Assembly: GCF_003260015.1 (NCBI RefSeq)
Contig: NZ_QCXS01000003.1
Span: 610,315-674,314, forward strand
Direction: 5' to 3'
Source: Nakamurella deserti
GTDB lineage: Bacteria > Actinomycetota > Actinomycetes > Mycobacteriales > Nakamurellaceae
Length of the DNA stretch: 64,000 nt
In this document: positions 1 through 64,000 of the stretch, piece after piece
Layout of the letters: each line of letters starts with the position of its first letter
Numbering within the stretch: position 1 is the stretch's first letter
The notes under the pieces: model-generated
What the model was told of the DNA's origin: nothing
Databases searched by the model: none
The model's input: only the letters and a program-made list of their open reading frames with translations
Made by a program: the position numbers and the translations under genes

Positions 1-882
1 CACATCGACGTCAGTGCCAACGGGGTCCGATTCCACGCGGCCGAGGCCGGCTCGGGCCCGCTCGTCGTTTTCCTGCACGGCTTCGGGCAGTTCTGGTGGT
101 CGTGGCGGCACCAGTTGGAGCACCTCCCCCAGCTGGGCTACCGCGCGGTCGCGGTCGACGTGCGGGGATACGGCGACTCGGACAAGCCGCCCCGCGGCTA
201 CGACGCCTTCACGCTGGCCGGCGACACCTCCGGCCTGATCCGTGCCCTCGGTGAACCCAGTGCCGTCGTCGTCGGCACCGGGTTGGGTGGTCTCACCGCC
301 TTCAACACCGCCGCGGTCCGCCCGCAGCAGGTCCGGGCCGTCGTGGCGGTCAATGCCGCCCATCCGATGTCGCTGGCCCGGATGCGCCGGTCGCGCCGCG
401 CCGGCGGCTACCGCCGCCTGCTGGCCCGGGCGCGCTGGCCGTGGTGGCCGGAGCGCCGGCTGGCCGCCGGGAACGGCGCCGGCCTCGAACGGGTCGTGCG
501 GCAGGGGGCGGGCCGGGCGTGGCTCGCCTCGGCCGACTACGACGACACCATCGGCCGGATGCGCGACGCGATCACCATCCCCGGGGTCAGCCATGCCGCC
601 CTCGAACACCTCCGATGGATCGCCCGGTCACCGTGGCGTTCCGACGGCCTGCGCCACCGGGAGGCCCTCCTGCGGCACCCGGTCACCGCCCCGGTGCTGC
701 ACATCGGCGGTGAGGGCGATCGGGTGATCCCGCTGGCCATGCTGTCGGAAGCGGCGCAGTACTGCTCGGGTGGGTACCTGCGGCACGTCATCAGCGGTGT
801 CGGGCACTACGCCGCCGAGGAGTCCCCGGCCCGGGTGACCGAGCTGGTGGCCGACTTCCTGCAGGGCCTCGACCAGCACTGA
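1..882 (+). CDS. alpha/beta hydrolase, EphE-like (5' end cut off by window)
   Basis: The gene is already open at base 1, so its start lies outside. The protein shows an alpha/beta-hydrolase fold: an HGF oxyanion segment (near codon 26), a DVRGYGDSDKP strand/loop typical of epoxide-hydrolase relatives, an acid in GEGDRVIPL and a histidine in GVGHYAAEESP. The nucleophile elbow, normally G-x-(D/S)-x-G-G, reads VGTGLGG, so the nucleophile position is glycine (GGG at 280-282). It faces marP convergently, as ephE (Rv3670) faces marP in mycobacteria, which supports orthology by position. Substrate is unknown. With no nucleophile it may be a pseudo-enzyme, or use another mechanism. Confidence 0.8.
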   Translation, partial: HIDVSANGVRFHAAEAGSGPLVVFLHGFGQFWWSWRHQLEHLPQLGYRAVAVDVRGYGDSDKPPRGYDAFTLAGDTSGLIRALGEPSAVVVGTGLGGLTAFNTAAVRPQQVRAVVAVNAAHPMSLARMRRSRRAGGYRRLLARARWPWWPERRLAAGNGAGLERVVRQGAGRAWLASADYDDTIGRMRDAITIPGVSHAALEHLRWIARSPWRSDGLRHREALLRHPVTAPVLHIGGEGDRVIPLAMLSEAAQYCSGGYLRHVISGVGHYAAEESPARVTELVADFLQGLDQH

Positions 883-976
883 CCCGGCGGCCCGCGAGCC
901 CCACCGTCCCCTGGCGGACGCGGCACCGACAGCTCGCTCCCACGACCCGCCGCAGCCGGCCCGTCCCAGCACGCCG

Positions 977-2161
977 TCAGTCCAGTGCGCAGGCGCCTGT
1001 CGCGGCTTCCGTCGTGTCGGTCAGTCCGGCGGCGACGGTGTCCGCCACCTCGGCCGCGGTGAGCGCGAACCCGGTCTCGGCGTCGTCGATCGCGGCGCCG
1101 AAGACGACCCCGATGACCTCCCCGTCGGCATCGAGGACCGGGCCGCCGGAGTTGCCGGGCTGCACGAGCGCGCGCAGCAGGTACACCTCGCGACGCACCG
1201 TAGTGCTCTGGTAGATGTCCGGTCCGGTCAGCTCGGTGACCGACCGGACCCGGCCGGCGCTGACCGTGAACGGCCCACCGAGCGGGTACCCGAGCACGAT
1301 CGCGTCCGACTGGGGCGCCGCCGCCCGGGCGTCGAAGACCAGCGCCGGGAGGTTCAGCCCCGGCACGTACAGCACCGCGGTGTCCTGCTCGGAGTCGTAG
1401 GCCACCACGGTGGCCGGCTCCAGCGTCCCGCCGACCTCCACCCCGACCGTCGAGGCACCTCCGACCACGTGCGCGTTGGTGAGGACGTGATCGGGCCCGA
1501 TGACGAATCCGGTGCCGCTGGATCCCTGGCCGCACGACTGGGACACGGCCCGCACCTTCAGCACCGATGGAGCGGCCGCCGCGACCACCGGGTCGGCGAC
1601 CAGCGCGTCGTCGGGAGCGGGCACGTCCACGATGGGTGTCGCCCCCAGTGGACCCAGGATGTCCGGGAATCCCGTGGAATTGAGCAGTGCCCGCAGCTGA
1701 TCGGTGATGCCCTGGGATCCGTCGGGGGCGACCCGGTCGACGGCGCCCAGCACGGTGGAGTTGCGGATCGCCGAGCTGAGCCACGGCACCGGTGCGGACG
1801 CCAGCGGCAGCGCCACGATCCAAGCCAGCGCGAGCACGGCGACGGCCTGGCCGGCCATCCCGAGGGTGCGGTCGACGGCCTTCGCCGGGGTCCAGGTGAT
1901 CTGCTCCGACAACGTGCGGCCGGCCCAGCCGCCGATGAACTCCCCGATCAGCACCCCGACGACGAGGATGGCCATCGACGCGGCCGTCCGGGCCAGCCCG
2001 GAGTCGAGGTCGCGCACGACCACCGGCGCCAACGCCAGGGCACCGAGTGCGCAGGCCACCGCGCCCAGCAGCGAGTAGGCGGCGGCCAGCAGGCCCTGAC
2101 GGAAGCCCGCGACCCCGCCGGCGACGACGATCAGGACGAGGATGACGTCGAAGAAGGTCAT
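977..2161 (-). CDS. marP: MarP-like membrane serine protease
   Basis: This is a membrane-anchored trypsin-like protease of the acid-resistance protease family, acting in the periplasm on cell-wall hydrolases in mycobacteria. The 394-residue protein has about four N-terminal transmembrane helices (CvpA-like part, residues 1-125) and a C-terminal protease domain. His lies in LTNAHVV (about 230), Asp in DSEQDTAVL (about 260) and Ser in QPGNSGGPV (about 337). A cysteine in SQSCGQG and one near the C-terminus could form the disulfide known in MarP. I chose ATG 2161 because it overlaps the TGA of the upstream Nudix gene as ATGA; a longer in-frame start at 2203 would lie inside that gene. Confidence 0.9.
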   Translation of the reverse strand: MTFFDVILVLIVVAGGVAGFRQGLLAAAYSLLGAVACALGALALAPVVVRDLDSGLARTAASMAILVVGVLIGEFIGGWAGRTLSEQITWTPAKAVDRTLGMAGQAVAVLALAWIVALPLASAPVPWLSSAIRNSTVLGAVDRVAPDGSQGITDQLRALLNSTGFPDILGPLGATPIVDVPAPDDALVADPVVAAAAPSVLKVRAVSQSCGQGSSGTGFVIGPDHVLTNAHVVGGASTVGVEVGGTLEPATVVAYDSEQDTAVLYVPGLNLPALVFDARAAAPQSDAIVLGYPLGGPFTVSAGRVRSVTELTGPDIYQSTTVRREVYLLRALVQPGNSGGPVLDADGEVIGVVFGAAIDDAETGFALTAAEVADTVAAGLTDTTEAATGACALD

Positions 2162-3003
2162 CGACGGCTCAGGTCGATGGTCCGGGTGTGAGGGAACTCC
2201 CACGGCACCGTCCAGCCGCCCAGGTCCAGCAGGGCGTCGACGATGGCGGCGGTGAATCCCCAGACCAGCATCCCGGCGACGTCGAAGGCCGGGCCGACGA
2301 AGGTGCCCCAGGAGCCCCGGACCCGGTTCGCCGGGTCGGCGAGTTCGGCGATCGGCACCCGGGCCACCAGCGCCGTTTCGGCCGGATCGACCGGCGCGAC
2401 CGGCCCGGGGGTGTGCCAGTAGGCCAGCACCGGATGGACGATGAACTCCGAACGCGGCAGGTACAACCTCGGCATCAGCACCAACGGGGTGACCGACGCC
2501 GGGTCCAGGCCGGTCTCCTCGTGCCCCTCGCGCAGGGCGGCCGCGACCGCGTCCTCGCCGACGTCGATGGCGCCGCCCGGGAACGCGGGCTGCCCCGCGT
2601 GGGTGCGCAGGGTCGCCGCGCGCTGGGTGAGGAGGATGTCCGGACCCGAACTCCCGGTGGTGCCTTCGGACAGCAGCATCAGGACCGCGGACTGACGGTT
2701 GCCGCCCTGCTGGTGCCGGGCGCCGCGGTCCAGCATGCCGGGCAGCTGGCCGCCGAGGCTGCGGCGGATCATCGGCCGCAGCCAGTGCGGCACCTCGTCG
2801 TCGCCCACCAGCGGGACGGCGGCCGGGTCGAGGAGGGCGTCCGGCGGCTCCACCGCCACCTCGGGCTCGGGGGACGCGACCGGTGCCTGCGCCGCAGCCG
2901 TACCGGCATCTGTTGCCGCGCCGGAGCCGGCAGTCGGGCCCGCCTCCCGCGGCTGCGCCGCGGCAACACCCGGGACCAGCGGATCCCCGGCGGGCACCGT
3001 CAT
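2158..3003 (-). CDS. Nudix hydrolase, CoA pyrophosphatase-like
   Basis: It probably hydrolyses CoA or a related nucleotide diphosphate. The CoA-pyrophosphatase form of the Nudix region is visible: LLTQRAATLRTHAGQPAFPGG runs into a full Nudix box (G-x5-E-x7-REGHEETGL). At 281 residues it is longer than usual because the first 60-70 residues are Ala/Pro/Glu-rich and probably disordered; a later start is possible. The gene is translationally coupled to marP downstream by ATGA. The same gene pair exists in mycobacteria (Rv3672c-Rv3671c). The family's thioredoxin neighbour upstream is missing here and replaced by a repeat tract. Confidence 0.85.
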   Translation of the reverse strand: MTVPAGDPLVPGVAAAQPREAGPTAGSGAATDAGTAAAQAPVASPEPEVAVEPPDALLDPAAVPLVGDDEVPHWLRPMIRRSLGGQLPGMLDRGARHQQGGNRQSAVLMLLSEGTTGSSGPDILLTQRAATLRTHAGQPAFPGGAIDVGEDAVAAALREGHEETGLDPASVTPLVLMPRLYLPRSEFIVHPVLAYWHTPGPVAPVDPAETALVARVPIAELADPANRVRGSWGTFVGPAFDVAGMLVWGFTAAIVDALLDLGGWTVPWEFPHTRTIDLSRR

Positions 3004-3270
3004 CGATTCACCGCCGCTCCGGCCGCCGCCGGCCGAGCCGCAGCCCTCGAGGCGACCGTCGGACGAGCCGTTGCTGGCCGAGCCGCAGCCATCGAGGCCC
3101 CCGCCGGCCGGGCCGCCGTCATGAGGGCCACCATCGCCCGAGCCGGCGCCATCCGGTCCGCCACCATCCGTGCCGCCGCTGGCCGAGCCGCCGCCATCCG
3201 GGCCGCCGTCATGAGGGCCGGCGCCATCGGCCGAGCCCCCGCCACCGAGGCCGCCGTCATCGGGCCGTGG
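3000..3270 (-). repeat. degenerate short repeat tract (possible low-complexity ORF)
   Basis: Between the Nudix start and the nth stop lies a tract of imperfect GCC-rich repeats. The string GGGCCGCCGTCATGAGGGCC occurs twice (about 3110 and 3200) among many variants of GCCGAGCCGCAGCCATCGAG. On the minus strand an open frame from 3314 to 3000 encodes an Ala/Met/Arg-rich 104-residue chain with repeated MTAAR units, and its TGA overlaps the Nudix ATG as ATGA. It resembles no family I know. I treat it as repeat expansion, with a coupled small ORF as the alternative. Confidence 0.55.
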
Positions 3271-4080
3271 TCACGCCCGCGCCGCCGCGGGCGCCGGAGT
3301 GGGTTCCCCGCCAAGTCCGGCGAGGGCCAGCAGGTGCTCGCGTTCGGGACCCACGACGAGCTTCGCGGCGACCTCCGGGTCGGTCGGCCCGGTGCCGTAC
3401 GACGGGCACAGCGGAGCCAGGAAGCACGCTCCGCAGGCCGGCTTCTTGGCCGCGCACACCCGACGTCCGTGGAAGATCACCCGGTGCGAGAACATCGTCC
3501 ACTCGGCGGGCGGGATCATCGCGCCGACGGCGTGCTCGACCTTGACCGGATCCTCCTCCGTGGTCAGTCCCCACCGCCGGACGAGCCGGCCGAAATGGGT
3601 GTCCACGGTGATGCCGGGAACGCCGAAGGCGTTGCCGAGGACGACGTTGGCGGTCTTGCGGCCGAAACCGGGCAGCGTGACCAGCTCCGCCAGGGTGCCG
3701 GGCAGCTCGCCGTCGAACCGCTCGAGCACCGCCTGCCCGAGTCCGATCAGCGACGCCGCCTTGTTGCGGAAGAACCCCGTCGGCATGATCAGCGCCTCGA
3801 GCTCGGCGCGGTCGGCGGCGGCGTAGGCCGCGGCGTCGGGATACCGCGCGAACACCGCGGGCGTCACCTGGTTGACCCGCGCATCGGTGCACTGGGCGCT
3901 CAGGATCGTCGCCACGGCGAGTTCCAACGGGGTGGTGAAGTCGAGTTCACAGTGGGCCCCGGGGTAGCCGACGGTCAGCTCGGCGTTGAGCCGACGGGCC
4001 CGGCGGGTGCGCGCGAGCGGGGTGGCCGGCGGCTTCGGGGCCCGGACCCGGACGGCCGGGGCGGGTGCGGGAACGGACAC
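3271..4080 (-). CDS. nth: endonuclease III (base-excision repair glycosylase)
   Basis: This DNA glycosylase/AP lyase removes oxidised pyrimidines. The 269-residue protein has the helix-hairpin-helix and catalytic lysine ([14 protein letters not shown], about residue 138), the catalytic aspartate ([16 protein letters not shown], about 157) and a C-terminal [4Fe-4S] loop with the exact C-x6-C-x2-C-x5-C spacing ([17 protein letters not shown]). The first about 25 residues are a Pro/Ala/Arg-rich extension beyond the family core, so the start is less certain than the identity. It lies in the same place as nth (Rv3674c) in the conserved marP-crp block. Confidence 0.93.
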
Positions 4081-4190
4081 CTCAACACTGTGTCACACGG
4101 CACCGACAGCCGGCCGGGGCGAGCGGTGGCCGATCGACCGGGGTGGCGGCGGTGCGATCGGCCGCGGTCCGGGGGAAGATGGGAGGCACT

Positions 4191-4445
4191 ATGGCCGTCT
4201 TCCTGGTGTTGCTCTTCCCGCTGCTGCTGCTGGTCTTCGCCGTGCTCATGGAGCGCGTCGAGGCCCGGTTGAAGCACGTGTCGGTGACCGAGAACGAGGT
4301 CGAGGAGTTCCTCGATCAGGCGCGTCCGGACGAGGTGAACACCTTCATCCGCGAGGGCATCGGACGGGCGTTGTACCTGTTCCGGCTACGTCGCCGGCCC
4401 CGCCGGTCGCGCCGCGCGAAGAGCGGCGACGCACCCCGCGGCTGA
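4191..4445 (+). CDS. small single-pass membrane protein (Rv3675-like position)
   Basis: This 84-residue protein begins with one hydrophobic helix (MAVFLVLLFPLLLLVFAVL), followed by an acidic stretch (VTENEVEEFL) and a very basic tail (RRRPRRSRRAKS). I chose ATG 4191 because GGGAGG lies four bases upstream (4181-4186). It sits between nth and crp, where mycobacteria carry the uncharacterised membrane gene Rv3675. Function is unknown. Confidence 0.7.
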   Translation: MAVFLVLLFPLLLLVFAVLMERVEARLKHVSVTENEVEEFLDQARPDEVNTFIREGIGRALYLFRLRRRPRRSRRAKSGDAPRG

Positions 4446-4552
4446 CCGCCGCGCCCCCGGCGAACGGGTCCTGGTAGCACCAAGCCCGGTGATGACCCCT
4501 AGACTGCCTTCTGCTGAGGTGATTCAGGTCATAGGGCAGGGCAGGAGGACTG

Positions 4553-5227
4553 GTGGAAGACACGCTGGCGAAGGCCGGGATTTTTCAGGGTGTGGACCCG
4601 GACGCCGCGATGGCGTTGGGTTCCCAACTGGAGACGGTCGAGTACCCCAGGGGTAGCGCGATCTTCTCCGAGGGCGAACTCGGGGACCGCCTCTACGTCA
4701 TCCTGTCCGGGAAGGTGAAGCTCGGTCGGCACTCCGCCGACGGACGCGAGAACCTGCTGGCCGTGATGGGCCCGTCGGACATGTTCGGCGAGCTGAGCGT
4801 CTTCGACCCGGGCCCGCGCACCTCGTCGGCCACCGCGGTCACCGACGTGACGCTGGCGACGATGGAGCGCAACTCCATGCTGCAGTGGATCCGGCTGCGC
4901 CCCGAGATCGCCGAGCAGTTGCTGCGGGTGCTCGCCCGCAGGCTGCGCCGGACGAACAACTCGCTCGCCGACCTGATCTTCACCGACGTCCCCGGCCGGG
5001 TGGCCAAGGCGCTGCTGCAGCTGGCCCGCCAGTTCGGGTCGCAGGAGGGCAACACCACCCGCGTCACGCACGACCTGACGCAGGAGGAGCTCGCCCAGTT
5101 GGTCGGAGCCTCCCGCGAGACGGTCAACAAGGCACTCGCCGACTTCGGTCAGCGTGGCTGGCTGCGCCTCGAGGGCAAGAGCGTGATCATCCTGGACGCC
5201 GACCGGCTGGCCCGTCGCTCCCGCTGA
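4553..5227 (+). CDS. crp: Crp/Fnr-family cAMP-responsive regulator
   Basis: Global transcription regulator of the actinobacterial Crp/GlxR type. The 224 residues contain a cyclic-nucleotide-binding domain ([19 protein letters not shown], then [17 protein letters not shown] with the phosphate-cassette Arg and Thr/Ser) and a C-terminal winged helix ([20 protein letters not shown]). Start GTG 4553 has GCAGGAGG close upstream. A -10-like TAGACT lies at 4500-4505. Its place after nth and the small membrane gene matches Rv3676. It would bind DNA as a dimer. Confidence 0.92.
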
Positions 5228-5256
5228 ACGCACCGCACACCGCTGAACGCACCACC

Positions 5257-5286
5257 ACACCGCCTCCGGTCCGCCGGGGGCGGTGT
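5257..5286. terminator. bidirectional terminator between crp and the methyltransferase
   Basis: A perfect 8-bp inverted repeat, ACACCGCC (5257-5264) and GGCGGTGT (5279-5286), encloses a loop that itself contains CCGG/CCGG. It separates the convergent crp and methyltransferase genes. No clear T-run follows, as is common in this GC range. Confidence 0.65.
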
Positions 5287-5299
5287 CGTGTGTCCGGGG

Positions 5300-6127
5300 T
5301 CAGCGACGGCGCCAGCGGCTGACCGTCACCGCCAGCGTCGCGACGGTGACGTCGGGTCCGGCGGCCAGTGTCCGGTCCAGCGACTCCCGGTCGACGTGTC
5401 GCGCCGACGGCCCCATCAGCACCAGCCGCCGCAGATCGTCCCGGTCCAGCCGTAGCGGCGACCGGACGTCGGTGCTCCCGTCGGCGACGAACTCCCCGGC
5501 CAGCGACGCGGCGAGTTTCGCGTCCTTGCCGGCGTCCACCGTGAGCATCCCGAGCGGACCGATCAGCTCGGCCAGGTGCGCGGGCGCTGGGGTTACCACG
5601 ATCAGCCGCCCGTCCGGCCGCAGCACCCGGGACAGCTCGGCGGCGTCCCGCGGCGCGAAGATGCTGAGGGCGACGTCGACGGCCCCGTCGGCGACCGGCA
5701 GCCGCGACCAGGCGTCGGCGACGACGGACCCGATCGCCGGTGACGCCGACGCCGCCCGCCGTGCCGCGCGCACCGAGGCGTCCAGGGCGATCCCGACGGC
5801 TCCCGGCCGCGCCGCGAGCACCGCGGCGAGGTACCAGCCGGTGCCCGCCCCGACCTCCAGCAGCACCTGTGCGTCCGCCGGGCAGAGCGCGGTCACCGCG
5901 TCGGCGGTCGGCCGGTAGTGCCCGGCGGCGAGGAACGCGTCCCGGGCGGTGACCATCTCGGCGCTGTCGCCGGTGTCGGTGCGCGACCGACGGCCGAGCA
6001 GCGACACGTAGCCCTGCCGGGCGAGGTCGAAGCGGTGACCCTGCGGGCAGCCGAGAGTGCCGTCGGTGCGGGTCAGCGGGCCGTCGCAGTGCGGGCAGGC
6101 CAGAGCGGGCAGGACGGGGTCGATCAC
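5300..6127 (-). CDS. RlmA-like 23S rRNA (guanine-N1)-methyltransferase
   Basis: SAM-dependent methyltransferase with the RlmA/TlrB layout: an N-terminal zinc knuckle (CPHCDGPL ... CPQGHRFDLARQGYVSLL) followed by a Rossmann domain (LLEVGAGTGWYLAAVL; later VALSIFAPRDAAELSRVLRPDG). The family methylates G745 or G748 of 23S rRNA; G748 methylation affects macrolide binding. At 275 residues it has the family's usual length. The GTG start at 6127 overlaps the TGA of the upstream MBL-fold gene (GTGA), so the two are coupled. Which of the two guanines is modified cannot be told from the sequence. Confidence 0.8.
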   Translation of the reverse strand: MIDPVLPALACPHCDGPLTRTDGTLGCPQGHRFDLARQGYVSLLGRRSRTDTGDSAEMVTARDAFLAAGHYRPTADAVTALCPADAQVLLEVGAGTGWYLAAVLAARPGAVGIALDASVRAARRAASASPAIGSVVADAWSRLPVADGAVDVALSIFAPRDAAELSRVLRPDGRLIVVTPAPAHLAELIGPLGMLTVDAGKDAKLAASLAGEFVADGSTDVRSPLRLDRDDLRRLVLMGPSARHVDRESLDRTLAAGPDVTVATLAVTVSRWRRR

Positions 6128-6909
6128 CGGGACCGCAGGTACTCCAGCTGCGCGGCGACCGACCTCTCGGCGGCTGGCCGGACGCTGTCGTCGATGTCGG
6201 TGTAGACCGCGTCGGTCACCGCGACCACGTCGTCGCCGACCGCGGCCACCGCCGCCTCGACCGCGGCCAACCGGGCCAGCCGGTGTTCGCGGTACCGCCC
6301 CACGACGGCTGCGAGGTCGGGCAGCACCGGGCCGTGTGCGGGTAGCACCGTCGCCGGCCCCAACGCGGCGAGCCGCTCCAACGACGCCAGGTAGTCGCCG
6401 AGCCGACCGTCCGGATGGGCGAGGATCGTCGTCCCGCGGCCCAGGATGGTGTCGCCGGTGAGCACCGACCCGGTGGGCCGGCCGTCGGGCGCGACGTCGT
6501 CACGGAGCAGGAAACAGACCGAGTCGGCGGTGTGGCCGGGGGTGGCCAGCACCTGCACGTGCACGCCGGCCGCCTCGATGACCTCGCCGTCGGTCAGCGA
6601 CGCACCACCGACGCAGAAGGCGGGGTCCAGCGCCCGCACCGGCGCCCCGGTGAGGGCGGCGAACCGCTCGCTCGCCGCGGTGTGGTCGAGGTGGTGGTGG
6701 GTGATGAGCACGAGCTCGACGGGCCGGGCGGCGAGGTCGGCGAGGTGTGTCTCGTCCAGCGGACCCGGGTCGACGACGATCACGGACGCGGATCCGGGGC
6801 CGGACAGCACGTAGGAGTTGGTGCCGTCCAGGGTCATGGGACCGGCGTTGGGAGCCAACCGGGAGCCGGTCAGCGCGGTACGGGGCCGCACCCCGGAGGC
6901 GTCGTTCAC
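6124..6909 (-). CDS. metallo-beta-lactamase-fold hydrolase (Rv3677c-like)
   Basis: A 261-residue MBL-fold protein with the metal-binding motif LITHHHLDHT (HxHxDH), a distal ATPGHTADS histidine, LTGDTILGRG aspartate and VLPAHGPVL histidine. This is the glyoxalase II/LACTB2-like subgroup. Start GTG 6909 is inferred from where the conserved sequence begins (NDASGVRPRTALTG); the open frame extends further but runs through the divergent neighbour. It matches Rv3677c by position. Substrate unknown; hydrolysis of a thioester or RNA is possible in this family. Confidence 0.82.
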   Translation of the reverse strand: MNDASGVRPRTALTGSRLAPNAGPMTLDGTNSYVLSGPGSASVIVVDPGPLDETHLADLAARPVELVLITHHHLDHTAASERFAALTGAPVRALDPAFCVGGASLTDGEVIEAAGVHVQVLATPGHTADSVCFLLRDDVAPDGRPTGSVLTGDTILGRGTTILAHPDGRLGDYLASLERLAALGPATVLPAHGPVLPDLAAVVGRYREHRLARLAAVEAAVAAVGDDVVAVTDAVYTDIDDSVRPAAERSVAAQLEYLRSR

Positions 6910-6951
6910 GCCGACCACCGTAAGCCCCGGCCGGCGGGGCAGACTGCGGGG

Positions 6952-7605
6952 ATGCGCACACCCGTCGAGGTCGCCGACGGTGTCCACGTCGCCACCTCGG
7001 TGCTGGACATGACCACCAGCACGGTGCTGGTGCACGGGGACGAGGCGCTGCTCGTCGACCCGTCGTGGACGCCGGACGAGCTGGCCGGGCTGGCCGACTG
7101 GCTGGATCACCGCGGTCTGACGGTGGTCGGCGGGTTCGCCACCCACGCCCACCACGACCATGTGCTCTGGCATCCCCGGTTCGGGCACGCTCCCCGGTGG
7201 GCGTCGGCGGTGACCGCCCGGCGCGCCGCCGAGAGCCGACAGCATCTGGTCAGTGCGCTGGGCGACTGGCCCGCCGACCTCACACCGCTGGTCGGGCGGC
7301 TCACCGCCGCCGAGGGTCTGCCCTGGCCGGAGCCGGTCGAACCGGTGGTGCACGACGCGCACACCCCCGGCCACACCGCGCTCTGGCTGCCCGGACCGCG
7401 GGTGCTCATCGCCGGCGACATGCTCAGCGACGTCGAGCCGCCGCTACCGGAGGAGACCGGACCGTCCGAGTACGTCGAGGGTTTGGAGACGCTGCGCCCC
7501 TACGCCGAGCGGGCGGCACTCGTGATCCCCGGGCACGGACACCCGGGGACCGACGTCGTCGCCCGGTGGCGACGCGACCTTGCCGAGGTCAGCGGACCTC
7601 GATGA
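6952..7605 (+). CDS. second MBL-fold hydrolase
   Basis: A 217-residue MBL-fold protein divergent from the first. Motifs: FATHAHHDHVLWHPRFG (HxHxDH), HTPGHTALWLPG, LIAGDMLSDVE and VIPGHGHPG. The long glycine/proline-poor insert seen in the first protein is absent. It is an addition to the mycobacterial gene order. Its last 17 bases overlap the end of ridA, which is transcribed toward it, so the two transcripts are antisense at their 3' ends. Substrate unknown. Confidence 0.8.
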   Translation: MRTPVEVADGVHVATSVLDMTTSTVLVHGDEALLVDPSWTPDELAGLADWLDHRGLTVVGGFATHAHHDHVLWHPRFGHAPRWASAVTARRAAESRQHLVSALGDWPADLTPLVGRLTAAEGLPWPEPVEPVVHDAHTPGHTALWLPGPRVLIAGDMLSDVEPPLPEETGPSEYVEGLETLRPYAERAALVIPGHGHPGTDVVARWRRDLAEVSGPR

Positions 7606-8044
7606 CCGCCTCCACCTCGACGGGCGAGTTCAGCGGCAGCTCGGACACACCGACGGCGGAGCGGGCGTGCCGGCCGTCCTCGCCGAGCACCTCGGCGAAC
7701 AGGTCCGACGCGCCGTTGATGACACCCGGTTGACCGTTGAAGCCCGGGGCCGACGCCACGAAGCCGACGACCTTGATGATCCGGACGACGTTGTCGATGC
7801 CGACCGCGTCGTGCGCGGCGGCCAGCACGTTGAGCGCGCACTGCCGGGCCAGCCGGTTGGCGTCGGCCGGGTCGACCTCGGCGCCGACCTTGCCGGTGGC
7901 CGGCAGCGCACCGTCCACGAACGGCAGTTGACCCGCGGTGTAGACCAGGTTGCCGGTACGCGACCAGGGCAGGTACGAGCCGGCGGCCGCGGGCAGCGCG
8001 GGCAGCACGATACCCAGCTCGGCCAACTTCGCCGACGCGGTCAC
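7589..8044 (-). CDS. ridA: RidA-family enamine/imine deaminase
   Basis: RidA proteins hydrolyse reactive 2-aminoacrylate and related imines made by PLP enzymes. The 151-residue protein shows the family signatures LVYTAGQLPFVDG and the C-terminal RSAVGVSELPLNSPVEVEAV with the conserved arginine. The subgroup is the larger actinobacterial one (Rv3678c), not the 128-residue type. GTG start 8044 overlaps the TGA of the DUF4177 gene (GTGA). Confidence 0.88.
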   Translation of the reverse strand: MTASAKLAELGIVLPALPAAAGSYLPWSRTGNLVYTAGQLPFVDGALPATGKVGAEVDPADANRLARQCALNVLAAAHDAVGIDNVVRIIKVVGFVASAPGFNGQPGVINGASDLFAEVLGEDGRHARSAVGVSELPLNSPVEVEAVIEVR

Positions 8045-8217
8045 AGCTTCTCGCGCTTCAGGTAGGCGACCAGCTGCTCCGGGTTCGGGCCGGGGATGAC
8101 CGAGACGAGCTCCCAGCCGTCCTCCCCCCAGGTGTCCAGGATCTGCTTGGTGACGTGACTGATCAGCGGGATGGTGGCGTATTCCCAGCTACGACGGGCG
8201 GGGGTGGGCTGTGTCAT
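8041..8217 (-). CDS. DUF4177-type small protein
   Basis: A 58-residue protein starting MTQPTPARRSWEYATIPL, with ILDTWGEDGWELVSVIPGP in the middle and LVAYLKREKL at the end; this is the DUF4177 pattern (W-E-Y ... L-N-x-x-G-x-x-G-W-E-L-V). It is coupled to ridA by GTGA and matches the unnumbered mycobacterial gene Rv3678A next to ridA. Function unknown. Confidence 0.85.
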   Translation of the reverse strand: MTQPTPARRSWEYATIPLISHVTKQILDTWGEDGWELVSVIPGPNPEQLVAYLKREKL

Positions 8218-8303
8218 GCCCTGACCCTATCGGCCCGGTGCGCGGACGGCCGGGACACCGTCGGCGGGCGCGCACCGCCCCGGGACCGGCACAATCACCG
8301 GTC

Positions 8304-8552
8304 ATGGAGTGGTGGCGATGGGCGGCGGCGGCCGGGGCGACGGTGTTGATCCTGCTGCTGCTGGCCCTGCGGTTCGACACGCTCAAGGACCGCCGCGGCG
8401 GCAGTGCCGGCACCGCCGCCCGCCGGCTGGCGCCGTGGCTGCTGCTGGTGCCGGTGGTGGTGCTGGCCGCCTTCGTCGGTCCCTGGTGGCTGGCCGCGGT
8501 CGTCGTCGCGCTGCCGGCCGTCACGCTGCTGGCCATGGCCGCCGTCGACTGA
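8304..8552 (+). CDS. small membrane protein
   Basis: An 82-residue protein with two or three hydrophobic helices (ATVLILLLLAL, APWLLLVPVVVLAAFV, LAAVVVALPAVTLLAMAA) joined by a short basic loop (FDTLKDRRGG). It stands between the divergent DUF4177 gene and the ArsA pair. A CACAAT hexamer ends eight bases before ATG 8304, suggesting a leaderless transcript. Function unknown. Confidence 0.6.
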   Translation: MEWWRWAAAAGATVLILLLLALRFDTLKDRRGGSAGTAARRLAPWLLLVPVVVLAAFVGPWWLAAVVVALPAVTLLAMAAVD

Positions 8553-8599
8553 ACCGCGCGCTCCGCCGCCCGGCGGGTGCGCCCACTACGCTGACCGGC

Positions 8600-9604
8600 A
8601 TGGCCGCGACCGCTGAGCTCTGGCCGGACGCGGCCCGTCGAGCCCGTCTGCACATCGTCTCCGGCAAGGGCGGCACCGGGAAGACCACCGTCGCCGCCGC
8701 GCTGGCCATCGCGCTCGCCGCGGGCGGCAAGCGGGTGCTGCTGGTGGAGGTCGAGGAACGCCAGGCCATCGCCCGGTTGTTCGACCTGCCGCCGCTGCCC
8801 TACGAGGAGCGCAAGATCGCGGTGGCCGCCGAGGGCGGCGAGGTCCGTGCGCTGGCCATCGACGTGGAGGCCGCGTTGATGGAGTACTTCGCGATGTTCT
8901 ACAACCTCGGCTTCGCCGGCCGGTCGCTGAAGAAGATGGGTGCCGTCGAGTTCGCGACCACCCTCGCCCCGGGGCTGCGGGACGTGCTGCTGACCGGCAA
9001 GACCAAGGAGTGCGTCACCCGCACCGAGCGCGACGGCTCCTGCGTCTACGACGCCGTGGTGATGGATGCCCCGCCGACGGGCCGGGTGGTGTCGTTCCTC
9101 AACGTCACGGTCGCGATGGCCGACCTCGCCCGCAAGGGCCCGATCCGCAACCAGGCCGACGGGGTCGTGGAGCTGCTGCACTCCCCCGACACGATGGTCC
9201 ACCTGGTGACGTTGCTGCAGGACATGCCGGTCACCGAGACGATCGAGGCCGTCGCGGGCCTCGGGGAGGTCGGGCTGCAGGTCGGCACGCTGATCGTGAA
9301 CGCCGCGACCGGCGCGCACCTGGCCGACGCGGCGCTGCTGCCCGCGGCGGAGGGCCGGCTCGACCCCGAGCGGCTCGCCGCCGGGCTGCACAGCGGCGGC
9401 ATCACCGCCACCCCCGCCCTCGTCGACGGGCTGATCGAGGAGGCCACCCTGCACGCCACCAAGGTCGTCGCCGAACGCGAGTGCGCCGAGACCGTCGCCG
9501 CCCAGGGGCTGCCGGTGATCACGCTGCCGTTCCTGGCCGACGGTGCCGACCTGGGCGGGCTGTACGAGCTGGCCGACCACCTGCACGCGCAGGGCGTCCG
9601 ATGA
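8600..9604 (+). CDS. ArsA/GET3-like ATPase, first of pair (BagA-like)
   Basis: A 334-residue deviant-Walker P-loop ATPase: HIVSGKGGTGKTTVAAALA near residue 20 and VVMDAPPTGRVVSFL as switch II. It matches Rv3679, one of the two mycobacterial ArsA homologues described as a heteromeric complex (BagA/BagB). No arsenite-binding cysteines are arranged as in ArsA, and no arsB is nearby, so arsenic export is unlikely. A TACGCT -10-like hexamer lies seven bases before ATG 8600, consistent with leaderless start. Its TGA overlaps the next ATG. Confidence 0.85.
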   Translation: MAATAELWPDAARRARLHIVSGKGGTGKTTVAAALAIALAAGGKRVLLVEVEERQAIARLFDLPPLPYEERKIAVAAEGGEVRALAIDVEAALMEYFAMFYNLGFAGRSLKKMGAVEFATTLAPGLRDVLLTGKTKECVTRTERDGSCVYDAVVMDAPPTGRVVSFLNVTVAMADLARKGPIRNQADGVVELLHSPDTMVHLVTLLQDMPVTETIEAVAGLGEVGLQVGTLIVNAATGAHLADAALLPAAEGRLDPERLAAGLHSGGITATPALVDGLIEEATLHATKVVAERECAETVAAQGLPVITLPFLADGADLGGLYELADHLHAQGVR

Positions 9605-10695
9605 CCCGGTTGGATCTCGACGAGCTGATCGGGGACCCGGCGACCAGGATCATCGTGACCTGCGGCTCGGGTGGGGTGGGCAAGACCACGACCGCCGCGT
9701 CGATCGCCCTGCGCGCCGCCGACCGGGGGCGGACCACCGCGGTGCTGACCATCGACCCGGCGAAGCGGCTGGCCCAGTCGCTGGGCCTGGACGAGCTCGA
9801 CAACACCCCACGGCGGGTGGAGACGGGCAGTGCGGGCGAGCTCTGGGCGATGATGCTCGACACCCGGCGGACCTTCGACGACATGGTGTCGGCGCACTCG
9901 ACGCCGCAGCGGGCGGAGCAGATCTTCGCCAATCCCTTCTACCAGACCATCTCCAGCTCCTTCAGCGGGACGCAGGAGTACATGGCGATGGAGAAGCTGG
10001 GCCGACTGGCCGCCACCGGGCAGTGGGATCTGATCGTGGTGGACACCCCGCCGAGCCGGTCGGCACTGGACTTCCTGGACGCGCCGCAGCGGCTCTCGTC
10101 GTTCCTGGACGGGCGCACCATCAAGCTGCTGACCAGTCCCGGGCGCGGCGTCATCAAGGTCGTGGGCGTCGGGTTCAACCTGTTCGCCAAGGCCGTGAGC
10201 ACGGTCATCGGCGGACAGATGCTCACCGACGCCGCGAAGTTCGTGGCGTTGTTCGAGGACATGTTCGGCGGCTTCCGGGCCCGTGCCGAATCGACGTACG
10301 AGCTGCTCCGGGACGAGGGGACCACGTTCCTCGTGGTGGCCACCCCGGAGTCGGACGCGTTGCGTGAAGCGTCTTACTTCGCCGATCGGCTGGGCGCCGA
10401 AGACATGCCGTTGGCCGGCATCGTGCTCAACCGCACGCACCCGCCGTTCGCGGAACTGTCGGGGCAGCAGGCCGAGGCCGCCGCGGAGAAGCTCGACGGC
10501 GTCGCCCCGCTGACCTCGGCGGTGCTGCGGCTGCACGCCGAGCGGATGACCGTGCACGGCAACGAGACCCGGATGACGGCGCGTTTCGTGCGGGCGCATC
10601 CGGGGCTCCCGAGCGTGTCGGTGCCCGCGACGGCCACCGACGTCCACGACCTGGACGCGCTGCGGGCGATCGGCGATCGGCTCGCCGCCGGCTGA
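9601..10695 (+). CDS. ArsA/GET3-like ATPase, second of pair (BagB-like)
   Basis: A 364-residue partner of the preceding ATPase, started by ATGA overlap. The P-loop is VTCGSGGVGKTTTAASIA and the switch is IVVDTPPSRSALDFLDAP; further ArsA-family blocks are TIDPAKRLAQSLGL and NRTHPPFA. It matches Rv3680. The two proteins probably form a complex, as in mycobacteria; client or role in this organism is unknown. The stop codon lies inside the downstream terminator stem. Confidence 0.85.
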   Translation: MTRLDLDELIGDPATRIIVTCGSGGVGKTTTAASIALRAADRGRTTAVLTIDPAKRLAQSLGLDELDNTPRRVETGSAGELWAMMLDTRRTFDDMVSAHSTPQRAEQIFANPFYQTISSSFSGTQEYMAMEKLGRLAATGQWDLIVVDTPPSRSALDFLDAPQRLSSFLDGRTIKLLTSPGRGVIKVVGVGFNLFAKAVSTVIGGQMLTDAAKFVALFEDMFGGFRARAESTYELLRDEGTTFLVVATPESDALREASYFADRLGAEDMPLAGIVLNRTHPPFAELSGQQAEAAAEKLDGVAPLTSAVLRLHAERMTVHGNETRMTARFVRAHPGLPSVSVPATATDVHDLDALRAIGDRLAAG

Positions 10696-10714
10696 AACCC
10701 CCTCAGCCGGCGGC
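10684..10714. terminator. strong bidirectional terminator
   Basis: A perfect 12-bp stem, GCCGCCGGCTGA (10684-10695) and TCAGCCGGCGGC (10703-10714), with loop AACCCCC. The left arm contains the stop codon of the second ArsA gene; the convergent whiB gene ends just after it. Confidence 0.8.
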
Positions 10715-10725
10715 GGCCGCCGGGG

Positions 10726-11085
10726 TCAGCTGGCGGCGGCCTCGACCGCGCCGGGGCGGGAGTTCTCGAGCAGCTCGCGCCAGTTGGTGACGTCGGGGCG
10801 GTTGCGCAGCAGCATCCGGCGCTGGCGCTCGGTCAGGCCGCCCCACACGCCGAACTCGACGCGGTTGTCCAGCGCGTCGGACAGGCACTGGAGGCGGACC
10901 GGGCAGCCGTTGCAGACCTTCGCCGCGACGCGCTGCGCGGCGCCGGTCACGAACAGTTCGTCGGGGTCGCGCCCCACACAGCGACCCATCGTCGCCCACT
11001 CGCGCGACTCCTCGGAGTCGCGGATCTCGGTGTTGACCAGTGCCCGCTCACGCATGGCCCCCGTCTGCAGCATTGTCACCGTCAT
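10726..11085 (-). CDS. whiB4: WhiB-family Fe-S regulator, WhiB4-like
   Basis: A 119-residue WhiB protein. Four cysteines (RCVGRD, KVCNGCPVRLQC) bind the redox-sensitive [4Fe-4S] cluster; the G(V/I)WGG turn appears as FGVWGGLTERQRRMLLRN. In mycobacteria WhiB4 represses antioxidant genes after cluster loss. Start ATG 11085 is preceded by GGAGGGGG. Position between the ArsA pair and ponA2 matches Rv3681c, which is why I use this name over other WhiB members. Confidence 0.88.
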   Translation of the reverse strand: MTVTMLQTGAMRERALVNTEIRDSEESREWATMGRCVGRDPDELFVTGAAQRVAAKVCNGCPVRLQCLSDALDNRVEFGVWGGLTERQRRMLLRNRPDVTNWRELLENSRPGAVEAAAS

Positions 11086-11385
11086 GGTGTCCCCCTCCAG
11101 CTACCGCATCGTCATCTTCGTGTGCGATGCCCCGACGCGTCCGGTTGACCGGCTCGCCCGATCGGGCATCACCAGGCCCGTTCTGAGCCCGACGCGAGTG
11201 AGACGTCGCCTCCCCGTCAGGGGTTCCGCGGTTTTTCCGAGTTTCTTTGTCACAGTTCGGTAACAGTGGTCGGGACACCCTCCGTGACCGTCCGGGAGCG
11301 GGGCGAGCGTGCATGGGAGGTGCCTGTGGGCGGCGCCACCTCGGTCGTCGGTCCCGGCATCGGAGCAGGTCGGCCCCGTACCCTG

Positions 11386-13728
11386 ATGACCGTGCGTGTC
11401 AAAGACAATCTCGGCCGGATGGCCGCCGGAACCTTCATCGCCGGCTTTCTCGTCGCCGTCCTGATGCTGCCGTTCGCGGCCGCCATCGGTTACGGCGGCA
11501 CCGAGGTGGCGTCGGCGGTCAAGCAGTCCGACGACGTCGACCTCAACCTGCCCGCGGACCAGACGACGACGGTGACCGACAACGCGGGCACCCCGATCGC
11601 CTATCTGTACGCGCAGAACCGCACCTGGGTGCCGCTGTCGCAGATGTCGAAGTACCTGACCAACGGGGTGGTCGCGATCGAGGACCGCCGGTTCTACCAG
11701 CACCGCGGCGTCGACTGGCGCGGCACCGCCCGGGCCGCCCTCGGCGTCATCCAGGGGTCGGAGGGCACCGGCGGCGGGTCGACGATCACCCAGCAGTACG
11801 TGAAGAACTACCTGTTCCTGGTGGTGGCCAAGACCGACGCCGAGAAGGCCGCGGCGATCGAGGTGACCCCGATCCGCAAGCTCCGCGAGGCGCGGATGGC
11901 GCTGAACCTCGAGCAGACCCGCAGCAAGAACGAGATCCTCGAGGCGTACCTGAACACGGTGGCGTTCGCGCCGTCGGTCTACGGGGCGCAGGCCGCCGCA
12001 CAGTATTTCTTCAGCAAGAACGCCGCCGACCTCGACCTCAACGAGGCGACCGTGCTCGCCGGCATGGTCAACAACCCGAACAAGTTCAACCCGTTCACCG
12101 AGGCCGGCCCGCCCCGCGTGCTCGAGCGCCGCGACCTGGTGCTCAACGCGATGGCCCGCGACGGCTACATCTCGCAGGACGTGGCCACCGAGACCAAGGC
12201 GCTGCCGCTGACCGCGACCCGCAACGTCAAGACCAACGGCTGCATCCAGGCGGCCAACTCCGACACGAACGGCTACTTCTGCCAGTACGTGCTGGACTAC
12301 CTGGAGAACCTGCCCGACGGCGGCGGCTTCAGCTACGAGCAGCTGTCGGCCGGTGGGTACACGATCCGCACCACGCTGGACCCGACGGTCATGCAGCGTG
12401 CGGTCGAGTCGGTGAGGTCCAACGTCGACCCGGCACCGCAGGAGTCGGCGCGGATCGCGGACGTGATGGCCGTCGTCGAGCCGTCGACCAACCCGAACGC
12501 GACCGGCCGGCCCGTGCTGGCGCTGGCGGTGAACCGGCCCTACGGCCTGTTGACCGATCAGGGTCAGACGACACTGCGACTGGCGACCACCTTCGCGCCG
12601 CTCGGCGCCGGGTCGACGTTCAAGATGTTCACCGCGGCGGCGGCGATGGAGAAGAGCCTCGGCACCGACTCGGTGATCGACTCGCCCGCCCGGTACAGCT
12701 CGCCGCTGACGCCCACGTCGGTCGTCGAGAACGCCAACGAGAACTACCCCACCACGATGACGCTGGAGCGGGCCCTGGCCACCTCACCGAACACCGCGTT
12801 CGTCGCGTTGGAGGACCAGGTCGGGTTGACCGAGGTGGCGCAGATGGCGGTCAAGCTGGGGCTGCGCGGCTACAACCTGCCCGCCGGTGAGGTGGAACGC
12901 GGCTTCGCCAGCCTCGCCGGCAGCTACGCCGACCAGGTCGTGCAGCAGAAGATCACCTCCTTCACCCTCGGGGTGACTCCGGTGAGCCCGCTGGAGCTGG
13001 CCAACACCGGCGCCACGATCGCCTCCAACGGCATGTGGTGCCCGCCGACGCCGGTGGCCGCCATCACCGACCGCAACGGCGACCCGGTGCAGTGGAACCA
13101 GATCCCCTGCGACCAGGCGGTCGACGCCAAGCTCGCGTCGACGCTGGCGCAGGCGATGGAGCCCGACATCCTGGCCGACTACGGCACCGCACACGGCTCG
13201 CTCGAGGCGGCGGGCTGGGGCAACCGCCCGGCGGCCGGCAAGACCGGCACCACCCAGGACTACAAGTCGTCGGCGTTCCTCGGGTTCACTCCGTACTACG
13301 CCGGCGCGACGTTGGTCTTCGACTTCGACAACGGCCCGCAGCCCATCTGCCGGACGCCCACCGTGCGCACGTGCACCGCCGAGGAGGCCCAGGGCGGCGC
13401 CGGGATGGGTGGTGGCTCGGTCCCCGCGAAGACCTGGGCCGACACCATGGTCAAGCTGCACGAGGGCAAGGAGCCGCTGGACTTCCCGCCGGCGACGCTG
13501 CAGTACCAGAAGGGCACCGGCAGCGCGTCGGTGACCAAGGTCGTCGGTCAGCAGTTGGAAGACGCACGGTCGGCGTTGACGGCGGCCGGCTACACCGTGC
13601 CCGACGACTACGTGACCGAGGAGCAGAATTCGGCCGCCGCGGGCACCGTGCTCCGTCAGTCACCGACCTCGGCGGCCATCCCCGGGGCTGCGGTCAGCCT
13701 CGTCGTCTCGTCCGGTCCCGCCGGATGA
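11386..13728 (+). CDS. ponA2: class A penicillin-binding protein with PASTA domain (PonA2-like)
   Basis: Bifunctional peptidoglycan synthase. After one N-terminal membrane helix comes a GT51 glycosyltransferase (AIEDRRFYQHRGVDW, GGSTITQQYVKN), then a transpeptidase with SxxK in AGSTFKMFTAA, SxN in TSPNTAFVA and KTG in AGKTGTTQDYKSSAF. The C-terminal 70 residues are a PASTA domain (VVGQQLEDARSALTAAGY). Length 780 compares with about 810 for mycobacterial PonA2. ATG 11386 gives a short cytosolic tail (MTVRVKDNLGRMAAG); an upstream in-frame GTG/ATG at 11266 is possible. It ends by ATGA overlap with the phosphoesterase. Confidence 0.9.
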   Translation: MTVRVKDNLGRMAAGTFIAGFLVAVLMLPFAAAIGYGGTEVASAVKQSDDVDLNLPADQTTTVTDNAGTPIAYLYAQNRTWVPLSQMSKYLTNGVVAIEDRRFYQHRGVDWRGTARAALGVIQGSEGTGGGSTITQQYVKNYLFLVVAKTDAEKAAAIEVTPIRKLREARMALNLEQTRSKNEILEAYLNTVAFAPSVYGAQAAAQYFFSKNAADLDLNEATVLAGMVNNPNKFNPFTEAGPPRVLERRDLVLNAMARDGYISQDVATETKALPLTATRNVKTNGCIQAANSDTNGYFCQYVLDYLENLPDGGGFSYEQLSAGGYTIRTTLDPTVMQRAVESVRSNVDPAPQESARIADVMAVVEPSTNPNATGRPVLALAVNRPYGLLTDQGQTTLRLATTFAPLGAGSTFKMFTAAAAMEKSLGTDSVIDSPARYSSPLTPTSVVENANENYPTTMTLERALATSPNTAFVALEDQVGLTEVAQMAVKLGLRGYNLPAGEVERGFASLAGSYADQVVQQKITSFTLGVTPVSPLELANTGATIASNGMWCPPTPVAAITDRNGDPVQWNQIPCDQAVDAKLASTLAQAMEPDILADYGTAHGSLEAAGWGNRPAAGKTGTTQDYKSSAFLGFTPYYAGATLVFDFDNGPQPICRTPTVRTCTAEEAQGGAGMGGGSVPAKTWADTMVKLHEGKEPLDFPPATLQYQKGTGSASVTKVVGQQLEDARSALTAAGYTVPDDYVTEEQNSAAAGTVLRQSPTSAAIPGAAVSLVVSSGPAG

Positions 13729-14633
13729 CCCGCTCCCTGAGAGCCCGCGCCGCCACCGTCGCGGGCGGTCTGGCCGGTACCGGGGCCGCTGTGGCGTCGT
13801 ACGCGCTGCTCGTCGAGCCGCGGTGGTTCGCGCTGCGGCGCATCGAGGTGCCGGTGCTGCGTCCGGGCTCGCTGCCCATCCGGCTGCTGCACCTGTCGGA
13901 CCTGCACCTGATGCCCGACGACGACCGCAAGGTGGCGTGGGTGAGCGGGTTGACCGCGCTGCACCCGGACGTCGTGGTCAACACCGGCGACACGTTGTCG
14001 AACAAGCGCTCGGTGCCGACCGCGGTGGCCGCACTGGGCAACCTGCTGGAGCTGCCGGGGGCGTTCGTATTCGGCAACAACGACTTCGTCGAGCCGGTGC
14101 GCAAGAGCCCGCACCGCTACTTCGTGAAGAAGGGCCCGCGGATCCCGGGGGTTCCGCTGCCGTGGCGGGATCTGCGGGCGGCGCAGGCCGAGCGCGGCTG
14201 GCTGGACCTGACGAACCGGCAGGGCACAGTGACCGTGCGCGGGCAGCGGATCGCCTTCGCCGGGGTCGACGATCCGCACACCGAGCGCGACGACTACGAC
14301 CAGATCGCCGGGCCCGCCGACACCGACGCGGTGGTCCGGATCGGGGTGCTGCACTCCCCCGAGCCGCGGGTGCTGGACCGCTTCGCCGGCGACGGCTACG
14401 ACCTGCTGCTGGCGGGGCACACCCACGGCGGTCAGGTGCGACTGCCGATCGTGGGGGCGCTGACCACCAACAGCGGGCTCGACCGGAGCCGCGCCCGCGG
14501 ACTGTCGCGGTGGGGTGCGTCGAGCCGGCTGCACGTCTCCGCGGGGATCGGCGGCAACCCCTTCCTGCCCGCGCGGTTCTGCTGCCGGCCGGAGGCAACG
14601 CTGCTGACCCTGGTGCCGCCCGGGGACAACTGA
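13725..14633 (+). CDS. membrane-anchored metallophosphoesterase
   Basis: A 302-residue calcineurin-type phosphoesterase. Metal ligands: LLHLSDLHLMP (DxH), VVNTGDTLS (GD), FGNNDF (GNxD) and LLAGHTHGGQVRLP (GHxH). An N-terminal hydrophobic segment (residues 9-27) suggests membrane attachment. This is the YkuE-like group. It is coupled to ponA2 by ATGA and matches Rv3683. The substrate is unknown; a lipid or cell-wall phosphate is plausible from its partner. Confidence 0.85.
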   Translation: MTRSLRARAATVAGGLAGTGAAVASYALLVEPRWFALRRIEVPVLRPGSLPIRLLHLSDLHLMPDDDRKVAWVSGLTALHPDVVVNTGDTLSNKRSVPTAVAALGNLLELPGAFVFGNNDFVEPVRKSPHRYFVKKGPRIPGVPLPWRDLRAAQAERGWLDLTNRQGTVTVRGQRIAFAGVDDPHTERDDYDQIAGPADTDAVVRIGVLHSPEPRVLDRFAGDGYDLLLAGHTHGGQVRLPIVGALTTNSGLDRSRARGLSRWGASSRLHVSAGIGGNPFLPARFCCRPEATLLTLVPPGDN

Positions 14634-14695
14634 GCTCAGGACCGGAAACTGGTCAGGAGCACCGGCCCGGATCGGCTAGTCTGGTTCAGGCATCA

Positions 14696-14772
<77 letters not shown>

Positions 14773-14783
14773 TGTTTTCCCAG

Positions 14784-14803
14784 GTTAGAGCACATGCTCT
14801 GAC
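14784..14803. terminator. hairpin between tRNA-Pro and integrase 3' end
   Basis: GTTAGAGCA (14784-14792) and TGCTCTGAC (14795-14803) form a 9-bp stem with one G-T pair. It ends the convergent tRNA and integrase transcripts. Confidence 0.5.
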
Positions 14804-14804
14804 C

Positions 14805-15947
14805 TCACGCGGTGGGAGTCTCGACCCCCGTGGACACAATCTGGACACACTCTGCTCGCCAGACGACGTCCAACCTCTCAGCGACAGCGTCTAAATCGTC
14901 GGGGAACAGATCTGCGTAGGTGTCCAGCGTCATCGCCGCCGAGGCGTGGCCGAGCATCGTCTGGACGCTCTTCACGTTGGCGCCGGCCGAGATGGCCAGC
15001 GAAGCCGCTGTGTGCCGTAGATCGTGCGGTGTAACCGTCGGGAAGTCCGGGTCGTCGACCTGGCATCGGGCGACAGCTCGCGCGAAGACCCGGGTGCGGA
15101 AGGTCGACACCCGGAACCAGTCACCCTCGGGGCTGGTGAACACCAGGTCGTCCCGTCCCTTGCCGACCATCAGGGCGGCGAGCTCGCCCGCCAGCGCTGA
15201 CGGGAACGGCACCGTGCGCTTCTCGTGGGTCTTCGGACTCGAGACGACCGACTTTCCTTTGACCTCCGCCATGGCCTCGGTGATGGTCACCCGCCGGCGC
15301 AGCATGTCGGACGAACCCACCCGCAGGGCAGCCAGCTCGCCCCACCGCAGGCCGGTCAGGGCCAGTAACCGGACGGCGGCCCGGTCGTTGTCCCGGTGTG
15401 CGCCGACCTCGTCGGAGAGTCGCTGCACCTGGCCGACGGTGAGATAGCCCCGACGCTCCTGCTGCCGCCGTGGAGCCTTGATCCCGGCCGCCGGGTTGAT
15501 GGCGAGCGCCCGGTCCTCCACCGCGGTTTCCAAGGTGTTCCGCAACACCAGGAGGGCCGCCTCGATCGACGCGGCACCGACGCCCTCGGCGACCATGCCG
15601 GCCACCCAGGAGCGCACTGCGTTCGGTCGAACGTCGGCGGCGGTCACATGAGCCCACCGAGGGCCTACACGGTGCGCCCAGGCGCTCTCCCGGGCAGCTC
15701 GAGTCGTCGACTTGATGCGGACAGAGTCCGCGAGCCAGCGGGCAGCCAAGTCACCGACGGTGATGCGGCCGGCGGACGGCGCGACGTACTCACCCCGGTT
15801 CTCGCCACCTCGACCTGGGCCGCGAATCGCTTGGCGTCGCGGACGGTCATGAAGCCCCGCTTTGAGGTGGTCTTGCCGTCGACACGCAGACGCACGCGGT
15901 ACCGCTTGCTCCCCGTCAGCGGCGGTATACGGCTCGATGGTGGCCAA
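14805..15947 (-). CDS. int: tyrosine integrase of the element, with compensated frameshift
   Basis: Site-specific recombinase. The catalytic domain shows TGLRWGELAALR (Arg), a lysine in the beta-hairpin, TPHDLRHTAASLAI (His-x-x-Arg), MLGHASAAMTLDTY (His and Tyr). The TTG start at 15947 has AAGGAGG seven bases upstream. Codons about 13-50 are in the wrong frame: the neighbouring frame there encodes RYRVRLRVDGKTTSKRGF and TVRDAKRFAAQVEVARTG, a normal integrase arm-binding domain. One extra base in the C4 run at 15911-15914 and one missing base in the C4 run at 15793-15796 would restore one continuous protein. Sequencing error or a real double indel are both possible. It lies next to attL, as usual. 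Confidence 0.88.
   Translation of the reverse strand: MATIEPYTAADGEQAVPRASACRRQDHLKAGLHDRPRRQAIRGPGRGGENRGEYVAPSAGRITVGDLAARWLADSVRIKSTTRAARESAWAHRVGPRWAHVTAADVRPNAVRSWVAGMVAEGVGAASIEAALLVLRNTLETAVEDRALAINPAAGIKAPRRQQERRGYLTVGQVQRLSDEVGAHRDNDRAAVRLLALTGLRWGELAALRVGSSDMLRRRVTITEAMAEVKGKSVVSSPKTHEKRTVPFPSALAGELAALMVGKGRDDLVFTSPEGDWFRVSTFRTRVFARAVARCQVDDPDFPTVTPHDLRHTAASLAISAGANVKSVQTMLGHASAAMTLDTYADLFPDDLDAVAERLDVVWRAECVQIVSTGVETPTA
14831..14849 (+). other. putative left arm-type integrase site
   Basis: TGGACACAATCTGGACACA lies 60 bases inside the left end and matches 17 of 19 bases of 20985-21003 near the right end, in the same orientation. Direct repeats near both ends are typical of arm-type binding sites for a tyrosine integrase. 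Confidence 0.6.
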
Positions 15948-16100
15948 CTCGTGCCTCCTTAATCCAGGGGGATGGTCAGCAACTCAGGTGAAGCGGAGAC
16001 CGACCAGACAGCAAGGTCACAACCCTGTCACCAAGGTCGATTCGCACCCAGGCGGCAATCCGTTCCCCGTTCCCGACACAGGGACCTAGGAGCAGGGAAC

Positions 16101-16121
16101 ACCTGAGGGCGACGCTCAGGT
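16101..16121. terminator. hairpin downstream of the defence pair
   Basis: ACCTGAG (16101-16107) and CTCAGGT (16115-16121) form a perfect 7-bp stem just after the stop of the TOPRIM gene (16134). The rest of 15948-16100 shows no gene; it holds the integrase ribosome-binding site and no other clear signal. Confidence 0.5.
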
Positions 16122-16133
16122 CACCGGGCCTAG

Positions 16134-16979
16134 TCACGCCCAACAGTTCCAGATCCTTGTTCCGTGATCGTCAGCCCAGCGCTGCATTGCAGCAACAAAA
16201 AGAAATTTGTGGAGCTCGGCACAATTGAGCGCTGCGCGCGCTGCCTTCTCAAGCGCATCTTTGCCCGCAGTGGCTCTCAGCTTTCGGGCCGAAGCAGCTA
16301 GTATTGAGTACAGATCATGGCCGCAATGAGCAAGTGCAATATCCGAATTCGACCTAATTTCAAGCCAAATCGCGTCACGAAGCTCTTCTACAGTTCGCGA
16401 CGGTCTCGGCTCCGTTCTTGATATTGCAACTGAACAGAGCTTCTCCGTGTCAATTTGGAAGTCTGAGGTTAGGACGGCATCCATCGGGAAACCGCCAAGA
16501 TTGAGATGCAACGCGGTAGTCAATGATACGATCCGCAATGCCGATAGGGGCTGCAGCCGTTCTCCCATAACGACGGGGAGCGCGACTACGCCAGCTGGTG
16601 CCAACTGATGCACGAGTCCCCTTGGTAGATGAGAGTGAACAACCCGACCGAGGATATCCGCCGAAAAAAATAGAGTCGCGTCCAGATCGTAGAAATCCGT
16701 AACAAACAAGTCGTCACCACCCTCAGACGCTGGCGCACCAAGGTCGCGATCTACGAGAAATACCACTCGCTCAATCTGACATGATCGAATTAGATCCCTA
16801 ACCTTAAGGACAGTCTGCTTTCCGCCAGCCGGGAGAGAATAGGTGCACTCGCTGTCGATATGCGAATCGAGCGCCTGACAATCTGACTCACCCTCTACGA
16901 ACAAAATTGTCCGATCGTCCGCAGTTCGCATCATCAGGACCTCAGCTAAATGCTCGTCCGGGCTCAGTGAGACTGTCAC
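16134..16979 (-). CDS. ariB: DUF4435 TOPRIM nuclease, AriB-like (PARIS defence)
   Basis: A 281-residue TOPRIM-type protein of the DUF4435 group. The TOPRIM glutamate is in ILFVEGESD (E29) and the DxD pair in VVFLVDRDL (D77, D79). In the PARIS anti-phage system AriB has this domain, is held by the ATPase AriA and, when released by a phage anti-restriction protein, cuts host tRNA. Length (about 300 expected), gene order and coupling fit. GTG 16979 overlaps the ariA stop as GTGA. Base composition is about half G+C by eye, far below the chromosome, indicating transfer. Another AAA/DUF4435 defence type is possible. Confidence 0.75.
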   Translation of the reverse strand: MTVSLSPDEHLAEVLMMRTADDRTILFVEGESDCQALDSHIDSECTYSLPAGGKQTVLKVRDLIRSCQIERVVFLVDRDLGAPASEGGDDLFVTDFYDLDATLFFSADILGRVVHSHLPRGLVHQLAPAGVVALPVVMGERLQPLSALRIVSLTTALHLNLGGFPMDAVLTSDFQIDTEKLCSVAISRTEPRPSRTVEELRDAIWLEIRSNSDIALAHCGHDLYSILAASARKLRATAGKDALEKAARAALNCAELHKFLFVAAMQRWADDHGTRIWNCWA

Positions 16980-18391
16980 TTGGTCTCCAAGTTCGTACCA
17001 GCTAGACCACTAAGACTGACAGATTTTCTCCACCACTTATTCATAATCTGTGGCGAGTGCGTCGCCACGATGAACCGAGCCGAGGTTACTCGTGCAATCT
17101 GCAATAAATCATCCATGAACTTTTGCTGCCAGCTTATATGTAGGGAAATTTCCGGCTCGTCTATTAGGACGAGCGCGCCGGGCTGCACGTTAAAGATCAG
17201 TCCGAAGAAAATCACCATCTCGTGCTGCTCACCTGAGGATAGGCTTGCGAGTGCGATACTACGGCCATCACTTGTCGCAACTCGAAACCCGCGTCCTCGA
17301 TCGATAACGAGCTCCTTACCTAGGAAGCGCGCGTTAATCAGATCGCGGAATAGTTCCACACGCTGCGAAATCTCATCGAATGTTGCCAATTTTTGGGCGG
17401 CATCGTCGAGGTAAAGCCAGAGAACGCGCCGTTCCCAGACTGCTAGCTCCCGATCTGGCAGAGTTACATCAAATGTGACAGCTTCAAGCACGTCAATCCG
17501 CGATAGCCGCCTTCTAAGCTCGGTTTGCTCTGCATAACGTGCGCGAATTTGATCGTCGTCGTGAGGTGTGAAGGCCTCACCACCTTCCATCAACAGTCGA
17601 CCCGGGAAGGTACGATCTAGCGCCTGCGTTGTTCGCGAGTTCTCAGCCTGCGCTGCCTTTAGCGCAATGCTCAACTGTTCGGCAAAGTTCTCGACCGTCA
17701 CCGCGGGTTTGACCTCACGTGGGGAACGGTAGTCTGCCCGGGCGCGCGGATCGGTGCGATCGTGCCTGTCAAGCTGCAAGAGCCGTTGCGTCTCGATAAG
17801 GCGAACGTCAAATGAAGCTAGGAATTCGCTGATTCTAGTTGGGGCCTGGGTGCGACCGATGAGTTCACGCAGGCGCCGACTAGACGCGATCTCGTCGGGG
17901 TAGGCGTTGAGAACGTCATTTAGGGTGAGCCCGCCATCCGTGCTGCTGTGAATATCTCGCCACTCATTTACCCCCGTGCGAACAAGTTGCGGGATCTCGT
18001 TCTCAAGGAACCGCGCTAGGTCTTCGAAACCTGGCACCCGGGGGCGCCAGTGTAATGCTTCGCTGTCCGGCTGAATTAACGTAATGGCGAGCGGAAGCCC
18101 CAAGCTGCGACTAGAGCCGGTCCTTTCTAAATCCGCGTTGTCGACAGCATCCGACCTATCAATATCGATATAGGTTCCATCGTCGAACTCGATCTGAGCA
18201 GCAACGAAGGGTGTAGATGCGACTTTCGCCCAGTCTTGGTCCGCAATCGCCTTTATGAGCTCAAGCAACCTAGTCTTGCCCACTCCATTGGGCCCATGAA
18301 TGATCACAAACTCGTCAGTTGCCGGAAATTGAATATAGTGATGATGCGACCACAACAGGCCATGTACTTCGATTCCAACGAGATGCGGCAT
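16976..18391 (-). CDS. ariA: ABC/AAA-type ATPase, AriA-like (PARIS defence)
   Basis: A 471-residue SMC/ABC-like ATPase: Walker A FVIIHGPNGVGKTRLL (33-40), signature LASLSSGEQHEMV, Walker B GALVLIDEPEISLH and H-loop VATHSPQIM. The middle part is a long helical insert (about 200-340) with no motif I recognise. AriA of PARIS is a similar ATPase of about 450 residues that forms a scaffold around AriB and senses the trigger. ATG 18391 is preceded by GGAGG four bases away; the longer open frame to 18505 has no such site. Low GC like ariB. The intergenic 18392-18569 is AT-richer and should hold the promoter. Confidence 0.75.
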   Translation of the reverse strand: MPHLVGIEVHGLLWSHHHYIQFPATDEFVIIHGPNGVGKTRLLELIKAIADQDWAKVASTPFVAAQIEFDDGTYIDIDRSDAVDNADLERTGSSRSLGLPLAITLIQPDSEALHWRPRVPGFEDLARFLENEIPQLVRTGVNEWRDIHSSTDGGLTLNDVLNAYPDEIASSRRLRELIGRTQAPTRISEFLASFDVRLIETQRLLQLDRHDRTDPRARADYRSPREVKPAVTVENFAEQLSIALKAAQAENSRTTQALDRTFPGRLLMEGGEAFTPHDDDQIRARYAEQTELRRRLSRIDVLEAVTFDVTLPDRELAVWERRVLWLYLDDAAQKLATFDEISQRVELFRDLINARFLGKELVIDRGRGFRVATSDGRSIALASLSSGEQHEMVIFFGLIFNVQPGALVLIDEPEISLHISWQQKFMDDLLQIARVTSARFIVATHSPQIMNKWWRKSVSLSGLAGTNLETK

Positions 18392-18569
18392 CGAACCTCC
18401 AATGGTAAGTATAATTTGTGGGTGCTGGTCTAGGATACAGGCACCTGCCAGAGCCAAGAAGCTTAGGGTCTGTCTATAGTTATTACCTTCGGAACAAAGC
18501 CTCACGTTCGAAAAAATTGTGGCCTCTGTCTGCTATTTTCGGAAGTCGTCTAAACACTGCCGCCGGTAA

Positions 18570-18990
18570 TCAACTCCCGCGCTTTGGTAGCATCAGGTCG
18601 ACGAAGTCAAAAATATTATCGGAGGCTCTGCGGGCGGCTTCGAGGGTCACTTGCAACTCAAGCCGCACCTCGTCTAGGCCGGAATTATTAGCTACCCTGG
18701 CAATTTGGTTAACGTTGTTTGCAACGTTCGCTACTAGGCGGCGAAGAGCAAGCATTTGAGGAACTCGTTGCGCTCAGTTCTTGTTCAAGGCCGCCACCGC
18801 CTGCCTCGACTGCAGCGGCGCACTCCAGCAAGTACCGCTGGACGCTGATGCCCTGTGTGGCCGCACGGAGAGCTAGGGCGCTGCGTTCCTGGTCGGTGAG
18901 TCTGATGAGCACGCCGGCCGGCCTGCGGCCGGCTGCAGATCTGTCGCGGCGCGCTGGCACGGCGGGGCCTGACTCGTTGCTGTCCGTCAC
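18570..18990 (-). pseudogene. mobC: frameshifted mobC-like mobilisation gene
   Basis: Two frames together make one MobC protein. The first (from GTG 18990) gives a ribbon-helix-helix-like part: GVLIRLTDQERSALALRA, TQGISVQRYLLECAA. The second (ending 18570) gives the MobC core ALRRLVANVANNVNQIARVANN. The switch falls near 18756-18775, where one base seems missing. MobC proteins help a relaxase open DNA at oriT. No relaxase gene is present, so the element would depend on another element even if mobC worked. GTG 18990 overlaps the stop of the upstream ORF (GTGA). Confidence 0.72.
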
Positions 18991-19379
18991 TGTTCCGCTC
19001 CTGAGTCGGAGCGATCGGCCGTCTGCTTTTCCTTCTCGGTGATGCTGTTCTGCCTAGCGCAGCGACCCGGTGACGGGGCCGTGGCCACACTCAAGGTGTG
19101 GCCGCGGGGCGCGGCGAAGCCGCGACCTGCGGGCCTGGGATATCCCCAGGCTATAGCTTGCTCCGCAGTGGTCACCCGTGGGTCACAGGTCGCGCGGCGC
19201 TGCTGGTCGGTTCCCGAAAATCCTGGAGAAGGAAAATCTAACCGCTCCCGCGGGCTGCCGGCGCAGGGCGCGGCTTGTGCGCTTCGTGCGACCGCAGAGA
19301 ACTGTTCCGGGAGCGTTCCCGGAACTCGTCTGGCCGTCCTGACGCATGAGCAGGCAGTCGAAGACTTAGGTGTGGTCAT
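18987..19379 (-). CDS. unrecognised 130-residue ORF coupled to the ATPase gene
   Basis: I do not recognise this ORF. It starts MTTPKSSTACSCVRTARR at an ATG overlapping the ATPase stop (ATGA) and ends with TGA overlapping the mobC start (GTGA). The composition (Ser, Pro, Arg, Ala) is close to random and the DNA contains hairpins (CGCGGC-GAA-GCCGCG about 19104-19118; GCCTGGG-ATATC-CCCAGGC about 19134-19152), so it may be translated little or not at all; the region could instead include the origin of transfer next to mobC. Confidence 0.35.
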   Translation of the reverse strand: MTTPKSSTACSCVRTARRVPGTLPEQFSAVARSAQAAPCAGSPRERLDFPSPGFSGTDQQRRATCDPRVTTAEQAIAWGYPRPAGRGFAAPRGHTLSVATAPSPGRCARQNSITEKEKQTADRSDSGAEQ

Positions 19380-20467
19380 GGTTGTTCCTCGTTCCTGGGA
19401 GTGTTCCGGGAACGTCGCCATTCCCGGAGTGCGGCGGTGGTGCGGTCGTTGCCCCACCGGAGTCGTTCGGCTGCATCGCGGACCGAGCGGGGCGGCGGGT
19501 CGAGGCGGTCGAGGGCGGCCAGGTCGGGCTGGGCGACGCCGGAGAGGTGCTCGGCGTCGAGGTGATGCGGTGGGGCGATGTCCCAGCCCAGGGCGCCGTC
19601 CGGGAGCGGGATGACCGAGAAGGTGCCGGCGGGTGGTTCTTTCGAGCCGAGAGGGCAGTGTCGGCGCAGTCCGCCGTGGCGGTCCTTGTTCACCGTCAGT
19701 ACCGCGGAGCCGCCGCGGCCGGGTACGAACTGCTCCTTGACCGTGACCCGGATCGACGCGCCCGACACGGTGCGCCGCTTGGCGGCGGTGCCGGTGGGGC
19801 CGGCGGCACGGCTGTCGGTGTTCTTGGCCAGGTGGTCGATGCCGATCACCGCAGCACCGGCCACTGCGATGGGCTTGAGGACGTCGGAGTGGGCGGTGGT
19901 GAAGTCGTCGGGGTCGTTGGACTTCCGTCCGAGCAGCGGCAGCAGCTCCCCGAGCGAGTCGACGACCGCGGCCGCCGGCTCCCACGTCCGCAGGAACGCG
20001 ACGATGTCCAGCAGGTCGTTGCGGCCCTCAGGCTCCATGTACCGGAATAGGCCAGGATCACCGAGGTAGGCCGGGTCGACGCCGAGGGCCAGCAGCCGCC
20101 CGACGATGGCCTCCGGGCCGTTGTGGTCGATGTCGACGAACACCGACCGCCGGCGGCCGAGTGCGAGCTCTGACAGTGCCGCCAAGGCGATCAGGGTCTT
20201 GCCCGACTCCGGGTCGCCGAACAGGACGTTGACCTGGCCCTCGTAGAACAGGCAGTGCCCGTCCGACCTGGCCAGCAGCAACGGTGCCGGCGGCTCCGGC
20301 AGACCACCGGCCAGCATGGCCGCGACGTCGACGTAGCGGCGGCTACCCCGGCGCACCCGGGCGTCGAAACCGGCTCCGCGTTCCGCTCCCCCGGTGTCGG
20401 GAACGAGGAACACACGGTCCGAAGCATCGGCGACCATCGGCGCGACGGCCGTTCCGTTCTCGATCAT
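19376..20467 (-). CDS. AAA-family ATPase, RepA-helicase-like
   Basis: A 363-residue RecA-fold ATPase (AAA_25/RepA type). Walker A is NVLFGDPESGKTLIALAAL (about residues 80-98), Walker B AAAVVDSLGELLPLL, and IGIDHLAKNTDSRAAGPTGTAAKRR resembles the sensor region of hexameric helicases of this group. The C-terminal 70 residues are Arg-rich and variable. In actinobacterial integrative elements such genes sit between xis and mobilisation genes and are thought to help replication or maintenance. It follows the excisionase by about 40 bases in the same direction. Confidence 0.72.
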   Translation of the reverse strand: MIENGTAVAPMVADASDRVFLVPDTGGAERGAGFDARVRRGSRRYVDVAAMLAGGLPEPPAPLLLARSDGHCLFYEGQVNVLFGDPESGKTLIALAALSELALGRRRSVFVDIDHNGPEAIVGRLLALGVDPAYLGDPGLFRYMEPEGRNDLLDIVAFLRTWEPAAAVVDSLGELLPLLGRKSNDPDDFTTAHSDVLKPIAVAGAAVIGIDHLAKNTDSRAAGPTGTAAKRRTVSGASIRVTVKEQFVPGRGGSAVLTVNKDRHGGLRRHCPLGSKEPPAGTFSVIPLPDGALGWDIAPPHHLDAEHLSGVAQPDLAALDRLDPPPRSVRDAAERLRWGNDRTTAALREWRRSRNTPRNEEQP

Positions 20468-20507
20468 GGGGCTGACTCCGGCCGCCGACTGGAGTCCGTC
20501 CGGATCT

Positions 20508-20720
20508 TCATGCGGAAGACGCGGTCACGCGGTCCCGGGTGTCGACGCGCATCTTGTCCGCAATCCAGGCGTCGAGATCGTCCTGGCGGTAGCGCACCGC
20601 CTTCGCGGTCAGCTTGATGAACCGGGGGCCGCCTCCGGTGTAGCGCAGCTGCGCGAGAGCACCGGCGCTGAGTCCGACCTGGGCGCCGGCCTCCGCCGGG
20701 GTGAGCAAGGGGTTGGTCAT
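20508..20720 (-). CDS. xis: excisionase / AlpA-like DNA-binding protein
   Basis: A 70-residue MerR-like winged-helix protein starting MTNPLLTPAEAGAQVGLS, with LAQLRYTGGGPRFIKLTAKAVRYRQDDLDAWI, the standard excisionase/AlpA pattern. It is the first gene of the xis-ATPase-mobC run and lies near the right end, opposite the integrase. The reading frame extends into DTRDRVTASSA. Confidence 0.8.
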   Translation of the reverse strand: MTNPLLTPAEAGAQVGLSAGALAQLRYTGGGPRFIKLTAKAVRYRQDDLDAWIADKMRVDTRDRVTASSA

Positions 20721-20775
20721 CGGGTGTCCTTCTGTCGGTGTCAGGGCCCACTAATCACGCGGATCGATGAGCGCT

Positions 20776-20801
20776 CGGTATGAACCCAACGGTTCGTACC
20801 G
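20776..20801. promoter_or_regulatory. 11-bp-arm palindrome upstream of xis
   Basis: CGGTATGAACC (20776-20786) and GGTTCGTACCG (20791-20801) form a dyad with one mismatch and a CAAC centre, 56 bases before the xis start. A repressor or excisionase site controlling the operon is likely. The rest of 20721-21107 has no convincing gene. Confidence 0.5.
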
Positions 20802-20983
20802 ACAGCGAAGGGGACACGGTGACGCCGAAAGCTTCAGATGGCCGCTAAAAGGGTCTCGCCAGACGGGCATGACGGGCCCATCCACTCGGTGCCGGTCTCA
20901 GATACGACGCCGGAACCGCGCCCGGCTCGACCGCCAGAAGAGAGTCCGAAAATGTCTGCTAGATGTATGCGCGTATATGGCTT

Positions 20984-21015
20984 CTGGACACAATTTGGTC
21001 ACAAAACGTGTCCAG
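20984..21015. other. right arm-type integrase site with inverted copy
   Basis: TGGACACAATTTGGTCACA (20985-21003) repeats the left site at 14831 with two changes. In addition CTGGACAC (20984-20991) and GTGTCCAG (21008-21015) form an inverted pair, so the right end carries one more half-site than the left. Confidence 0.6.
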
Positions 21016-21107
21016 GGTACCTGAGGCCCAACGATGCGTTGTGATCATATGCGCAGTTCAAGGGCCTTTACGAGGTCGTTCCCGCCGGTCGAGAACGCCC
21101 CTTATTG

Positions 21108-21155
<48 letters not shown>

Positions 21156-21158
21156 CAC

Positions 21159-21199
21159 AAGGCCCTGGTTCTCTCCGCGAGGAGACGGAGCAGGGCCTT
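21159..21199 (+). terminator. native tRNA-Pro terminator, displaced by the element
   Basis: AAGGCCCTG (21159-21167) and CAGGGCCTT (21191-21199) form a perfect 9-bp stem followed by TGTGCTGTTTT. It begins four bases after attR, where the terminator of the uninterrupted tRNA gene would lie. Confidence 0.8.
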
Positions 21200-21384
21200 T
21201 GTGCTGTTTTGCCGAGAAGGGTCCACGTCCCGACGCCGCGAGCGATAGCGTCCTCGCGGTGAGCAGAGTGCGATGCCGGCGGATGGTCTTCGTGGACGCC
21301 AGATCGTGGAACGACGCGGAACCTCCACTCACGCGGCTCTTCGCGCAACAGTGCTCGCCGGTCTTCACCCTGTAAACGCATGCG

Positions 21385-22005
21385 TTGCATGCCTCCGAGA
21401 CGAGGATCGCAGCCACCTCATCGTGGACCCGGATCTTCCTGACCGCTGAACGGCCGATCCCGCACGCGATCCACTCACCGGACGACGTCGTCGTCGCCGA
21501 CTCCTTCCTCATCGATCCCGAAGAGCCAATGGATAATTTCGGCTTCAGTGACGGCGGAAAGGCGCAGATCGACGCCGAACTGGTCCTACTCGCCCCTGAT
21601 CGACGAGGGCCGGCGTACCTGGACTGGCTCCATCGGAACATGCTCGGTCTGGCCCGGGTTCGCGGTTGGGACGAGCGGCCCCTTCATGACGCTCACCAAT
21701 ACTGCCTGGACCGCGACGTCGTCGCCCATTTCGCATCACCCCGTCGGCAGAGCCCGGATCGACAGCACACCGCGCAACTCACCCTGGACATCGACCCCGA
21801 CGGTTTCCGGCACCTTGCGGTCACTGCCCGGAACCGCCTCGGAGTGGTGGTGGCGAGCACGGCCGAAACGTTCCCGCCGTTCTTCTGCAATTCCTACGAC
21901 TGGAAGCAGCTGTGCCGCGTCTTCGGATGGATCTCCGACGAGACAGTAAGAACAGAGGGCATCAGCGTGGTTCTCACTCCTCGTGAGACGCCGACAGGCC
22001 GATGA
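21385..22005 (+). CDS. hypothetical protein
   Basis: I do not recognise this 206-residue protein. It looks genuinely coding: acidic/aromatic segments such as PEEPMDNFGFSDGGKAQIDAEL, AYLDWLHRNMLGLARVRGW and FFCNSYDWKQLCRVFGWISDE, no signal peptide and no membrane helix. The 5' end is unsure: TTG 21385 follows an in-frame TAA (21373), and ATG codons inside are alternatives. GC is lower than the chromosome average, as in the element next door, so it may belong to an older insertion at the same tRNA. Confidence 0.5.
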   Translation: MHASETRIAATSSWTRIFLTAERPIPHAIHSPDDVVVADSFLIDPEEPMDNFGFSDGGKAQIDAELVLLAPDRRGPAYLDWLHRNMLGLARVRGWDERPLHDAHQYCLDRDVVAHFASPRRQSPDRQHTAQLTLDIDPDGFRHLAVTARNRLGVVVASTAETFPPFFCNSYDWKQLCRVFGWISDETVRTEGISVVLTPRETPTGR

Positions 22006-22048
22006 CATCATGGCTCGGAACCCGGCGGCGACCTGCTGCGAGCGTGGC

Positions 22049-22456
22049 TCAGTAGCCGACTGTCGGCGTGCCGTAGATCCCCGTGAACACGAGCTGGAAA
22101 AGATAGCGGACACCCGCGAGGAACAGGCTGTTGCCGACCAGGGAGACGGCGATGGCCGCCACCGCCCAGCTGGTGCCCCTCCGTCGCACCGCCGCGGTGA
22201 TCGCGAGCGCCAGCACCACGAGGACGGCGGGCAACTGGATGCCCATCACCGTGCCCGAGATCGTGGACGCCTGACCGAGGAACCGCTCGGTGTTGACCAA
22301 GCCCGCTAGGGCGGGTTCGACGAGGAACACGAGCACAGCGAGGGCGAAGGTGATGACGCCGAACGTGGATCTGCCGCACTTCTCCATGGGCTCGCCCGTG
22401 TTGACCGGGACGACCGACACCGGCGGGTCGTCAGGCTGCGGCACCGCGGCTGACAT
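22049..22456 (-). CDS. small four-helix membrane protein
   Basis: A 135-residue protein beginning MSAAVPQPDDPPVSVVPV and containing three or four hydrophobic helices (TFGVITFALAVLVFLV, GIQLPAVLVVLALAITAAV, WAVAAIAVSLVGNSLFLAGV). ATG 22456 is chosen because the sequence before it is not membrane-like and has in-frame codons of poor quality. Function unknown. Confidence 0.6.
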   Translation of the reverse strand: MSAAVPQPDDPPVSVVPVNTGEPMEKCGRSTFGVITFALAVLVFLVEPALAGLVNTERFLGQASTISGTVMGIQLPAVLVVLALAITAAVRRRGTSWAVAAIAVSLVGNSLFLAGVRYLFQLVFTGIYGTPTVGY

Positions 22457-22620
22457 GGGCAGATAGTAGTACCAGGATCTGTCGAAGGCGAGGGATCGGA
22501 CCATCGGTTCCGAGCTCGCTTCGCGAGACGAGACCAGCGCACGGTCGTTCCGGCTCCTAGGGTGCAACTGTCAACGTCGACGTGTCCGTGGGTGGCTGCG
22601 GACGTGAAGGGAGCGATCCC

Positions 22621-24030
22621 GTGCATCCGAGCGACCGCGACCCCGACCGCCTTCTGCAGACACCTCAGCTCCGAGCCGACGCCACCGCCGTGGACATCGT
22701 CCGCGAGGTCCAGGACGGAACCGCGACGGCTCGACTCATGGCAGAGCGGGCGCTCGCCACCATCGAGGCGACCGACGCCACGATCGGCGCGTTCCAGGTC
22801 GTGCGGCGGGAGACGGCACTGGCCGAAGCGGATCTGGTGGATGCGCACCCGGACCGCAGCCGGCTACCGCTGGCGGGCGTACCCATCGCCGTCAAGGACA
22901 ACATCCCGGTCGCCGGAGAACCGATGCGCGACGGCACCCTCGGCTCCGACCCGTCGCCGCAGACCACCGATCACGTGGTCGTGCAACGGCTGAGAAATGC
23001 GGGCGCCGTCGTCGTCGGGCTCACCCGCTGTCCTGAGCTGTGCGTCTTCGGCACCACCGACTCGGCGTTCGGCCTCACCCGCAATCCCTGGAACCCGCGA
23101 CTCACCCCGGGCGGCTCCTCGGGCGGCTCGGCCGCCGCGGTGGCGTCCGGCATGGTCACCGTCGCCCACGGCAACGACGGGATGGGCTCGATCCGCATCC
23201 CCGCCGCCTGCTGCGGTCTGGTCGGGTTCAAGCCGGGCCTGGGCGTGGTGCCCGCCGACATCGGCGCCAACTCCTGGTTCGACATGGCCGAGAACGGCGT
23301 CCTCGCCACCACCGTCGTCGACACCGCGCTGATGCTGTCCGTGCTGGCCGACCGCCCCGACCTGGCCGTCGTCGACGACCCCGGCAGCGTCCGCATCGCG
23401 GTGTCGACCCGGCCACCCCTCGCCACCGTCCGCGTCGACCCGCGGTGGGCCGCCGCAGCGACCGACACCGGGGCGATCCTGCGCCGACTGGGACACCGGG
23501 TCACCACCGCGGATCCGTCCTACGGACAGGCCCTCGGCCTCCGCGGGATCGTCCGGTGGACCGCCGCCACCGAGCTCGACGCCCGGTTGCTTGCCGACCG
23601 GTCCCGGCTCGACGCCCCGGTACGGCGCCACGCCCGCCTCGGCAGGGTCGCCCTCGCCGCCGGGCTGCCCCGTCCCCGCGGCCGGCAACGGTGGCAGGCG
23701 CGCGCGCACCGGCTCTTCGACACCGTGGACGTCCTGGTGACGCCCGCGCTGGCCCGGACACCGATCGACGCCGTCGACTGGCGGCACCGTGGATGGTTCG
23801 CCAACGTCTGGAGCAACGCGACCTACGCCCCGTTCGCCGCACCGTGGAACCTGGCCGGATGGCCGGCGGTGACGGTGCCGGCGGGACCGGACGACACCGG
23901 GATGCCGCTGGCCGTGCAGCTCGTCGGGCGTCCGGGTGCGGAGAGCCTGCTCCTCGCACTCGCGGCGCAGCTGGAGCGCGCCCGACCGTGGCCCCGGCTG
24001 GCCCCGCCGCCACAGGTCCGCCGCGCCTGA
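22621..24030 (+). CDS. amidase signature family hydrolase
   Basis: A 469-residue amidase. The Ser-cisSer-Lys triad is visible: lysine in VPIAVKDNIPV, cis-serine in TPGGSSGGSAAAVA and nucleophile serine in NDGMGSIRIPAACCGLVGFKP. The family hydrolyses amides of many kinds; GatA is less likely because no gatB/gatC is present. GTG 22621 is preceded by AAGGGAG; the open frame starts earlier at 22582. It ends 12 bases before the convergent membrane gene. Confidence 0.88.
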   Translation: MHPSDRDPDRLLQTPQLRADATAVDIVREVQDGTATARLMAERALATIEATDATIGAFQVVRRETALAEADLVDAHPDRSRLPLAGVPIAVKDNIPVAGEPMRDGTLGSDPSPQTTDHVVVQRLRNAGAVVVGLTRCPELCVFGTTDSAFGLTRNPWNPRLTPGGSSGGSAAAVASGMVTVAHGNDGMGSIRIPAACCGLVGFKPGLGVVPADIGANSWFDMAENGVLATTVVDTALMLSVLADRPDLAVVDDPGSVRIAVSTRPPLATVRVDPRWAAAATDTGAILRRLGHRVTTADPSYGQALGLRGIVRWTAATELDARLLADRSRLDAPVRRHARLGRVALAAGLPRPRGRQRWQARAHRLFDTVDVLVTPALARTPIDAVDWRHRGWFANVWSNATYAPFAAPWNLAGWPAVTVPAGPDDTGMPLAVQLVGRPGAESLLLALAAQLERARPWPRLAPPPQVRRA

Positions 24031-24042
24031 CCAGCACCACGA

Positions 24043-24426
24043 TCAGGTCAGCCAGGCCCAGATCCCCCACACCCCCGCGGCGACGAGTACGCCGAGATAC
24101 GCCAGCACCAGCCGGGTGTCGCGGAGCACGCACCGGGACCGCCGCAGCCCCGCCCGCCAGGCCCTGCCGTAGCCGACGAGGCCGAGCACCGCGAACACGA
24201 CCAGCGCGACCGGCCCGGTCAGCCAGCCGATCAGCGCGATCGTCGCGTAGACGCACAGCCGCAGCGGGTCGTACGGCGCCGACCCGGCCGGGACCTCCCC
24301 CGGAGCCGGGAGGAGCCCCGGCTCCGACCCGGCCGGGCGGTCCCCGGAAGCCGACAGAGCCCGGGGCACCGACGCCGACGGCGGCGCCCCGGCCGCGATC
24401 CGCCGGGCGTCCGACTCGGCGGTCAC
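24043..24426 (-). CDS. membrane protein of the radical-SAM cluster
   Basis: A 127-residue protein: a Pro/Ser/Ala-rich first half, then helices about residues 57-85 (LCVYATIALIGWLTGPVALV) and 108-126 (LVLAYLGVLVAAGVWGIWAW) with a basic loop (RAWRAGLRRSR). GTG 24426 overlaps the radical SAM stop as GTGA, so it is the last gene of the cluster 27120 to 24043. Function unknown. Confidence 0.6.
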   Translation of the reverse strand: MTAESDARRIAAGAPPSASVPRALSASGDRPAGSEPGLLPAPGEVPAGSAPYDPLRLCVYATIALIGWLTGPVALVVFAVLGLVGYGRAWRAGLRRSRCVLRDTRLVLAYLGVLVAAGVWGIWAWLT

Positions 24427-26060
24427 GACACCTCACCCGCCGACGTCAGCGGCAGCCGCCGTCGCCCCGTCGGCGGCAACGCCTGTCCCGTCGCCGCGCT
24501 CAACCGCTGCCGGCCGAGCGCGGGCCACGCCTGCACCGCACAGAACGGCGCGCACTGCTGCCGCCCCTCGTCGCTCCTGGTCCCGACGTGCACGCAGCAC
24601 TGGGTCAGCCGCTCCTCGATCATCGTCGAGATGTCCATGAACGGTTTGACGGTGATCCGGGTGACCCGCTCGGCGAGCAGCCGCCGCAGCCGGTGCTGCT
24701 GACCCGGCAGCGCACCCGTCGCGAGCGTCGTGAGGGTGCCGATCCCGAGATCACAGGCGCTGCAGATGGTCTTCCACAGGTCGGCGGTCCGCGGGTGCGA
24801 CAGCGACGACTGCTCGCTCAGCAGATCCAGCAGCGACGACTTCACCACCGACCGCAGGTCGGCGCTGAGCCCGGGATCGACGATCCGGTTGGCCAGCGCA
24901 TCGGGGTCGATCTCCAGCCACGACAGCAGCCGGTCGTGGCCGACCAGCGCGGTCAGCGACCGCCAGGTCCCGGCGTCGTCCCTGAGCATGTACCCCACCG
25001 ACGCGCAGTGCGGGTGCGAGCACGGCAGCGCCGTGAGGTCGTGCCACGCCACCACCCCGCCGGTCTGCTCCGCCAGCCGCGACAGCACCCCGCCGTGGGT
25101 CAGCCGGTCCAGCGGGTCGATGCCGTGCCCACGTCCGGACGCGAACACCGGCTGGAGGGCGACCCCACCGACGTAGGGCGTCTCCAGGGCGCGCATCACC
25201 ACGGCGCCGATCTCACCGTCGTTGACCCCGAGCGTCGCGGTCATCGTCAACGTGGTGAACACGCCCGCGTCCGAGAGCCGGGCGATCGCCGCGTCTTTGA
25301 ACCGGGTCAGGTCGGCGCCGCGGTGGTGCACGGAGGCGCGCGGCGACGGCCCGTCGTACTGCAGGTACACCTCGACCCGGGAGCGGTGCTTCGCCAGCAG
25401 GGCGAGCAGCGCGTCGTCGGCGGCGATCCGGAGCCCGTTGGTGTTGACCATGATCCGCACGATCGGCCGGGCCACGAGCTCGTCGAGGAGGCCGGCGAGG
25501 TCGGGGTACAGCGTGGGCTCCCCACCCGACAGCATCAGTACGTCCAGGCGCCCGTTCTCCCGGGCGAGCCGGGCGTCCACGTTGGCCAGGATCTCCGCCG
25601 GCGGCGCGACGCCCTGCAGCTGCGGACCGGACGAGGTGAAGCACGTCGGGCAGCGCAGGTTGCAGTGCTCGATCACGTCCTCGAGCAGGATGCACGTGTG
25701 CTGGGTCTGCATCGCGGGCAGCCCGTGGGCCTAGGCCTCCGGCACCGGACGGAAGTTGCCGGCCTCGTCGGGGACGTGCTGCTTGGTGGGGGCCTGCCAC
25801 TTCTCCAGGTAGCGCAGGATCTCGGGCGACTCGTCGTACAGCGTGCGCACCAGGCCGTGGTCGGGGCAGCCGCGTTCCAGCCACACCCGGTCGTCGCGCA
25901 CCGTGAGCACGCCCGACAGTCGCCGGACCTGCGCGAGCGGCGGGTCGGTCTCGTGGCAGAGCGGGCAGAAGGCGGTGACGTAGCGGTGCAGGCGGTCGCC
26001 GCGCAGCGGCTGGCCGGGGCCGATCGACGCGGATCCGGGCGCCGGCCGCGGTGCCCTCAC
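24423..26060 (-). pseudogene. Tes/MJ0619-like radical SAM enzyme interrupted by in-frame TAG
   Basis: One frame, 26060 to 24423, broken by a single TAG at 25731-25733. The first part (109 residues, GTG start) is a zinc-ribbon-like start: FCPLCHETDPP and ERGCPDHGLVRTLYDESPE. After the TAG the frame continues AHGLPAMQTQHTCILLEDV and the radical SAM cluster motif CNLRCPTCF, SGGEPTLYP, and the C-terminal block FMDISTMIEERLTQCCVHVG ... QQCAPFCAVQAW. That block is typical of the Tes/MJ0619 group, which makes C-C bonds or methylates unreactive carbons, including lipid tails. An internal ATG at 25712 could restart translation without the ribbon. The TAG probably replaces a Tyr or similar codon. GTG 26060 overlaps the upstream stop. 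Confidence 0.78.
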
Positions 26061-26374
26061 CGGTTCAACCCGGCGACCAGGGCGACGCAGACCCCCGCAC
26101 CGACCAGCAGCGCGATGCCGAACCCCAGCAGCAGACCGGACCCGAGACCCGCCGTCCGTGGGATGGCCACCAGCACGACCGCGGCGACCACCAGCACCAC
26201 CAGCGGGACGAGCAGCAGCATGCCGCCGGTCGTCTGCAGCACCGGGGTGAACAGGTTGACCGACACCACGACCGCGACGTAGACGACGCCGAGGATGATC
26301 CCCAGACGGCGCGAGCCGCGGAGCTCCGGTGGAGGCGGTGGGTCCACCGGACCCATCGGTGGCGGGTCGGTCAT
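26057..26374 (-). CDS. small membrane protein between Lgt-like and radical SAM genes
   Basis: A 105-residue protein with a Pro-rich start (MTDPPPMGPVDPPPPPELRG) and three helices (LGIILGVVYVAVVVSVNLF, MLLLVPLVVLVVAAVVLVAI, GLLLGFGIALLVGAGVCVAL). ATG 26374 overlaps the stop of the Lgt-like gene (ATGA) and its TGA overlaps the radical SAM GTG. The tight coupling suggests one complex or pathway at the membrane. No family recognised. Confidence 0.65.
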   Translation of the reverse strand: MTDPPPMGPVDPPPPPELRGSRRLGIILGVVYVAVVVSVNLFTPVLQTTGGMLLLVPLVVLVVAAVVLVAIPRTAGLGSGLLLGFGIALLVGAGVCVALVAGLNR

Positions 26375-27120
26375 GCGGTCCGTCCTTCCGGTTCGGCCGG
26401 GACGCGGGCGGCGGCGACGCGCCAGACCTTGCGCGCCAGCAGGGGCAGCATGATCAACAGGAACCACTGGGGACCGCTCAGACCGAGCCACCGCAGGTCG
26501 TTGCCGCGGACGAACTCGACCCCGAAGCGGAACAGTGCGTACGCGGCGACCCAGCAGACGAAGAGGTCGCCCGGTCGCGGCCCACGGTCCCGGAAGTGCC
26601 ACAGCAGGGCGAGAGCGGCGACGTGGAAGACGATCTCGTAGGCGAACGACGGGTGCAGCGCGACCCCGGGAGTGGCGCCGAGCAGTGCCGCCTGGTCCGG
26701 GGTGAGGACGATGCCCCAGCCGCCGCCGGTCGGGGTGCCGGGATTCTCGGTGAGCAGGCAGCCGATGCGTCCGATGGCCAGCGCGAGCGCGACGGCCGGC
26801 GCGAACAGATCGCCGGTGGACGGGCGGTATCCGGTGAGCCGCTTCCCCAGCAGGACACCGGCGTAGGCACCGACGAGGCCGGCGAGGATGCTGCGGTTGC
26901 CCTCGACCCACCAGTCGAGCAGGGAGACCCGGGCGCTGACGTCCCACGTCAGCACTCGGGACCCGATGGCGCCGAAGGTCACCGCGAAACCCGCCAGTGT
27001 CCACAGCCGCGGATCGTCCAGGCGGCGGCGCCGGAGCTCCACGGCGAACCAGGCGAGCGCGGCGGCGATGCCCAGGCCGGTGAACAGGCCGTGGACGCGC
27101 GCGTCACCCGCCCACGGCAT
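26371..27120 (-). CDS. Lgt-like (prolipoprotein diacylglyceryl transferase family) membrane protein
   Basis: A 249-residue, about seven-helix protein of the Lgt fold: ALAIGRIGCLLTENPGTPTGGGW corresponds to the GRxGNF signature, ALHPSFAYEIVFH to HPTQLYE, and LFRFGVEFVRGND to the C-terminal RFxIExxR. The family asparagine after GRxG is cysteine here, so it is a divergent paralogue and may use another acceptor. ATG 27120 is the first codon before the conserved sequence; GTG 27129 is an alternative. It heads a coupled run (ATGA, GTGA, GTGA) with two membrane proteins and the radical SAM gene, which points to lipid modification. That function is inference. Confidence 0.72.
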   Translation of the reverse strand: MPWAGDARVHGLFTGLGIAAALAWFAVELRRRRLDDPRLWTLAGFAVTFGAIGSRVLTWDVSARVSLLDWWVEGNRSILAGLVGAYAGVLLGKRLTGYRPSTGDLFAPAVALALAIGRIGCLLTENPGTPTGGGWGIVLTPDQAALLGATPGVALHPSFAYEIVFHVAALALLWHFRDRGPRPGDLFVCWVAAYALFRFGVEFVRGNDLRWLGLSGPQWFLLIMLPLLARKVWRVAAARVPAEPEGRTA

Positions 27121-27369
27121 GTCGATCACGCGGTCAATGTAGACCCGGACGCGTGGGCCGGGCAGGACGTGTCCACACCGTCTGCCGACACCGGGGCACA
27201 CAGGGAGGGCCCCGATCGCACCGAACCCGCGACCGCCGCACCGCGCCGACCCACCGGTCCGCCGCAGCCCCGTCGACTGTTCGCGCCCTGCGCCACCCTG
27301 ACCGATGGCGAATCACTGACGGTGAGCTGACGGATACGCAACGATGTTTCACGGGGCGACACAGGTCCC

Positions 27370-27397
27370 TGGACACGGCGGCGCGCCACCCTACACT
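27370..27397 (+). promoter_or_regulatory. putative promoter of the rhomboid/MprF-like gene
   Basis: TGGACA (27370-27375) and TACACT (27392-27397) with a 16-base spacer, 58 bases before ATG 27456. The divergent intergenic 27130-27369 shows no gene or clear repeat. Confidence 0.4.
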
Positions 27398-27455
27398 TCG
27401 CTTCAGGTGCGCGGGCTCGGTGCCATCTTGAACCGACGAGGGTGGGAACAGCACG

Positions 27456-29936
27456 ATGACGGAGAACGATCCGCTGGTAGCGCCGCCGGGGGGCACCTCG
27501 CCGCCGGAGGCGTACGCCTCACCGGCCACGACGTCGGCGCCCGGGGGTGGTGCGACCACCGCGCACTCGGGTGCCGGCGCCCCGGGCCGGTCCGGAGCGC
27601 CGGCACCCGCGGCGACGAGGGACACGGCGACTGCCACCACCTCGGAGGCACCGGCACCGGCATCCACACAGATGCCGAACGCCACCCCGGAGACCGCGCC
27701 TCCCGCCCCCGCGGGGTCGACACCCGCGCCCGCCCGTGCGGTCGCGAAGCCCCAGCCCGCAGCCGGCCCGCCGGCCTCCGCCGCCGGGGCTCCGGCGACA
27801 CCCGCCGCGGGCAGCAGCGCCGCGACCGGCACCGTCGCCCCCGTCGAGCCGAAGCAGCGTCCCTGGCTCCTCCGGATGGCCGCCAAGGCGCCGTTCACCA
27901 CCGCCTACGTCCTCGTCACGCTGGTGCTGTCGGTCGTCCTGGGCACCCTGTGGGAGTCCGTCGAGCAGAAGTCCTGGTTCGACGTCGTCGGCTACGGCCT
28001 GCCGGCGTTCCAGGAGGGCCGCTGGTACACCCTGATCACCGGCAACTTCTTCGCGCTGATCCCCGTCTACTACATCTTCGTGGCGGGCGCGTTCGCCGTG
28101 ATCACGGGCTTCGCCGAGACGCGGCTGGGCACCGTGCGCACCGTCGTCATCACCGTCGGCGGTCAGATCGTCGCGGTGCTGCTCACCGCCCTGCTGTTCC
28201 GGGTCTTCCGCGACTCCGGGTGGGACTGGGCGGCCCAGCGCTCCACCGAGACCGACGTCGGGTTCTCCGCCGGCATGATGGCCGCGATCTCGGTCGCCAG
28301 CGCCACCGTGCGGCCCCCGTGGCGGCTGCGGCTGCGACTGCTGATCTGGGTCTACGTGCTGTACTCCGTGCTGTTCATCGGGCAGATGGCCGACGCCGAG
28401 CACAGCATCGCGGTGCTGCTGTCGATGCCGTTCTCCACCCGCCTCGCCGGGCGGCACGGACTGCGGGCCCGCGCGCTGCCGACCCGCTTCGAGGTCCGCC
28501 AGCTGGCGTTCGCGCTGGTCGCGGTGTCGGCGGTGTCCCAGCTGCTGAGCACCGTGCTGCCCGACCGGCTCACCCCGTTCGGTCCCACCGACGACGAGTC
28601 CGACGCCTGGTGGGTGCTGGTCATCCTGCTGGTGATCACGCTGCTCGTCGCCAACGGCATCCGCCGCGGCTACCGCTGGGCGTGGTGGCTGCAGGTCCTG
28701 CTGCAGGGCGTCACCGTCCTGTTCGGCGTCGTGGTCGGGGTCTTCGCCGTCATCTCCTGGTTCGCCTCCGACATCACCCTGCAGGTCGACGACCCGGGCC
28801 AGTTCGTCGCGAACATGGTGTTCTCGTTGCTGCTGCTGGTGCTGCTCATCGTGTTCCGCGACTCGTTCCGGGTCCCGCGCCGCAGCAGGCGCCGGCTGGC
28901 CACCGCCAGCAACCAGCCGGAGAAGGCCAAGGAGCTGCTGCGGCGCTGGGGCGGCGACACCATCTCGTGGATGACGACCTGGCCGGAGAACCGCCAGCTG
29001 GTCACCGCCGACGGCGAGAGCTACGTCGCCTACCGCCGCCACGCCGGCGTCGCGGTGGCCCTGGGCGATCCGGTCGGCCCGCGGGAGGCGACCGCGGACA
29101 CCCTGAAGGCGTTCATCGCCGCCTGCGACAAAGCCGGGATCATCCCGTACATGTTCTCCTGCACCGAGCGGACCACCGCGGTCACCGACGCCCTCGGCTG
29201 GCACAGCGTCCAGGTCGCCGAGGACAACCTCATCGACCTGCCGACCCTGGAGTTCAAGGGCAAGAAGTGGCAGGACATCCGCACCGCGCTGAACAAGGCG
29301 CCCAAGGAGGGCATCTCGTTCCGGATGGTGACGCTGGCCGACGAGCCGTGGTCGATGGTCAACAAGGTGGAGAACATCTCGGCCGAGTGGCTGGGCGAGA
29401 AGAAGCTGCCGGAGATGGGTTTCACCCTGGGCGGTCTCACCGAGGCGCTGGACCCGGAGGTGCGGGTCGGGCTCGCGGTGGACGCCGCGGGCACCGTGCA
29501 CGGGGTCACCTCGTGGATGCCGGTGTACGGCGAGGGCGGCGTCGTGCGCGGCTGGACGCTGGACCTGATGCGCCGCGGCCCCGAGGGCAGCTACCGGGCC
29601 GCCATGGAGTTCCTCATCGCCTCGTCCTGCCTGTTCTTCAAGGCCGAGGGTGCGGAGTTCGTGTCGCTGTCCGGCGCACCGCTGGCGCGCTCGGACAACG
29701 ACGCGGCGCCCGACACGGCCATCGAGAAGCTGATGGACAGTCTCGGCGCGCAACTCGAGCCGGTGTACGGCTTCCGCTCACTGCACCAGTTCAAGGCAAA
29801 GTTCCAGCCGCGGCTGTCGCCGATCTACATGGCCTACCGCGACGACGCCGACCTGCCCCGCATCGGTATCGCCATCACCCGGGCGTACCTGCCGACCGCC
29901 GGCGTCGGGGACATGCTGGCCGTCGTCAAGCACTGA
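27456..29936 (+). CDS. rhomboid-like membrane domain fused to MprF-like (DUF2156) domain
   Basis: An 826-residue fusion. Residues 1-130 are a disordered Ala/Pro/Thr-rich tail. Residues 145-330 look like a rhomboid: GRWYTLITGNFFA, a GFSAG serine motif (DVGFSAGMMAAIS) and a later histidine (DAEHSIAVLLS). More helices follow to about 470. The C-terminal 340 residues are the GNAT-like DUF2156 domain of MprF (SYVAYRRHAGVAVALGDPVG, LDLMRRGPEGSYRAAMEFLI, FKAKFQPRLSPIYMAY), which transfers an aminoacyl group from tRNA to phosphatidylglycerol. So the protein may modify membrane lipid charge. Whether the rhomboid part is proteolytic is unknown. Confidence 0.8.
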   Translation: MTENDPLVAPPGGTSPPEAYASPATTSAPGGGATTAHSGAGAPGRSGAPAPAATRDTATATTSEAPAPASTQMPNATPETAPPAPAGSTPAPARAVAKPQPAAGPPASAAGAPATPAAGSSAATGTVAPVEPKQRPWLLRMAAKAPFTTAYVLVTLVLSVVLGTLWESVEQKSWFDVVGYGLPAFQEGRWYTLITGNFFALIPVYYIFVAGAFAVITGFAETRLGTVRTVVITVGGQIVAVLLTALLFRVFRDSGWDWAAQRSTETDVGFSAGMMAAISVASATVRPPWRLRLRLLIWVYVLYSVLFIGQMADAEHSIAVLLSMPFSTRLAGRHGLRARALPTRFEVRQLAFALVAVSAVSQLLSTVLPDRLTPFGPTDDESDAWWVLVILLVITLLVANGIRRGYRWAWWLQVLLQGVTVLFGVVVGVFAVISWFASDITLQVDDPGQFVANMVFSLLLLVLLIVFRDSFRVPRRSRRRLATASNQPEKAKELLRRWGGDTISWMTTWPENRQLVTADGESYVAYRRHAGVAVALGDPVGPREATADTLKAFIAACDKAGIIPYMFSCTERTTAVTDALGWHSVQVAEDNLIDLPTLEFKGKKWQDIRTALNKAPKEGISFRMVTLADEPWSMVNKVENISAEWLGEKKLPEMGFTLGGLTEALDPEVRVGLAVDAAGTVHGVTSWMPVYGEGGVVRGWTLDLMRRGPEGSYRAAMEFLIASSCLFFKAEGAEFVSLSGAPLARSDNDAAPDTAIEKLMDSLGAQLEPVYGFRSLHQFKAKFQPRLSPIYMAYRDDADLPRIGIAITRAYLPTAGVGDMLAVVKH

Positions 29937-29950
29937 GCATCCCGATGGCC

Positions 29951-29988
29951 ACCGGCCGCGGGTCCCGCCCCCGGGACCCGTGGCCGGT
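29951..29988. terminator. strong bidirectional terminator
   Basis: ACCGGCCGCGGGTCCCG (29951-29967) pairs with CGGGACCCGTGGCCGGT (29972-29988) except one G-T, giving a 17-bp stem with a CCCC loop between convergent genes. Confidence 0.8.
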
Positions 29989-29993
29989 CCCGT

Positions 29994-32432
29994 TCAGGAC
30001 TCCGCCGGCTCCGGTGGTGTCCGGGGTGCGGCCGGCTCGATGCGGTCCCGACCGGCGCCCTTGGCCGCGTACAGCGCGCCGTCCACCCGGGCCATCAGCT
30101 CCGCGGCCGTCTCGGTGCCGTCCCAGGTCGCGTAGCCGACGCTGCACGTCTGCCCGTCGGGAACGCCCTGACGGATCCGCTCCAGCACCTCCGCCGCCGC
30201 GCGGCCCCGGCAGTCCGGCAGCGCCACCGCGAACTCCTCGCCACCCCAGCGGGCGACCGTGTCCGCCGACCGCAACACTCCGTCGGCGTGCGCGGCGAAC
30301 ACGCGGAGGAAGGCGTCGCCGGCGGCGTGCCCGAAGGTGTCGTTGTACCGCTTGAAGTGATCCAGGTCCACGAGGGCGACGCTCAGTGGACGGCCGTCGG
30401 CGGCCATTCCGTGCAGCAGCGCGTCCAGGGTCTGGTCCCAGCTGCGCCGGTTGGGCAGCCCGGTCAGCGTGTCGGTCAGTGCCAGCTGCTCGAGCTCGCC
30501 GAGCAGGGCCACCTGCCGCAGGGCCACACCGGCCTGGTCGGCGAGCAACGCGATCGCCCGGATCCGTCGGTCCCCCAGTCCGTCCACCCGGTCGTCCCAG
30601 TTCACCGTGAGGACCGCGGTCACCCGGTCGCCGGACCGCACCGGGAGGGCGCACAGCGAGCCCGGCCGCAGCAGTCGCTGCAGCGTCGGGGTCAGCGTGT
30701 CCTGGCGGTGCTCGGCCTCGCGCAGCACGGGCAGCCCGCTGAGGAACGCCTGCGCCGACGCGGAGGCCCCGGCGAGGGCGATCTCGGTCCCGACGAGGTC
30801 CGGGCGGGTCGACGCGCTCATGACCAGCGCGGAACCGTCGGCCGCCGGCTCCAGCAGGCCGGCGCCGGCCGCGTGGGCCAGGTCCCGGCCGGACTCGACG
30901 ATCGTCTGCCGGGCGTCGCCACCGGTCTGGATCATCTGCATCACCTCGGCCACCGCGGTGAGGTTCGCCTCGGAGTCGCGTACGGCCTGCTGGGTGGCGA
31001 CCTGCGCCGTGATGTCCTGCATGTGGGCCAGCGTCCAGACCTCGTCCGCCGGACCGGGCGTCGGCGCGGTGGACACCCACGCCCACCGGATCCGTCCGTC
31101 CGGCAGCACCAGGCGCCGTTCCGCGGTGGTCGAGCCCCCGGCCGGGAATGCGGTCCCGGCGGAGCCCTCGGCAGGGTCGGTGTCCGTGGGGCGGTCGGTG
31201 AAATCCTGCGGTCGGCGGCCGAGCAGTTCGGTCTCCGGCCGGTCGAACAGCCGGCACAGCGCGTCGTTGACGGCCTGCAGCACGCCGTCCCCGTCGAGCA
31301 CCCCGATACCCACCGGCGACCCGGCGAACAGCGCGTGCCAGCGGCGCTCCGACTCCCGCACGGCCTCCACCGCGGCGAGCTGCTCGGTGACGTCCACACC
31401 GTTGAGCACCATCCCGTAGACGTCGCCGGCGGCGTCGCGGAGCGGGAACTTCGCGACCCGGAACACCAGCGACCGGCCGTCGGGATGCAGCACCGGCAGG
31501 TGCATCACGGAGGGCTGCTCCTCGACGTCGAAGGTCCGCCGGCCGTCCCGGTACTCCCCGACCAACGAGTCCGGCAGCACGTCGAAGTAGTGCCGGCCGC
31601 GCAGGCTCCCGGAGTCGGCGGCGAGCAGTTCGTGCATCGCGTCGTTGGCCATCAGGAACCGGCCGTGGAGGTCGCGGGCGTAGGTGACGACGTCGGGGTT
31701 GGCGAGCACGCCCTGCAGCAGCTGCTCCTGAGCGGCCAGCGCGGCCTCGGACGCGCGCCGCGCGGTCACCTCGGCGGCGAGCTCGGCCGTCCGGCGGTGC
31801 AGGGTCAGCTGGGCCATCACCTCGGCGGCGAGCGTCACGAGCTGCTGTTCCTGCCGCGCGGTGAGCGTGCCCGGCTCGGTGGACAGCACGCTGAGGCGGC
31901 CGAGCACGTACCCCTCGGGGGCGACCAGCGGTACGCCCGCGTAGAACCGGACGGCGGGCGGGCCGACGACGACGCGGTGCGCGGCGAACCGCGGGTCGCG
32001 GCGGGCGTCGGGCACCACGAGGGTCTCACCCGCGGCGAGCTCGTGGCCGCAGAAGCTCTCCGAGCGCCGCAGCGGCGGCGGGTCGACACCGAACACCGAC
32101 AGGTACCGCTGGGTGTCGGCGTCGACCACGCTGATCAGGGCCATCGGGGTGTTGCAGAGGTCGGCGGCGAGCCGCACCAGGCCCTCGAACGCGGGCGCCG
32201 CGGCGATGGTGGCGGGCTCGTACCGTGCGAGCACGGCCAGTCGGGCCGCCTCGGCGTCGTCCACGGCCGGCCTGCCGTCATCAGCGGCCGTGGGACCGGT
32301 GGTGCGCGGGTCCGGGAGGGCGGCCGCACCGTCGGTGACACCGTCGGCACCGGTGACGGAACGGTTCAGGTGCCCGCGCTCCGGGGTCGTCGGGAAGCCC
32401 TCCGCCCCGTCCGACCCCGCTCGCAACACCAT
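29994..32432 (-). CDS. diguanylate cyclase with GAF and PAS sensors
   Basis: An 812-residue signalling protein making cyclic di-GMP. Order: Gly/Pro-rich start, GAF (about 60-200; SFCGHELAAGETLVVPDARRDPRF), PAS (about 240-360), PAS (about 365-490), second GAF (about 505-650) and GGDEF (about 655-800). The active site is RWGGEEFAVAL; five residues before it stands RSAD, the product-inhibition I-site (RxxD). No EAL domain is present. ATG 32432 is chosen; GTG 32486 is in frame too. Signals are not identifiable; no haem or flavin residues are obvious. It is monocistronic. Confidence 0.88.
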   Translation of the reverse strand: MVLRAGSDGAEGFPTTPERGHLNRSVTGADGVTDGAAALPDPRTTGPTAADDGRPAVDDAEAARLAVLARYEPATIAAAPAFEGLVRLAADLCNTPMALISVVDADTQRYLSVFGVDPPPLRRSESFCGHELAAGETLVVPDARRDPRFAAHRVVVGPPAVRFYAGVPLVAPEGYVLGRLSVLSTEPGTLTARQEQQLVTLAAEVMAQLTLHRRTAELAAEVTARRASEAALAAQEQLLQGVLANPDVVTYARDLHGRFLMANDAMHELLAADSGSLRGRHYFDVLPDSLVGEYRDGRRTFDVEEQPSVMHLPVLHPDGRSLVFRVAKFPLRDAAGDVYGMVLNGVDVTEQLAAVEAVRESERRWHALFAGSPVGIGVLDGDGVLQAVNDALCRLFDRPETELLGRRPQDFTDRPTDTDPAEGSAGTAFPAGGSTTAERRLVLPDGRIRWAWVSTAPTPGPADEVWTLAHMQDITAQVATQQAVRDSEANLTAVAEVMQMIQTGGDARQTIVESGRDLAHAAGAGLLEPAADGSALVMSASTRPDLVGTEIALAGASASAQAFLSGLPVLREAEHRQDTLTPTLQRLLRPGSLCALPVRSGDRVTAVLTVNWDDRVDGLGDRRIRAIALLADQAGVALRQVALLGELEQLALTDTLTGLPNRRSWDQTLDALLHGMAADGRPLSVALVDLDHFKRYNDTFGHAAGDAFLRVFAAHADGVLRSADTVARWGGEEFAVALPDCRGRAAAEVLERIRQGVPDGQTCSVGYATWDGTETAAELMARVDGALYAAKGAGRDRIEPAAPRTPPEPAES

Positions 32433-32547
32433 CGACCCACTTCCGCCGTCCCCCGGGACCTCAGCACGATCCACCGCCAGTCGCACAGCTCACCACACAT
32501 GGTGGGTCTCCGCTCGCCATCCGCCGCGGATCCTGCGGGCCACCCGC

Positions 32548-32870
32548 GTCCCACGGGGCACGGCGTGACGGGGCGCACCGCCGTCAACCCGGCGGTAGTC
32601 GCCGCAGCTGCGCGTCGACGGCGGTCCGGGCGGCGCGGTGTCCGGGGCGCAGCCGGGCCACCCGAGTGTGACGGGGTCACGGGGCGCACCGCCGTCACCC
32701 CGGCGGTAACCGCCGCAGCTGCGCGTCCACGGCGGTCCGGGCGGCGCGGTGTCCGGGCGCAGCCGGGCCACCCGAGTGCGACGGGGTCACGGGGCACACC
32801 GCCGTCACCCCGGCGGAAGTCGCCGCAGCTGCGCGTCGACGGCGGTCCGGGCGGCGCGGTGTCCGCCGCG
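32548..32870. repeat. 110-bp tandem repeat, about three copies, derived from the 3' end of the HNH gene
   Basis: GCCGCAGCTGCGCG recurs at 32601, 32712 and 32822, i.e. with 110-111-base spacing, within near-identical units that include CACCGCCGTCA, CGGCGGTCCGGGCGGCGCGG and GCCGGGCCACCCGAGTG. The rightmost unit contains the last codons and stop of the HNH gene; the other two lie downstream of it. Bases 32433-32547 hold only the upstream region of the diguanylate cyclase. Confidence 0.85.
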
Positions 32871-33185
32871 GACCCGCAGCTCGGCGTCGAGGGCGACGAG
32901 CAGGGCCCGGGTGGCGGACCGGTCGGGCTCCCAGCCGCGGCCCTCGCACTCGGCCAGCCAGTCCGACGGCGCCTGATGGCCACGGTCGGCGTTGCAGCGC
33001 CGGCAGGCGGCGACCTCGTTGGTCAGCCAGCTCGGACCACCGCGCAGCTTGGGGATCAGGTGGTCCGTCGTCGGTGTCACGAGCCTCCCGAACGGCCGGC
33101 GGCACCAGAAGCACCGGTTCCCGTCCCGGGCGACGGCCTGTTCGAGGCGGTCGCGCCGGACCGGTTGCCGCGGGTCGGAGGTCAC
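32805..33185 (-). CDS. HNH endonuclease domain protein
   Basis: A 126-residue HNH nuclease: CFWCRRPF and CRRCNADRGH give the two zinc-binding CxxC pairs, and TTDHLIPKLRGG is the HNH core with the catalytic DH. The C-terminal QLRRLPPG sequence is also present, out of context, in two downstream tandem copies. Such small HNH proteins are widespread in actinobacteria, function unknown. No phage genes are nearby. Confidence 0.85.
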   Translation of the reverse strand: MTSDPRQPVRRDRLEQAVARDGNRCFWCRRPFGRLVTPTTDHLIPKLRGGPSWLTNEVAACRRCNADRGHQAPSDWLAECEGRGWEPDRSATRALLVALDAELRVRGGHRAARTAVDAQLRRLPPG

Positions 33186-33206
33186 TCCTGTCCTGCTACC
33201 CAGCGG

Positions 33207-34061
33207 TCAGCGTGGACCCGCCCCCGCCCCCGCCCCCGCGCGGGCCCAGGCCCGTGCGGTCGGGGCCAGCGCCAGGGCCAGCGCGATGATCGGCAGCGCC
33301 GCCAGGATCAACGGCCAGGTCGCGTCGAAGGTGAGGACGCCGAAGCTCACCGCCCACCAGACCGAGAGCACCAGCGACAGCCCGCAGCCCACGTACAGCA
33401 GCTGCGGCCGGTGGTTGTGGATGGTGACGCCACCGGCGATCAGCAGCCCGGCCGCGATCAGGGTGAGCACCCCCATCGCCGTCAGTGTCCCGGTCGCACC
33501 GCGCTCCACCCGCAGATCGAGGTCGGACAGCACCGACGCCCCGGCGAGGGTGATGATGCCCGCGATGACGAGCAGGCCGGCCTGGACGAAGGCGAGCACG
33601 GCGGCGCCGGTGACCACCCCGGGCTTCACCGGTCCGCGGGGTGGCGGGTACCCCGGGTAGCCGGCGGGTACGGCGCCCGGCGGGTACGCGCCGGGCGGGT
33701 AGGCGCCGGGCGGGTAGCCGCCGGGCGGGGGGCCGTACGCACCGGGCGGCGGTGCGGGCCGGTATCCGGGCGGCAGGTATCCCGGCTGCTGGTACGGATG
33801 CTGCTGGGCGGTCGGCGGGAACATCGGCTGCACGTGGCCGGCGGGCGGCGCGTCGTAGGCGCCCTGGGCGTGGGCCTGCCGCGCCCAGGCCGGCGCGTCC
33901 GGGTCCACCGGCGGTGGGCCCGACCAGGCCGGCGGCGGTCCGGGCGGTGTCGACGGGTACGGCGGAGCGGGCCACGGACCCGGTGCCGACGGCGTCGCCG
34001 CGGTGGGCGCGTCGGTCTCCTTGCGCCACGGATCCGGCCGGGGGTCGTCGCCGTGCGTCAT
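33207..34061 (-). CDS. proline/glycine-rich membrane protein
   Basis: A 284-residue protein. Residues 1-150 are Pro/Gly/Tyr-rich with tandem YPPGA units (GGYPPGAYPPGAYPPGAVP), and the C-terminal part has four helices (VVTGAAVLAFVQAGLLVIAG, GTLTAMGVLTLIAAGLLIAGG, LLYVGCGLSLVLSVWWAV, WPLILAALPIIALALALA). This architecture is common in actinobacteria (DUF4064-like), with a disordered cytosolic tail. Function unknown. Confidence 0.75.
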   Translation of the reverse strand: MTHGDDPRPDPWRKETDAPTAATPSAPGPWPAPPYPSTPPGPPPAWSGPPPVDPDAPAWARQAHAQGAYDAPPAGHVQPMFPPTAQQHPYQQPGYLPPGYRPAPPPGAYGPPPGGYPPGAYPPGAYPPGAVPAGYPGYPPPRGPVKPGVVTGAAVLAFVQAGLLVIAGIITLAGASVLSDLDLRVERGATGTLTAMGVLTLIAAGLLIAGGVTIHNHRPQLLYVGCGLSLVLSVWWAVSFGVLTFDATWPLILAALPIIALALALAPTARAWARAGAGAGAGPR

Positions 34062-34216
34062 CGCTGTCCTCCCACTGCCGTCCCGCTGCCGTCCGGGTGC
34101 TGTCCGGTGCGCCGTGCGGACACGGACGCCTCCCGATCTTGCCGCATGGCACCGGTCCGGGGGCGCGGGATCGGACGACCGCCGTCGGCCCGGGAGCCGC
34201 CGCCTAGGCTGGCCCG

Positions 34217-36052
34217 ATGCCCGACACGACCACCCATCCGCTCGCCGACGTCCCCGCCGTCCTCTTCGACGACCCCGCGGCGGAGGCGCGGTGGCGGGCC
34301 CGGTTCGACGCCGTCCGCATCGGCCTCCCGGACCCGGCGCGTGACGCCCCTGACCGCACGGTGCTGGTGAGCAACGAGTCCGGTATCTACGAGCTGCACA
34401 CCTGGGACGTCGACTCCGGCGAGCGGGTGCAGGCCACCAGCCGGCCCGACGGCACCACTTCCGGTGTGCTCACCCCCGACGGCACGCGGCTCTGGTGGTT
34501 CGACGACGCCGACGGCGACGAGTTCGGGTCGTGGCGGCGGCAGCCGTTCGGCACCGCAGGTCCGGCCGAGGACGCGTTGCCCGGGGTGCCGCCGGGCTAC
34601 CCCGCCGGGCTCGAACTCGGGGATGCCGTGGTGGTGGCCGGTTTCGCCGACGACGACGGTTCCCGGGTCCACCTCACCGACGGCGCGGGCACCCGGGCGG
34701 TCTACACCCACGCCGAGGACGCCTCCGTCGGCGCCCTGTCACGGGACGAGACGCGGTGGGTGCTGGCGCATTCCGAGGCGGGCGACTCCCGCTACCCGGA
34801 GCTGCGGGTGTACGCGGTGGCCGACGGTGCGGTGCTCGCCGAGCTGTCCGACGGACCCGGGAAGGGGCTGAACCCGCAGGCGTTCTCACCGGTCGCCGGT
34901 GACCAGCGGCTGCTCGTCGGCCACGAGCGGCGGGGCCGCGACGAGCTGCTGATCTGGGACACCGTCACCGGTGGGGTGACCGAGCTCGAGCTCGACCTGC
35001 CGGGCGACGTGGACGCCGACTTCTACCCCGACGCGACGGCGCTGCTGCTGTCGCACACCCACACCGGACGCACCACCCTGCACCGCTACGACCTCGCGTC
35101 GGGCGAGCTGACCGGCCTCCCGGCGGCCCCCGGCACGGTCGGTGGCGCGGTGGCCCGGCCCGACGGCGCCGTCTGGTACCGGCACTCCTCGGCGGCCGCG
35201 GCGGCTTCGGTCCGGGTGCTCGCCGACGGCGCGGACGCCGTGCTGCTGACCCCGCCCGGCGGCGCCGCACCCGGATCCGAGCCGTTGACCGACCTGTGGG
35301 TCGACGGCCCCGGTGGCCGCATCCACGCGTTCACCGCCCGCCCGGCCGGCAGCACCGGGCCGCTGCCGACCCTGTTCTACGTGCACGGCGGCCCGGCCGC
35401 GGCCGACGACGACTCCTTCGACGCGACCCGCGCGACCTGGCTCGACGCCGGGTTCGCCGTCGTCCAGGTCAACTACCGCGGCTCCACCGGCTACGGCTCG
35501 GCCTGGCGCGACGCCCTCACCGAACGGATCGGCCACACCGAGCTCGCCGACATCACCGCCGTCCACGACCGGGTCGTCGCCGACGGGCTCACCGACCCGG
35601 CCCGCAGCGTGCTGCTCGGCTACTCCTGGGGCGGCTTCCTGACGCTGCTGGGCGTCGGCACCCACCCCGGCCGCTGGGCGGCGGCCGTCGCGGGCGCCCC
35701 GGTGGCCGATTACCTGGCCGCGTACGAGGACGAGATGGAGCCGCTGCGCGCCTACGACCGGGCGCTCTTCGGCGGGTCGCCCGCGGAGGTGCCGGAGAAG
35801 TACCGGGACTCGTCGCCGCTGACCTGGCTGCCGTCCGTGCGCACCCCGGTGCTCGTCTCGGCCGGCGAGAACGATCCCCGGACCCCGATCCGGCAGGTGG
35901 AGAACTACCTCGACGGGCTGGCCGCCGGCGGTCACCGCTACGAGGTCTACCGCTACGACGCCGGGCACGGCTCGATGGTCGTCGCCGAACGGATGCGACA
36001 GGTGGCGGTGGAGCTCGACTTCGTCCGGCGGGTGCTGGCCGACCGCGCGTGA
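34217..36052 (+). CDS. S9-family prolyl oligopeptidase-like serine peptidase
   Basis: A 611-residue peptidase: N-terminal beta-propeller repeats (to about 360) and a C-terminal alpha/beta hydrolase with Ser in LLGYSWGGFLTLL, Asp in SAGENDPRTP and His in DAGHGSMV. The group is S9C/acylaminoacyl-peptidase-like; no signal peptide is seen, so it is probably cytosolic. A TAGGCT hexamer (34205-34210) lies six bases before ATG 34217, so the transcript is probably leaderless. The lipoprotein gene follows by GTGA overlap. Confidence 0.88.
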   Translation: MPDTTTHPLADVPAVLFDDPAAEARWRARFDAVRIGLPDPARDAPDRTVLVSNESGIYELHTWDVDSGERVQATSRPDGTTSGVLTPDGTRLWWFDDADGDEFGSWRRQPFGTAGPAEDALPGVPPGYPAGLELGDAVVVAGFADDDGSRVHLTDGAGTRAVYTHAEDASVGALSRDETRWVLAHSEAGDSRYPELRVYAVADGAVLAELSDGPGKGLNPQAFSPVAGDQRLLVGHERRGRDELLIWDTVTGGVTELELDLPGDVDADFYPDATALLLSHTHTGRTTLHRYDLASGELTGLPAAPGTVGGAVARPDGAVWYRHSSAAAAASVRVLADGADAVLLTPPGGAAPGSEPLTDLWVDGPGGRIHAFTARPAGSTGPLPTLFYVHGGPAAADDDSFDATRATWLDAGFAVVQVNYRGSTGYGSAWRDALTERIGHTELADITAVHDRVVADGLTDPARSVLLGYSWGGFLTLLGVGTHPGRWAAAVAGAPVADYLAAYEDEMEPLRAYDRALFGGSPAEVPEKYRDSSPLTWLPSVRTPVLVSAGENDPRTPIRQVENYLDGLAAGGHRYEVYRYDAGHGSMVVAERMRQVAVELDFVRRVLADRA

Positions 36053-37083
36053 GAGCTGCCCGCTGGGTGCTCGTCGCGGTGCTGGTCGCCGGCTGCGGCA
36101 CGGCTCCCCAGCCGGCACCTCCCGCGCCGCGGCCCCCGTCGACCCCCACCGCTCCACCGTCCGGCGCGCTGCCGACCACCCCCGCCCCGCCCGGCATCAC
36201 CCCCTTCGGCACACCGACGGGCACCGCGCCGCCCTCCCCGTCCGCGTCGACGGCCCCGACATGCGAATGGCAGCCCTGCTACGCCGACGCGGTCGACGAC
36301 GGGACGCTGCCCGACTCCGTCCGGGAGGCCAGCGGGGTCGCCGCCTCGAGCACCGATCCGGACCTGTACTTCGTGGTCGACGACGGCACGGGCGCCGGCG
36401 CGGTCACCGCGGTCCACGCCGACGGCGCCGCGGTCGGGACCGTCGCCGTCGACGGGATGGACGCCGACAACGCGGAGGCCCTCGCGGCCGGACCGTGCCC
36501 GACCGGGACCTGCCTCTTCGTCGGGGACATCGGCGGCAACGGCGGCCGGGACTCGGTGTCGGTGTACCGGGCGGCCGAGCCGACGGTGCCGCTGCCGTCA
36601 TCGGTGGCGTCGGAGCGCTGGGACTACGCCTACCCCGACGGCGCCTTCGACGCCGAGGCGATGCTGGTCACCGACGACGGCGGGATCGTGGTGATCACCA
36701 AACCGGCCGGCGGGAAGACCCCGCACCGGGTGTACACCGGCGCCGCCGGCGGCGGCGACCTGGTCCTGTGGGCCACGTTCGACCCGCCGCGGCCGCCCTC
36801 GCCGTCCCGGTCGCTGGTGGTCGGCAACGTCGTCACCGACGCCGCCCGCGGGCCGGGCACCGTCCTGCTGGTGACCTACGACCAGGCGGTGGAGTTCCGG
36901 GCACCGGCTCCGGACGCCGACCCGGCGGACTTCGCGACCTGGGAGCACCGCACGGTGCCGGTCCCCACCCAGTGGCAGACCGAGGGCGTGACCTACCGGG
37001 CGGCCGGCGGCTGCGGCTACGTGGTGGTGTCGGAGAAGTCGCCGATGAGCGGCCCCGCGATCGGCAGCGTGGCCTGCCGGTGA
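36049..37083 (+). CDS. secreted lipoprotein, beta-propeller-like
   Basis: A 344-residue lipoprotein: signal peptide with lipobox LVAGC (Cys 17), a Pro/Thr/Ser-rich linker (18-70), then a globular domain with EASGVAASSTDPDLYFVVDD, DGMDADNAEALAAG, GDIGGNGG and DAEAMLVTDDGGIVVITK. These motifs recall the esterase-like/YncE-type propellers seen in many actinobacterial lipoproteins. GTG 36049 overlaps the peptidase stop (GTGA). Function unknown. Confidence 0.72.
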   Translation: MRAARWVLVAVLVAGCGTAPQPAPPAPRPPSTPTAPPSGALPTTPAPPGITPFGTPTGTAPPSPSASTAPTCEWQPCYADAVDDGTLPDSVREASGVAASSTDPDLYFVVDDGTGAGAVTAVHADGAAVGTVAVDGMDADNAEALAAGPCPTGTCLFVGDIGGNGGRDSVSVYRAAEPTVPLPSSVASERWDYAYPDGAFDAEAMLVTDDGGIVVITKPAGGKTPHRVYTGAAGGGDLVLWATFDPPRPPSPSRSLVVGNVVTDAARGPGTVLLVTYDQAVEFRAPAPDADPADFATWEHRTVPVPTQWQTEGVTYRAAGGCGYVVVSEKSPMSGPAIGSVACR

Positions 37084-37107
37084 TGTGCGGCGCACCTGAT
37101 GCGCGAT

Positions 37108-37158
37108 TTCGGGCAGCCGAACTATGGTGGACCAAACTCCGGGCTTCGGCGTTCCGAA
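37108..37158. promoter_or_regulatory. two TTCGG-N4-CCGAA palindromes before mntH
   Basis: TTCGGGCAGCCGAA (37108-37121) and TTCGGCGTTCCGAA (37145-37158) have identical 5-bp arms and 4-base centres, 37 bases apart. They are suitable operators for a dimeric metal regulator such as the MntR-like protein at 42233. The link is inference. Confidence 0.6.
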
Positions 37159-37192
37159 TACGTTGCGTTCCGCAGCGACGAAGGGTGGGCGA

Positions 37193-38500
37193 GTGACCGA
37201 ACCGGCCTCGGTGGCGACGGTGATCGACGCGACCGATTCACGCTTCCCGGACCGGCGGCCGCCGTGGCGACGGCGACTCCGGACGTCGCTGGCGTTGCTC
37301 GGCCCCGCCTTCGTGGCCGCGGTCGCCTACGTCGATCCCGGTAATTTCGCCACCAACTTCTCCGGCGGCGCGAGCTTCGGCTACCTCCTGCTGTGGGTCA
37401 TCGTCACGGCGAACCTGATGGCGATGCTGATCCAGACCCTCACCGCCAAGCTCGGCCTGGCCACCGGCCGGGATCTGGCGTCGCTGTGCCGGGAGCGGTT
37501 CCCGCGTCCGGTCACCTGGGGGCTGTGGCTGCAGGCCGAAGCGGTCGCCATCGCCACCGACATCGCCGAGATCGTCGGCGGGGCGGTCGCGCTCAACCTG
37601 CTGTTCGGGATCCCGCTGCCCGTCGGCGGCGTCATCGCCGCGATCGTCGCGTTCGGCCTGCTGGCCGCGCAGAACCGCGGGCACCGACCGTTCGAGCTGG
37701 TCATCGGCGGACTGCTGGCCGTCATCGCGCTCGGCTTCGGGTACACCCTCATCCGCTCGGGGGCGAGCCCGTCGGGGATGGCGGAGGGCCTGGTGCCGAG
37801 GTTCGAAGGGGTCGACAGCGTACTGCTGGCCACCGGCATCCTCGGCGCCACGGTGATGCCGCACGTCATCTACGTGCACTCGGCCCTGGTGCCGGACCGC
37901 TATCCGCTGCCCGCCGACGTCAGCCGCCACGACCTGCCCGCGCCGCGCCGGCGCCAACTGCTGCGCACCCAGCGCACCGACGTCGTCATCGCGATGGGCC
38001 TGGCCGGCGTCGTCAACGCGGTCATGCTGGTGATCGCCGCGCAGCTGTTCTTCGGCGATGCCACCGAGGTGGCGTCCCTGGAGGAGGTGCACGCCGGGCT
38101 GGGCGCTCAACTGGGCAGCGGCTCGGCCATCGCCTTCGGCGTGGCGCTGCTGGCGTCCGGGCTGGCCGCCTCCGCCGTCGGCACCTACGCGGGACAGGTC
38201 ATCATGGCCGGCTTCCTGAAGCGACGGATCCCGCTGCTGCTGCGACGGCTGATCACCGTGGTGCCGGCCCTGCTCATCCTGCTCAGCGGCGCCGACCCCA
38301 CCCAGGCGCTGGTCTGGTCGCAGGTCGTGCTCAGCTTCGGCATCCCGTTCGCACTGATCCCGCTGGTCTGGCTGACGTCGCGCCGTGACCTGATGGGCGC
38401 CTGGGTCAACCGCCGGGCGACCACCCTCGTCGCGTCCGTCGTCGCCGCCCTCATCGTCGGGCTCAACGTGTTCCTGCTGGTCAACCTGGCCCTGGGCTGA
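37193..38500 (+). CDS. mntH: Nramp-family Mn/Fe transporter
   Basis: Proton-coupled divalent metal importer with about eleven helices. Metal-binding motifs: DPGNFATN in helix 1 and VMPHVIYVHSAL in helix 6. The 435-residue length fits MntH. GTG 37193 is chosen since AAGGGTGGGCGA stands just upstream and an earlier ATG (37124) would place one of the palindromes inside the gene. It ends six bases before a convergent gene. Regulation by MntR is likely. Confidence 0.9.
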   Translation: MTEPASVATVIDATDSRFPDRRPPWRRRLRTSLALLGPAFVAAVAYVDPGNFATNFSGGASFGYLLLWVIVTANLMAMLIQTLTAKLGLATGRDLASLCRERFPRPVTWGLWLQAEAVAIATDIAEIVGGAVALNLLFGIPLPVGGVIAAIVAFGLLAAQNRGHRPFELVIGGLLAVIALGFGYTLIRSGASPSGMAEGLVPRFEGVDSVLLATGILGATVMPHVIYVHSALVPDRYPLPADVSRHDLPAPRRRQLLRTQRTDVVIAMGLAGVVNAVMLVIAAQLFFGDATEVASLEEVHAGLGAQLGSGSAIAFGVALLASGLAASAVGTYAGQVIMAGFLKRRIPLLLRRLITVVPALLILLSGADPTQALVWSQVVLSFGIPFALIPLVWLTSRRDLMGAWVNRRATTLVASVVAALIVGLNVFLLVNLALG

Positions 38501-38506
38501 GCGGTG

Positions 38507-38938
38507 TCAGTCGGGGCGGGACTCGTGGTGCCGCCGCCCGTGGGTACGGCGGTCCTCCTTCATCTCCGACTCGAAGAGGTGCCGCCTGCCGTCGGCGAGC
38601 TCGTCGCGGGCACGCTTCTCCAACGCCTTGAACGTCGCGTAGTAGCCGTCGTCGTAGTCCTCGACGATCTGGAACGTCCACCGACCCTCGATGACGTTGC
38701 GGCCGACCAGCTCGGCCTCCAGGTCGTCGGCCAGCGCGGTCGCGCCGGACTCCCGCAGCGCGTGCACGGCCTCACCGAGCGCGAGGTCGGCCTCACCGGT
38801 CATTCGGTGGAAGCCGTACAACTGGCCGCGGGCGTTCTCGATGACCTCGAGTGCGGCACTCAATTTGCCGAGCGCGTCGACGGTGGCGTCGCTGACGCCG
38901 GCCGGGCGGACGTGGTCGGGATCGGGGGTTTCGCTCAT
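38507..38938 (-). CDS. conserved-type hypothetical protein
   Basis: A 143-residue soluble, charged helical protein (LSAALEVIENARGQLYGFHRM, LALGEAVHALRESGATALADDLEAEL, IVEDYDDGYYATFKALEKRARDEL) ending in a His/Arg-rich tail (RRTHGRRHHESRPD). ATG 38938 is preferred; the frame runs on through the palindrome upstream. I do not recognise a characterised family. Confidence 0.7.
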   Translation of the reverse strand: MSETPDPDHVRPAGVSDATVDALGKLSAALEVIENARGQLYGFHRMTGEADLALGEAVHALRESGATALADDLEAELVGRNVIEGRWTFQIVEDYDDGYYATFKALEKRARDELADGRRHLFESEMKEDRRTHGRRHHESRPD

Positions 38939-38974
38939 GGGTGCTGCTGTACCCCGGCCTCCGTCAACTGCCAC

Positions 38975-39019
38975 TTTCGGCGTGGGAATCACCGGATCCC
39001 GGTGATTCCCACGCCGAAA
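38975..39019. terminator. 45-nt perfect palindrome downstream of asd
   Basis: A 21-bp perfect stem with loop ATC. Left arm 38975-38995 begins TTTCGGCGTGGG; right arm 38999-39019 ends CCCACGCCGAAA. It lies between the asd stop and the hypothetical gene's start. It can serve as a terminator, though no T-run follows. Confidence 0.75.
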
Positions 39020-39027
39020 CCGAGCGG

Positions 39028-41435
<2,408 letters not shown>

Positions 41436-41764
41436 CGGAGGGCACCTTTCGCATCGCGTGCCGGAGGGCACTTCCCATCACAGCGCCACGATGCAGCTGC
41501 CGCCGGTCGTCGGCGGGCGCGCGCAGCCGCATCGAGGATACCGGCGTTCCGCGCGCTCCCTTGACCCCCGGCCGACCGCTGCCACGAAGGGCGCCGGGTC
41601 GCGCCGGGGCGTCCGTGCTGACCACGGGGTCGCGGGTGGGTGTGCCGCCCTGCTGGAGGCCCGGCGGCCAGACGCTCGTCGTCGTCGCGGGGCTGGATCG
41701 GTCCAGTGACCGATGGATGCCTCGACACCGGATGTTCCGGCCGCCCCCTGGGTAGAGTTTCGGT

Positions 41765-41905
41765 ATGCCGAATTCCACTGCGCGACCGGTCTACCAGCGA
41801 CCGCCGCACCCGTCGTCACCGCGCCGGGCCGCGTGGGAGGGTGCCGTGCTGCTGCTCACCGCCCTCGTGTGCGCACTAGCCGCGCTCGAGGTCTTCGGCC
41901 ACTGA
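41765..41905 (+). CDS. 46-residue single-pass membrane protein
   Basis: A short ORF beginning MPNSTARPVYQRPPHP and ending with one helix (AVLLLTALVCALAALEVF). A TAGAGT hexamer (41753-41758) lies six bases before the ATG, the spacing of leaderless promoters elsewhere in this window. Basic residues precede the helix, so the N-terminus should be inside. No family known. Confidence 0.45.
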   Translation: MPNSTARPVYQRPPHPSSPRRAAWEGAVLLLTALVCALAALEVFGH

Positions 41906-41916
41906 TCCCATCGAGC

Positions 41917-42207
41917 CTGTTCGGCGTCACATCGGGCCGTTCGGCGTCCCGTCAGGCCGTCCGGCGTCCCGGCAGGCCGTTCGGCGTCCCGTCAGGACGT
42001 CCGGCGTCCCGTCGGGCTGCATCACATCGGGCCGTCCGGCGTCCCGTCAGACAGTCCGGCGTCACGTCAGGACGCATCACATCGGGCCGTCCGGCGTCCC
42101 GTCAGACCGTCCGGCGTCACGTCAGGACGCATCACGTCGGGCCTTTTCGGCGTCCCGTTAGACCGTCCGGCGTCACGTCGGGCTGCATCACGTCGGGCCG
42201 TCCGGCG
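41917..42207. repeat. 20-bp tandem repeat array with 56-bp higher-order unit
   Basis: Imperfect copies of GCCGTCCGGCGTCCCGTCAG follow each other directly. In the right part two 20-bp units plus a 16-bp GACGCATCACATCGGG segment form a 56-bp unit repeated about three times. It fills the gap between the 46-residue ORF and the regulator gene. Confidence 0.85.
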
Positions 42208-42232
42208 AGATCGCGGGCCTTAGGCTGGTCGG

Positions 42233-42946
42233 GTGGCCGATCCGGACGTACCCCGACCCCCCGCCGGGCCGGAGGCTGCGGAACTCAGCCCGGTGATGCA
42301 GGACTACCTCAAGCAGATCTGCACCGCCGGTGAGTGGGACGACGTGCAGATCACCACGTCGCTGCTCGCCTCCCTGGTCGGGGTCTCCCCGTCGACCTCG
42401 TCGGAGATGATCCGCAAACTCGCCGCCGTCGGCATGGTGACGCACCGTCCGTACGGGGCCGTCGCGCTGACCGACGCCGGCCGCTCGGTGGCGCTGCGGA
42501 TGATGCGCCGGCACCGGCTCGTCGAGACCTACCTGGTGGCCGAGCTCGGCTACACCTGGGACGAGGTGCACGACGAAGCCGAGGTGCTCGAGCACGCCAT
42601 CTCCGACCTGATGCTGTCGCGCATCGACGCGAAGCTCGGGCATCCGACGCGGGATCCGCACGGCGATCCCATCCCGGACGCCGACGGCGTCGTCCAGCGC
42701 CCGGACGCGCGGCGCCTGTCGCTGCTGGAACCCGGCGAGAGCGGCATCATCGCCCGGATCTCCGACGAGGACCCCGAGATGCTCCGCTATTTCGACGAGC
42801 TCGCCGTCGCCCTGGACCGCCCGGTCACCGTGCTCAGACGGCTGCCGTTCGGCGCCGGCACCGCGATCGCCCTCCACGGCCCCTCCGAGGTCACCGTCGA
42901 CATGGGTGACCTCGCCACCCGGGCCATCTGGGTCACCCGGGCCTGA
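42233..42946 (+). CDS. mntR: DtxR/MntR-family metal-dependent regulator
   Basis: A 237-residue regulator: N-terminal winged helix (SLLASLVGVSPSTSSEMIRKLAAVG), metal-binding dimerisation region (RRHRLVETYLVAELGYTWDEVHDEAEVLEHAISD) and C-terminal SH3/FeoA-like domain (SLLEPGESGIIARISDEDPEML). The glutamate/histidine pattern suits a manganese sensor; IdeR-type iron sensing is not excluded. TAGGCT (42221-42226) six bases before GTG 42233 indicates a leaderless transcript. It probably controls mntH at 37193. Confidence 0.82.
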   Translation: MADPDVPRPPAGPEAAELSPVMQDYLKQICTAGEWDDVQITTSLLASLVGVSPSTSSEMIRKLAAVGMVTHRPYGAVALTDAGRSVALRMMRRHRLVETYLVAELGYTWDEVHDEAEVLEHAISDLMLSRIDAKLGHPTRDPHGDPIPDADGVVQRPDARRLSLLEPGESGIIARISDEDPEMLRYFDELAVALDRPVTVLRRLPFGAGTAIALHGPSEVTVDMGDLATRAIWVTRA

Positions 42947-43160
42947 CGGCGCGCCTCGCTCGCCGGTCCGGCCGGTCGTCGCATCGGGGCCGGCTGCGCG
43001 TCGGGCCCGGTGTCGCGTCGGGCCCGACACGCGGGCCGACGCGTGGCCGGGCCGGGACGGCCGTGTCGGGCCAGGGTCCGTGTCGGGCCGGTCTCGCGGG
43101 CCGTACGGTGTCGCGGCGGGCCGGTCACGCCTGTCGTCGTGTGTCGCCGCACCAGGCCGG

Positions 43161-43238
43161 CTTCGCGACAGTTTCATCAGCTTCGCGACCGCTTCACTTG
43201 AGCGAAGTCGTCGCTGAGCTGGCGGAACTGTCGCGAAG
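43161..43238. repeat. 78-nt imperfect palindrome of CTTCGCGACAG type
   Basis: CTTCGCGACAG (43161-43171) and CTGTCGCGAAG (43228-43238) are perfect arms; inside, pairing continues with a second CTTCGC/GCGAAG stem, about 31 of 39 positions matching. The gene-free 42947-43434 otherwise holds short TCGGGCC-rich repeats. Confidence 0.7.
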
Positions 43239-43434
43239 AACGAAGCCCGCCCCGTCCGCGCCGTCGCGAGAACGGAGCGGAACGGGCGACCACGGCCCGC
43301 CGGTGAGTTCGAGGCAGCGCAGGGCCGGCGCGCGGGAGCGGTACCGGCGTCGCGGTTTGTGCACACCCTGGCAGGTGTCCACACCGCAGGGACCGCGTCG
43401 TGCCCGCAGCGCCGCCGACCGCGAGGCTGACCCG

Positions 43435-44427
43435 ATGGATGCGCGCCGGATCTCCCTCACCCACCGCTCGGCCGTCCTCGCCGACGGCTGGTCGGACCAC
43501 GATCTGCGTCGTGCGGAACGCCACGGCGAGCTCAGCCGGATACGCCGCGGCAGCTACGCCGACCCCGACGCCCTCGCCGGCCTGGACACCCATCAACGCC
43601 ATCGCGTCGCGATCGCGGCCGCCACCCGGGCTCCGACGCCGTGCGTGATCAGCCACGCGTCGGCGGCTGTCGTCTGGGGTCTCCCCCTGCACGGCGTCGA
43701 CCTCGACCGCGTGCACTTCACCCGCCCCGGAGCTGTCGGCGGGCGACGGAGTGCCGGGCGTGTGGACCACGGGGGTGCCCTCCTGCCGGGTGACGTCACC
43801 GAGCAGGACGGGATCGCCGTGACCACACCGGCCAGAACCCTGGTCGACCTGGCCAGAACAGAATCACCGGAAGCTGCGGTCGTGGCCGCCGACCACGCCT
43901 TCCATGAGGGCACGACGACACCGAGCGCTGTGCGAGACGTGCTGGACCGTTCGGCCGGGATCCCGGGGATCGGGACCGGCCGCCGGGCCCTGCTCGCGGC
44001 AGACGGCCGCAGCGAAAGTCCCGGGGAGTCGCTGACGCGGTTCGTCCTGCAGGGAATCGCGCCGATGGACGCGCAGGTCGAACTGCGCGACGCTGCCGGC
44101 CGTTTCGGCGCGCGGGTCGACCTCGCGGTCCGCGATGCGCTGCTCGTCCTCGAATTCGACGGCCGCCAGAAGTACCTGGCCCTGCGCTCCCCGGGTCAGA
44201 GCGTCGAGGACGCCGTGCTCGCCGAGAAGCGGCGCGAGGACGTGATCCGCGGGCTCGGCTACCTGGTGACACGAGTCGTCTGGGCAGACCTGACCGACCC
44301 GGCTGCACTCCGACGGCGCATCGCCGACGCTGTCCGTCGTGGTCGCGACATGCATGCCCGAGGCATGGTCGCGCTGGGCTCGTATCGGCCGGCGGCGCCC
44401 CTCCGACTCGGCCCAGCCGTCACCTAG
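43435..44427 (+). CDS. AbiEi-antitoxin-like / DUF559 protein
   Basis: A 330-residue protein of a type frequent in actinobacteria: an N-terminal winged helix (LADGWSDHDLRRAERHGELSRIRRGSY), a middle domain (CVISHASAAVVWGLPLHG; TPARTLVDLAR), and a C-terminal PD-(D/E)xK-like part (ARVDLAVRDALLVLEFDGRQKY). It resembles the antitoxin AbiEi fused to a Vsr-like nuclease fold, but no AbiEii toxin gene is nearby. ATG 43435 is chosen by the start of conserved sequence. Related repeats stand on both sides and the 3' repeat overlaps its last codons. Confidence 0.75.
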   Translation: MDARRISLTHRSAVLADGWSDHDLRRAERHGELSRIRRGSYADPDALAGLDTHQRHRVAIAAATRAPTPCVISHASAAVVWGLPLHGVDLDRVHFTRPGAVGGRRSAGRVDHGGALLPGDVTEQDGIAVTTPARTLVDLARTESPEAAVVAADHAFHEGTTTPSAVRDVLDRSAGIPGIGTGRRALLAADGRSESPGESLTRFVLQGIAPMDAQVELRDAAGRFGARVDLAVRDALLVLEFDGRQKYLALRSPGQSVEDAVLAEKRREDVIRGLGYLVTRVVWADLTDPAALRRRIADAVRRGRDMHARGMVALGSYRPAAPLRLGPAVT

Positions 44428-44506
44428 CGACAGCTCCACCCACTCCGCGACACCTTCGAACACCCGCAGCTGTCGCGAAGACGCCGAACCTGTCGCGAAC
44501 CGGGAC
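44411..44506. repeat. direct repeat, copy 1 (about 95 bp)
   Basis: Runs from GCCCAGCCG to CGAACCGGGAC and includes CAGCTCCACCCACTCCGCGA, CTGTCGCGAAGACGCCGAA and a second CTGTCGCGAA. It is repeated at 44601-44693 with one 3-base difference, and its CTGTCGCGAA modules match the palindrome at 43161. Confidence 0.85.
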
Positions 44507-44600
44507 GGGCCACCGACCCGAGCGCGCCAACGACGGTTGGCACGACGACACCGGCCGCGCACACCCCGACCTCGACCCCACACCACGTCCACGACCCACG

Positions 44601-44693
44601 GCCCAGCCGCCCAGCGACAGCTCCACCCACTCCGCGACACCTTCGAACACCCGCAGCTGTCGCGAAGACGCCGAACCTGTCGCGAACCGGGAC
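44601..44693. repeat. direct repeat, copy 2
   Basis: Second copy of the 44411-44506 repeat, nearly identical. The 94 bases between the copies show no gene, and no CDS is seen from 44428 to the leader peptide at 44829. Confidence 0.85.
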
Positions 44694-44814
44694 CGTGTCG
44701 CTGCGCAGGTGACGCGAAGCAGGCCCCGCGGACCACCCCGCCACCGAGACGCGCCCACCGCACGAACCGCCCCCACCCCACCGAGCGGGTTGCGCCCCAC
44801 CACACACCCGGGGG

Positions 44815-46760
<1,946 letters not shown>

Positions 46761-46796
46761 CCTCTCCGGACGCGCCCGGACGCCTGACGTCAGCAG

Positions 46797-46829
46797 CCGG
46801 GCACGGGGAGTGATTCCCCCTGTGCCCGG
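46797..46829 (+). terminator. leuA terminator
   Basis: CCGGGCACGGGG (46797-46808) pairs with CCCC-TGTGCCCGG (46816-46829) apart from one bulged pair; loop AGTGATT. TTCGTCCGGTT follows. Confidence 0.7.
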
Positions 46830-46856
46830 TTCGTCCGGTTCCCTACGCTGCGTCGC

Positions 46857-49040
46857 ATGACGAAGCACCGGCGCTCGCTGCGGATCGTGCTGGCCCTGAC
46901 GCTGACCGCGATGGCGGTGGGCGCGACCAGCGCCCCGGCCGAGGACTCGGTGACGTTCCTGGCCGCCGGTGACTTCTCGGCCAACGCCGCCGCGGGGGCG
47001 GTGCTGACGTCGATGGGAGCCCAGGGCAGCGATCTGACGCTCACCGTCGGCGACCTGTCGTACGGGGTCGCCGGCCAGGAGCAGGCGTGGTGCGACTTCG
47101 TGACCGCGAAGTTCCCGCCCGGCTACGCGTTCGAACTGCTCGCCGGCAACCACGAGAGCAACGGCCAGAACGGCAACATCAACGACTTCGGCGCCTGCCT
47201 GCCCAACCAGCTGCCGGGTCTCATCGGCACCTACGGCAAGCAGTACTACGTCGACGTGCCCCGGTCGCAGCCGCTGGTGCGGTTCATCCAGATCTCGCCG
47301 TCGCTGGGTTTCCCGGACGGCACCTACACCTATCCGGCGGGTGGTGCCCGCTACACCTGGACCGCGCGGGCCATCGACGGCGCGCGCACCGCGGGCATCC
47401 CCTGGGTCGTCGTCGGGATGCACAAGCCGTGCCTGACCGTCGGGGTGTACGCCTGCGACCCCGGCGCCGACCTGTTCAATCTGCTGGTGGACAAGAAGGT
47501 CGACCTGGTGCTGTCCGGGCACGAGCACATGTACCAGCGCAGCAAGCAGCTGGCCCTCGCGGCCGGATGCCCCGCCGTGCAACCCGGCTCCTACAACGCC
47601 GCCTGCGTCGCCGACGGCGACTCGGCGCTGGTCAAAGGCGCCGGCCTGGTGACCGCGACGGTCGGCACCGGCGGCGTCGGCCTGCGCGAGGTCAACATCG
47701 CCGACGCCGAGCTTCCGTACTTCGTGACCGCGTCGGGGTCGAACCAGAATCCCAGCCACGGCTACCTCAAGGTGTCGGCGACCGAGACCCGGCTGGACGC
47801 GACCTTCGTCCGCACCGACGGCAACCTCACCGACGCCTTCTCGATCACCGGCGGCCCACCACCGCCGAACCAGCCGCCGACCGCCGCGTTCACCTCGTCC
47901 TGCACCGGCCTGACCTGCACGTTCATCGGCACCGGCTCGTCGGACCCGGACGGCACCGTCACCACCCACACCTGGGACTTCGGTGACTCCGGCACCGGCA
48001 CCGGCGCCACCACCACCCGCAGCTACGCCGCCGCCGGCACCTACCCGGTCACCCTGACCGTCACCGACAACGCCGGCACCACCTCCGCACCCGTCACGAC
48101 TTCCGTCACCGTCACCGCACCGCCGCCGAACCAACCGCCGACCGCCGCGTTCACCTCGTCCTGCACCGGCCTGACCTGCACGTTCAACGGCACCGGCTCG
48201 TCGGACCCGGACGGCACCGTCACCACCCACACCTGGGACTTCGGTGACACCAGCACCGGCACCGGCGCCACCACCACCCGCAGCTACGCCGCCGCCGGCG
48301 CCTACCCGGTCACCCTGACCGTCACCGACGACGCCGGCGCCACCTCCGCACCCGTCACGACTTCCGTCACCGTCACCGCACCCGCCGGACCCGCCGTCGT
48401 CGCCCGCGACGAATTCGACCGCACCGTCGCCGCCGGCTTCGGCACGGCACCGGTCGGCGGCCCGTGGTCGGCGCCGTCCGGATCGTCGGTCCGCGACGGC
48501 TCCGGGGCGATCACCCTGGCCGGCGGCAACGACAAGACGGTCCTGTTGCCCGGCGGCAGCGCTCCCGCGGTGGACCTGCGCACCACTCTGTGGGCCGACC
48601 GGCCGATCACCGGCGGTGGTCTGCAGCTCAACCCCATCGGCCGCCGCGTCGTCAGCGGGACGACGACGGTGGGCGACTACCGCGCGCTGCTCAAGCTGTC
48701 GGCCAACGGCGCGGTGACCGCGGGGCTGGCGTTCCGACCCGGGTCGGGTGCGGAGGTGTCGTTGGTGCCGCCGAGCACGGTCACCGGTCTGTCCCTCGCA
48801 CCGGGCGAGAAGCTCGCCGTCCGGCTGCTCGTCACCGGGGCGTCACCCACCATACTGCAGCTGAAGGTGTGGAAGGCCGGTACCGCCGAGCCGACCGGGT
48901 GGACCCGCACGGCCACCGGCAGCCAGGCCGGCATGCAGGTCGGCGGCTCCACCGGCCTGCGCGCCTATCTGTCCTCCACCGTCACCGACGCCCCGCTGAC
49001 CCTGCGGATCGACGACTGGTCGGCGACGGTTCCGCAGTGA
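46857..49040 (+). CDS. secreted metallophosphoesterase with two PKD domains
   Basis: A 727-residue exported protein. A signal peptide (1-30, RIVLALTLTAMAVGATSAPA) precedes a calcineurin-type domain with AAGDFS, VGDLSYG, LLAGNHES, VVGMHKP and LSGHEHMY. Two PKD domains follow (about 337-424 and 424-510), each with NQPPTAAFTSSCTGLTC and HTWDFGD; they are an almost identical 261-bp tandem duplication. The last 210 residues look like a LamG/concanavalin-type domain (ARDEFDRTVAAGFGTAPVGG). It is similar to purple acid phosphatase-like secreted proteins. A TACGCT hexamer lies seven bases before the ATG. Confidence 0.85.
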   Translation: MTKHRRSLRIVLALTLTAMAVGATSAPAEDSVTFLAAGDFSANAAAGAVLTSMGAQGSDLTLTVGDLSYGVAGQEQAWCDFVTAKFPPGYAFELLAGNHESNGQNGNINDFGACLPNQLPGLIGTYGKQYYVDVPRSQPLVRFIQISPSLGFPDGTYTYPAGGARYTWTARAIDGARTAGIPWVVVGMHKPCLTVGVYACDPGADLFNLLVDKKVDLVLSGHEHMYQRSKQLALAAGCPAVQPGSYNAACVADGDSALVKGAGLVTATVGTGGVGLREVNIADAELPYFVTASGSNQNPSHGYLKVSATETRLDATFVRTDGNLTDAFSITGGPPPPNQPPTAAFTSSCTGLTCTFIGTGSSDPDGTVTTHTWDFGDSGTGTGATTTRSYAAAGTYPVTLTVTDNAGTTSAPVTTSVTVTAPPPNQPPTAAFTSSCTGLTCTFNGTGSSDPDGTVTTHTWDFGDTSTGTGATTTRSYAAAGAYPVTLTVTDDAGATSAPVTTSVTVTAPAGPAVVARDEFDRTVAAGFGTAPVGGPWSAPSGSSVRDGSGAITLAGGNDKTVLLPGGSAPAVDLRTTLWADRPITGGGLQLNPIGRRVVSGTTTVGDYRALLKLSANGAVTAGLAFRPGSGAEVSLVPPSTVTGLSLAPGEKLAVRLLVTGASPTILQLKVWKAGTAEPTGWTRTATGSQAGMQVGGSTGLRAYLSSTVTDAPLTLRIDDWSATVPQ
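47868..48389 (+). repeat. 261-bp tandem duplication encoding the two PKD domains
   Basis: The same sequence returns after exactly 261 bases (for example TTCACCTCGTCCTGCACCGG at 47889 and 48150) with only a handful of changes, so the duplication is recent or kept uniform by recombination. Confidence 0.85.
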
Positions 49041-49065
49041 CCCGGCGCCGCGAGGACCCCCTGCG

Positions 49066-49071
49066 TAGGGT
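49066..49071 (+). promoter_or_regulatory. -10 box of the retron-like RNA
   Basis: TAGGGT, the same hexamer as before the leuA leader. It ends six bases before the left arm of the 16-bp inverted repeat, so transcription should start at its first base. No good -35 is visible. Confidence 0.5.
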
Positions 49072-49077
49072 GGGGCC

Positions 49078-49243
49078 GATGCGGCGGGGGTGGGCGAGAA
49101 CGCCGGCCGGCGACGGCCCGGCCGCTCCGGGGTACCCCCGGGGCCGGAACACCGCAGCAAGCACGACCGTGCAGGCACGTCGTGGCGCTCCGCGCCAGGT
49201 TGTGCCCGCCCAGCAGGGACAGGTCGACCACCCCCGCCGCATC
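49078..49243 (+). ncRNA. candidate retron msr-msd RNA with a1/a2 inverted repeat
   Basis: GATGCGGCGGGGGTGG (49078-49093) and CCACCCCCGCCGCATC (49228-49243) are perfectly complementary over 16 bases and frame 134 bases. Inside are hairpins: GGCG-AGAA-CGCC (49093-49104); CCGGCC..CCGGGG-TAC-CCCCGGGGCCGG (49118-49147, one 3-base bulge); CACGAC.GTGC/GCACGTCGTG (49162-49184); GGCGC-TCC-GCGCC (49184-49196). The right arm ends 13 bases before the reverse transcriptase start. Retron RNAs have this plan: a1 and a2 pair the two ends, msr lies first, msd second. The branching G and the msr/msd border cannot be fixed by eye. Confidence 0.72.
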
Positions 49244-49256
49244 ACGGACCTGCGCC

Positions 49257-50582
49257 GTGTCGGCTGAGACCGCGCTCGCATCCGCGCTGGCAGAAGCGAT
49301 GCTCGCCGGCACCTGGCACCGCCGCGGCCTGATCCGGGCCATGAGTGCGACGCTCAACCGAACCAGCCGACGGGTCCGATGGGTGCGGCCGCTCGCCGTC
49401 GAGGTGCTGGCCGCCTACCCGCACCCACCCCTGGACCGGCCCCGCGAGCTGGCCGGGTTCGTCGGCACCACGCCCGCGGTGCAGCGGGCCCTGGGTCGGC
49501 GGCGACCGCCGAAGGCCCTGGTCCGGGTCGCCACCCCGACCACCACGGTGTCCCGGCCGTTCCCGACGCCGCGGGTCGACCACGTCGCGCAGCTGGCGGA
49601 ATTCCTCGCGGTCGACCCGGACGAACTGGTCCTGCTCGCCGACCCGCAGAGCCGGGCCCGCCGCGCGCCGTCCCGGCGAATCGCCCACTACCGCTACCAC
49701 TGGCTCGACAAACCGGCGGGGGCACGGCTTCTCGAGGCTCCGAAGCCGAGACTCAAGGCGCTGCAACGGAAGGTGCTCGACGGCCTGCTGACGCCGATCC
49801 CGGTGCACCCGGCCGCCCACGGCTTCGTCCCCGGCCGGTCGGCGGTCACCGGCGCCGCACCGCACGTCGGCGCGGCGGTGGTCGTCACGGTCGATCTCGA
49901 GCACTTCTTCGCCGCCGTCCGCGCCGGCCGGGTGTGGGGCGTGCTGCGCGCCGCCGGCTACCCGGAGCCGGTGGCGCACCTGCTGACCGCGCTGACCACC
50001 CACGCCAGCCCGGTCGCGACGCTGAGCGCGATGCCGCCCGGACCCGACCGGGGACGTGACTTCCGGCTGCGCCGCCGGCTGGCCACCCCGCACCTGCCGC
50101 AGGGCGCACCGACGTCACCGCAGTTGGCGAACCTCGTGGCGTTCTCGCTGGACCGCCGGCTCGACGCCTACGCCCGCGCGGCGGGCGTCACCTACACCCG
50201 CTACGCCGACGACCTGACGTTCTCCGGCGGACCGGAGCTCAGCCGGGCGGCCGAGGCCCTGCTGCATGCCGTGGACGGCATCGTGCGCGCAGCCGGCTAC
50301 CGGCTGAATCCGGCCAAGACCCGGATCCGCCGGTCCCACGAACGCCAGTCGGTGACGGGCATCGTCGTCAACCGGCACACCACCCTCGCGCGGCCCGAGT
50401 ACGACCGGCTCCGCGCGGTCCTGCACGACTGCGTGACCAACGGGCCGGAGGCGGCCGACCGGAACGGGCACGACGACTTCCGGGCGCACCTGCTCGGCCG
50501 GATCAGCTGGGTGGCGGCGTTGCATCCCGCGCGGGGTGCCCGCCTGCGGGCCGCATTCGACGCTGTCGCATGGGGTGACTGA
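49257..50582 (+). CDS. retron-type reverse transcriptase
   Basis: A 441-residue RT. RT blocks: AHGFVPGRSAVTGAAPHVG, VVVTVDLEHFFAAV, PHLPQGAPTSPQLANLVAFSLD, the catalytic TRYADDLTFSG (Y316-D319), and RRSHERQSVTGIVVN. The VTG triplet (366-368) and the position of GAAPH (199-203, in place of NAxxH) are retron marks. About 145 residues precede the RT core, more than in classical retrons, with no fold I recognise. There is no maturase or HNH domain as in group II introns and no template/variable repeat as in DGRs. GTG 49257 gives the shortest gap to the RNA; an earlier in-frame ATG at 49182 would lie inside the RNA. Confidence 0.85.
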   Translation: MSAETALASALAEAMLAGTWHRRGLIRAMSATLNRTSRRVRWVRPLAVEVLAAYPHPPLDRPRELAGFVGTTPAVQRALGRRRPPKALVRVATPTTTVSRPFPTPRVDHVAQLAEFLAVDPDELVLLADPQSRARRAPSRRIAHYRYHWLDKPAGARLLEAPKPRLKALQRKVLDGLLTPIPVHPAAHGFVPGRSAVTGAAPHVGAAVVVTVDLEHFFAAVRAGRVWGVLRAAGYPEPVAHLLTALTTHASPVATLSAMPPGPDRGRDFRLRRRLATPHLPQGAPTSPQLANLVAFSLDRRLDAYARAAGVTYTRYADDLTFSGGPELSRAAEALLHAVDGIVRAAGYRLNPAKTRIRRSHERQSVTGIVVNRHTTLARPEYDRLRAVLHDCVTNGPEAADRNGHDDFRAHLLGRISWVAALHPARGARLRAAFDAVAWGD

Positions 50583-50629
50583 CGGCGGAACGGGTACCTG
50601 ACCGTCACCTGCAACCGAGGGAGACCGCC

Positions 50630-50794
50630 ATGGGCCACCACGACGACGCCACCGAGCACCCGCTCACCGACGAGCACACGCAGTCCGACACCGCCGCGGA
50701 GCCTGCCGTCAAGGACGGCACCGACCCCAACGACCTGGTGGTGTCCGGTGACATCGACCAGGAGATGCTCGAGGACGACATCGCCGAGCGCTGA
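50630..50794 (+). CDS. 54-residue acidic small protein
   Basis: MGHHDDATEHPLTDEH, then a spacer and GDIDQEMLEDDIAER at the end; strongly acidic with no Cys and no hydrophobic helix. GAGGGAGA stands before the ATG and codon use is good, so I think it is real. It follows the reverse transcriptase by 47 bases. It may be a retron accessory or an unrelated small protein. Confidence 0.6.
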   Translation: MGHHDDATEHPLTDEHTQSDTAAEPAVKDGTDPNDLVVSGDIDQEMLEDDIAER

Positions 50795-50808
50795 GCCGTC
50801 GTCGGCGG

Positions 50809-51096
50809 TCAGCCGGCGATCACCACCGTCAGCAGGCTGACCGCCGAGAGTCCCCCCACCAGGCCCAGCGCCGCCGCCTGGACGGTCAGCAGCGACCGCC
50901 ACCGCCGGAACACCGGCTCGGTGCGCCATCCGTACGCGGTGAGGGCCGCCGCGAGCTGCACCACGGGCACGATCACGCCCCGGACGTCACCGTCGAGCGC
51001 GAGCCGGTAGCCCCACACTCCGAGGGCCAGCCACCCCAGGACCAGCAGTGCGCCGAGCCGGGCGAACACCGCCGGAGGGGCGTCGCGCGGGTTCAC
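50809..51096 (-). CDS. three-helix membrane protein
   Basis: A 95-residue protein with three helices (FARLGALLVLGWLALGVWGY, GVIVPVVQLAAALTAYGW, LLTVQAAALGLVGGLSAVSL). GTG 51096 overlaps the stop of the CGNR gene (GTGA), so the two are co-translated. Function unknown. Confidence 0.65.
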   Translation of the reverse strand: MNPRDAPPAVFARLGALLVLGWLALGVWGYRLALDGDVRGVIVPVVQLAAALTAYGWRTEPVFRRWRSLLTVQAAALGLVGGLSAVSLLTVVIAG

Positions 51097-51635
51097 CCCG
51101 CCGCCCGGCGGGCCCGGTAGGCCTTGACGTGCTGCCGGTTGCCGCAGTTGCCGGTGTCGCAGAAGCGGCGTGACCGGTTGCGGGTGAGGTCCACCAGCAC
51201 GGCGTCGCAGTCCTCGGCCGCGCAGCGCCCGAGACGGTCCAGGGCGTCGACCCGGATCAGGTCGGCGAAGGCCATCGCCGCCTCGGCGGTGATCCGGCTG
51301 GCCAACGGCGCCTCGGACGGGGTCAGGTGCAGGTGCCACGGCCAGCCGCCGTGCCGGCTGAGGAACGGCCGGGCCTCGGCCTGCGCCAGCAGTTCGTTGA
51401 CCGCACCGGCGACCCGGTCGACGTCGCCGTCACTCCACAGCGCGCGCAGCCTGGGGCGCAACGCGCGCACCTGCCGCAGTTCGGCCTCGTCGAGGTCGCG
51501 ACGGCCCGAGTAGTCGTTGACGTCCAGCCACCGGTCGAGCGCGGCGATGTCGGGCAACCGCTCCTCGTCGCGGACGGCGGTGTTGACCAGGGCGGCGGCG
51601 GCCGTGAGGCCCCACTCCGTGTCATGAGCGAACAT
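51093..51635 (-). CDS. CGNR zinc-finger (ABATE-domain) regulator
   Basis: A 180-residue protein: N-terminal ABATE domain (LVNTAVRDEERLPDIAALDRWL) and C-terminal zinc finger with the family signature (GRCAAEDCDAVLVDLTRN and CDTGNCGNRQHVKAYRARR). Such proteins are thought to be stress-type transcription regulators. It is divergent from the EamA transporter at 51713, which it may regulate. ATG 51635. Confidence 0.85.
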   Translation of the reverse strand: MFAHDTEWGLTAAAALVNTAVRDEERLPDIAALDRWLDVNDYSGRRDLDEAELRQVRALRPRLRALWSDGDVDRVAGAVNELLAQAEARPFLSRHGGWPWHLHLTPSEAPLASRITAEAAMAFADLIRVDALDRLGRCAAEDCDAVLVDLTRNRSRRFCDTGNCGNRQHVKAYRARRAAG

Positions 51636-51666
51636 CGGGTTGACTCCTGACCTCGCGGCGGAATAC

Positions 51667-51699
51667 TGTCATGCGTCATAGCCACTTTAGCTCATGACA
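51667..51699. promoter_or_regulatory. inverted repeat between CGNR gene and EamA transporter
   Basis: TGTCATG (51667-51673) and CATGACA (51693-51699) form a perfect 7-bp dyad with a 19-base centre in the divergent promoter region. A site for the CGNR regulator is possible. Confidence 0.45.
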
Positions 51700-51712
51700 T
51701 ACGGGAGGTGCC

Positions 51713-52741
51713 GTGTCCGTCCAGGAGAGCACGATCATCGGGACCGGTGCCGACCGGGCGCGTGACCGGCGGAGCGGCCTGATGTTCGCCGGCGTCTCGG
51801 CGCTGGCCTTCGGCTCGGCCGGCGTCGCCGCCAAGGCCGCGATGACCGCCGCCGGACCGGAGCTGACCCCGATGTGGCTGGCGCAGTTCCGCATCACCGG
51901 CGCCGCACTCGTGCTGCTGCTGATCGTCGGCGTCGGCCACCGACTGCGGCCGGCGGTGCGGCGGGTGGCGTGGACGCCGCGGGCGATCGCCGCCGTGATC
52001 GCCTACGGGGTGATCGGTTTCGTCGCCATCCAGGTCCTGTACTTCGTCGCCATCAGCCGGATGCCCGTCGGGGTGGCGCTGCTCATCGAGTACACCTCAC
52101 CCGCACTGGTCGCACTGTGGGCCCTGCTGGCGCAGCGGCGACCGCAGCACCGGGCGGTGTGGCTGGCGATCGGCGCCGCCATGGTCGGGCTGGTGCTCAT
52201 CGCCCGCCCGTGGCAGGGCTTCGCCCTGGACACCGTCGGGGTCGGCGCGGCCCTGCTGGCCGCAGTGGCGTCGGCGACGTACTTCCTCGTCGGCGACGCC
52301 CTCAAGGGGCAGATCCCCGGTCCGCAGCTGGCCGGTTTCGGCGCGGCCGCGGGAGCGGTCGTGCTCGGCCTGACCCAGTCGTGGTCGGACTTCCCCTGGC
52401 ACCTGCTCGGCCGGCGCGGGGAACTCGGCGGCACCGCGGTCCCGGTCTGGCTGCTGCTCGCCGTGGTCGTCGTGGTCGGCACCGTGATCGCGTACCTCAC
52501 CGGCATCGCGGCGTTGCGGCGACTGCCCGCGCCGATCGCCGCGGTGGTCGCGACGATGGAGGTCGTGGTCGCCGCGATCAGCGCCTGGATGCTGCTCGGC
52601 GAGCACCTGTCGGCCTGGGAGCTGGCCGGCGGCGCACTGCTGCTGGCCGGCGCCGTCGTCGCCCAGCGCAGCCCGGCGCGACCGGTCGAGGCGCCCGTCC
52701 CCACCGCGCCACTCGCCACGGCGGTCCCCGTCAGCCGGTGA
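51713..52741 (+). CDS. EamA/DMT-family transporter
   Basis: A 342-residue, ten-helix drug/metabolite transporter with two EamA halves (GVSALAFGSAGVAAKAAM ... ; GVGAALLAAVASATYFLVGD ...). GTG 51713 follows GGGAGG. It overlaps the end of the convergent LysR gene by 11 bases. Substrate unknown; amino acid or metabolite export is usual. Confidence 0.82.
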   Translation: MSVQESTIIGTGADRARDRRSGLMFAGVSALAFGSAGVAAKAAMTAAGPELTPMWLAQFRITGAALVLLLIVGVGHRLRPAVRRVAWTPRAIAAVIAYGVIGFVAIQVLYFVAISRMPVGVALLIEYTSPALVALWALLAQRRPQHRAVWLAIGAAMVGLVLIARPWQGFALDTVGVGAALLAAVASATYFLVGDALKGQIPGPQLAGFGAAAGAVVLGLTQSWSDFPWHLLGRRGELGGTAVPVWLLLAVVVVVGTVIAYLTGIAALRRLPAPIAAVVATMEVVVAAISAWMLLGEHLSAWELAGGALLLAGAVVAQRSPARPVEAPVPTAPLATAVPVSR

Positions 52742-53651
52742 CCTGCGCGACCTCGGCGACCAGTTCGTCGAGCACCGTCCGGACGGCGAGCCGGGCGGCC
52801 CGGTCCGGTCGGCACAACGCCTCGACGACCCGGCCGGCCCGGATCTGCCGCAGCGGCACCAACGCGAAGCGGCCGGCGGCCCGGTCGGCGCTGGTGTGCC
52901 GGGGTAGCAGACCGATGCCGTGACCGGCGGTGATCAACTTCTCGATGAGGGGCAGGTGGGTGCTGCGTCGCACCACCCGCACCGGCAGCCCGGAGCGGGC
53001 GGCGACCGCGGTCAGCACCCGGTCGATCGGGTACTCCGGGGGCGGCACGATCCAGGCCTCACCCACCAGGTCCTCGGCGGTCACGAAGTCCCGTCCGGCC
53101 AGCGGATGGTCCAGCGGCAGACCGACGTCCAACGGTTCGCGCATCAACAGCGTGGCGACGATCTGCGGCCGGTCGGGCACCGCGACGTCGTCCGACCGGT
53201 GCGCGATGACGATGTCGTAGTCGGCGGTGAGACCGGCGAAGTCGTCCTGGGCCACGTCCTCGTCGAAGGTGTCCAGCTGCAGCCGGCCGAAGCGCGCGAG
53301 CCGGTGCAGCAGCCCGGGGATGAGCAGTTCGGCGGCGGAGTGGAACGACGCCAGCCGGACGGTGCCGCTGACGTCACCCCGGTAGGCCTGCCAGCCCGCC
53401 TGCGCCTCGGCGAGTGCGGTCGCCACCGTCACCGCCCCGACGACGAGCGCCCGACCCGCATCGGTGAGCTGGACCCCCCGCCCGACGCGTTCGACCAGTG
53501 GCACCCCGACCTGCCGCTGCAGCGCCTTGAGCTGCTGGGAGACCGCCGACGGGGTGCGTCCGACGGCGTCGGCCACCGCGGTGACCGAGCCCCGGTCGGC
53601 CAGCTCCCGCAGCAGGTTCAGCTGGTCCAGATCGAGGTGATCGGTTCTCAC
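52731..53651 (-). CDS. LysR-family transcription regulator
   Basis: A 306-residue LysR protein: HTH DRGSVTAVADAVGRTPSAVSQQLKALQRQVG (about 18-50) and a periplasmic-binding-type effector domain (TVRLASFHSAAELLIPGLLHRL, DIVIAHRSDD). The GTG 53651 start lies inside the operator region. It is divergent from the transporter at 53725 and probably controls it. Effector unknown. Confidence 0.86.
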   Translation of the reverse strand: MRTDHLDLDQLNLLRELADRGSVTAVADAVGRTPSAVSQQLKALQRQVGVPLVERVGRGVQLTDAGRALVVGAVTVATALAEAQAGWQAYRGDVSGTVRLASFHSAAELLIPGLLHRLARFGRLQLDTFDEDVAQDDFAGLTADYDIVIAHRSDDVAVPDRPQIVATLLMREPLDVGLPLDHPLAGRDFVTAEDLVGEAWIVPPPEYPIDRVLTAVAARSGLPVRVVRRSTHLPLIEKLITAGHGIGLLPRHTSADRAAGRFALVPLRQIRAGRVVEALCRPDRAARLAVRTVLDELVAEVAQVTG

Positions 53652-53698
53652 TGAAGCAACGCTACAAGATGTGTTCAGGTCCTGGTGCTTGTGCTTCA
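53652..53698. promoter_or_regulatory. LysR-type operator candidate
   Basis: TGAAGCA (53652-53658) and TGCTTCA (53692-53698) are perfect inverted copies, 33 bases apart, between the divergent LysR and EamA genes. Confidence 0.45.
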
Positions 53699-53724
53699 TG
53701 GTCGGCGCCTGGCAGCGTGACCCC

Positions 53725-54651
53725 GTGACCACCCGTGACCGCCTCCTCGCCGTGCTCGTCGCCGTCTGCTGGGGCCTCAACTTCCCAGCGACCGCGCTGG
53801 CCCTGGAGCATTTCCCGCCGTTGCTGATGGTGGCGGTGCGCTTCGCGCTGATCGCGGTGCCGACCCTGGTCTTCGTGCCCCGGCCCGCGGTGCCGGTGCG
53901 TTGGCTGATCGGTGTCGGACTCGGCATCGGCACCCTGCAGTTCGCCTTCCTCTACCTCGGGATGGCTGCCGGCATGCCCAGTGGGCTGGCGTCGCTGGTC
54001 CTGCAGGCCTCGGCCCCGTTCACCGTCGTGCTGGCCGGGATCTTCCTGCGGGAGAAGCTGTCCGGCCGGCAGGTCGCCGGGATCGTCGTGGCGGTCGCGG
54101 GTCTCGCGGTGATCGCGGCGCACCGCGCCCAGGTGGCGGCACTGCTGCCGGTCGCCCTCACCCTGTGCGGCGCGCTGGGCTGGGCCCTCGGCAACCTGTG
54201 CAGCCGGCAGGCGAAGGCGCCCGACGCCTTCCACCTCACCCTGTGGATGTCGACGGTCCCGGTGCTGCCGATGCTGGCGCTGTCGTTGTTCGTCGAAGGC
54301 CCGCAGCGCATCTGGGACTCACTGTCGACGGTCGCGACCGCCGACGCCGTACCCGCCGTGCTGGGCCTGCTCTACGTCGTGGTCATCGCGACCCTGCTCG
54401 GCTACGGCATCTGGAACACCCTGATGGGCCGTTACCCCTCGAGCACGGTGGCGCCGTTCTCGATGCTGGTGCCGGTGGTCGGGGTGTTCTCCTCCTGGCT
54501 GATCTTCGACGAGGGCATCGACCTCACCGAGCTCCTCGCCGGGGTGGCCATCATCGCCGGAGTGCTGCTCGGCTCCTCTCGACGCCGGAAGCCGGTGCCG
54601 GCTCCGGCTCCGGTCGCCGCGCCTGAACCGTCGCCCGCTCGCACCGCCTGA
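53725..54651 (+). CDS. EamA/DMT-family transporter
   Basis: A 308-residue ten-helix transporter of the YdeD/EamA kind: LLAVLVAVCWGLNFPATALAL opens the first half and LPVALTLCGALGWALGNL the second. The best start is GTG 53725 (VTTRDRLLAV); ATG 53698 is an alternative. Divergence from a LysR gene resembles export systems for amino acids or their derivatives. The final codons are duplicated just past the stop. Confidence 0.82.
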   Translation: MTTRDRLLAVLVAVCWGLNFPATALALEHFPPLLMVAVRFALIAVPTLVFVPRPAVPVRWLIGVGLGIGTLQFAFLYLGMAAGMPSGLASLVLQASAPFTVVLAGIFLREKLSGRQVAGIVVAVAGLAVIAAHRAQVAALLPVALTLCGALGWALGNLCSRQAKAPDAFHLTLWMSTVPVLPMLALSLFVEGPQRIWDSLSTVATADAVPAVLGLLYVVVIATLLGYGIWNTLMGRYPSSTVAPFSMLVPVVGVFSSWLIFDEGIDLTELLAGVAIIAGVLLGSSRRRKPVPAPAPVAAPEPSPARTA

Positions 54652-54664
54652 GCCGTCGTCCGCT

Positions 54665-54684
54665 CGCACCGCTTGAGCGGTGCG
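54665..54684 (+). terminator. terminator after the second EamA gene
   Basis: CGCACCGC (54665-54672), loop TTGA, GCGGTGCG (54677-54684): perfect 8-bp stem. The left arm lies in a 26-bp direct duplication of the gene's 3' end (CCGCTCGCACCGC at about 54636 and 54660). Confidence 0.65.
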
Positions 54685-54744
54685 CGTCCGGGTGCCCAGT
54701 GCGTCGTTGCACCCCGGCCGACGGCGACGTACAGTTCCGGATGG

Positions 54745-54764
54745 AATAGTCCAGCTGGACCATT
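54745..54764. promoter_or_regulatory. PadR-type operator
   Basis: AATAGTCCAGCTGGACCATT: a perfect 12-bp palindrome GTCCAGCTGGAC with outer AAT/ATT arms, about 40 bases before the PadR gene. Autoregulation of the PadR/MFS pair is likely. Confidence 0.65.
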
Positions 54765-54800
54765 ACCTCCGCGTGAACGTCGTCGATGCCTGGATGTGCC

Positions 54801-55433
54801 GTGCCCCTGCTGAATCCCCTCGCGCTGGCCACCCTCGGCGTGCTGGTCGAGCGGCCGATGCACCCCTACGAGATGTTCCAGCTGCTCATCGACCGCTCCG
54901 AGGACCGACTGGTCAAGGTGCGGCGCGGCACGCTCTACCACGCGGTCGCGCGGCTGACCGAGACCGGACTGACCGAGGTCGTCGGCACCGACCGCGGCGG
55001 CAACCGCCCGGAACGCACCACCTACGCCATCACCGCCGCCGGCCGCACCGTGCTGGACGACACCGTCCGCGACCAGCTGGCCCGGCCCGAACCGGACTAC
55101 CCGATGTTCCCGCTCGCCCTGGCCCAGGCGCACAACCTCCCCCGGGAGGACGTCGTCGCCGCACTCCACCGGCGCATCGACGGTCTCGCCGCCGAACTGG
55201 CCGGGTACGACAGCGGCATCGCCGCCGCCGCCGCCCGCGGCGTGCCCCGCCGCTACCTCGTCGACGCGGACTACCAGCGCACGATGCGCCACACCGAGCT
55301 CGACTGGCTGCGGCGCTTCGTCGCCGAGCTGACCGACGACACCATCCCCTGGCATCCACCGGGCGCCGCGGGCCCGTACCCCGACGCCACCTCTGCGCAC
55401 ACCCCTCTCGAGAACGCAGGATCCCCCGCATGA
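54801..55433 (+). CDS. PadR-family repressor
   Basis: A 210-residue PadR protein: winged helix LATLGVLVERPMHPYEMFQLL ... GTLYHAVARLTETGLTEVV ... ERTTYAITAAGRTVL and a C-terminal helical dimerisation domain. It starts at GTG 54801 or ATG 54786. It overlaps the MFS gene by ATGA, the usual repressor-pump arrangement, so it likely senses the pump's substrate. Confidence 0.86.
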   Translation: MPLLNPLALATLGVLVERPMHPYEMFQLLIDRSEDRLVKVRRGTLYHAVARLTETGLTEVVGTDRGGNRPERTTYAITAAGRTVLDDTVRDQLARPEPDYPMFPLALAQAHNLPREDVVAALHRRIDGLAAELAGYDSGIAAAAARGVPRRYLVDADYQRTMRHTELDWLRRFVAELTDDTIPWHPPGAAGPYPDATSAHTPLENAGSPA

Positions 55434-57004
55434 CCCACGCCGCACCCGCCCCCGCCGCGACCGGAGTCGACCCCTGGCGGGCGCTCTGGGCGCTGGTCAT
55501 CGGGTTCTTCATGATCCTGGTCGACTCGACCATCGTCAGCGTCGCGACGCCGGCCATCATGACCGGCCTGAACGCCGACATCAACGAGGTGGTCTGGGTC
55601 ACCAGCGCCTACCTGCTCGCCTACGCCGTACCGCTGCTGTTCACCGGCCGCCTCGGCGACCAGATCGGCCCGAAGCGCGTCTACCTCATGGGCCTGACGC
55701 TGTTCACCGCGTCCAGCCTGTGGTGCGGCCTGTCCGGCAGTGCCGGGATGCTCATCGTGGCGCGGGTCTTCCAGGGCCTGGGTGCGGCGATGATGACGCC
55801 GCAGACGATGTCGGTCATCACCCGTACCTTCGCCCCCGACAAGCGCGGTACCGCCATGGGTCTCTGGGGCGCCGTCGCCGGTGTCGCCACCCTGGTCGGC
55901 CCGATCGCCGGTGGTGTGCTGGTCGACTCGCTCGGCTGGGAGTGGATCTTCTTCGTCAACCTCCCGATCGGCGTCATCGCCTTCGTGCTGGCCATGCGCT
56001 GGGTTCCGGCGCTGCCGACCAACACCCACCGCTACGACATCCCCGGCATCGTGCTCTCGGGCGTGGGTCTGTTCCTGCTGGTGTTCGGCATCCAGGAGGG
56101 CCAGAAGTACGACTGGGGCACCATCGCCGGACCGATCTCGGTGTGGTCGCTGATCGCCGTCGGCCTCGTCGTGCTCGGCGCGTTCCTGTGGTGGCAGAGC
56201 CGTAACCGCCACGAGCCGCTGCTGCCGCTGAGCCTGTTCCGCGACCGCAACTTCTCGCTGGCCAACATCGGCATCAGCTCGATGGGCTTCGCCGTCACCG
56301 GTATGGCGCTGCCCCTGATGCTGTACGCGCAGAAGGTCGCGGGCCTCACCCCGACCCGCGCGGCACTGCTGTTCATCCCGATGGCCGTCCTCACCGGCGC
56401 CCTCGCGCCGCGCGTCGGCAAGCTCGTCGACCGCGCGCACCCCCGCTACATCGCCGGCACCGGACTGACGCTGCTGATCGTGTCCCTGGTGTGGCTCGCC
56501 CTGATGCTCGCGCCGGACGTGGCGATCTGGAAGCTGCTGCTGCCGATGGCCCTGATGGGCGTGGCCAACGCGTTCATCTGGTCGCCGTTGTCGGCCACCG
56601 CCACCCGCAACCTGCCGCGGCAGCTGGCCGGCGCCGGCTCCGGGGTCTACAACACGACCCGGCAGATCGGTGCCGTCCTGGGCAGTGCGGGCATCGGCAC
56701 GCTCATGCAGAGCCGGCTCGTCGCCGAACTCCCGACCGGCGCCGGGGTCGATCCGGCCGCCGCCGAGATGACCGCGGGTGCGCTGCCCGGCTCCCTCCGG
56801 GAGGGTTTCGCCGACGCCATGGGGCAGGCCCTGCTGCTGCCCGCCGCGGTGCTGGTCATCGGCCTGATCGCGGCCCTGATGTTCACCCGGACGCCGGCGC
56901 CCACCGGACACCGTGCACCGGCGGAGCCCGCTCCGCAGGACACGGCCGGGCAGACCCCCGCGACCGCCGGGGCGAGCTACGGACGGCACGCGGCCGCCGG
57001 CTGA
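55430..57004 (+). CDS. DHA2-family (EmrB/QacA-like) MFS efflux pump
   Basis: A 524-residue, 14-helix drug:proton antiporter. Helix 1 contains FFMILVDSTIVSVATPAI with the family aspartate; GRLGDQIGPKRVYLMGL is motif A and WGAVAGVATLVGPIAGGVLVD motif C. The last 40 residues are Pro/Ala-rich. ATG 55430 overlaps the PadR stop. Confidence 0.9.
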   Translation: MTHAAPAPAATGVDPWRALWALVIGFFMILVDSTIVSVATPAIMTGLNADINEVVWVTSAYLLAYAVPLLFTGRLGDQIGPKRVYLMGLTLFTASSLWCGLSGSAGMLIVARVFQGLGAAMMTPQTMSVITRTFAPDKRGTAMGLWGAVAGVATLVGPIAGGVLVDSLGWEWIFFVNLPIGVIAFVLAMRWVPALPTNTHRYDIPGIVLSGVGLFLLVFGIQEGQKYDWGTIAGPISVWSLIAVGLVVLGAFLWWQSRNRHEPLLPLSLFRDRNFSLANIGISSMGFAVTGMALPLMLYAQKVAGLTPTRAALLFIPMAVLTGALAPRVGKLVDRAHPRYIAGTGLTLLIVSLVWLALMLAPDVAIWKLLLPMALMGVANAFIWSPLSATATRNLPRQLAGAGSGVYNTTRQIGAVLGSAGIGTLMQSRLVAELPTGAGVDPAAAEMTAGALPGSLREGFADAMGQALLLPAAVLVIGLIAALMFTRTPAPTGHRAPAEPAPQDTAGQTPATAGASYGRHAAAG

Positions 57005-57083
57005 GGATCGGACTCCCCCGGGCCCGACCGGCCTACCCGGTGCGCCCAGGTGCGCCGGTCGCTCCGGGGTGACGTGGCCCGGG

Positions 57084-57974
57084 TCAGAACGCCGGCACCA
57101 GCACCAGCAGCGTGGGCAGCAGGAGCAGCCCGGCCGCGGCGGCGTGAGCGGCGCGCCGGATCCCCGGACGCGTCTCGGCGGGCCGGTCCAGCCGCGCCGA
57201 GCGCAGCGCGACGGCCTGGTTCGCGGTCGGTCCGCCGAGCCGGCACAGGGCGGTCCGCAGCGCGGCCCGCTCGTCGACGGTGACCGCCGCCGCATCGTCG
57301 GCCATCATCTCGACGAGCGCCGCCACCGCGCGCTGCGCCCGGCGGACGCTGTTCAGGAACGGCAACGCCGCGCCCCAGGCGACGAACGGCAGCACCACCA
57401 CGTCGTGCCGCAACCGCAGGTGGGCGCGCTCGTGCGCGAGCACCAGCCGCAGCTCGGTGTCGGTCAGCGCGTCCAGCGTGCCGCGCGACACCACCAGCCG
57501 GGGCACCGCACCGGGCAGGCAGTACGCGACCGCGGTCGGGTGATCGAGGACGAGGACACCCGGTTCGACCGGCCACGGGGTGGCCAGGATGTCGAGGGCG
57601 TCGTGCTGCTGCCGCCGGGCCGCGCCGGCCCGGGCGATGCTGCGCACCAGCGTCCAGAACAACCGCAGGCCCAGCGCCACCGTCAGCACCAGCACGACCA
57701 GCCGCGCCGCCCCCCAGCCACGCAGCGGACGGCCGTCGGCGATGTTGCCCAGCACCGTCCCGACCGCGCCCGGCAGGCTCGTGCCGTGATCGTGGAAGGC
57801 GAGCTCGAGACCGGCGCCGAGCAGGGAGAGCCCGGCGGCGAGACCCACCGCCTGCCACAGCACCAGCGCCGCGACCGGTTCGCGCTCCACCCACCGGGCG
57901 CGGCTCAGCAGCCGCGGGACCGGGTCGGCCAGCAGCACGGCGAGGATCGCCAGCAACCCCCCGGTCAGCAGCAC
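57084..57974 (-). CDS. M56/BlaR1-type membrane metallopeptidase
   Basis: A 296-residue membrane protease with four or five helices and the zinc motif LAHERAHLRLRHD (HExxH) between them. It lacks the penicillin-binding sensor domain of BlaR1, so it is the short M56 form common in actinobacteria. It lies five bases after blaI in the same direction and probably inactivates BlaI on an envelope signal. Confidence 0.86.
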   Translation of the reverse strand: MLLTGGLLAILAVLLADPVPRLLSRARWVEREPVAALVLWQAVGLAAGLSLLGAGLELAFHDHGTSLPGAVGTVLGNIADGRPLRGWGAARLVVLVLTVALGLRLFWTLVRSIARAGAARRQQHDALDILATPWPVEPGVLVLDHPTAVAYCLPGAVPRLVVSRGTLDALTDTELRLVLAHERAHLRLRHDVVVLPFVAWGAALPFLNSVRRAQRAVAALVEMMADDAAAVTVDERAALRTALCRLGGPTANQAVALRSARLDRPAETRPGIRRAAHAAAAGLLLLPTLLVLVPAF

Positions 57975-57978
57975 GGGA

Positions 57979-58335
57979 TCAGTCGCGCCGGCGGCGGCGC
58001 AGCGCTCCGCGCAGCACGTCGGCCTCCTCGGCCGAGGCCCCGCCGACGAAGTGTGCCAGCGCCGCCGACGGATCCGCGGCGTCGGCGAGCACCGCCCGCA
58101 GGGTCTCGGCGACGTGCTCCTCCCGGGTGGCCGTCGGAGCGAACGACGCCGCCCGGCCGACCTTGTGGCGGACGACGAAACCCTTGCCCTCCAGCCGCGA
58201 CAGGACGGTGAGCAACGTGGTGGCCGCGAGGTCCGGATTGGGCAGCCGCGTGGCGAGCTCCGCCACGGTCAACGGACCGGAGCCGTCCCAGAGGACGTTC
58301 ATCACAGCCCGCTCGAGATCGCCGAGGGTCTTCAC
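57979..58335 (-). CDS. blaI: BlaI/MecI-family repressor
   Basis: A 118-residue winged-helix repressor: LGDLERAVMNVLWDGSGPLTVAELA and ATTLLTVLSRLEGKGFVVRHKVG are the family's DNA-binding part. The C-terminal half carries the usual dimerisation helices. No beta-lactamase gene is close, so the regulon is probably the operon itself and the divergent regulator. Two matching sites lie just upstream. Confidence 0.9.
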   Translation of the reverse strand: MKTLGDLERAVMNVLWDGSGPLTVAELATRLPNPDLAATTLLTVLSRLEGKGFVVRHKVGRAASFAPTATREEHVAETLRAVLADAADPSAALAHFVGGASAEEADVLRGALRRRRRD

Positions 58336-58358
58336 GTCCGCACCGTCCAGAACTTGTT

Positions 58359-58390
58359 CTACGTCATGTAGAAACTTCTACCTTGTGTAG
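58359..58390. promoter_or_regulatory. two BlaI boxes in the divergent promoter
   Basis: CTACGTCATGTAG (58359-58371) and CTACCTTGTGTAG (58378-58390): two CTAC-N5-GTAG dyads, 19 bases apart. This matches the TAC...GTA form of BlaI operators. The second touches the -10 region of the LuxR-type gene, so BlaI may repress both. Confidence 0.72.
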
Positions 58391-58404
58391 AGCATACTGG
58401 GTGC

Positions 58405-59067
58405 ATGACCTCGACGGCAGCCCCGGTTCGTCCGGGTCCCGCCGTGGCCGTGGCCGAGCCGACGACGCGGGTGCTGCTGGTCGACGACCGTCCGCTGGTG
58501 CGGGTCGGTCTGATGTCGATCCTGGAGGGTTCCCGCGCCGAGGTCCGCGCCGTCGGCTCGCTCACCGACGCCCTGACCGCCGTGGCGGCCGCACCCGCCG
58601 GCGGCTACCGGACGATCGTGGTCGCCGCCCACCTCATCGACGCCACCACCTGGTGCCGACTGGCCGACGCCGCGCCCGGGGTCGCCCTGGTCGCCCTCGG
58701 CGGAGACCGCCGCACCGATCCGGCGTGCGCCCGCTTCGCCCCGCTGCCCGAGAACGCGGCCTCGCCGGCCATCCGGGCCGCCCTCACCGCGACCGCCCGG
58801 TCCAGCTGTCCGAGCCGGCGCGGCTGCGCCCTCCGAGACGAGACCACCGACTGCACACCGCAGGAACTGCGCATCCTGCGGCTGATCGGCGACGGCCTGT
58901 CCAACCGCGAGATCGCCGCACGGCTGGGCATCGCCGAGAAGACGGTGAAGAACTACATCACCGGCCTGTTCGCCAAGCTCGGCGTCAGCCGGCGCACCCA
59001 CGCCGCGGCGATCGCCTGGCGGCTGCACGGCATCGGCACCGCACCCGCCGCACCTCCTCCGGCCTGA
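58405..59067 (+). CDS. LuxR/NarL-type regulator with degenerate receiver
   Basis: A 220-residue protein: receiver-like first part (RVLLVDDRPLVRVGLMSILEG) and LuxR helix-turn-helix at 145-205 (TPQELRILRLIGDGLSNREIAARLGIAEKTVKNYITGLFAKLGV). The phospho-acceptor Asp is missing (IVVAAHLIDA where a VLLD motif is expected), so activity is probably not set by a histidine kinase. CATACT (58393-58398) lies six bases before the ATG (leaderless). It is divergent from blaI. Confidence 0.82.
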   Translation: MTSTAAPVRPGPAVAVAEPTTRVLLVDDRPLVRVGLMSILEGSRAEVRAVGSLTDALTAVAAAPAGGYRTIVVAAHLIDATTWCRLADAAPGVALVALGGDRRTDPACARFAPLPENAASPAIRAALTATARSSCPSRRGCALRDETTDCTPQELRILRLIGDGLSNREIAARLGIAEKTVKNYITGLFAKLGVSRRTHAAAIAWRLHGIGTAPAAPPPA

Positions 59068-59146
59068 CGACGCGGCCCACACCGCGCGAGAGCACCGGTT
59101 GCGCAACGGTAGTCACGTCCGCGGCCCGAGATCACACCCCGTCGGT

Positions 59147-59175
59147 TTGACGCCTCCGCCGCGGCTGCCTACCGT
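59147..59175 (+). promoter_or_regulatory. promoter of the metQNI operon
   Basis: TTGACG (59147-59152), 17-base spacer, TACCGT (59170-59175). The predicted start, about 59182, is the first base of the riboswitch. Confidence 0.7.
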
Positions 59176-59180
59176 GGGCG

Positions 59181-59304
59181 ACGGTCACGAGTGCCAGCAA
59201 CAAGCCCCGGCTAGCTGGCCGGCAACCCTCCTGTGCGGCGGGGTGCTCCGGGTGACGACCAGGTGGCGGACCGTCCCGGTCCGGCGCAAGCGCACTGTTG
59301 CCGA
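59181..59304 (+). ncRNA. SAM-IV-type riboswitch before metQ
   Basis: Matches the SAM-I/SAM-IV core: P1 GGTC/GACC (59183/59257), P2 CCAGC/GCTGG (59194/59214), CCCGG/CCGGG long pairing (59206/59248), and conserved AACAAGCCCCGG, GGCAACCCTCC and GGGGTGCTCCGGGTGA. A 3' CAAGCGCACTG segment is shared with the second copy at 62312. It should turn off the operon when SAM is high. The remaining leader to 59532 has the GGAGG site of metQ but no gene. Confidence 0.85.
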
Positions 59305-59532
59305 GGAGTTCCGCGTTGTCCCCGTCTGCCCTGACGTCCCCGTCCCGTCCGTCCGTGCGCCCGTCGCCCGGCCGGGCCATGTCCGGGGGCTGTCGCCGGC
59401 CCTGACGTCCCGCGGACCTGCCTGACGGGTCCGCACCCCCCGCACCGCGTCCCGTCGCCGCTCCGCACCGCCTCCCCGGTGGTGCACGGCCGCGCCCGGC
59501 GACCGGTGTCCCGTCCCCCTGGAGGTACACCC

Positions 59533-60498
59533 ATGAGCACCACCCCCGACTCACCCACCCCGTCCGGTATCACCGCTCTACCCGCCCGCCCCGGCCGCGA
59601 CCGCGGCCCCACCCGCTGGATCGTGCTCGCCGTGGTGGCCGTGGTGGCCGTCGCCGGCATCCTGTTCGCGACGCTGCGCGGCGGCGACGAGCCCGCGGCC
59701 GCCGCCGACCGGGTCACCGTCAAGGTCGGCACCACCGAGGCCAGTGCCGACTACTGGCCCATCCTGGTCGATCTCGCGGCCAGGGAGAACATCGACATCC
59801 AACTGGTCAACTTCACCGACTACACCCAGGCCGACCCGGCGCTCTCCCAGGGTCAGATCGACCTGAACCTGTTCCAGCACCTGCTGTTCCTGGCCAACTA
59901 CAACGTCGCCAACTCCGACACCCTGACGCCGATCGGCGCGACCGTGGTGGTACCGCTGGGCGTCTACTCCGGCAAGCACACCGATCTCGCGCAGATCCCG
60001 GCCGGCGGCCAGGTCGCCATCCCGAACGACGCCACCAACCAGGCCCGCGCCCTGCTGGTGCTGCAGCAGGCCGGCCTGATCAGCCTGACCGGTGGTGGCG
60101 ACCCGCTGAGCACCCCCGCCGACATCGACGCCGCCGCCTCGAAGGTGACCGTGACGCCGGTGGACGCCGCCCAGACGGTGGCCTCGCTGCCCTCGGTCGA
60201 CGCCGCGGTCATCAACAACAACTTCGCCCTGGACGCCGATCTCGACCCGTCGAAGGCGCTGTACAACGACGATCCGGCGGCGCCGGCGGCCGAGCCGTAC
60301 ATCAACGCCTTCGTCGCGCGCGCGGACCAGAAGGACAACCCCACCTTCCTGCGGATCGCCCAGCTCTACCACGACCCGTCGGTGACGGCGGCGGTCGTCG
60401 CGGCGTCCAAGGACACTGCCGTCATCGTCGACCGTCCCGCCGCCGACCTCGGCACCATCCTGGCCGGCCTGGAGACCGTCGTCCGGGACGCCTCGTGA
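59533..60498 (+). CDS. metQ: MetQ-like methionine-binding protein of ABC importer
   Basis: A 321-residue NlpA/MetQ-family binding protein: VTVKVGTTEASADYWPIL, LNLFQHLLFLANYN, PNDATNQARALLVLQQAGLI. It is anchored by an N-terminal helix (WIVLAVVAVVAVAGILFATL, residues 29-48) and lacks a lipobox cysteine, unlike most MetQ. ATG 59533 follows CTGGAGG. First gene of a SAM-riboswitch-controlled metQNI operon; the ligand is methionine or a related organosulfur compound. Confidence 0.88.
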   Translation: MSTTPDSPTPSGITALPARPGRDRGPTRWIVLAVVAVVAVAGILFATLRGGDEPAAAADRVTVKVGTTEASADYWPILVDLAARENIDIQLVNFTDYTQADPALSQGQIDLNLFQHLLFLANYNVANSDTLTPIGATVVVPLGVYSGKHTDLAQIPAGGQVAIPNDATNQARALLVLQQAGLISLTGGGDPLSTPADIDAAASKVTVTPVDAAQTVASLPSVDAAVINNNFALDADLDPSKALYNDDPAAPAAEPYINAFVARADQKDNPTFLRIAQLYHDPSVTAAVVAASKDTAVIVDRPAADLGTILAGLETVVRDAS

Positions 60499-60532
60499 AC
60501 CGGGAACCCCTCCGCTGCCGAGGGTTGCGGCG

Positions 60533-61558
60533 GTGACCCCGGTCATCGAGTTCCGGGACGTCACCAAGACCTACCGAGGCAAGGGCTCCGCGGTGACCGC
60601 GGTGGACGGCGTCTCGTTGAGCATCGAGCGCGGCGAGATCTTCGCCGTGATCGGCTATTCCGGCGCCGGCAAGAGCACGCTGGCCCGGCTGGTCAACGTG
60701 CTTGAGCGGCCGACCTCCGGCGAGGTGGTCATCGACGGGCGAGCGGTGTCGGCGCTGTCCGAGCGGGAGGTGCGCCCGGTGCGCGCCACCATCGGCACCG
60801 TGTTCCAGCAGTTCAACCTGTTCCGCTCGCGCACCGTCTACGGCAACGTGGCCTACCCGTTGAAGGTGGCGGGCTGGTCGAAGGAGGCCGTCGAGGCGCG
60901 GGTGACCGAGTTGTTGCACTTCGTCGGCATCACCGACAAGGCGTGGGAGTACACCGACCAGTTGTCGGGCGGGCAGAAGCAGCGGGTCGGGATCGCGCGG
61001 GCGCTGGCCAACCAGCCGACGATCCTGCTCGCCGACGAGGCGACCAGCGCACTGGACCCGGAGACCACCCACGACGTGCTCCGGCTGTTGAAGCGGGTCA
61101 ACGCCGAACTGGGCGTGACCATCGTGGTCATCACCCACGAGATGGACGTGGTGCGCACCATCGCCGACCGCGTCGCGGTGCTGGAGCGGGGCCGGGTGAT
61201 CGAGATCGGTTCCACGTTCGACGTCTTCGCCTCACCGCGGACACCGACCGCACGGACCTTCGTCGGAACCGTCCTGCGGGACCGGCCCGACGCGGCCGAG
61301 GTCGCCCGGCTGGAGGCGGCCCACCAAGGCCGGCTGGTCAGCGTGGGGGTCACCGACGGCAACGGGATCGGCGCCGTCCTCGGCGCCGCCGCCCGCGAGG
61401 GCGACGTCGGCTTCGAGATCGTGCACGGCGGTATCGGCGCGCTGGACGGCCGGTCGTTCGGCACCCTCACCCTCGCCCTGACCGGCAGTGATCCGGCGGT
61501 GGCCGCCGTCGTCGACCGCCTCCGCGACGTCACCACCGTCACGGAGCTCGCCGCATGA
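60533..61558 (+). CDS. metN: MetN-like ABC transporter ATPase
   Basis: A 341-residue ATPase: Walker A GYSGAGKSTL, Q-loop VFQQFNL, signature QLSGGQKQRVGIARAL, Walker B ILLADEATSALD, H-loop ITHEMDVV. The C-terminal NIL domain (about 255-341) is the methionine-sensing inhibition domain. GTG 60533 is the first codon before the conserved MetN start. Confidence 0.93.
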   Translation: MTPVIEFRDVTKTYRGKGSAVTAVDGVSLSIERGEIFAVIGYSGAGKSTLARLVNVLERPTSGEVVIDGRAVSALSEREVRPVRATIGTVFQQFNLFRSRTVYGNVAYPLKVAGWSKEAVEARVTELLHFVGITDKAWEYTDQLSGGQKQRVGIARALANQPTILLADEATSALDPETTHDVLRLLKRVNAELGVTIVVITHEMDVVRTIADRVAVLERGRVIEIGSTFDVFASPRTPTARTFVGTVLRDRPDAAEVARLEAAHQGRLVSVGVTDGNGIGAVLGAAAREGDVGFEIVHGGIGALDGRSFGTLTLALTGSDPAVAAVVDRLRDVTTVTELAA

Positions 61559-61580
61559 ACACCGTGACGGAGGTGACCCG

Positions 61581-62243
61581 GTGAACACCGACTGGAACCT
61601 GCTGTGGCCGATCTACGGCGAATCGGTGCTGCAGACCCTCTGGATGGCCGGGGCCACGCTGGTGCTGGGCGGCTTCTTCGGGCTGGTGATCGGAGTGCTG
61701 CTGTTCACCACCCGGCGCGGGGGTCTGCTGCAGAACGTCGTCGTGTACACGGTTCTCAACCTGCTGGTGAACGTCGTCCGGCCGATCCCGTTCATCATCT
61801 TCATCACCGCGATCGGCCCGCTGACGCTGTCGGTGATCGGTACCACCATCGGCACCGGAGCGGCCACCTTCGCGCTCGTCATCGCCGCGTCCTTCGGCGT
61901 CTCCCGGATCGTCGAGCAGAACCTGGTGACGGTCGACCCGGGGGTGATCGAGGCGGCCCGTTCGATGGGCGCCTCCCCGATCCGCATCATCGTCGGCCTG
62001 CTGATCCCCGAGGCGCTGGGCCCGCTGATCCTCGGCTACACCTTCGTGCTGGTCGCGATCATCGACATGACCGCCGTCGCCGGTGGTCTCGGCGGCGGTG
62101 GCCTCGGCCAGTTCGCGATCAGCTACGGCTACCAGCGGTTCGACTGGGAGGTGACCTGGGTCGCGGTGCTGACCATCATCGTCATCGTGCAGCTCGCCCA
62201 GTTCGTCGGTAACCGGCTGGCCCGGACCGCGCTGCGCCGTTGA
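61581..62243 (+). CDS. metI: MetI-like ABC transporter permease
   Basis: A 220-residue permease with five helices; the coupling loop EAARSMGASPIRIIVGLLIPEAL is the usual EAA motif for MetI, and RPIPFIIFITAIGP is conserved. GTG 61581 lies 22 bases after metN. It completes the MetQNI importer. Confidence 0.93.
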   Translation: MNTDWNLLWPIYGESVLQTLWMAGATLVLGGFFGLVIGVLLFTTRRGGLLQNVVVYTVLNLLVNVVRPIPFIIFITAIGPLTLSVIGTTIGTGAATFALVIAASFGVSRIVEQNLVTVDPGVIEAARSMGASPIRIIVGLLIPEALGPLILGYTFVLVAIIDMTAVAGGLGGGGLGQFAISYGYQRFDWEVTWVAVLTIIVIVQLAQFVGNRLARTALRR

Positions 62244-62244
62244 C

Positions 62245-62281
62245 GCGACGGTCCCGGCCGGGAACCGGTCGGGACCGTCGC
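62245..62281 (+). terminator. metQNI terminator
   Basis: GCGACGGTCCCG (62245-62256) and CGGGACCGTCGC (62270-62281): perfect 12-bp stem with a 13-base loop, just after the metI stop. Confidence 0.8.
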
Positions 62282-62311
62282 CGACGGCCGTTCCAAGTGC
62301 TACCTTTGCAG

Positions 62312-62428
62312 TAGGTAATGAGTGTCGGCGACAAGCCCTGGCTGGCCGACCAGCAACCCTCTCTGGTGGTGGGGTGCTCCAGGTGACGACCCGGCCGGGT
62401 CCCGTCGGTACCCGGCAAGCACAGTGGG
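62312..62428 (+). ncRNA. SAM-IV-type riboswitch before the monooxygenase genes
   Basis: Same plan as the 59181 copy: P2 GTCGGC/GCCGAC (62324/62345), long pairing CCTGG/CCAGG (62337/62379), conserved GACAAGCCCTGG, CAGCAACCCTC and GGGGTGCTCCAGGTGACGACC. Both stems differ in sequence from the first copy but stay paired (compensatory changes). A TACCTT -10-like box at 62301-62306 fits a start at about 62313. 62429-62615 contains only the leader and ribosome-binding site. Confidence 0.85.
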
Positions 62429-62615
62429 CGGTGCGCCGTTCCGAGTCGAGATGGTGGTGCGGCGATGTCGGAGACGACGGCCTTCGGGCGACGGTGGGTC
62501 AGCCGCCGGCACGTCGATCTGCAGCGGGTGAGCAGCGCGCTCTGCCGGTGACGCCGCGGTGGTCCGCGGGTCCGACATCGTCTGCTGTCCCTCCCCCCTC
62601 GAACGGAGCATCACC

Positions 62616-63827
62616 GTGCCCGCACCCCTGCACCTGGCCGTCGCCCTCGACGGCGCCGGCTGGCACCCGGCCGCCTGGCGGGAACCGGCCGCCCGGCCCG
62701 CCGACCTGTTCACCGCCGGTTACTGGACCGACCTGGTCCAGGAGGCCGAGCGCGGCCTCCTCGACCTGGTGACCCTCGAGGACTCGCTCGGGCTGCAGTC
62801 CACCCGGCGCGACGGCCCGGACCGTCGCACCGACCAGGTCCGTGGACGGCTCGACGCGGTCCTGGTGGCGTCCCGGGTGGCCCCCACGACCTCGGCGATC
62901 GGACTGGTGCCGACCGCACAGGTCACCCACACCGAGCCGTTCCACGTCTCGAAGGCCATCGCCACCCTGGACTTCGTCAGCCGCGGCCGCGCGGGCTGGC
63001 GCCCGCAGGTGTCGGCCGCTCCGGCCGACGCCGCGCACTTCGGGCGCCGGACGGTACCGCCGGTGTTCGACGGCTCCCCCGCCGCCGCCGCAGCGGTCGA
63101 CGAGCTGTTCGCCGAGGCCGACGACCACGTCGAGGTGGTACGCCGTCTCTGGGACAGCTGGGAGGACGACGCCGAGATCCGCGACGTGGCCACCGGCCGG
63201 TTCGTCGACCGGGACAAGCTGCACCACATCGACTTCAGCGGGCGGTTCTTCAGCGTCCGCGGCCCGTCCATCGTGCCCCGTCCACCGCAGGGGCAGCCCG
63301 TCGTCGCGGCGCTGGCGCACACCGACCGGCCCTACCGCTTCGCCGCCAGGGGTGCGGATCTGGTGTTCGTCACCCCGGACAGCCGGGACGCCGCCCGCGA
63401 CATCGTCGACACGGTGCAGGGTCTGCGGGCGACCCTGGCCGCGGACGCCGGACCGCTGCGGGTGTTCGCCGACCTCGTCGTCTTCCTCGACGACGAACCC
63501 GGCGCCGCCCGTGACCGCCGGGAGCGGCTCGACGACCTGGACGGCGCTCCGTGGACCTCCGACGCGACGATCGTCACCGGCACCCCGGCCGAGCTGGCCG
63601 ATCAGCTGCAGGACTGGGCCGCCGCCGGCCTGGACGGCTTCCGGCTGCGGCCGGCGACGCTGCCGCACGACCTGCAGGCCATCACCCGCGCCGTGGTGCC
63701 CCTGCTGCAGCAGCGGGGCGTCTTCCGCCGCGCCTACGACGGCCGCACCCTGCGGGGCCGTCTCGGCCTCGACCGCCCGGTCAGCCGCTACGCCGCCACC
63801 CGCACCCCCGAGGGAGTCTCCGCATGA
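62616..63827 (+). CDS. flavin-dependent monooxygenase (luciferase-like)
   Basis: A 403-residue bacterial-luciferase-fold enzyme: LHLAVALDGAGWHPAAWREP, LDLVTLEDSL, VSKAIATLDFVSRGRAGWRPQ, IVTGTPAELADQLQDW. It belongs to the FMNH2-dependent group that cleaves C-S bonds or oxidises sulfides. GTG 62616 follows GGAG. Under SAM-riboswitch control and coupled (ATGA) to a second monooxygenase, it probably releases sulfur from organic compounds when methionine is low. Confidence 0.85.
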   Translation: MPAPLHLAVALDGAGWHPAAWREPAARPADLFTAGYWTDLVQEAERGLLDLVTLEDSLGLQSTRRDGPDRRTDQVRGRLDAVLVASRVAPTTSAIGLVPTAQVTHTEPFHVSKAIATLDFVSRGRAGWRPQVSAAPADAAHFGRRTVPPVFDGSPAAAAAVDELFAEADDHVEVVRRLWDSWEDDAEIRDVATGRFVDRDKLHHIDFSGRFFSVRGPSIVPRPPQGQPVVAALAHTDRPYRFAARGADLVFVTPDSRDAARDIVDTVQGLRATLAADAGPLRVFADLVVFLDDEPGAARDRRERLDDLDGAPWTSDATIVTGTPAELADQLQDWAAAGLDGFRLRPATLPHDLQAITRAVVPLLQQRGVFRRAYDGRTLRGRLGLDRPVSRYAATRTPEGVSA

Positions 63828-64000
63828 CCAAGCAGGTGCACCTCGCCGCCCATTTCCCCGGCGTCAACAACACGACGGTCTGGTCCGACCCGGCCGCCGG
63901 CAGCCACATCGAGTTCGATTCGTTCGTCCGCTTCGCCGCCGCCGCCGAACGCGGGCTCTTCGACTTCCTCTTCCTCGCCGAAGGTCTGCGGCTGCGGGAG
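63824..64000 (+). CDS. NtaA/SnaA/DszA-type monooxygenase (cut by window end)
   Basis: First 59 codons: MTKQVHLAAHFPGVNNTTVW, then HIEFDSFVRFAAAAERGLFD and FLFLAEGLRLRE. This start (xHxNAHFPGVN..TVW) is typical of the NtaA/SnaA/DszA FMN-dependent family, which includes sulfone and sulfide monooxygenases. ATG overlaps the previous stop. The rest lies beyond 64000. Confidence 0.85.
   Translation, partial: MTKQVHLAAHFPGVNNTTVWSDPAAGSHIEFDSFVRFAAAAERGLFDFLFLAEGLRLRE

Follow-up and report, generated by a model that had tools for sequence, protein, structure and literature searches.

A retron-like reverse transcriptase and its adjoining RNA in Nakamurella deserti, with relatives in six bacterial phyla

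The locus, its RNA and its reverse transcriptase

The window, the stretch of 64,000 nucleotides of Nakamurella deserti that was analysed, holds a reverse transcriptase (RT) gene and, directly before it, an RNA element framed by two complementary arms, a1 and a2 (Table 1). The arms are complementary at 16/16 nt exactly where an earlier note on this DNA had placed them, and the stem is prolonged past one mismatch, by CGA/TCG, to 20 nt with 95% complementarity. This is the sole perfect 16-nt inverted repeat with a spacing of 50-250 nt in the 64-kb window searched, the number expected by chance under a first-order Markov model of its sequence being 0.025 per 64 kb. For the region 49070-49256, the predicted fold has an energy of -120 kcal/mol (z = -4.1), a value equalled by none of 200 shuffles. 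The RT gene starts 13 nt past a2 and its product carries the YADD and VTG motifs, which bears out what the note had read there; an alternative, earlier in-frame GTG lies within the RNA at 49182. With a G+C content of 0.72-0.76 for the RT gene and 0.67-0.77 for its surroundings, the note's description of the DNA as of host composition is a fair one. A small open frame of 55 aa without a Pfam match lies just past the RT (50631-50795), and two SAM-IV riboswitches, 3 kb apart on the + strand, are found at 59183-59298 and 62314-62427 of the window.

Table 1. Features of the element in window coordinates
Feature	Position	Strand	Remarks
-10 box, TAGGGT	49066..49071	+	From the sequence; would set the transcription start at or just before a1
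a1 arm	49078..49097	+	Perfect over 49078-49093; relatives keep the pairs with both bases changed
Presumed branching guanosine (2'-OH primer)	49098	+	First base past the a1/a2 stem; function presumed from known retrons
msr hairpin	49125..49143	+	CTCCGGGG-TAC-CCCCGGGG; from alignments of relatives
Presumed msd template	49150..49223	+	About 74 nt copied to DNA; both ends approximate
msd hairpin	49171..49209	+	Tip C-TCC-G, triloop 49189-49191; C-GGA-G as cDNA
a2 arm	49224..49243	+	Perfect over 49228-49243; stem continues to 49224
Retron-type RT	49257..50582	+	441 aa; GTG start; GAAPH 199-203, YADD 316-319, VTG 366-368
N-terminal extension of the RT	49257..49571	+	About 100 residues; unmatched in Pfam and solved structures

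Between the arms, a fold of the single sequence gives at least four hairpins, as the note had it, but conservation upholds just two of these internal hairpins, msr and msd. The inner GGGG/CCCC of the msr hairpin is invariant in the 58-row training alignment described below. Of the 99 aligned RNAs, 97 have a G directly after a1, mostly in the contexts GAGA, GAGG, GAGC, and AAGC (83/99); a passage in PMC6868368 gives TAGC, CAGA, CAGC, GAGC, and ACGC as contexts of known branching guanosines. By analogy, this near-invariant G following the stem fits the branching guanosine of retrons. For the presumed msd template, analogy puts the start (5') of the DNA opposite the base preceding the a2 stem, and the 3' end is assumed. 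No Rfam family matches this RNA, even at an E-value of 10.

The msd hairpin measures 38-41 nt in 97/99 RNAs. Its tip reads C-TNC-G, and hence C-GNA-G in the cDNA, in 62/99 as counted automatically, a few off-centre cases among them; a looser count finds CTNCG anywhere in the central 18 nt of 69/99, as against 9.7% of shuffles, with 28 of those 69 reading CTGCG, mostly in the stem rather than the tip, and both counts being inflated by shared descent. An RNA UNCG tetraloop needs CTNCGG, which occurs in 0/99 central stretches. As DNA, the sequence GCGAAGC with its GAA loop is described in PMC6582339 as an extraordinarily stable hairpin, and titles cited there and in PMC10527192 speak of its nuclease resistance. 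The tip differs in most Burkholderia and Paraburkholderia members. GNA-loop DNA mini-hairpins in general are known for stability and nuclease resistance of the kind described for GCGAAGC. Further, if the DNA copy must pair too, G-U pairs are expected to be avoided in msd: the conserved columns hold 16 G-U to 167 A-U pairs there, the corresponding arm counts being 58 and 252 (p = 0.003), whereas single-sequence folds reveal no such avoidance in msd (p = 0.40). On this mixed evidence, G-U avoidance might be a second sign of selection at the DNA level, short of proof.

Upstream of a1 lies the -10 box already seen in the note, and its place is conserved: a TAnnnT motif falls wholly inside the final 14 nt 5' of a1 in 48 of 63 repeat-bearing loci, with 0.9 expected. 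A scan for E. coli-type promoters returned 0 sites and did not pick up the TAGGGT box; an E. coli-type terminator scan likewise returned none.

The RT is the sole Pfam RVT_1 match of its genome. Its best profiles in PADLOC-DB 2.0.0 are RT_other (PDLC02949) at 570 bits and RT_outgroup (PDLC03740, 'retron') at 540 bits, over residues 4-439 of 441, with RT_XIII third at 306 bits. When solved sequences were compared with a profile of 54 family members, Ec86 came first (E 7e-59), and the best 14 comprised 12 named retron proteins and two named merely as RNA-directed DNA polymerase. The region Y motif VTG is present, and the RT falls in the retron clade. Region X reads GAAPH where retrons have NAXXH, the H being invariant among the 54 members, the A nearly so, and the N replaced; NAXXH is stated in PMC4244168 to be present in 59% of retron RTs. 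The NCBIfam retron models match below their cut-offs (166 of 600, 164 of 235, and 154 of 450 bits). For the N-terminal extension, no counterpart was seen in Pfam or solved structures; in the comparison with solved sequences no best stretch begins before profile position 141, and in the alignment inspected none begins before 102.

The RNA among relatives

Relatives of the RT were sampled by scanning one genome per species, giving at least 80 loci of a larger family. In an ungapped search upstream of these genes, the arms of many loci differ in sequence with their complementarity kept, and the best repeat beats 10 shuffles in 54/80 loci, so that a bare repeat search is a weak test. Separately, 54 of the 80 loci were hand-picked for their repeat and joined with the window and eight loci from congeners and the order (nine loci on the other strand were left out of these additions) to give 63, from which the near copies L005, L019, and L035 and the weak fits L076 and L077 were removed. 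The resulting 58-row alignment, A1, has some sequence changed on both sides at 24 of 30 predicted pairs. Part of the arm signal in A1 comes from selection, its loci having been chosen for a repeat; this choice favours the arms, not the msr and msd helices.

A covariance model, R1, was built from A1 (58 upstream regions, the window included) and run on the window and 99 loci. At E <= 4e-6 it recovers the RNA next to the RT gene in 95 of these 100 sources, with weak matches in three (L076, L077, L079) and none beside the RT in two (L078, L089). The earlier note had held that homologous RTs without the repeat would speak against its reading; with sequence and structure scored together, nearly all the homologous loci have the RNA, an outcome in the note's favour. 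The genome of L089 (G010), a congener, holds two copies of the RNA, one of them weak, at 2-4 kb upstream of its RT. There (locus L106, G010:C24:208000-222000, ~8143-9978, minus strand) an ABC transporter, recognized by eye, separates RNA and RT, and the small genes between the RNA copies resemble, again by eye, a toxin-antitoxin set. Two loci from a plasmid collection unused earlier, from Dietzia and Tsukamurella, carry the RNA directly 5' of the annotated RT.

A larger alignment, A5, holds 99 RNAs, of which 41 lie outside A1, many being close kin of A1 rows; it was fitted to R1 and hence leans towards it. Within it, 96.3% of cells are paired, a share that drops to 73.2% for shuffles and to 41-46% for slid controls; 600 cells are changed on both sides, as against 149 in shuffles; and double-sided changes occur at 25 of 30 base pairs. 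At the level of these alignments, covariation is seen in all three helices, namely a1/a2, msr, and msd.

RNA and RT also travel together at the level of genomes. Among 61 genomes (that of the window and its relatives), 20 have the RT (E <= 0.001), and exactly those 20 have the RNA (E <= 0.1); a sample of 197 genomes from the class has eight with the RT (E <= 1e-40), which are also the eight with the RNA (E <= 0.01). At these thresholds, neither sample, the two overlapping in some genomes, has a genome with one of the pair alone. The distance from RNA end to RT start has a median of 15 nt over 94 loci, start codons being approximate, and lies between -80 and +150 nt in 80/94, the farthest being 266 nt (L090) and 699 nt (L024).

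Distribution, chromosomal site and neighbouring genes

Members of the family are found in Actinomycetota, Pseudomonadota, Planctomycetota, Acidobacteriota, Verrucomicrobiota, and Myxococcota. The note had spoken of an actinobacterial retron, a label too narrow by five phyla. In a tree of 123 RTs, made by a quick method and with some long branches, 91 are labelled as having a clear R1 RNA, and this label takes five changes, as against 28.6 when shuffled; the grouping mostly matches host families, but the congeners L098 and L101 sit in a different clade. Of 17 genomes of the genus, 11 carry the RT, that of the window included, the others being 41-64% identical to the window RT. The second gene upstream of the element in the window is leuA (2-isopropylmalate synthase), which in the 10 RT-bearing congeners is 81-85% identical and, in 10/10, lies at least 120 kb from the RT or on another contig; of the window's other flanking genes, heuristic gene calls place none next to the RT in these congeners. 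Since the RT tree largely follows the hosts while leuA and the other flanks are not kept, inheritance looks to be mostly within lineages and the site not fixed. The note's word 'stable' accordingly suits the line of descent for the most part, not the chromosomal site, which is not common to the congeners.

Searches of phage records gave 12 matches, none above 32.6% identity. Plasmid records matching the RT number 78; six of the 25 listed reach 40% identity or more (three from Burkholderia and one each from Dietzia, Tsukamurella, and Methylobacterium). The Dietzia and Tsukamurella regions have no annotated neighbour in common. The latter (L147, Tsukamurella tyrosinosolvens 'plasmid 5') has RT and RNA on a stretch also holding polA and rpsA, which suggests that this record is a chromosomal piece. 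Interrupted RT copies were also encountered, with an in-frame stop in the genome of L042, broken frames in L003 and L060, and a short RT open frame beside an intact RNA in G278:C4.

We searched the neighbourhoods for a linked partner. The downstream gene is on the same strand in 47/97 loci and within 60 nt in 27. Of 95 downstream genes, 84 were scanned, 11 having been dropped by hand as short, overlapping the RT, or near copies, and no Pfam family recurs in more than 3/84. Of 38 defence-library families, the 25 listed include RT pieces, in two members, and single matches. Clustering of neighbours in the window and 102 loci, over flanks of 5 kb (1.5 kb for L082-L103) with heuristic gene calls, also covered the upstream genes, for which it was the one test applied. 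Its largest non-RT clusters (15/103, of which two members are ABC transporters, and 7/103, of which one is a short-chain dehydrogenase) look generic, are scattered in position and strand, and were rejected as partners. Neither a linked effector gene nor a fused effector domain was found beside the RT. This is not new in itself, because retrons without a clear proximal effector have been stated before in passages of PMC8867640 and, for retron-Bth1, of PMC12548924.

Identity, possible working, and relation to known retrons

The clade of the RT, the RNA in 95/100 sources, its co-occurrence with the RT, the covariation, the G after a1, and the C-TNC-G tip of the msd lend strong support to the note's central claim, and the locus is very probably a retron in its anatomy, an a1-msr-msd-a2 RNA with an RT, for which msDNA is predicted. 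Against this count the GAAPH in place of NAXXH, the sub-threshold NCBIfam scores, the Rfam result, the lack of a linked effector, the two sources lacking the RNA beside the RT and the three with weak matches, the mixed outcome on G-U pairs, and the arms in A1, which are partly an effect of selection.

We propose that one transcript starting at a1 would carry a1-msr-msd-a2 and continue into the RT gene. Pairing of a1 with a2 would put G49098 at the end of the stem, and the RT would bind msr via its GGGG/CCCC hairpin; the 2'-OH of G49098 would then prime synthesis, the RT copying some 70-80 nt of msd towards msr. The product would be a branched RNA-DNA molecule, its DNA a single hairpin tipped by C-GGA-G. 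No effector being linked, either the N-terminal domain of the RT or an unlinked host protein would act. By analogy with the usual role of retrons, the DNA/RNA/RT complex may sense phage interference without a linked effector, a use that we consider a serious candidate, if somewhat short of probable. A more specific version, which we think somewhat unlikely, is a two-part retron comprising solely the RNA and an RT with its own N-terminal domain, present in six phyla and inherited mostly inside host families, with the DNA tip as its conserved feature; in it the msDNA, capped by a nuclease-resistant C-GNA-G loop, would be the working part and that domain the effector or a dock for a host protein.

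Several other readings were weighed. That the repeat has no connection with the RT, being a stem with a regulatory role or a palindrome arisen by chance in GC-rich DNA, gains something from the greater likelihood of repeats at high G+C and from the 26/80 relatives in which the bare repeat search fails to beat 10 shuffles, but the rarity of such repeats under the Markov model, the presence of RNA and RT in identical genomes in both samples, and the base-pair covariation in relatives leave it a negligible probability; covariation and co-occurrence refute it for practical purposes. An RT with a non-coding RNA could also act as a DRT defence system (DRT2, DRT9, DRT10) by protein-primed or rolling synthesis rather than as a retron, and those systems likewise pair an RT with an adjoining RNA and may have no other genes; the Drt2 model also matches, though weakly (33 bits against a cut-off of 390). 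Here, however, the RT groups with retron RTs, and the framing arms, the near-invariant G after a1, and the separate msd hairpin are retron anatomy; we regard this alternative as extremely unlikely. It is very unlikely, too, that the window holds a decayed or silent relic: broken copies do exist elsewhere (L042, L003, L060, G278, and G010 with an ABC transporter between RNA and RT) and no sigma-70 promoter is recognized by E. coli rules, but here the frame is whole with YADD and VTG present, the arms are perfect, and the -10 box is in its conserved place.

The remaining alternative concerns function only, namely that the element is part of a tripartite defence retron with its effector gene at another place in the genome. 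It draws on the statement in PMC12548924 that retrons typically have an RT, an RNA, and a toxic effector. Yet no family is common among the 84 downstream neighbours or in the flanks examined, and so widely spread an element would need the right partner in every host; this arrangement strikes us as unlikely.

The retron reading has consequences beyond this locus. Most retrons studied so far are interpreted as a set of RNA, RT, and effector. In this family the first two are kept together in six phyla with no third gene seen to stay alongside, which makes it well suited to asking what role msDNA has when no effector is linked. With the covariance model R1, the RNA can be found in genomes, and the family offers retrons of high-GC Gram-positive bacteria.

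Comparison with described systems qualifies the novelty of the element. The note had suggested a type not yet described; however, the PADLOC profiles RT_other and RT_outgroup already fit, and on its sequence the window RT is a member of a retron clade present in that library, which gives it a name alone, without type number or effector. Among the matches listed in a search of open-licence papers by title and start of abstract, none describes this RNA, which is weak evidence. A passage in PMC6868368 has the validated retrons of 2019 in Gamma- and Deltaproteobacteria only, with actinobacterial ones as predictions.

The next profile, RT_XIII, is not the best match of the window RT, at 306 bits versus 570 for RT_other, and leads to the myxobacteria. 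Among 140 Myxococcota genomes, 32 have an RT match; of the 30 loci taken, four have an R1 RNA at E < 1e-5 (L116, which repeats L045, and L117, L118, and L137). Running R1 on L119-L136 gave none at E <= 0.1, L121 standing at 0.16. Six other myxococcal RTs were scanned, five fitting RT_XIII best and one RT-Protease_XI. The RTs fitting RT_XIII (L120, L122, L125, L127, L135) are 34-47% identical to the window RT over the matched part, and several have a framing repeat upstream, as here. In L120-L123 and L125, three of them scanned as RT_XIII, 193-207 nt lie between the arms and the msd hairpin is long; their msr hairpin also differs from the window type. According to a passage in PMC6868368, Mx162-like myxococcal retrons have an extended N-terminus and are apparently inherited vertically, and the scanned RT_XIII loci are probably retrons of this kind.

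The closest solved RT by profile is that of retron Ec86 (Eco1). Ec86 has a known linked effector, and nothing in it matches the first 100 residues of the window RT in the alignment; its NATPH aligns with the GAAPH of the window RT, and the VTG motif is common to both.
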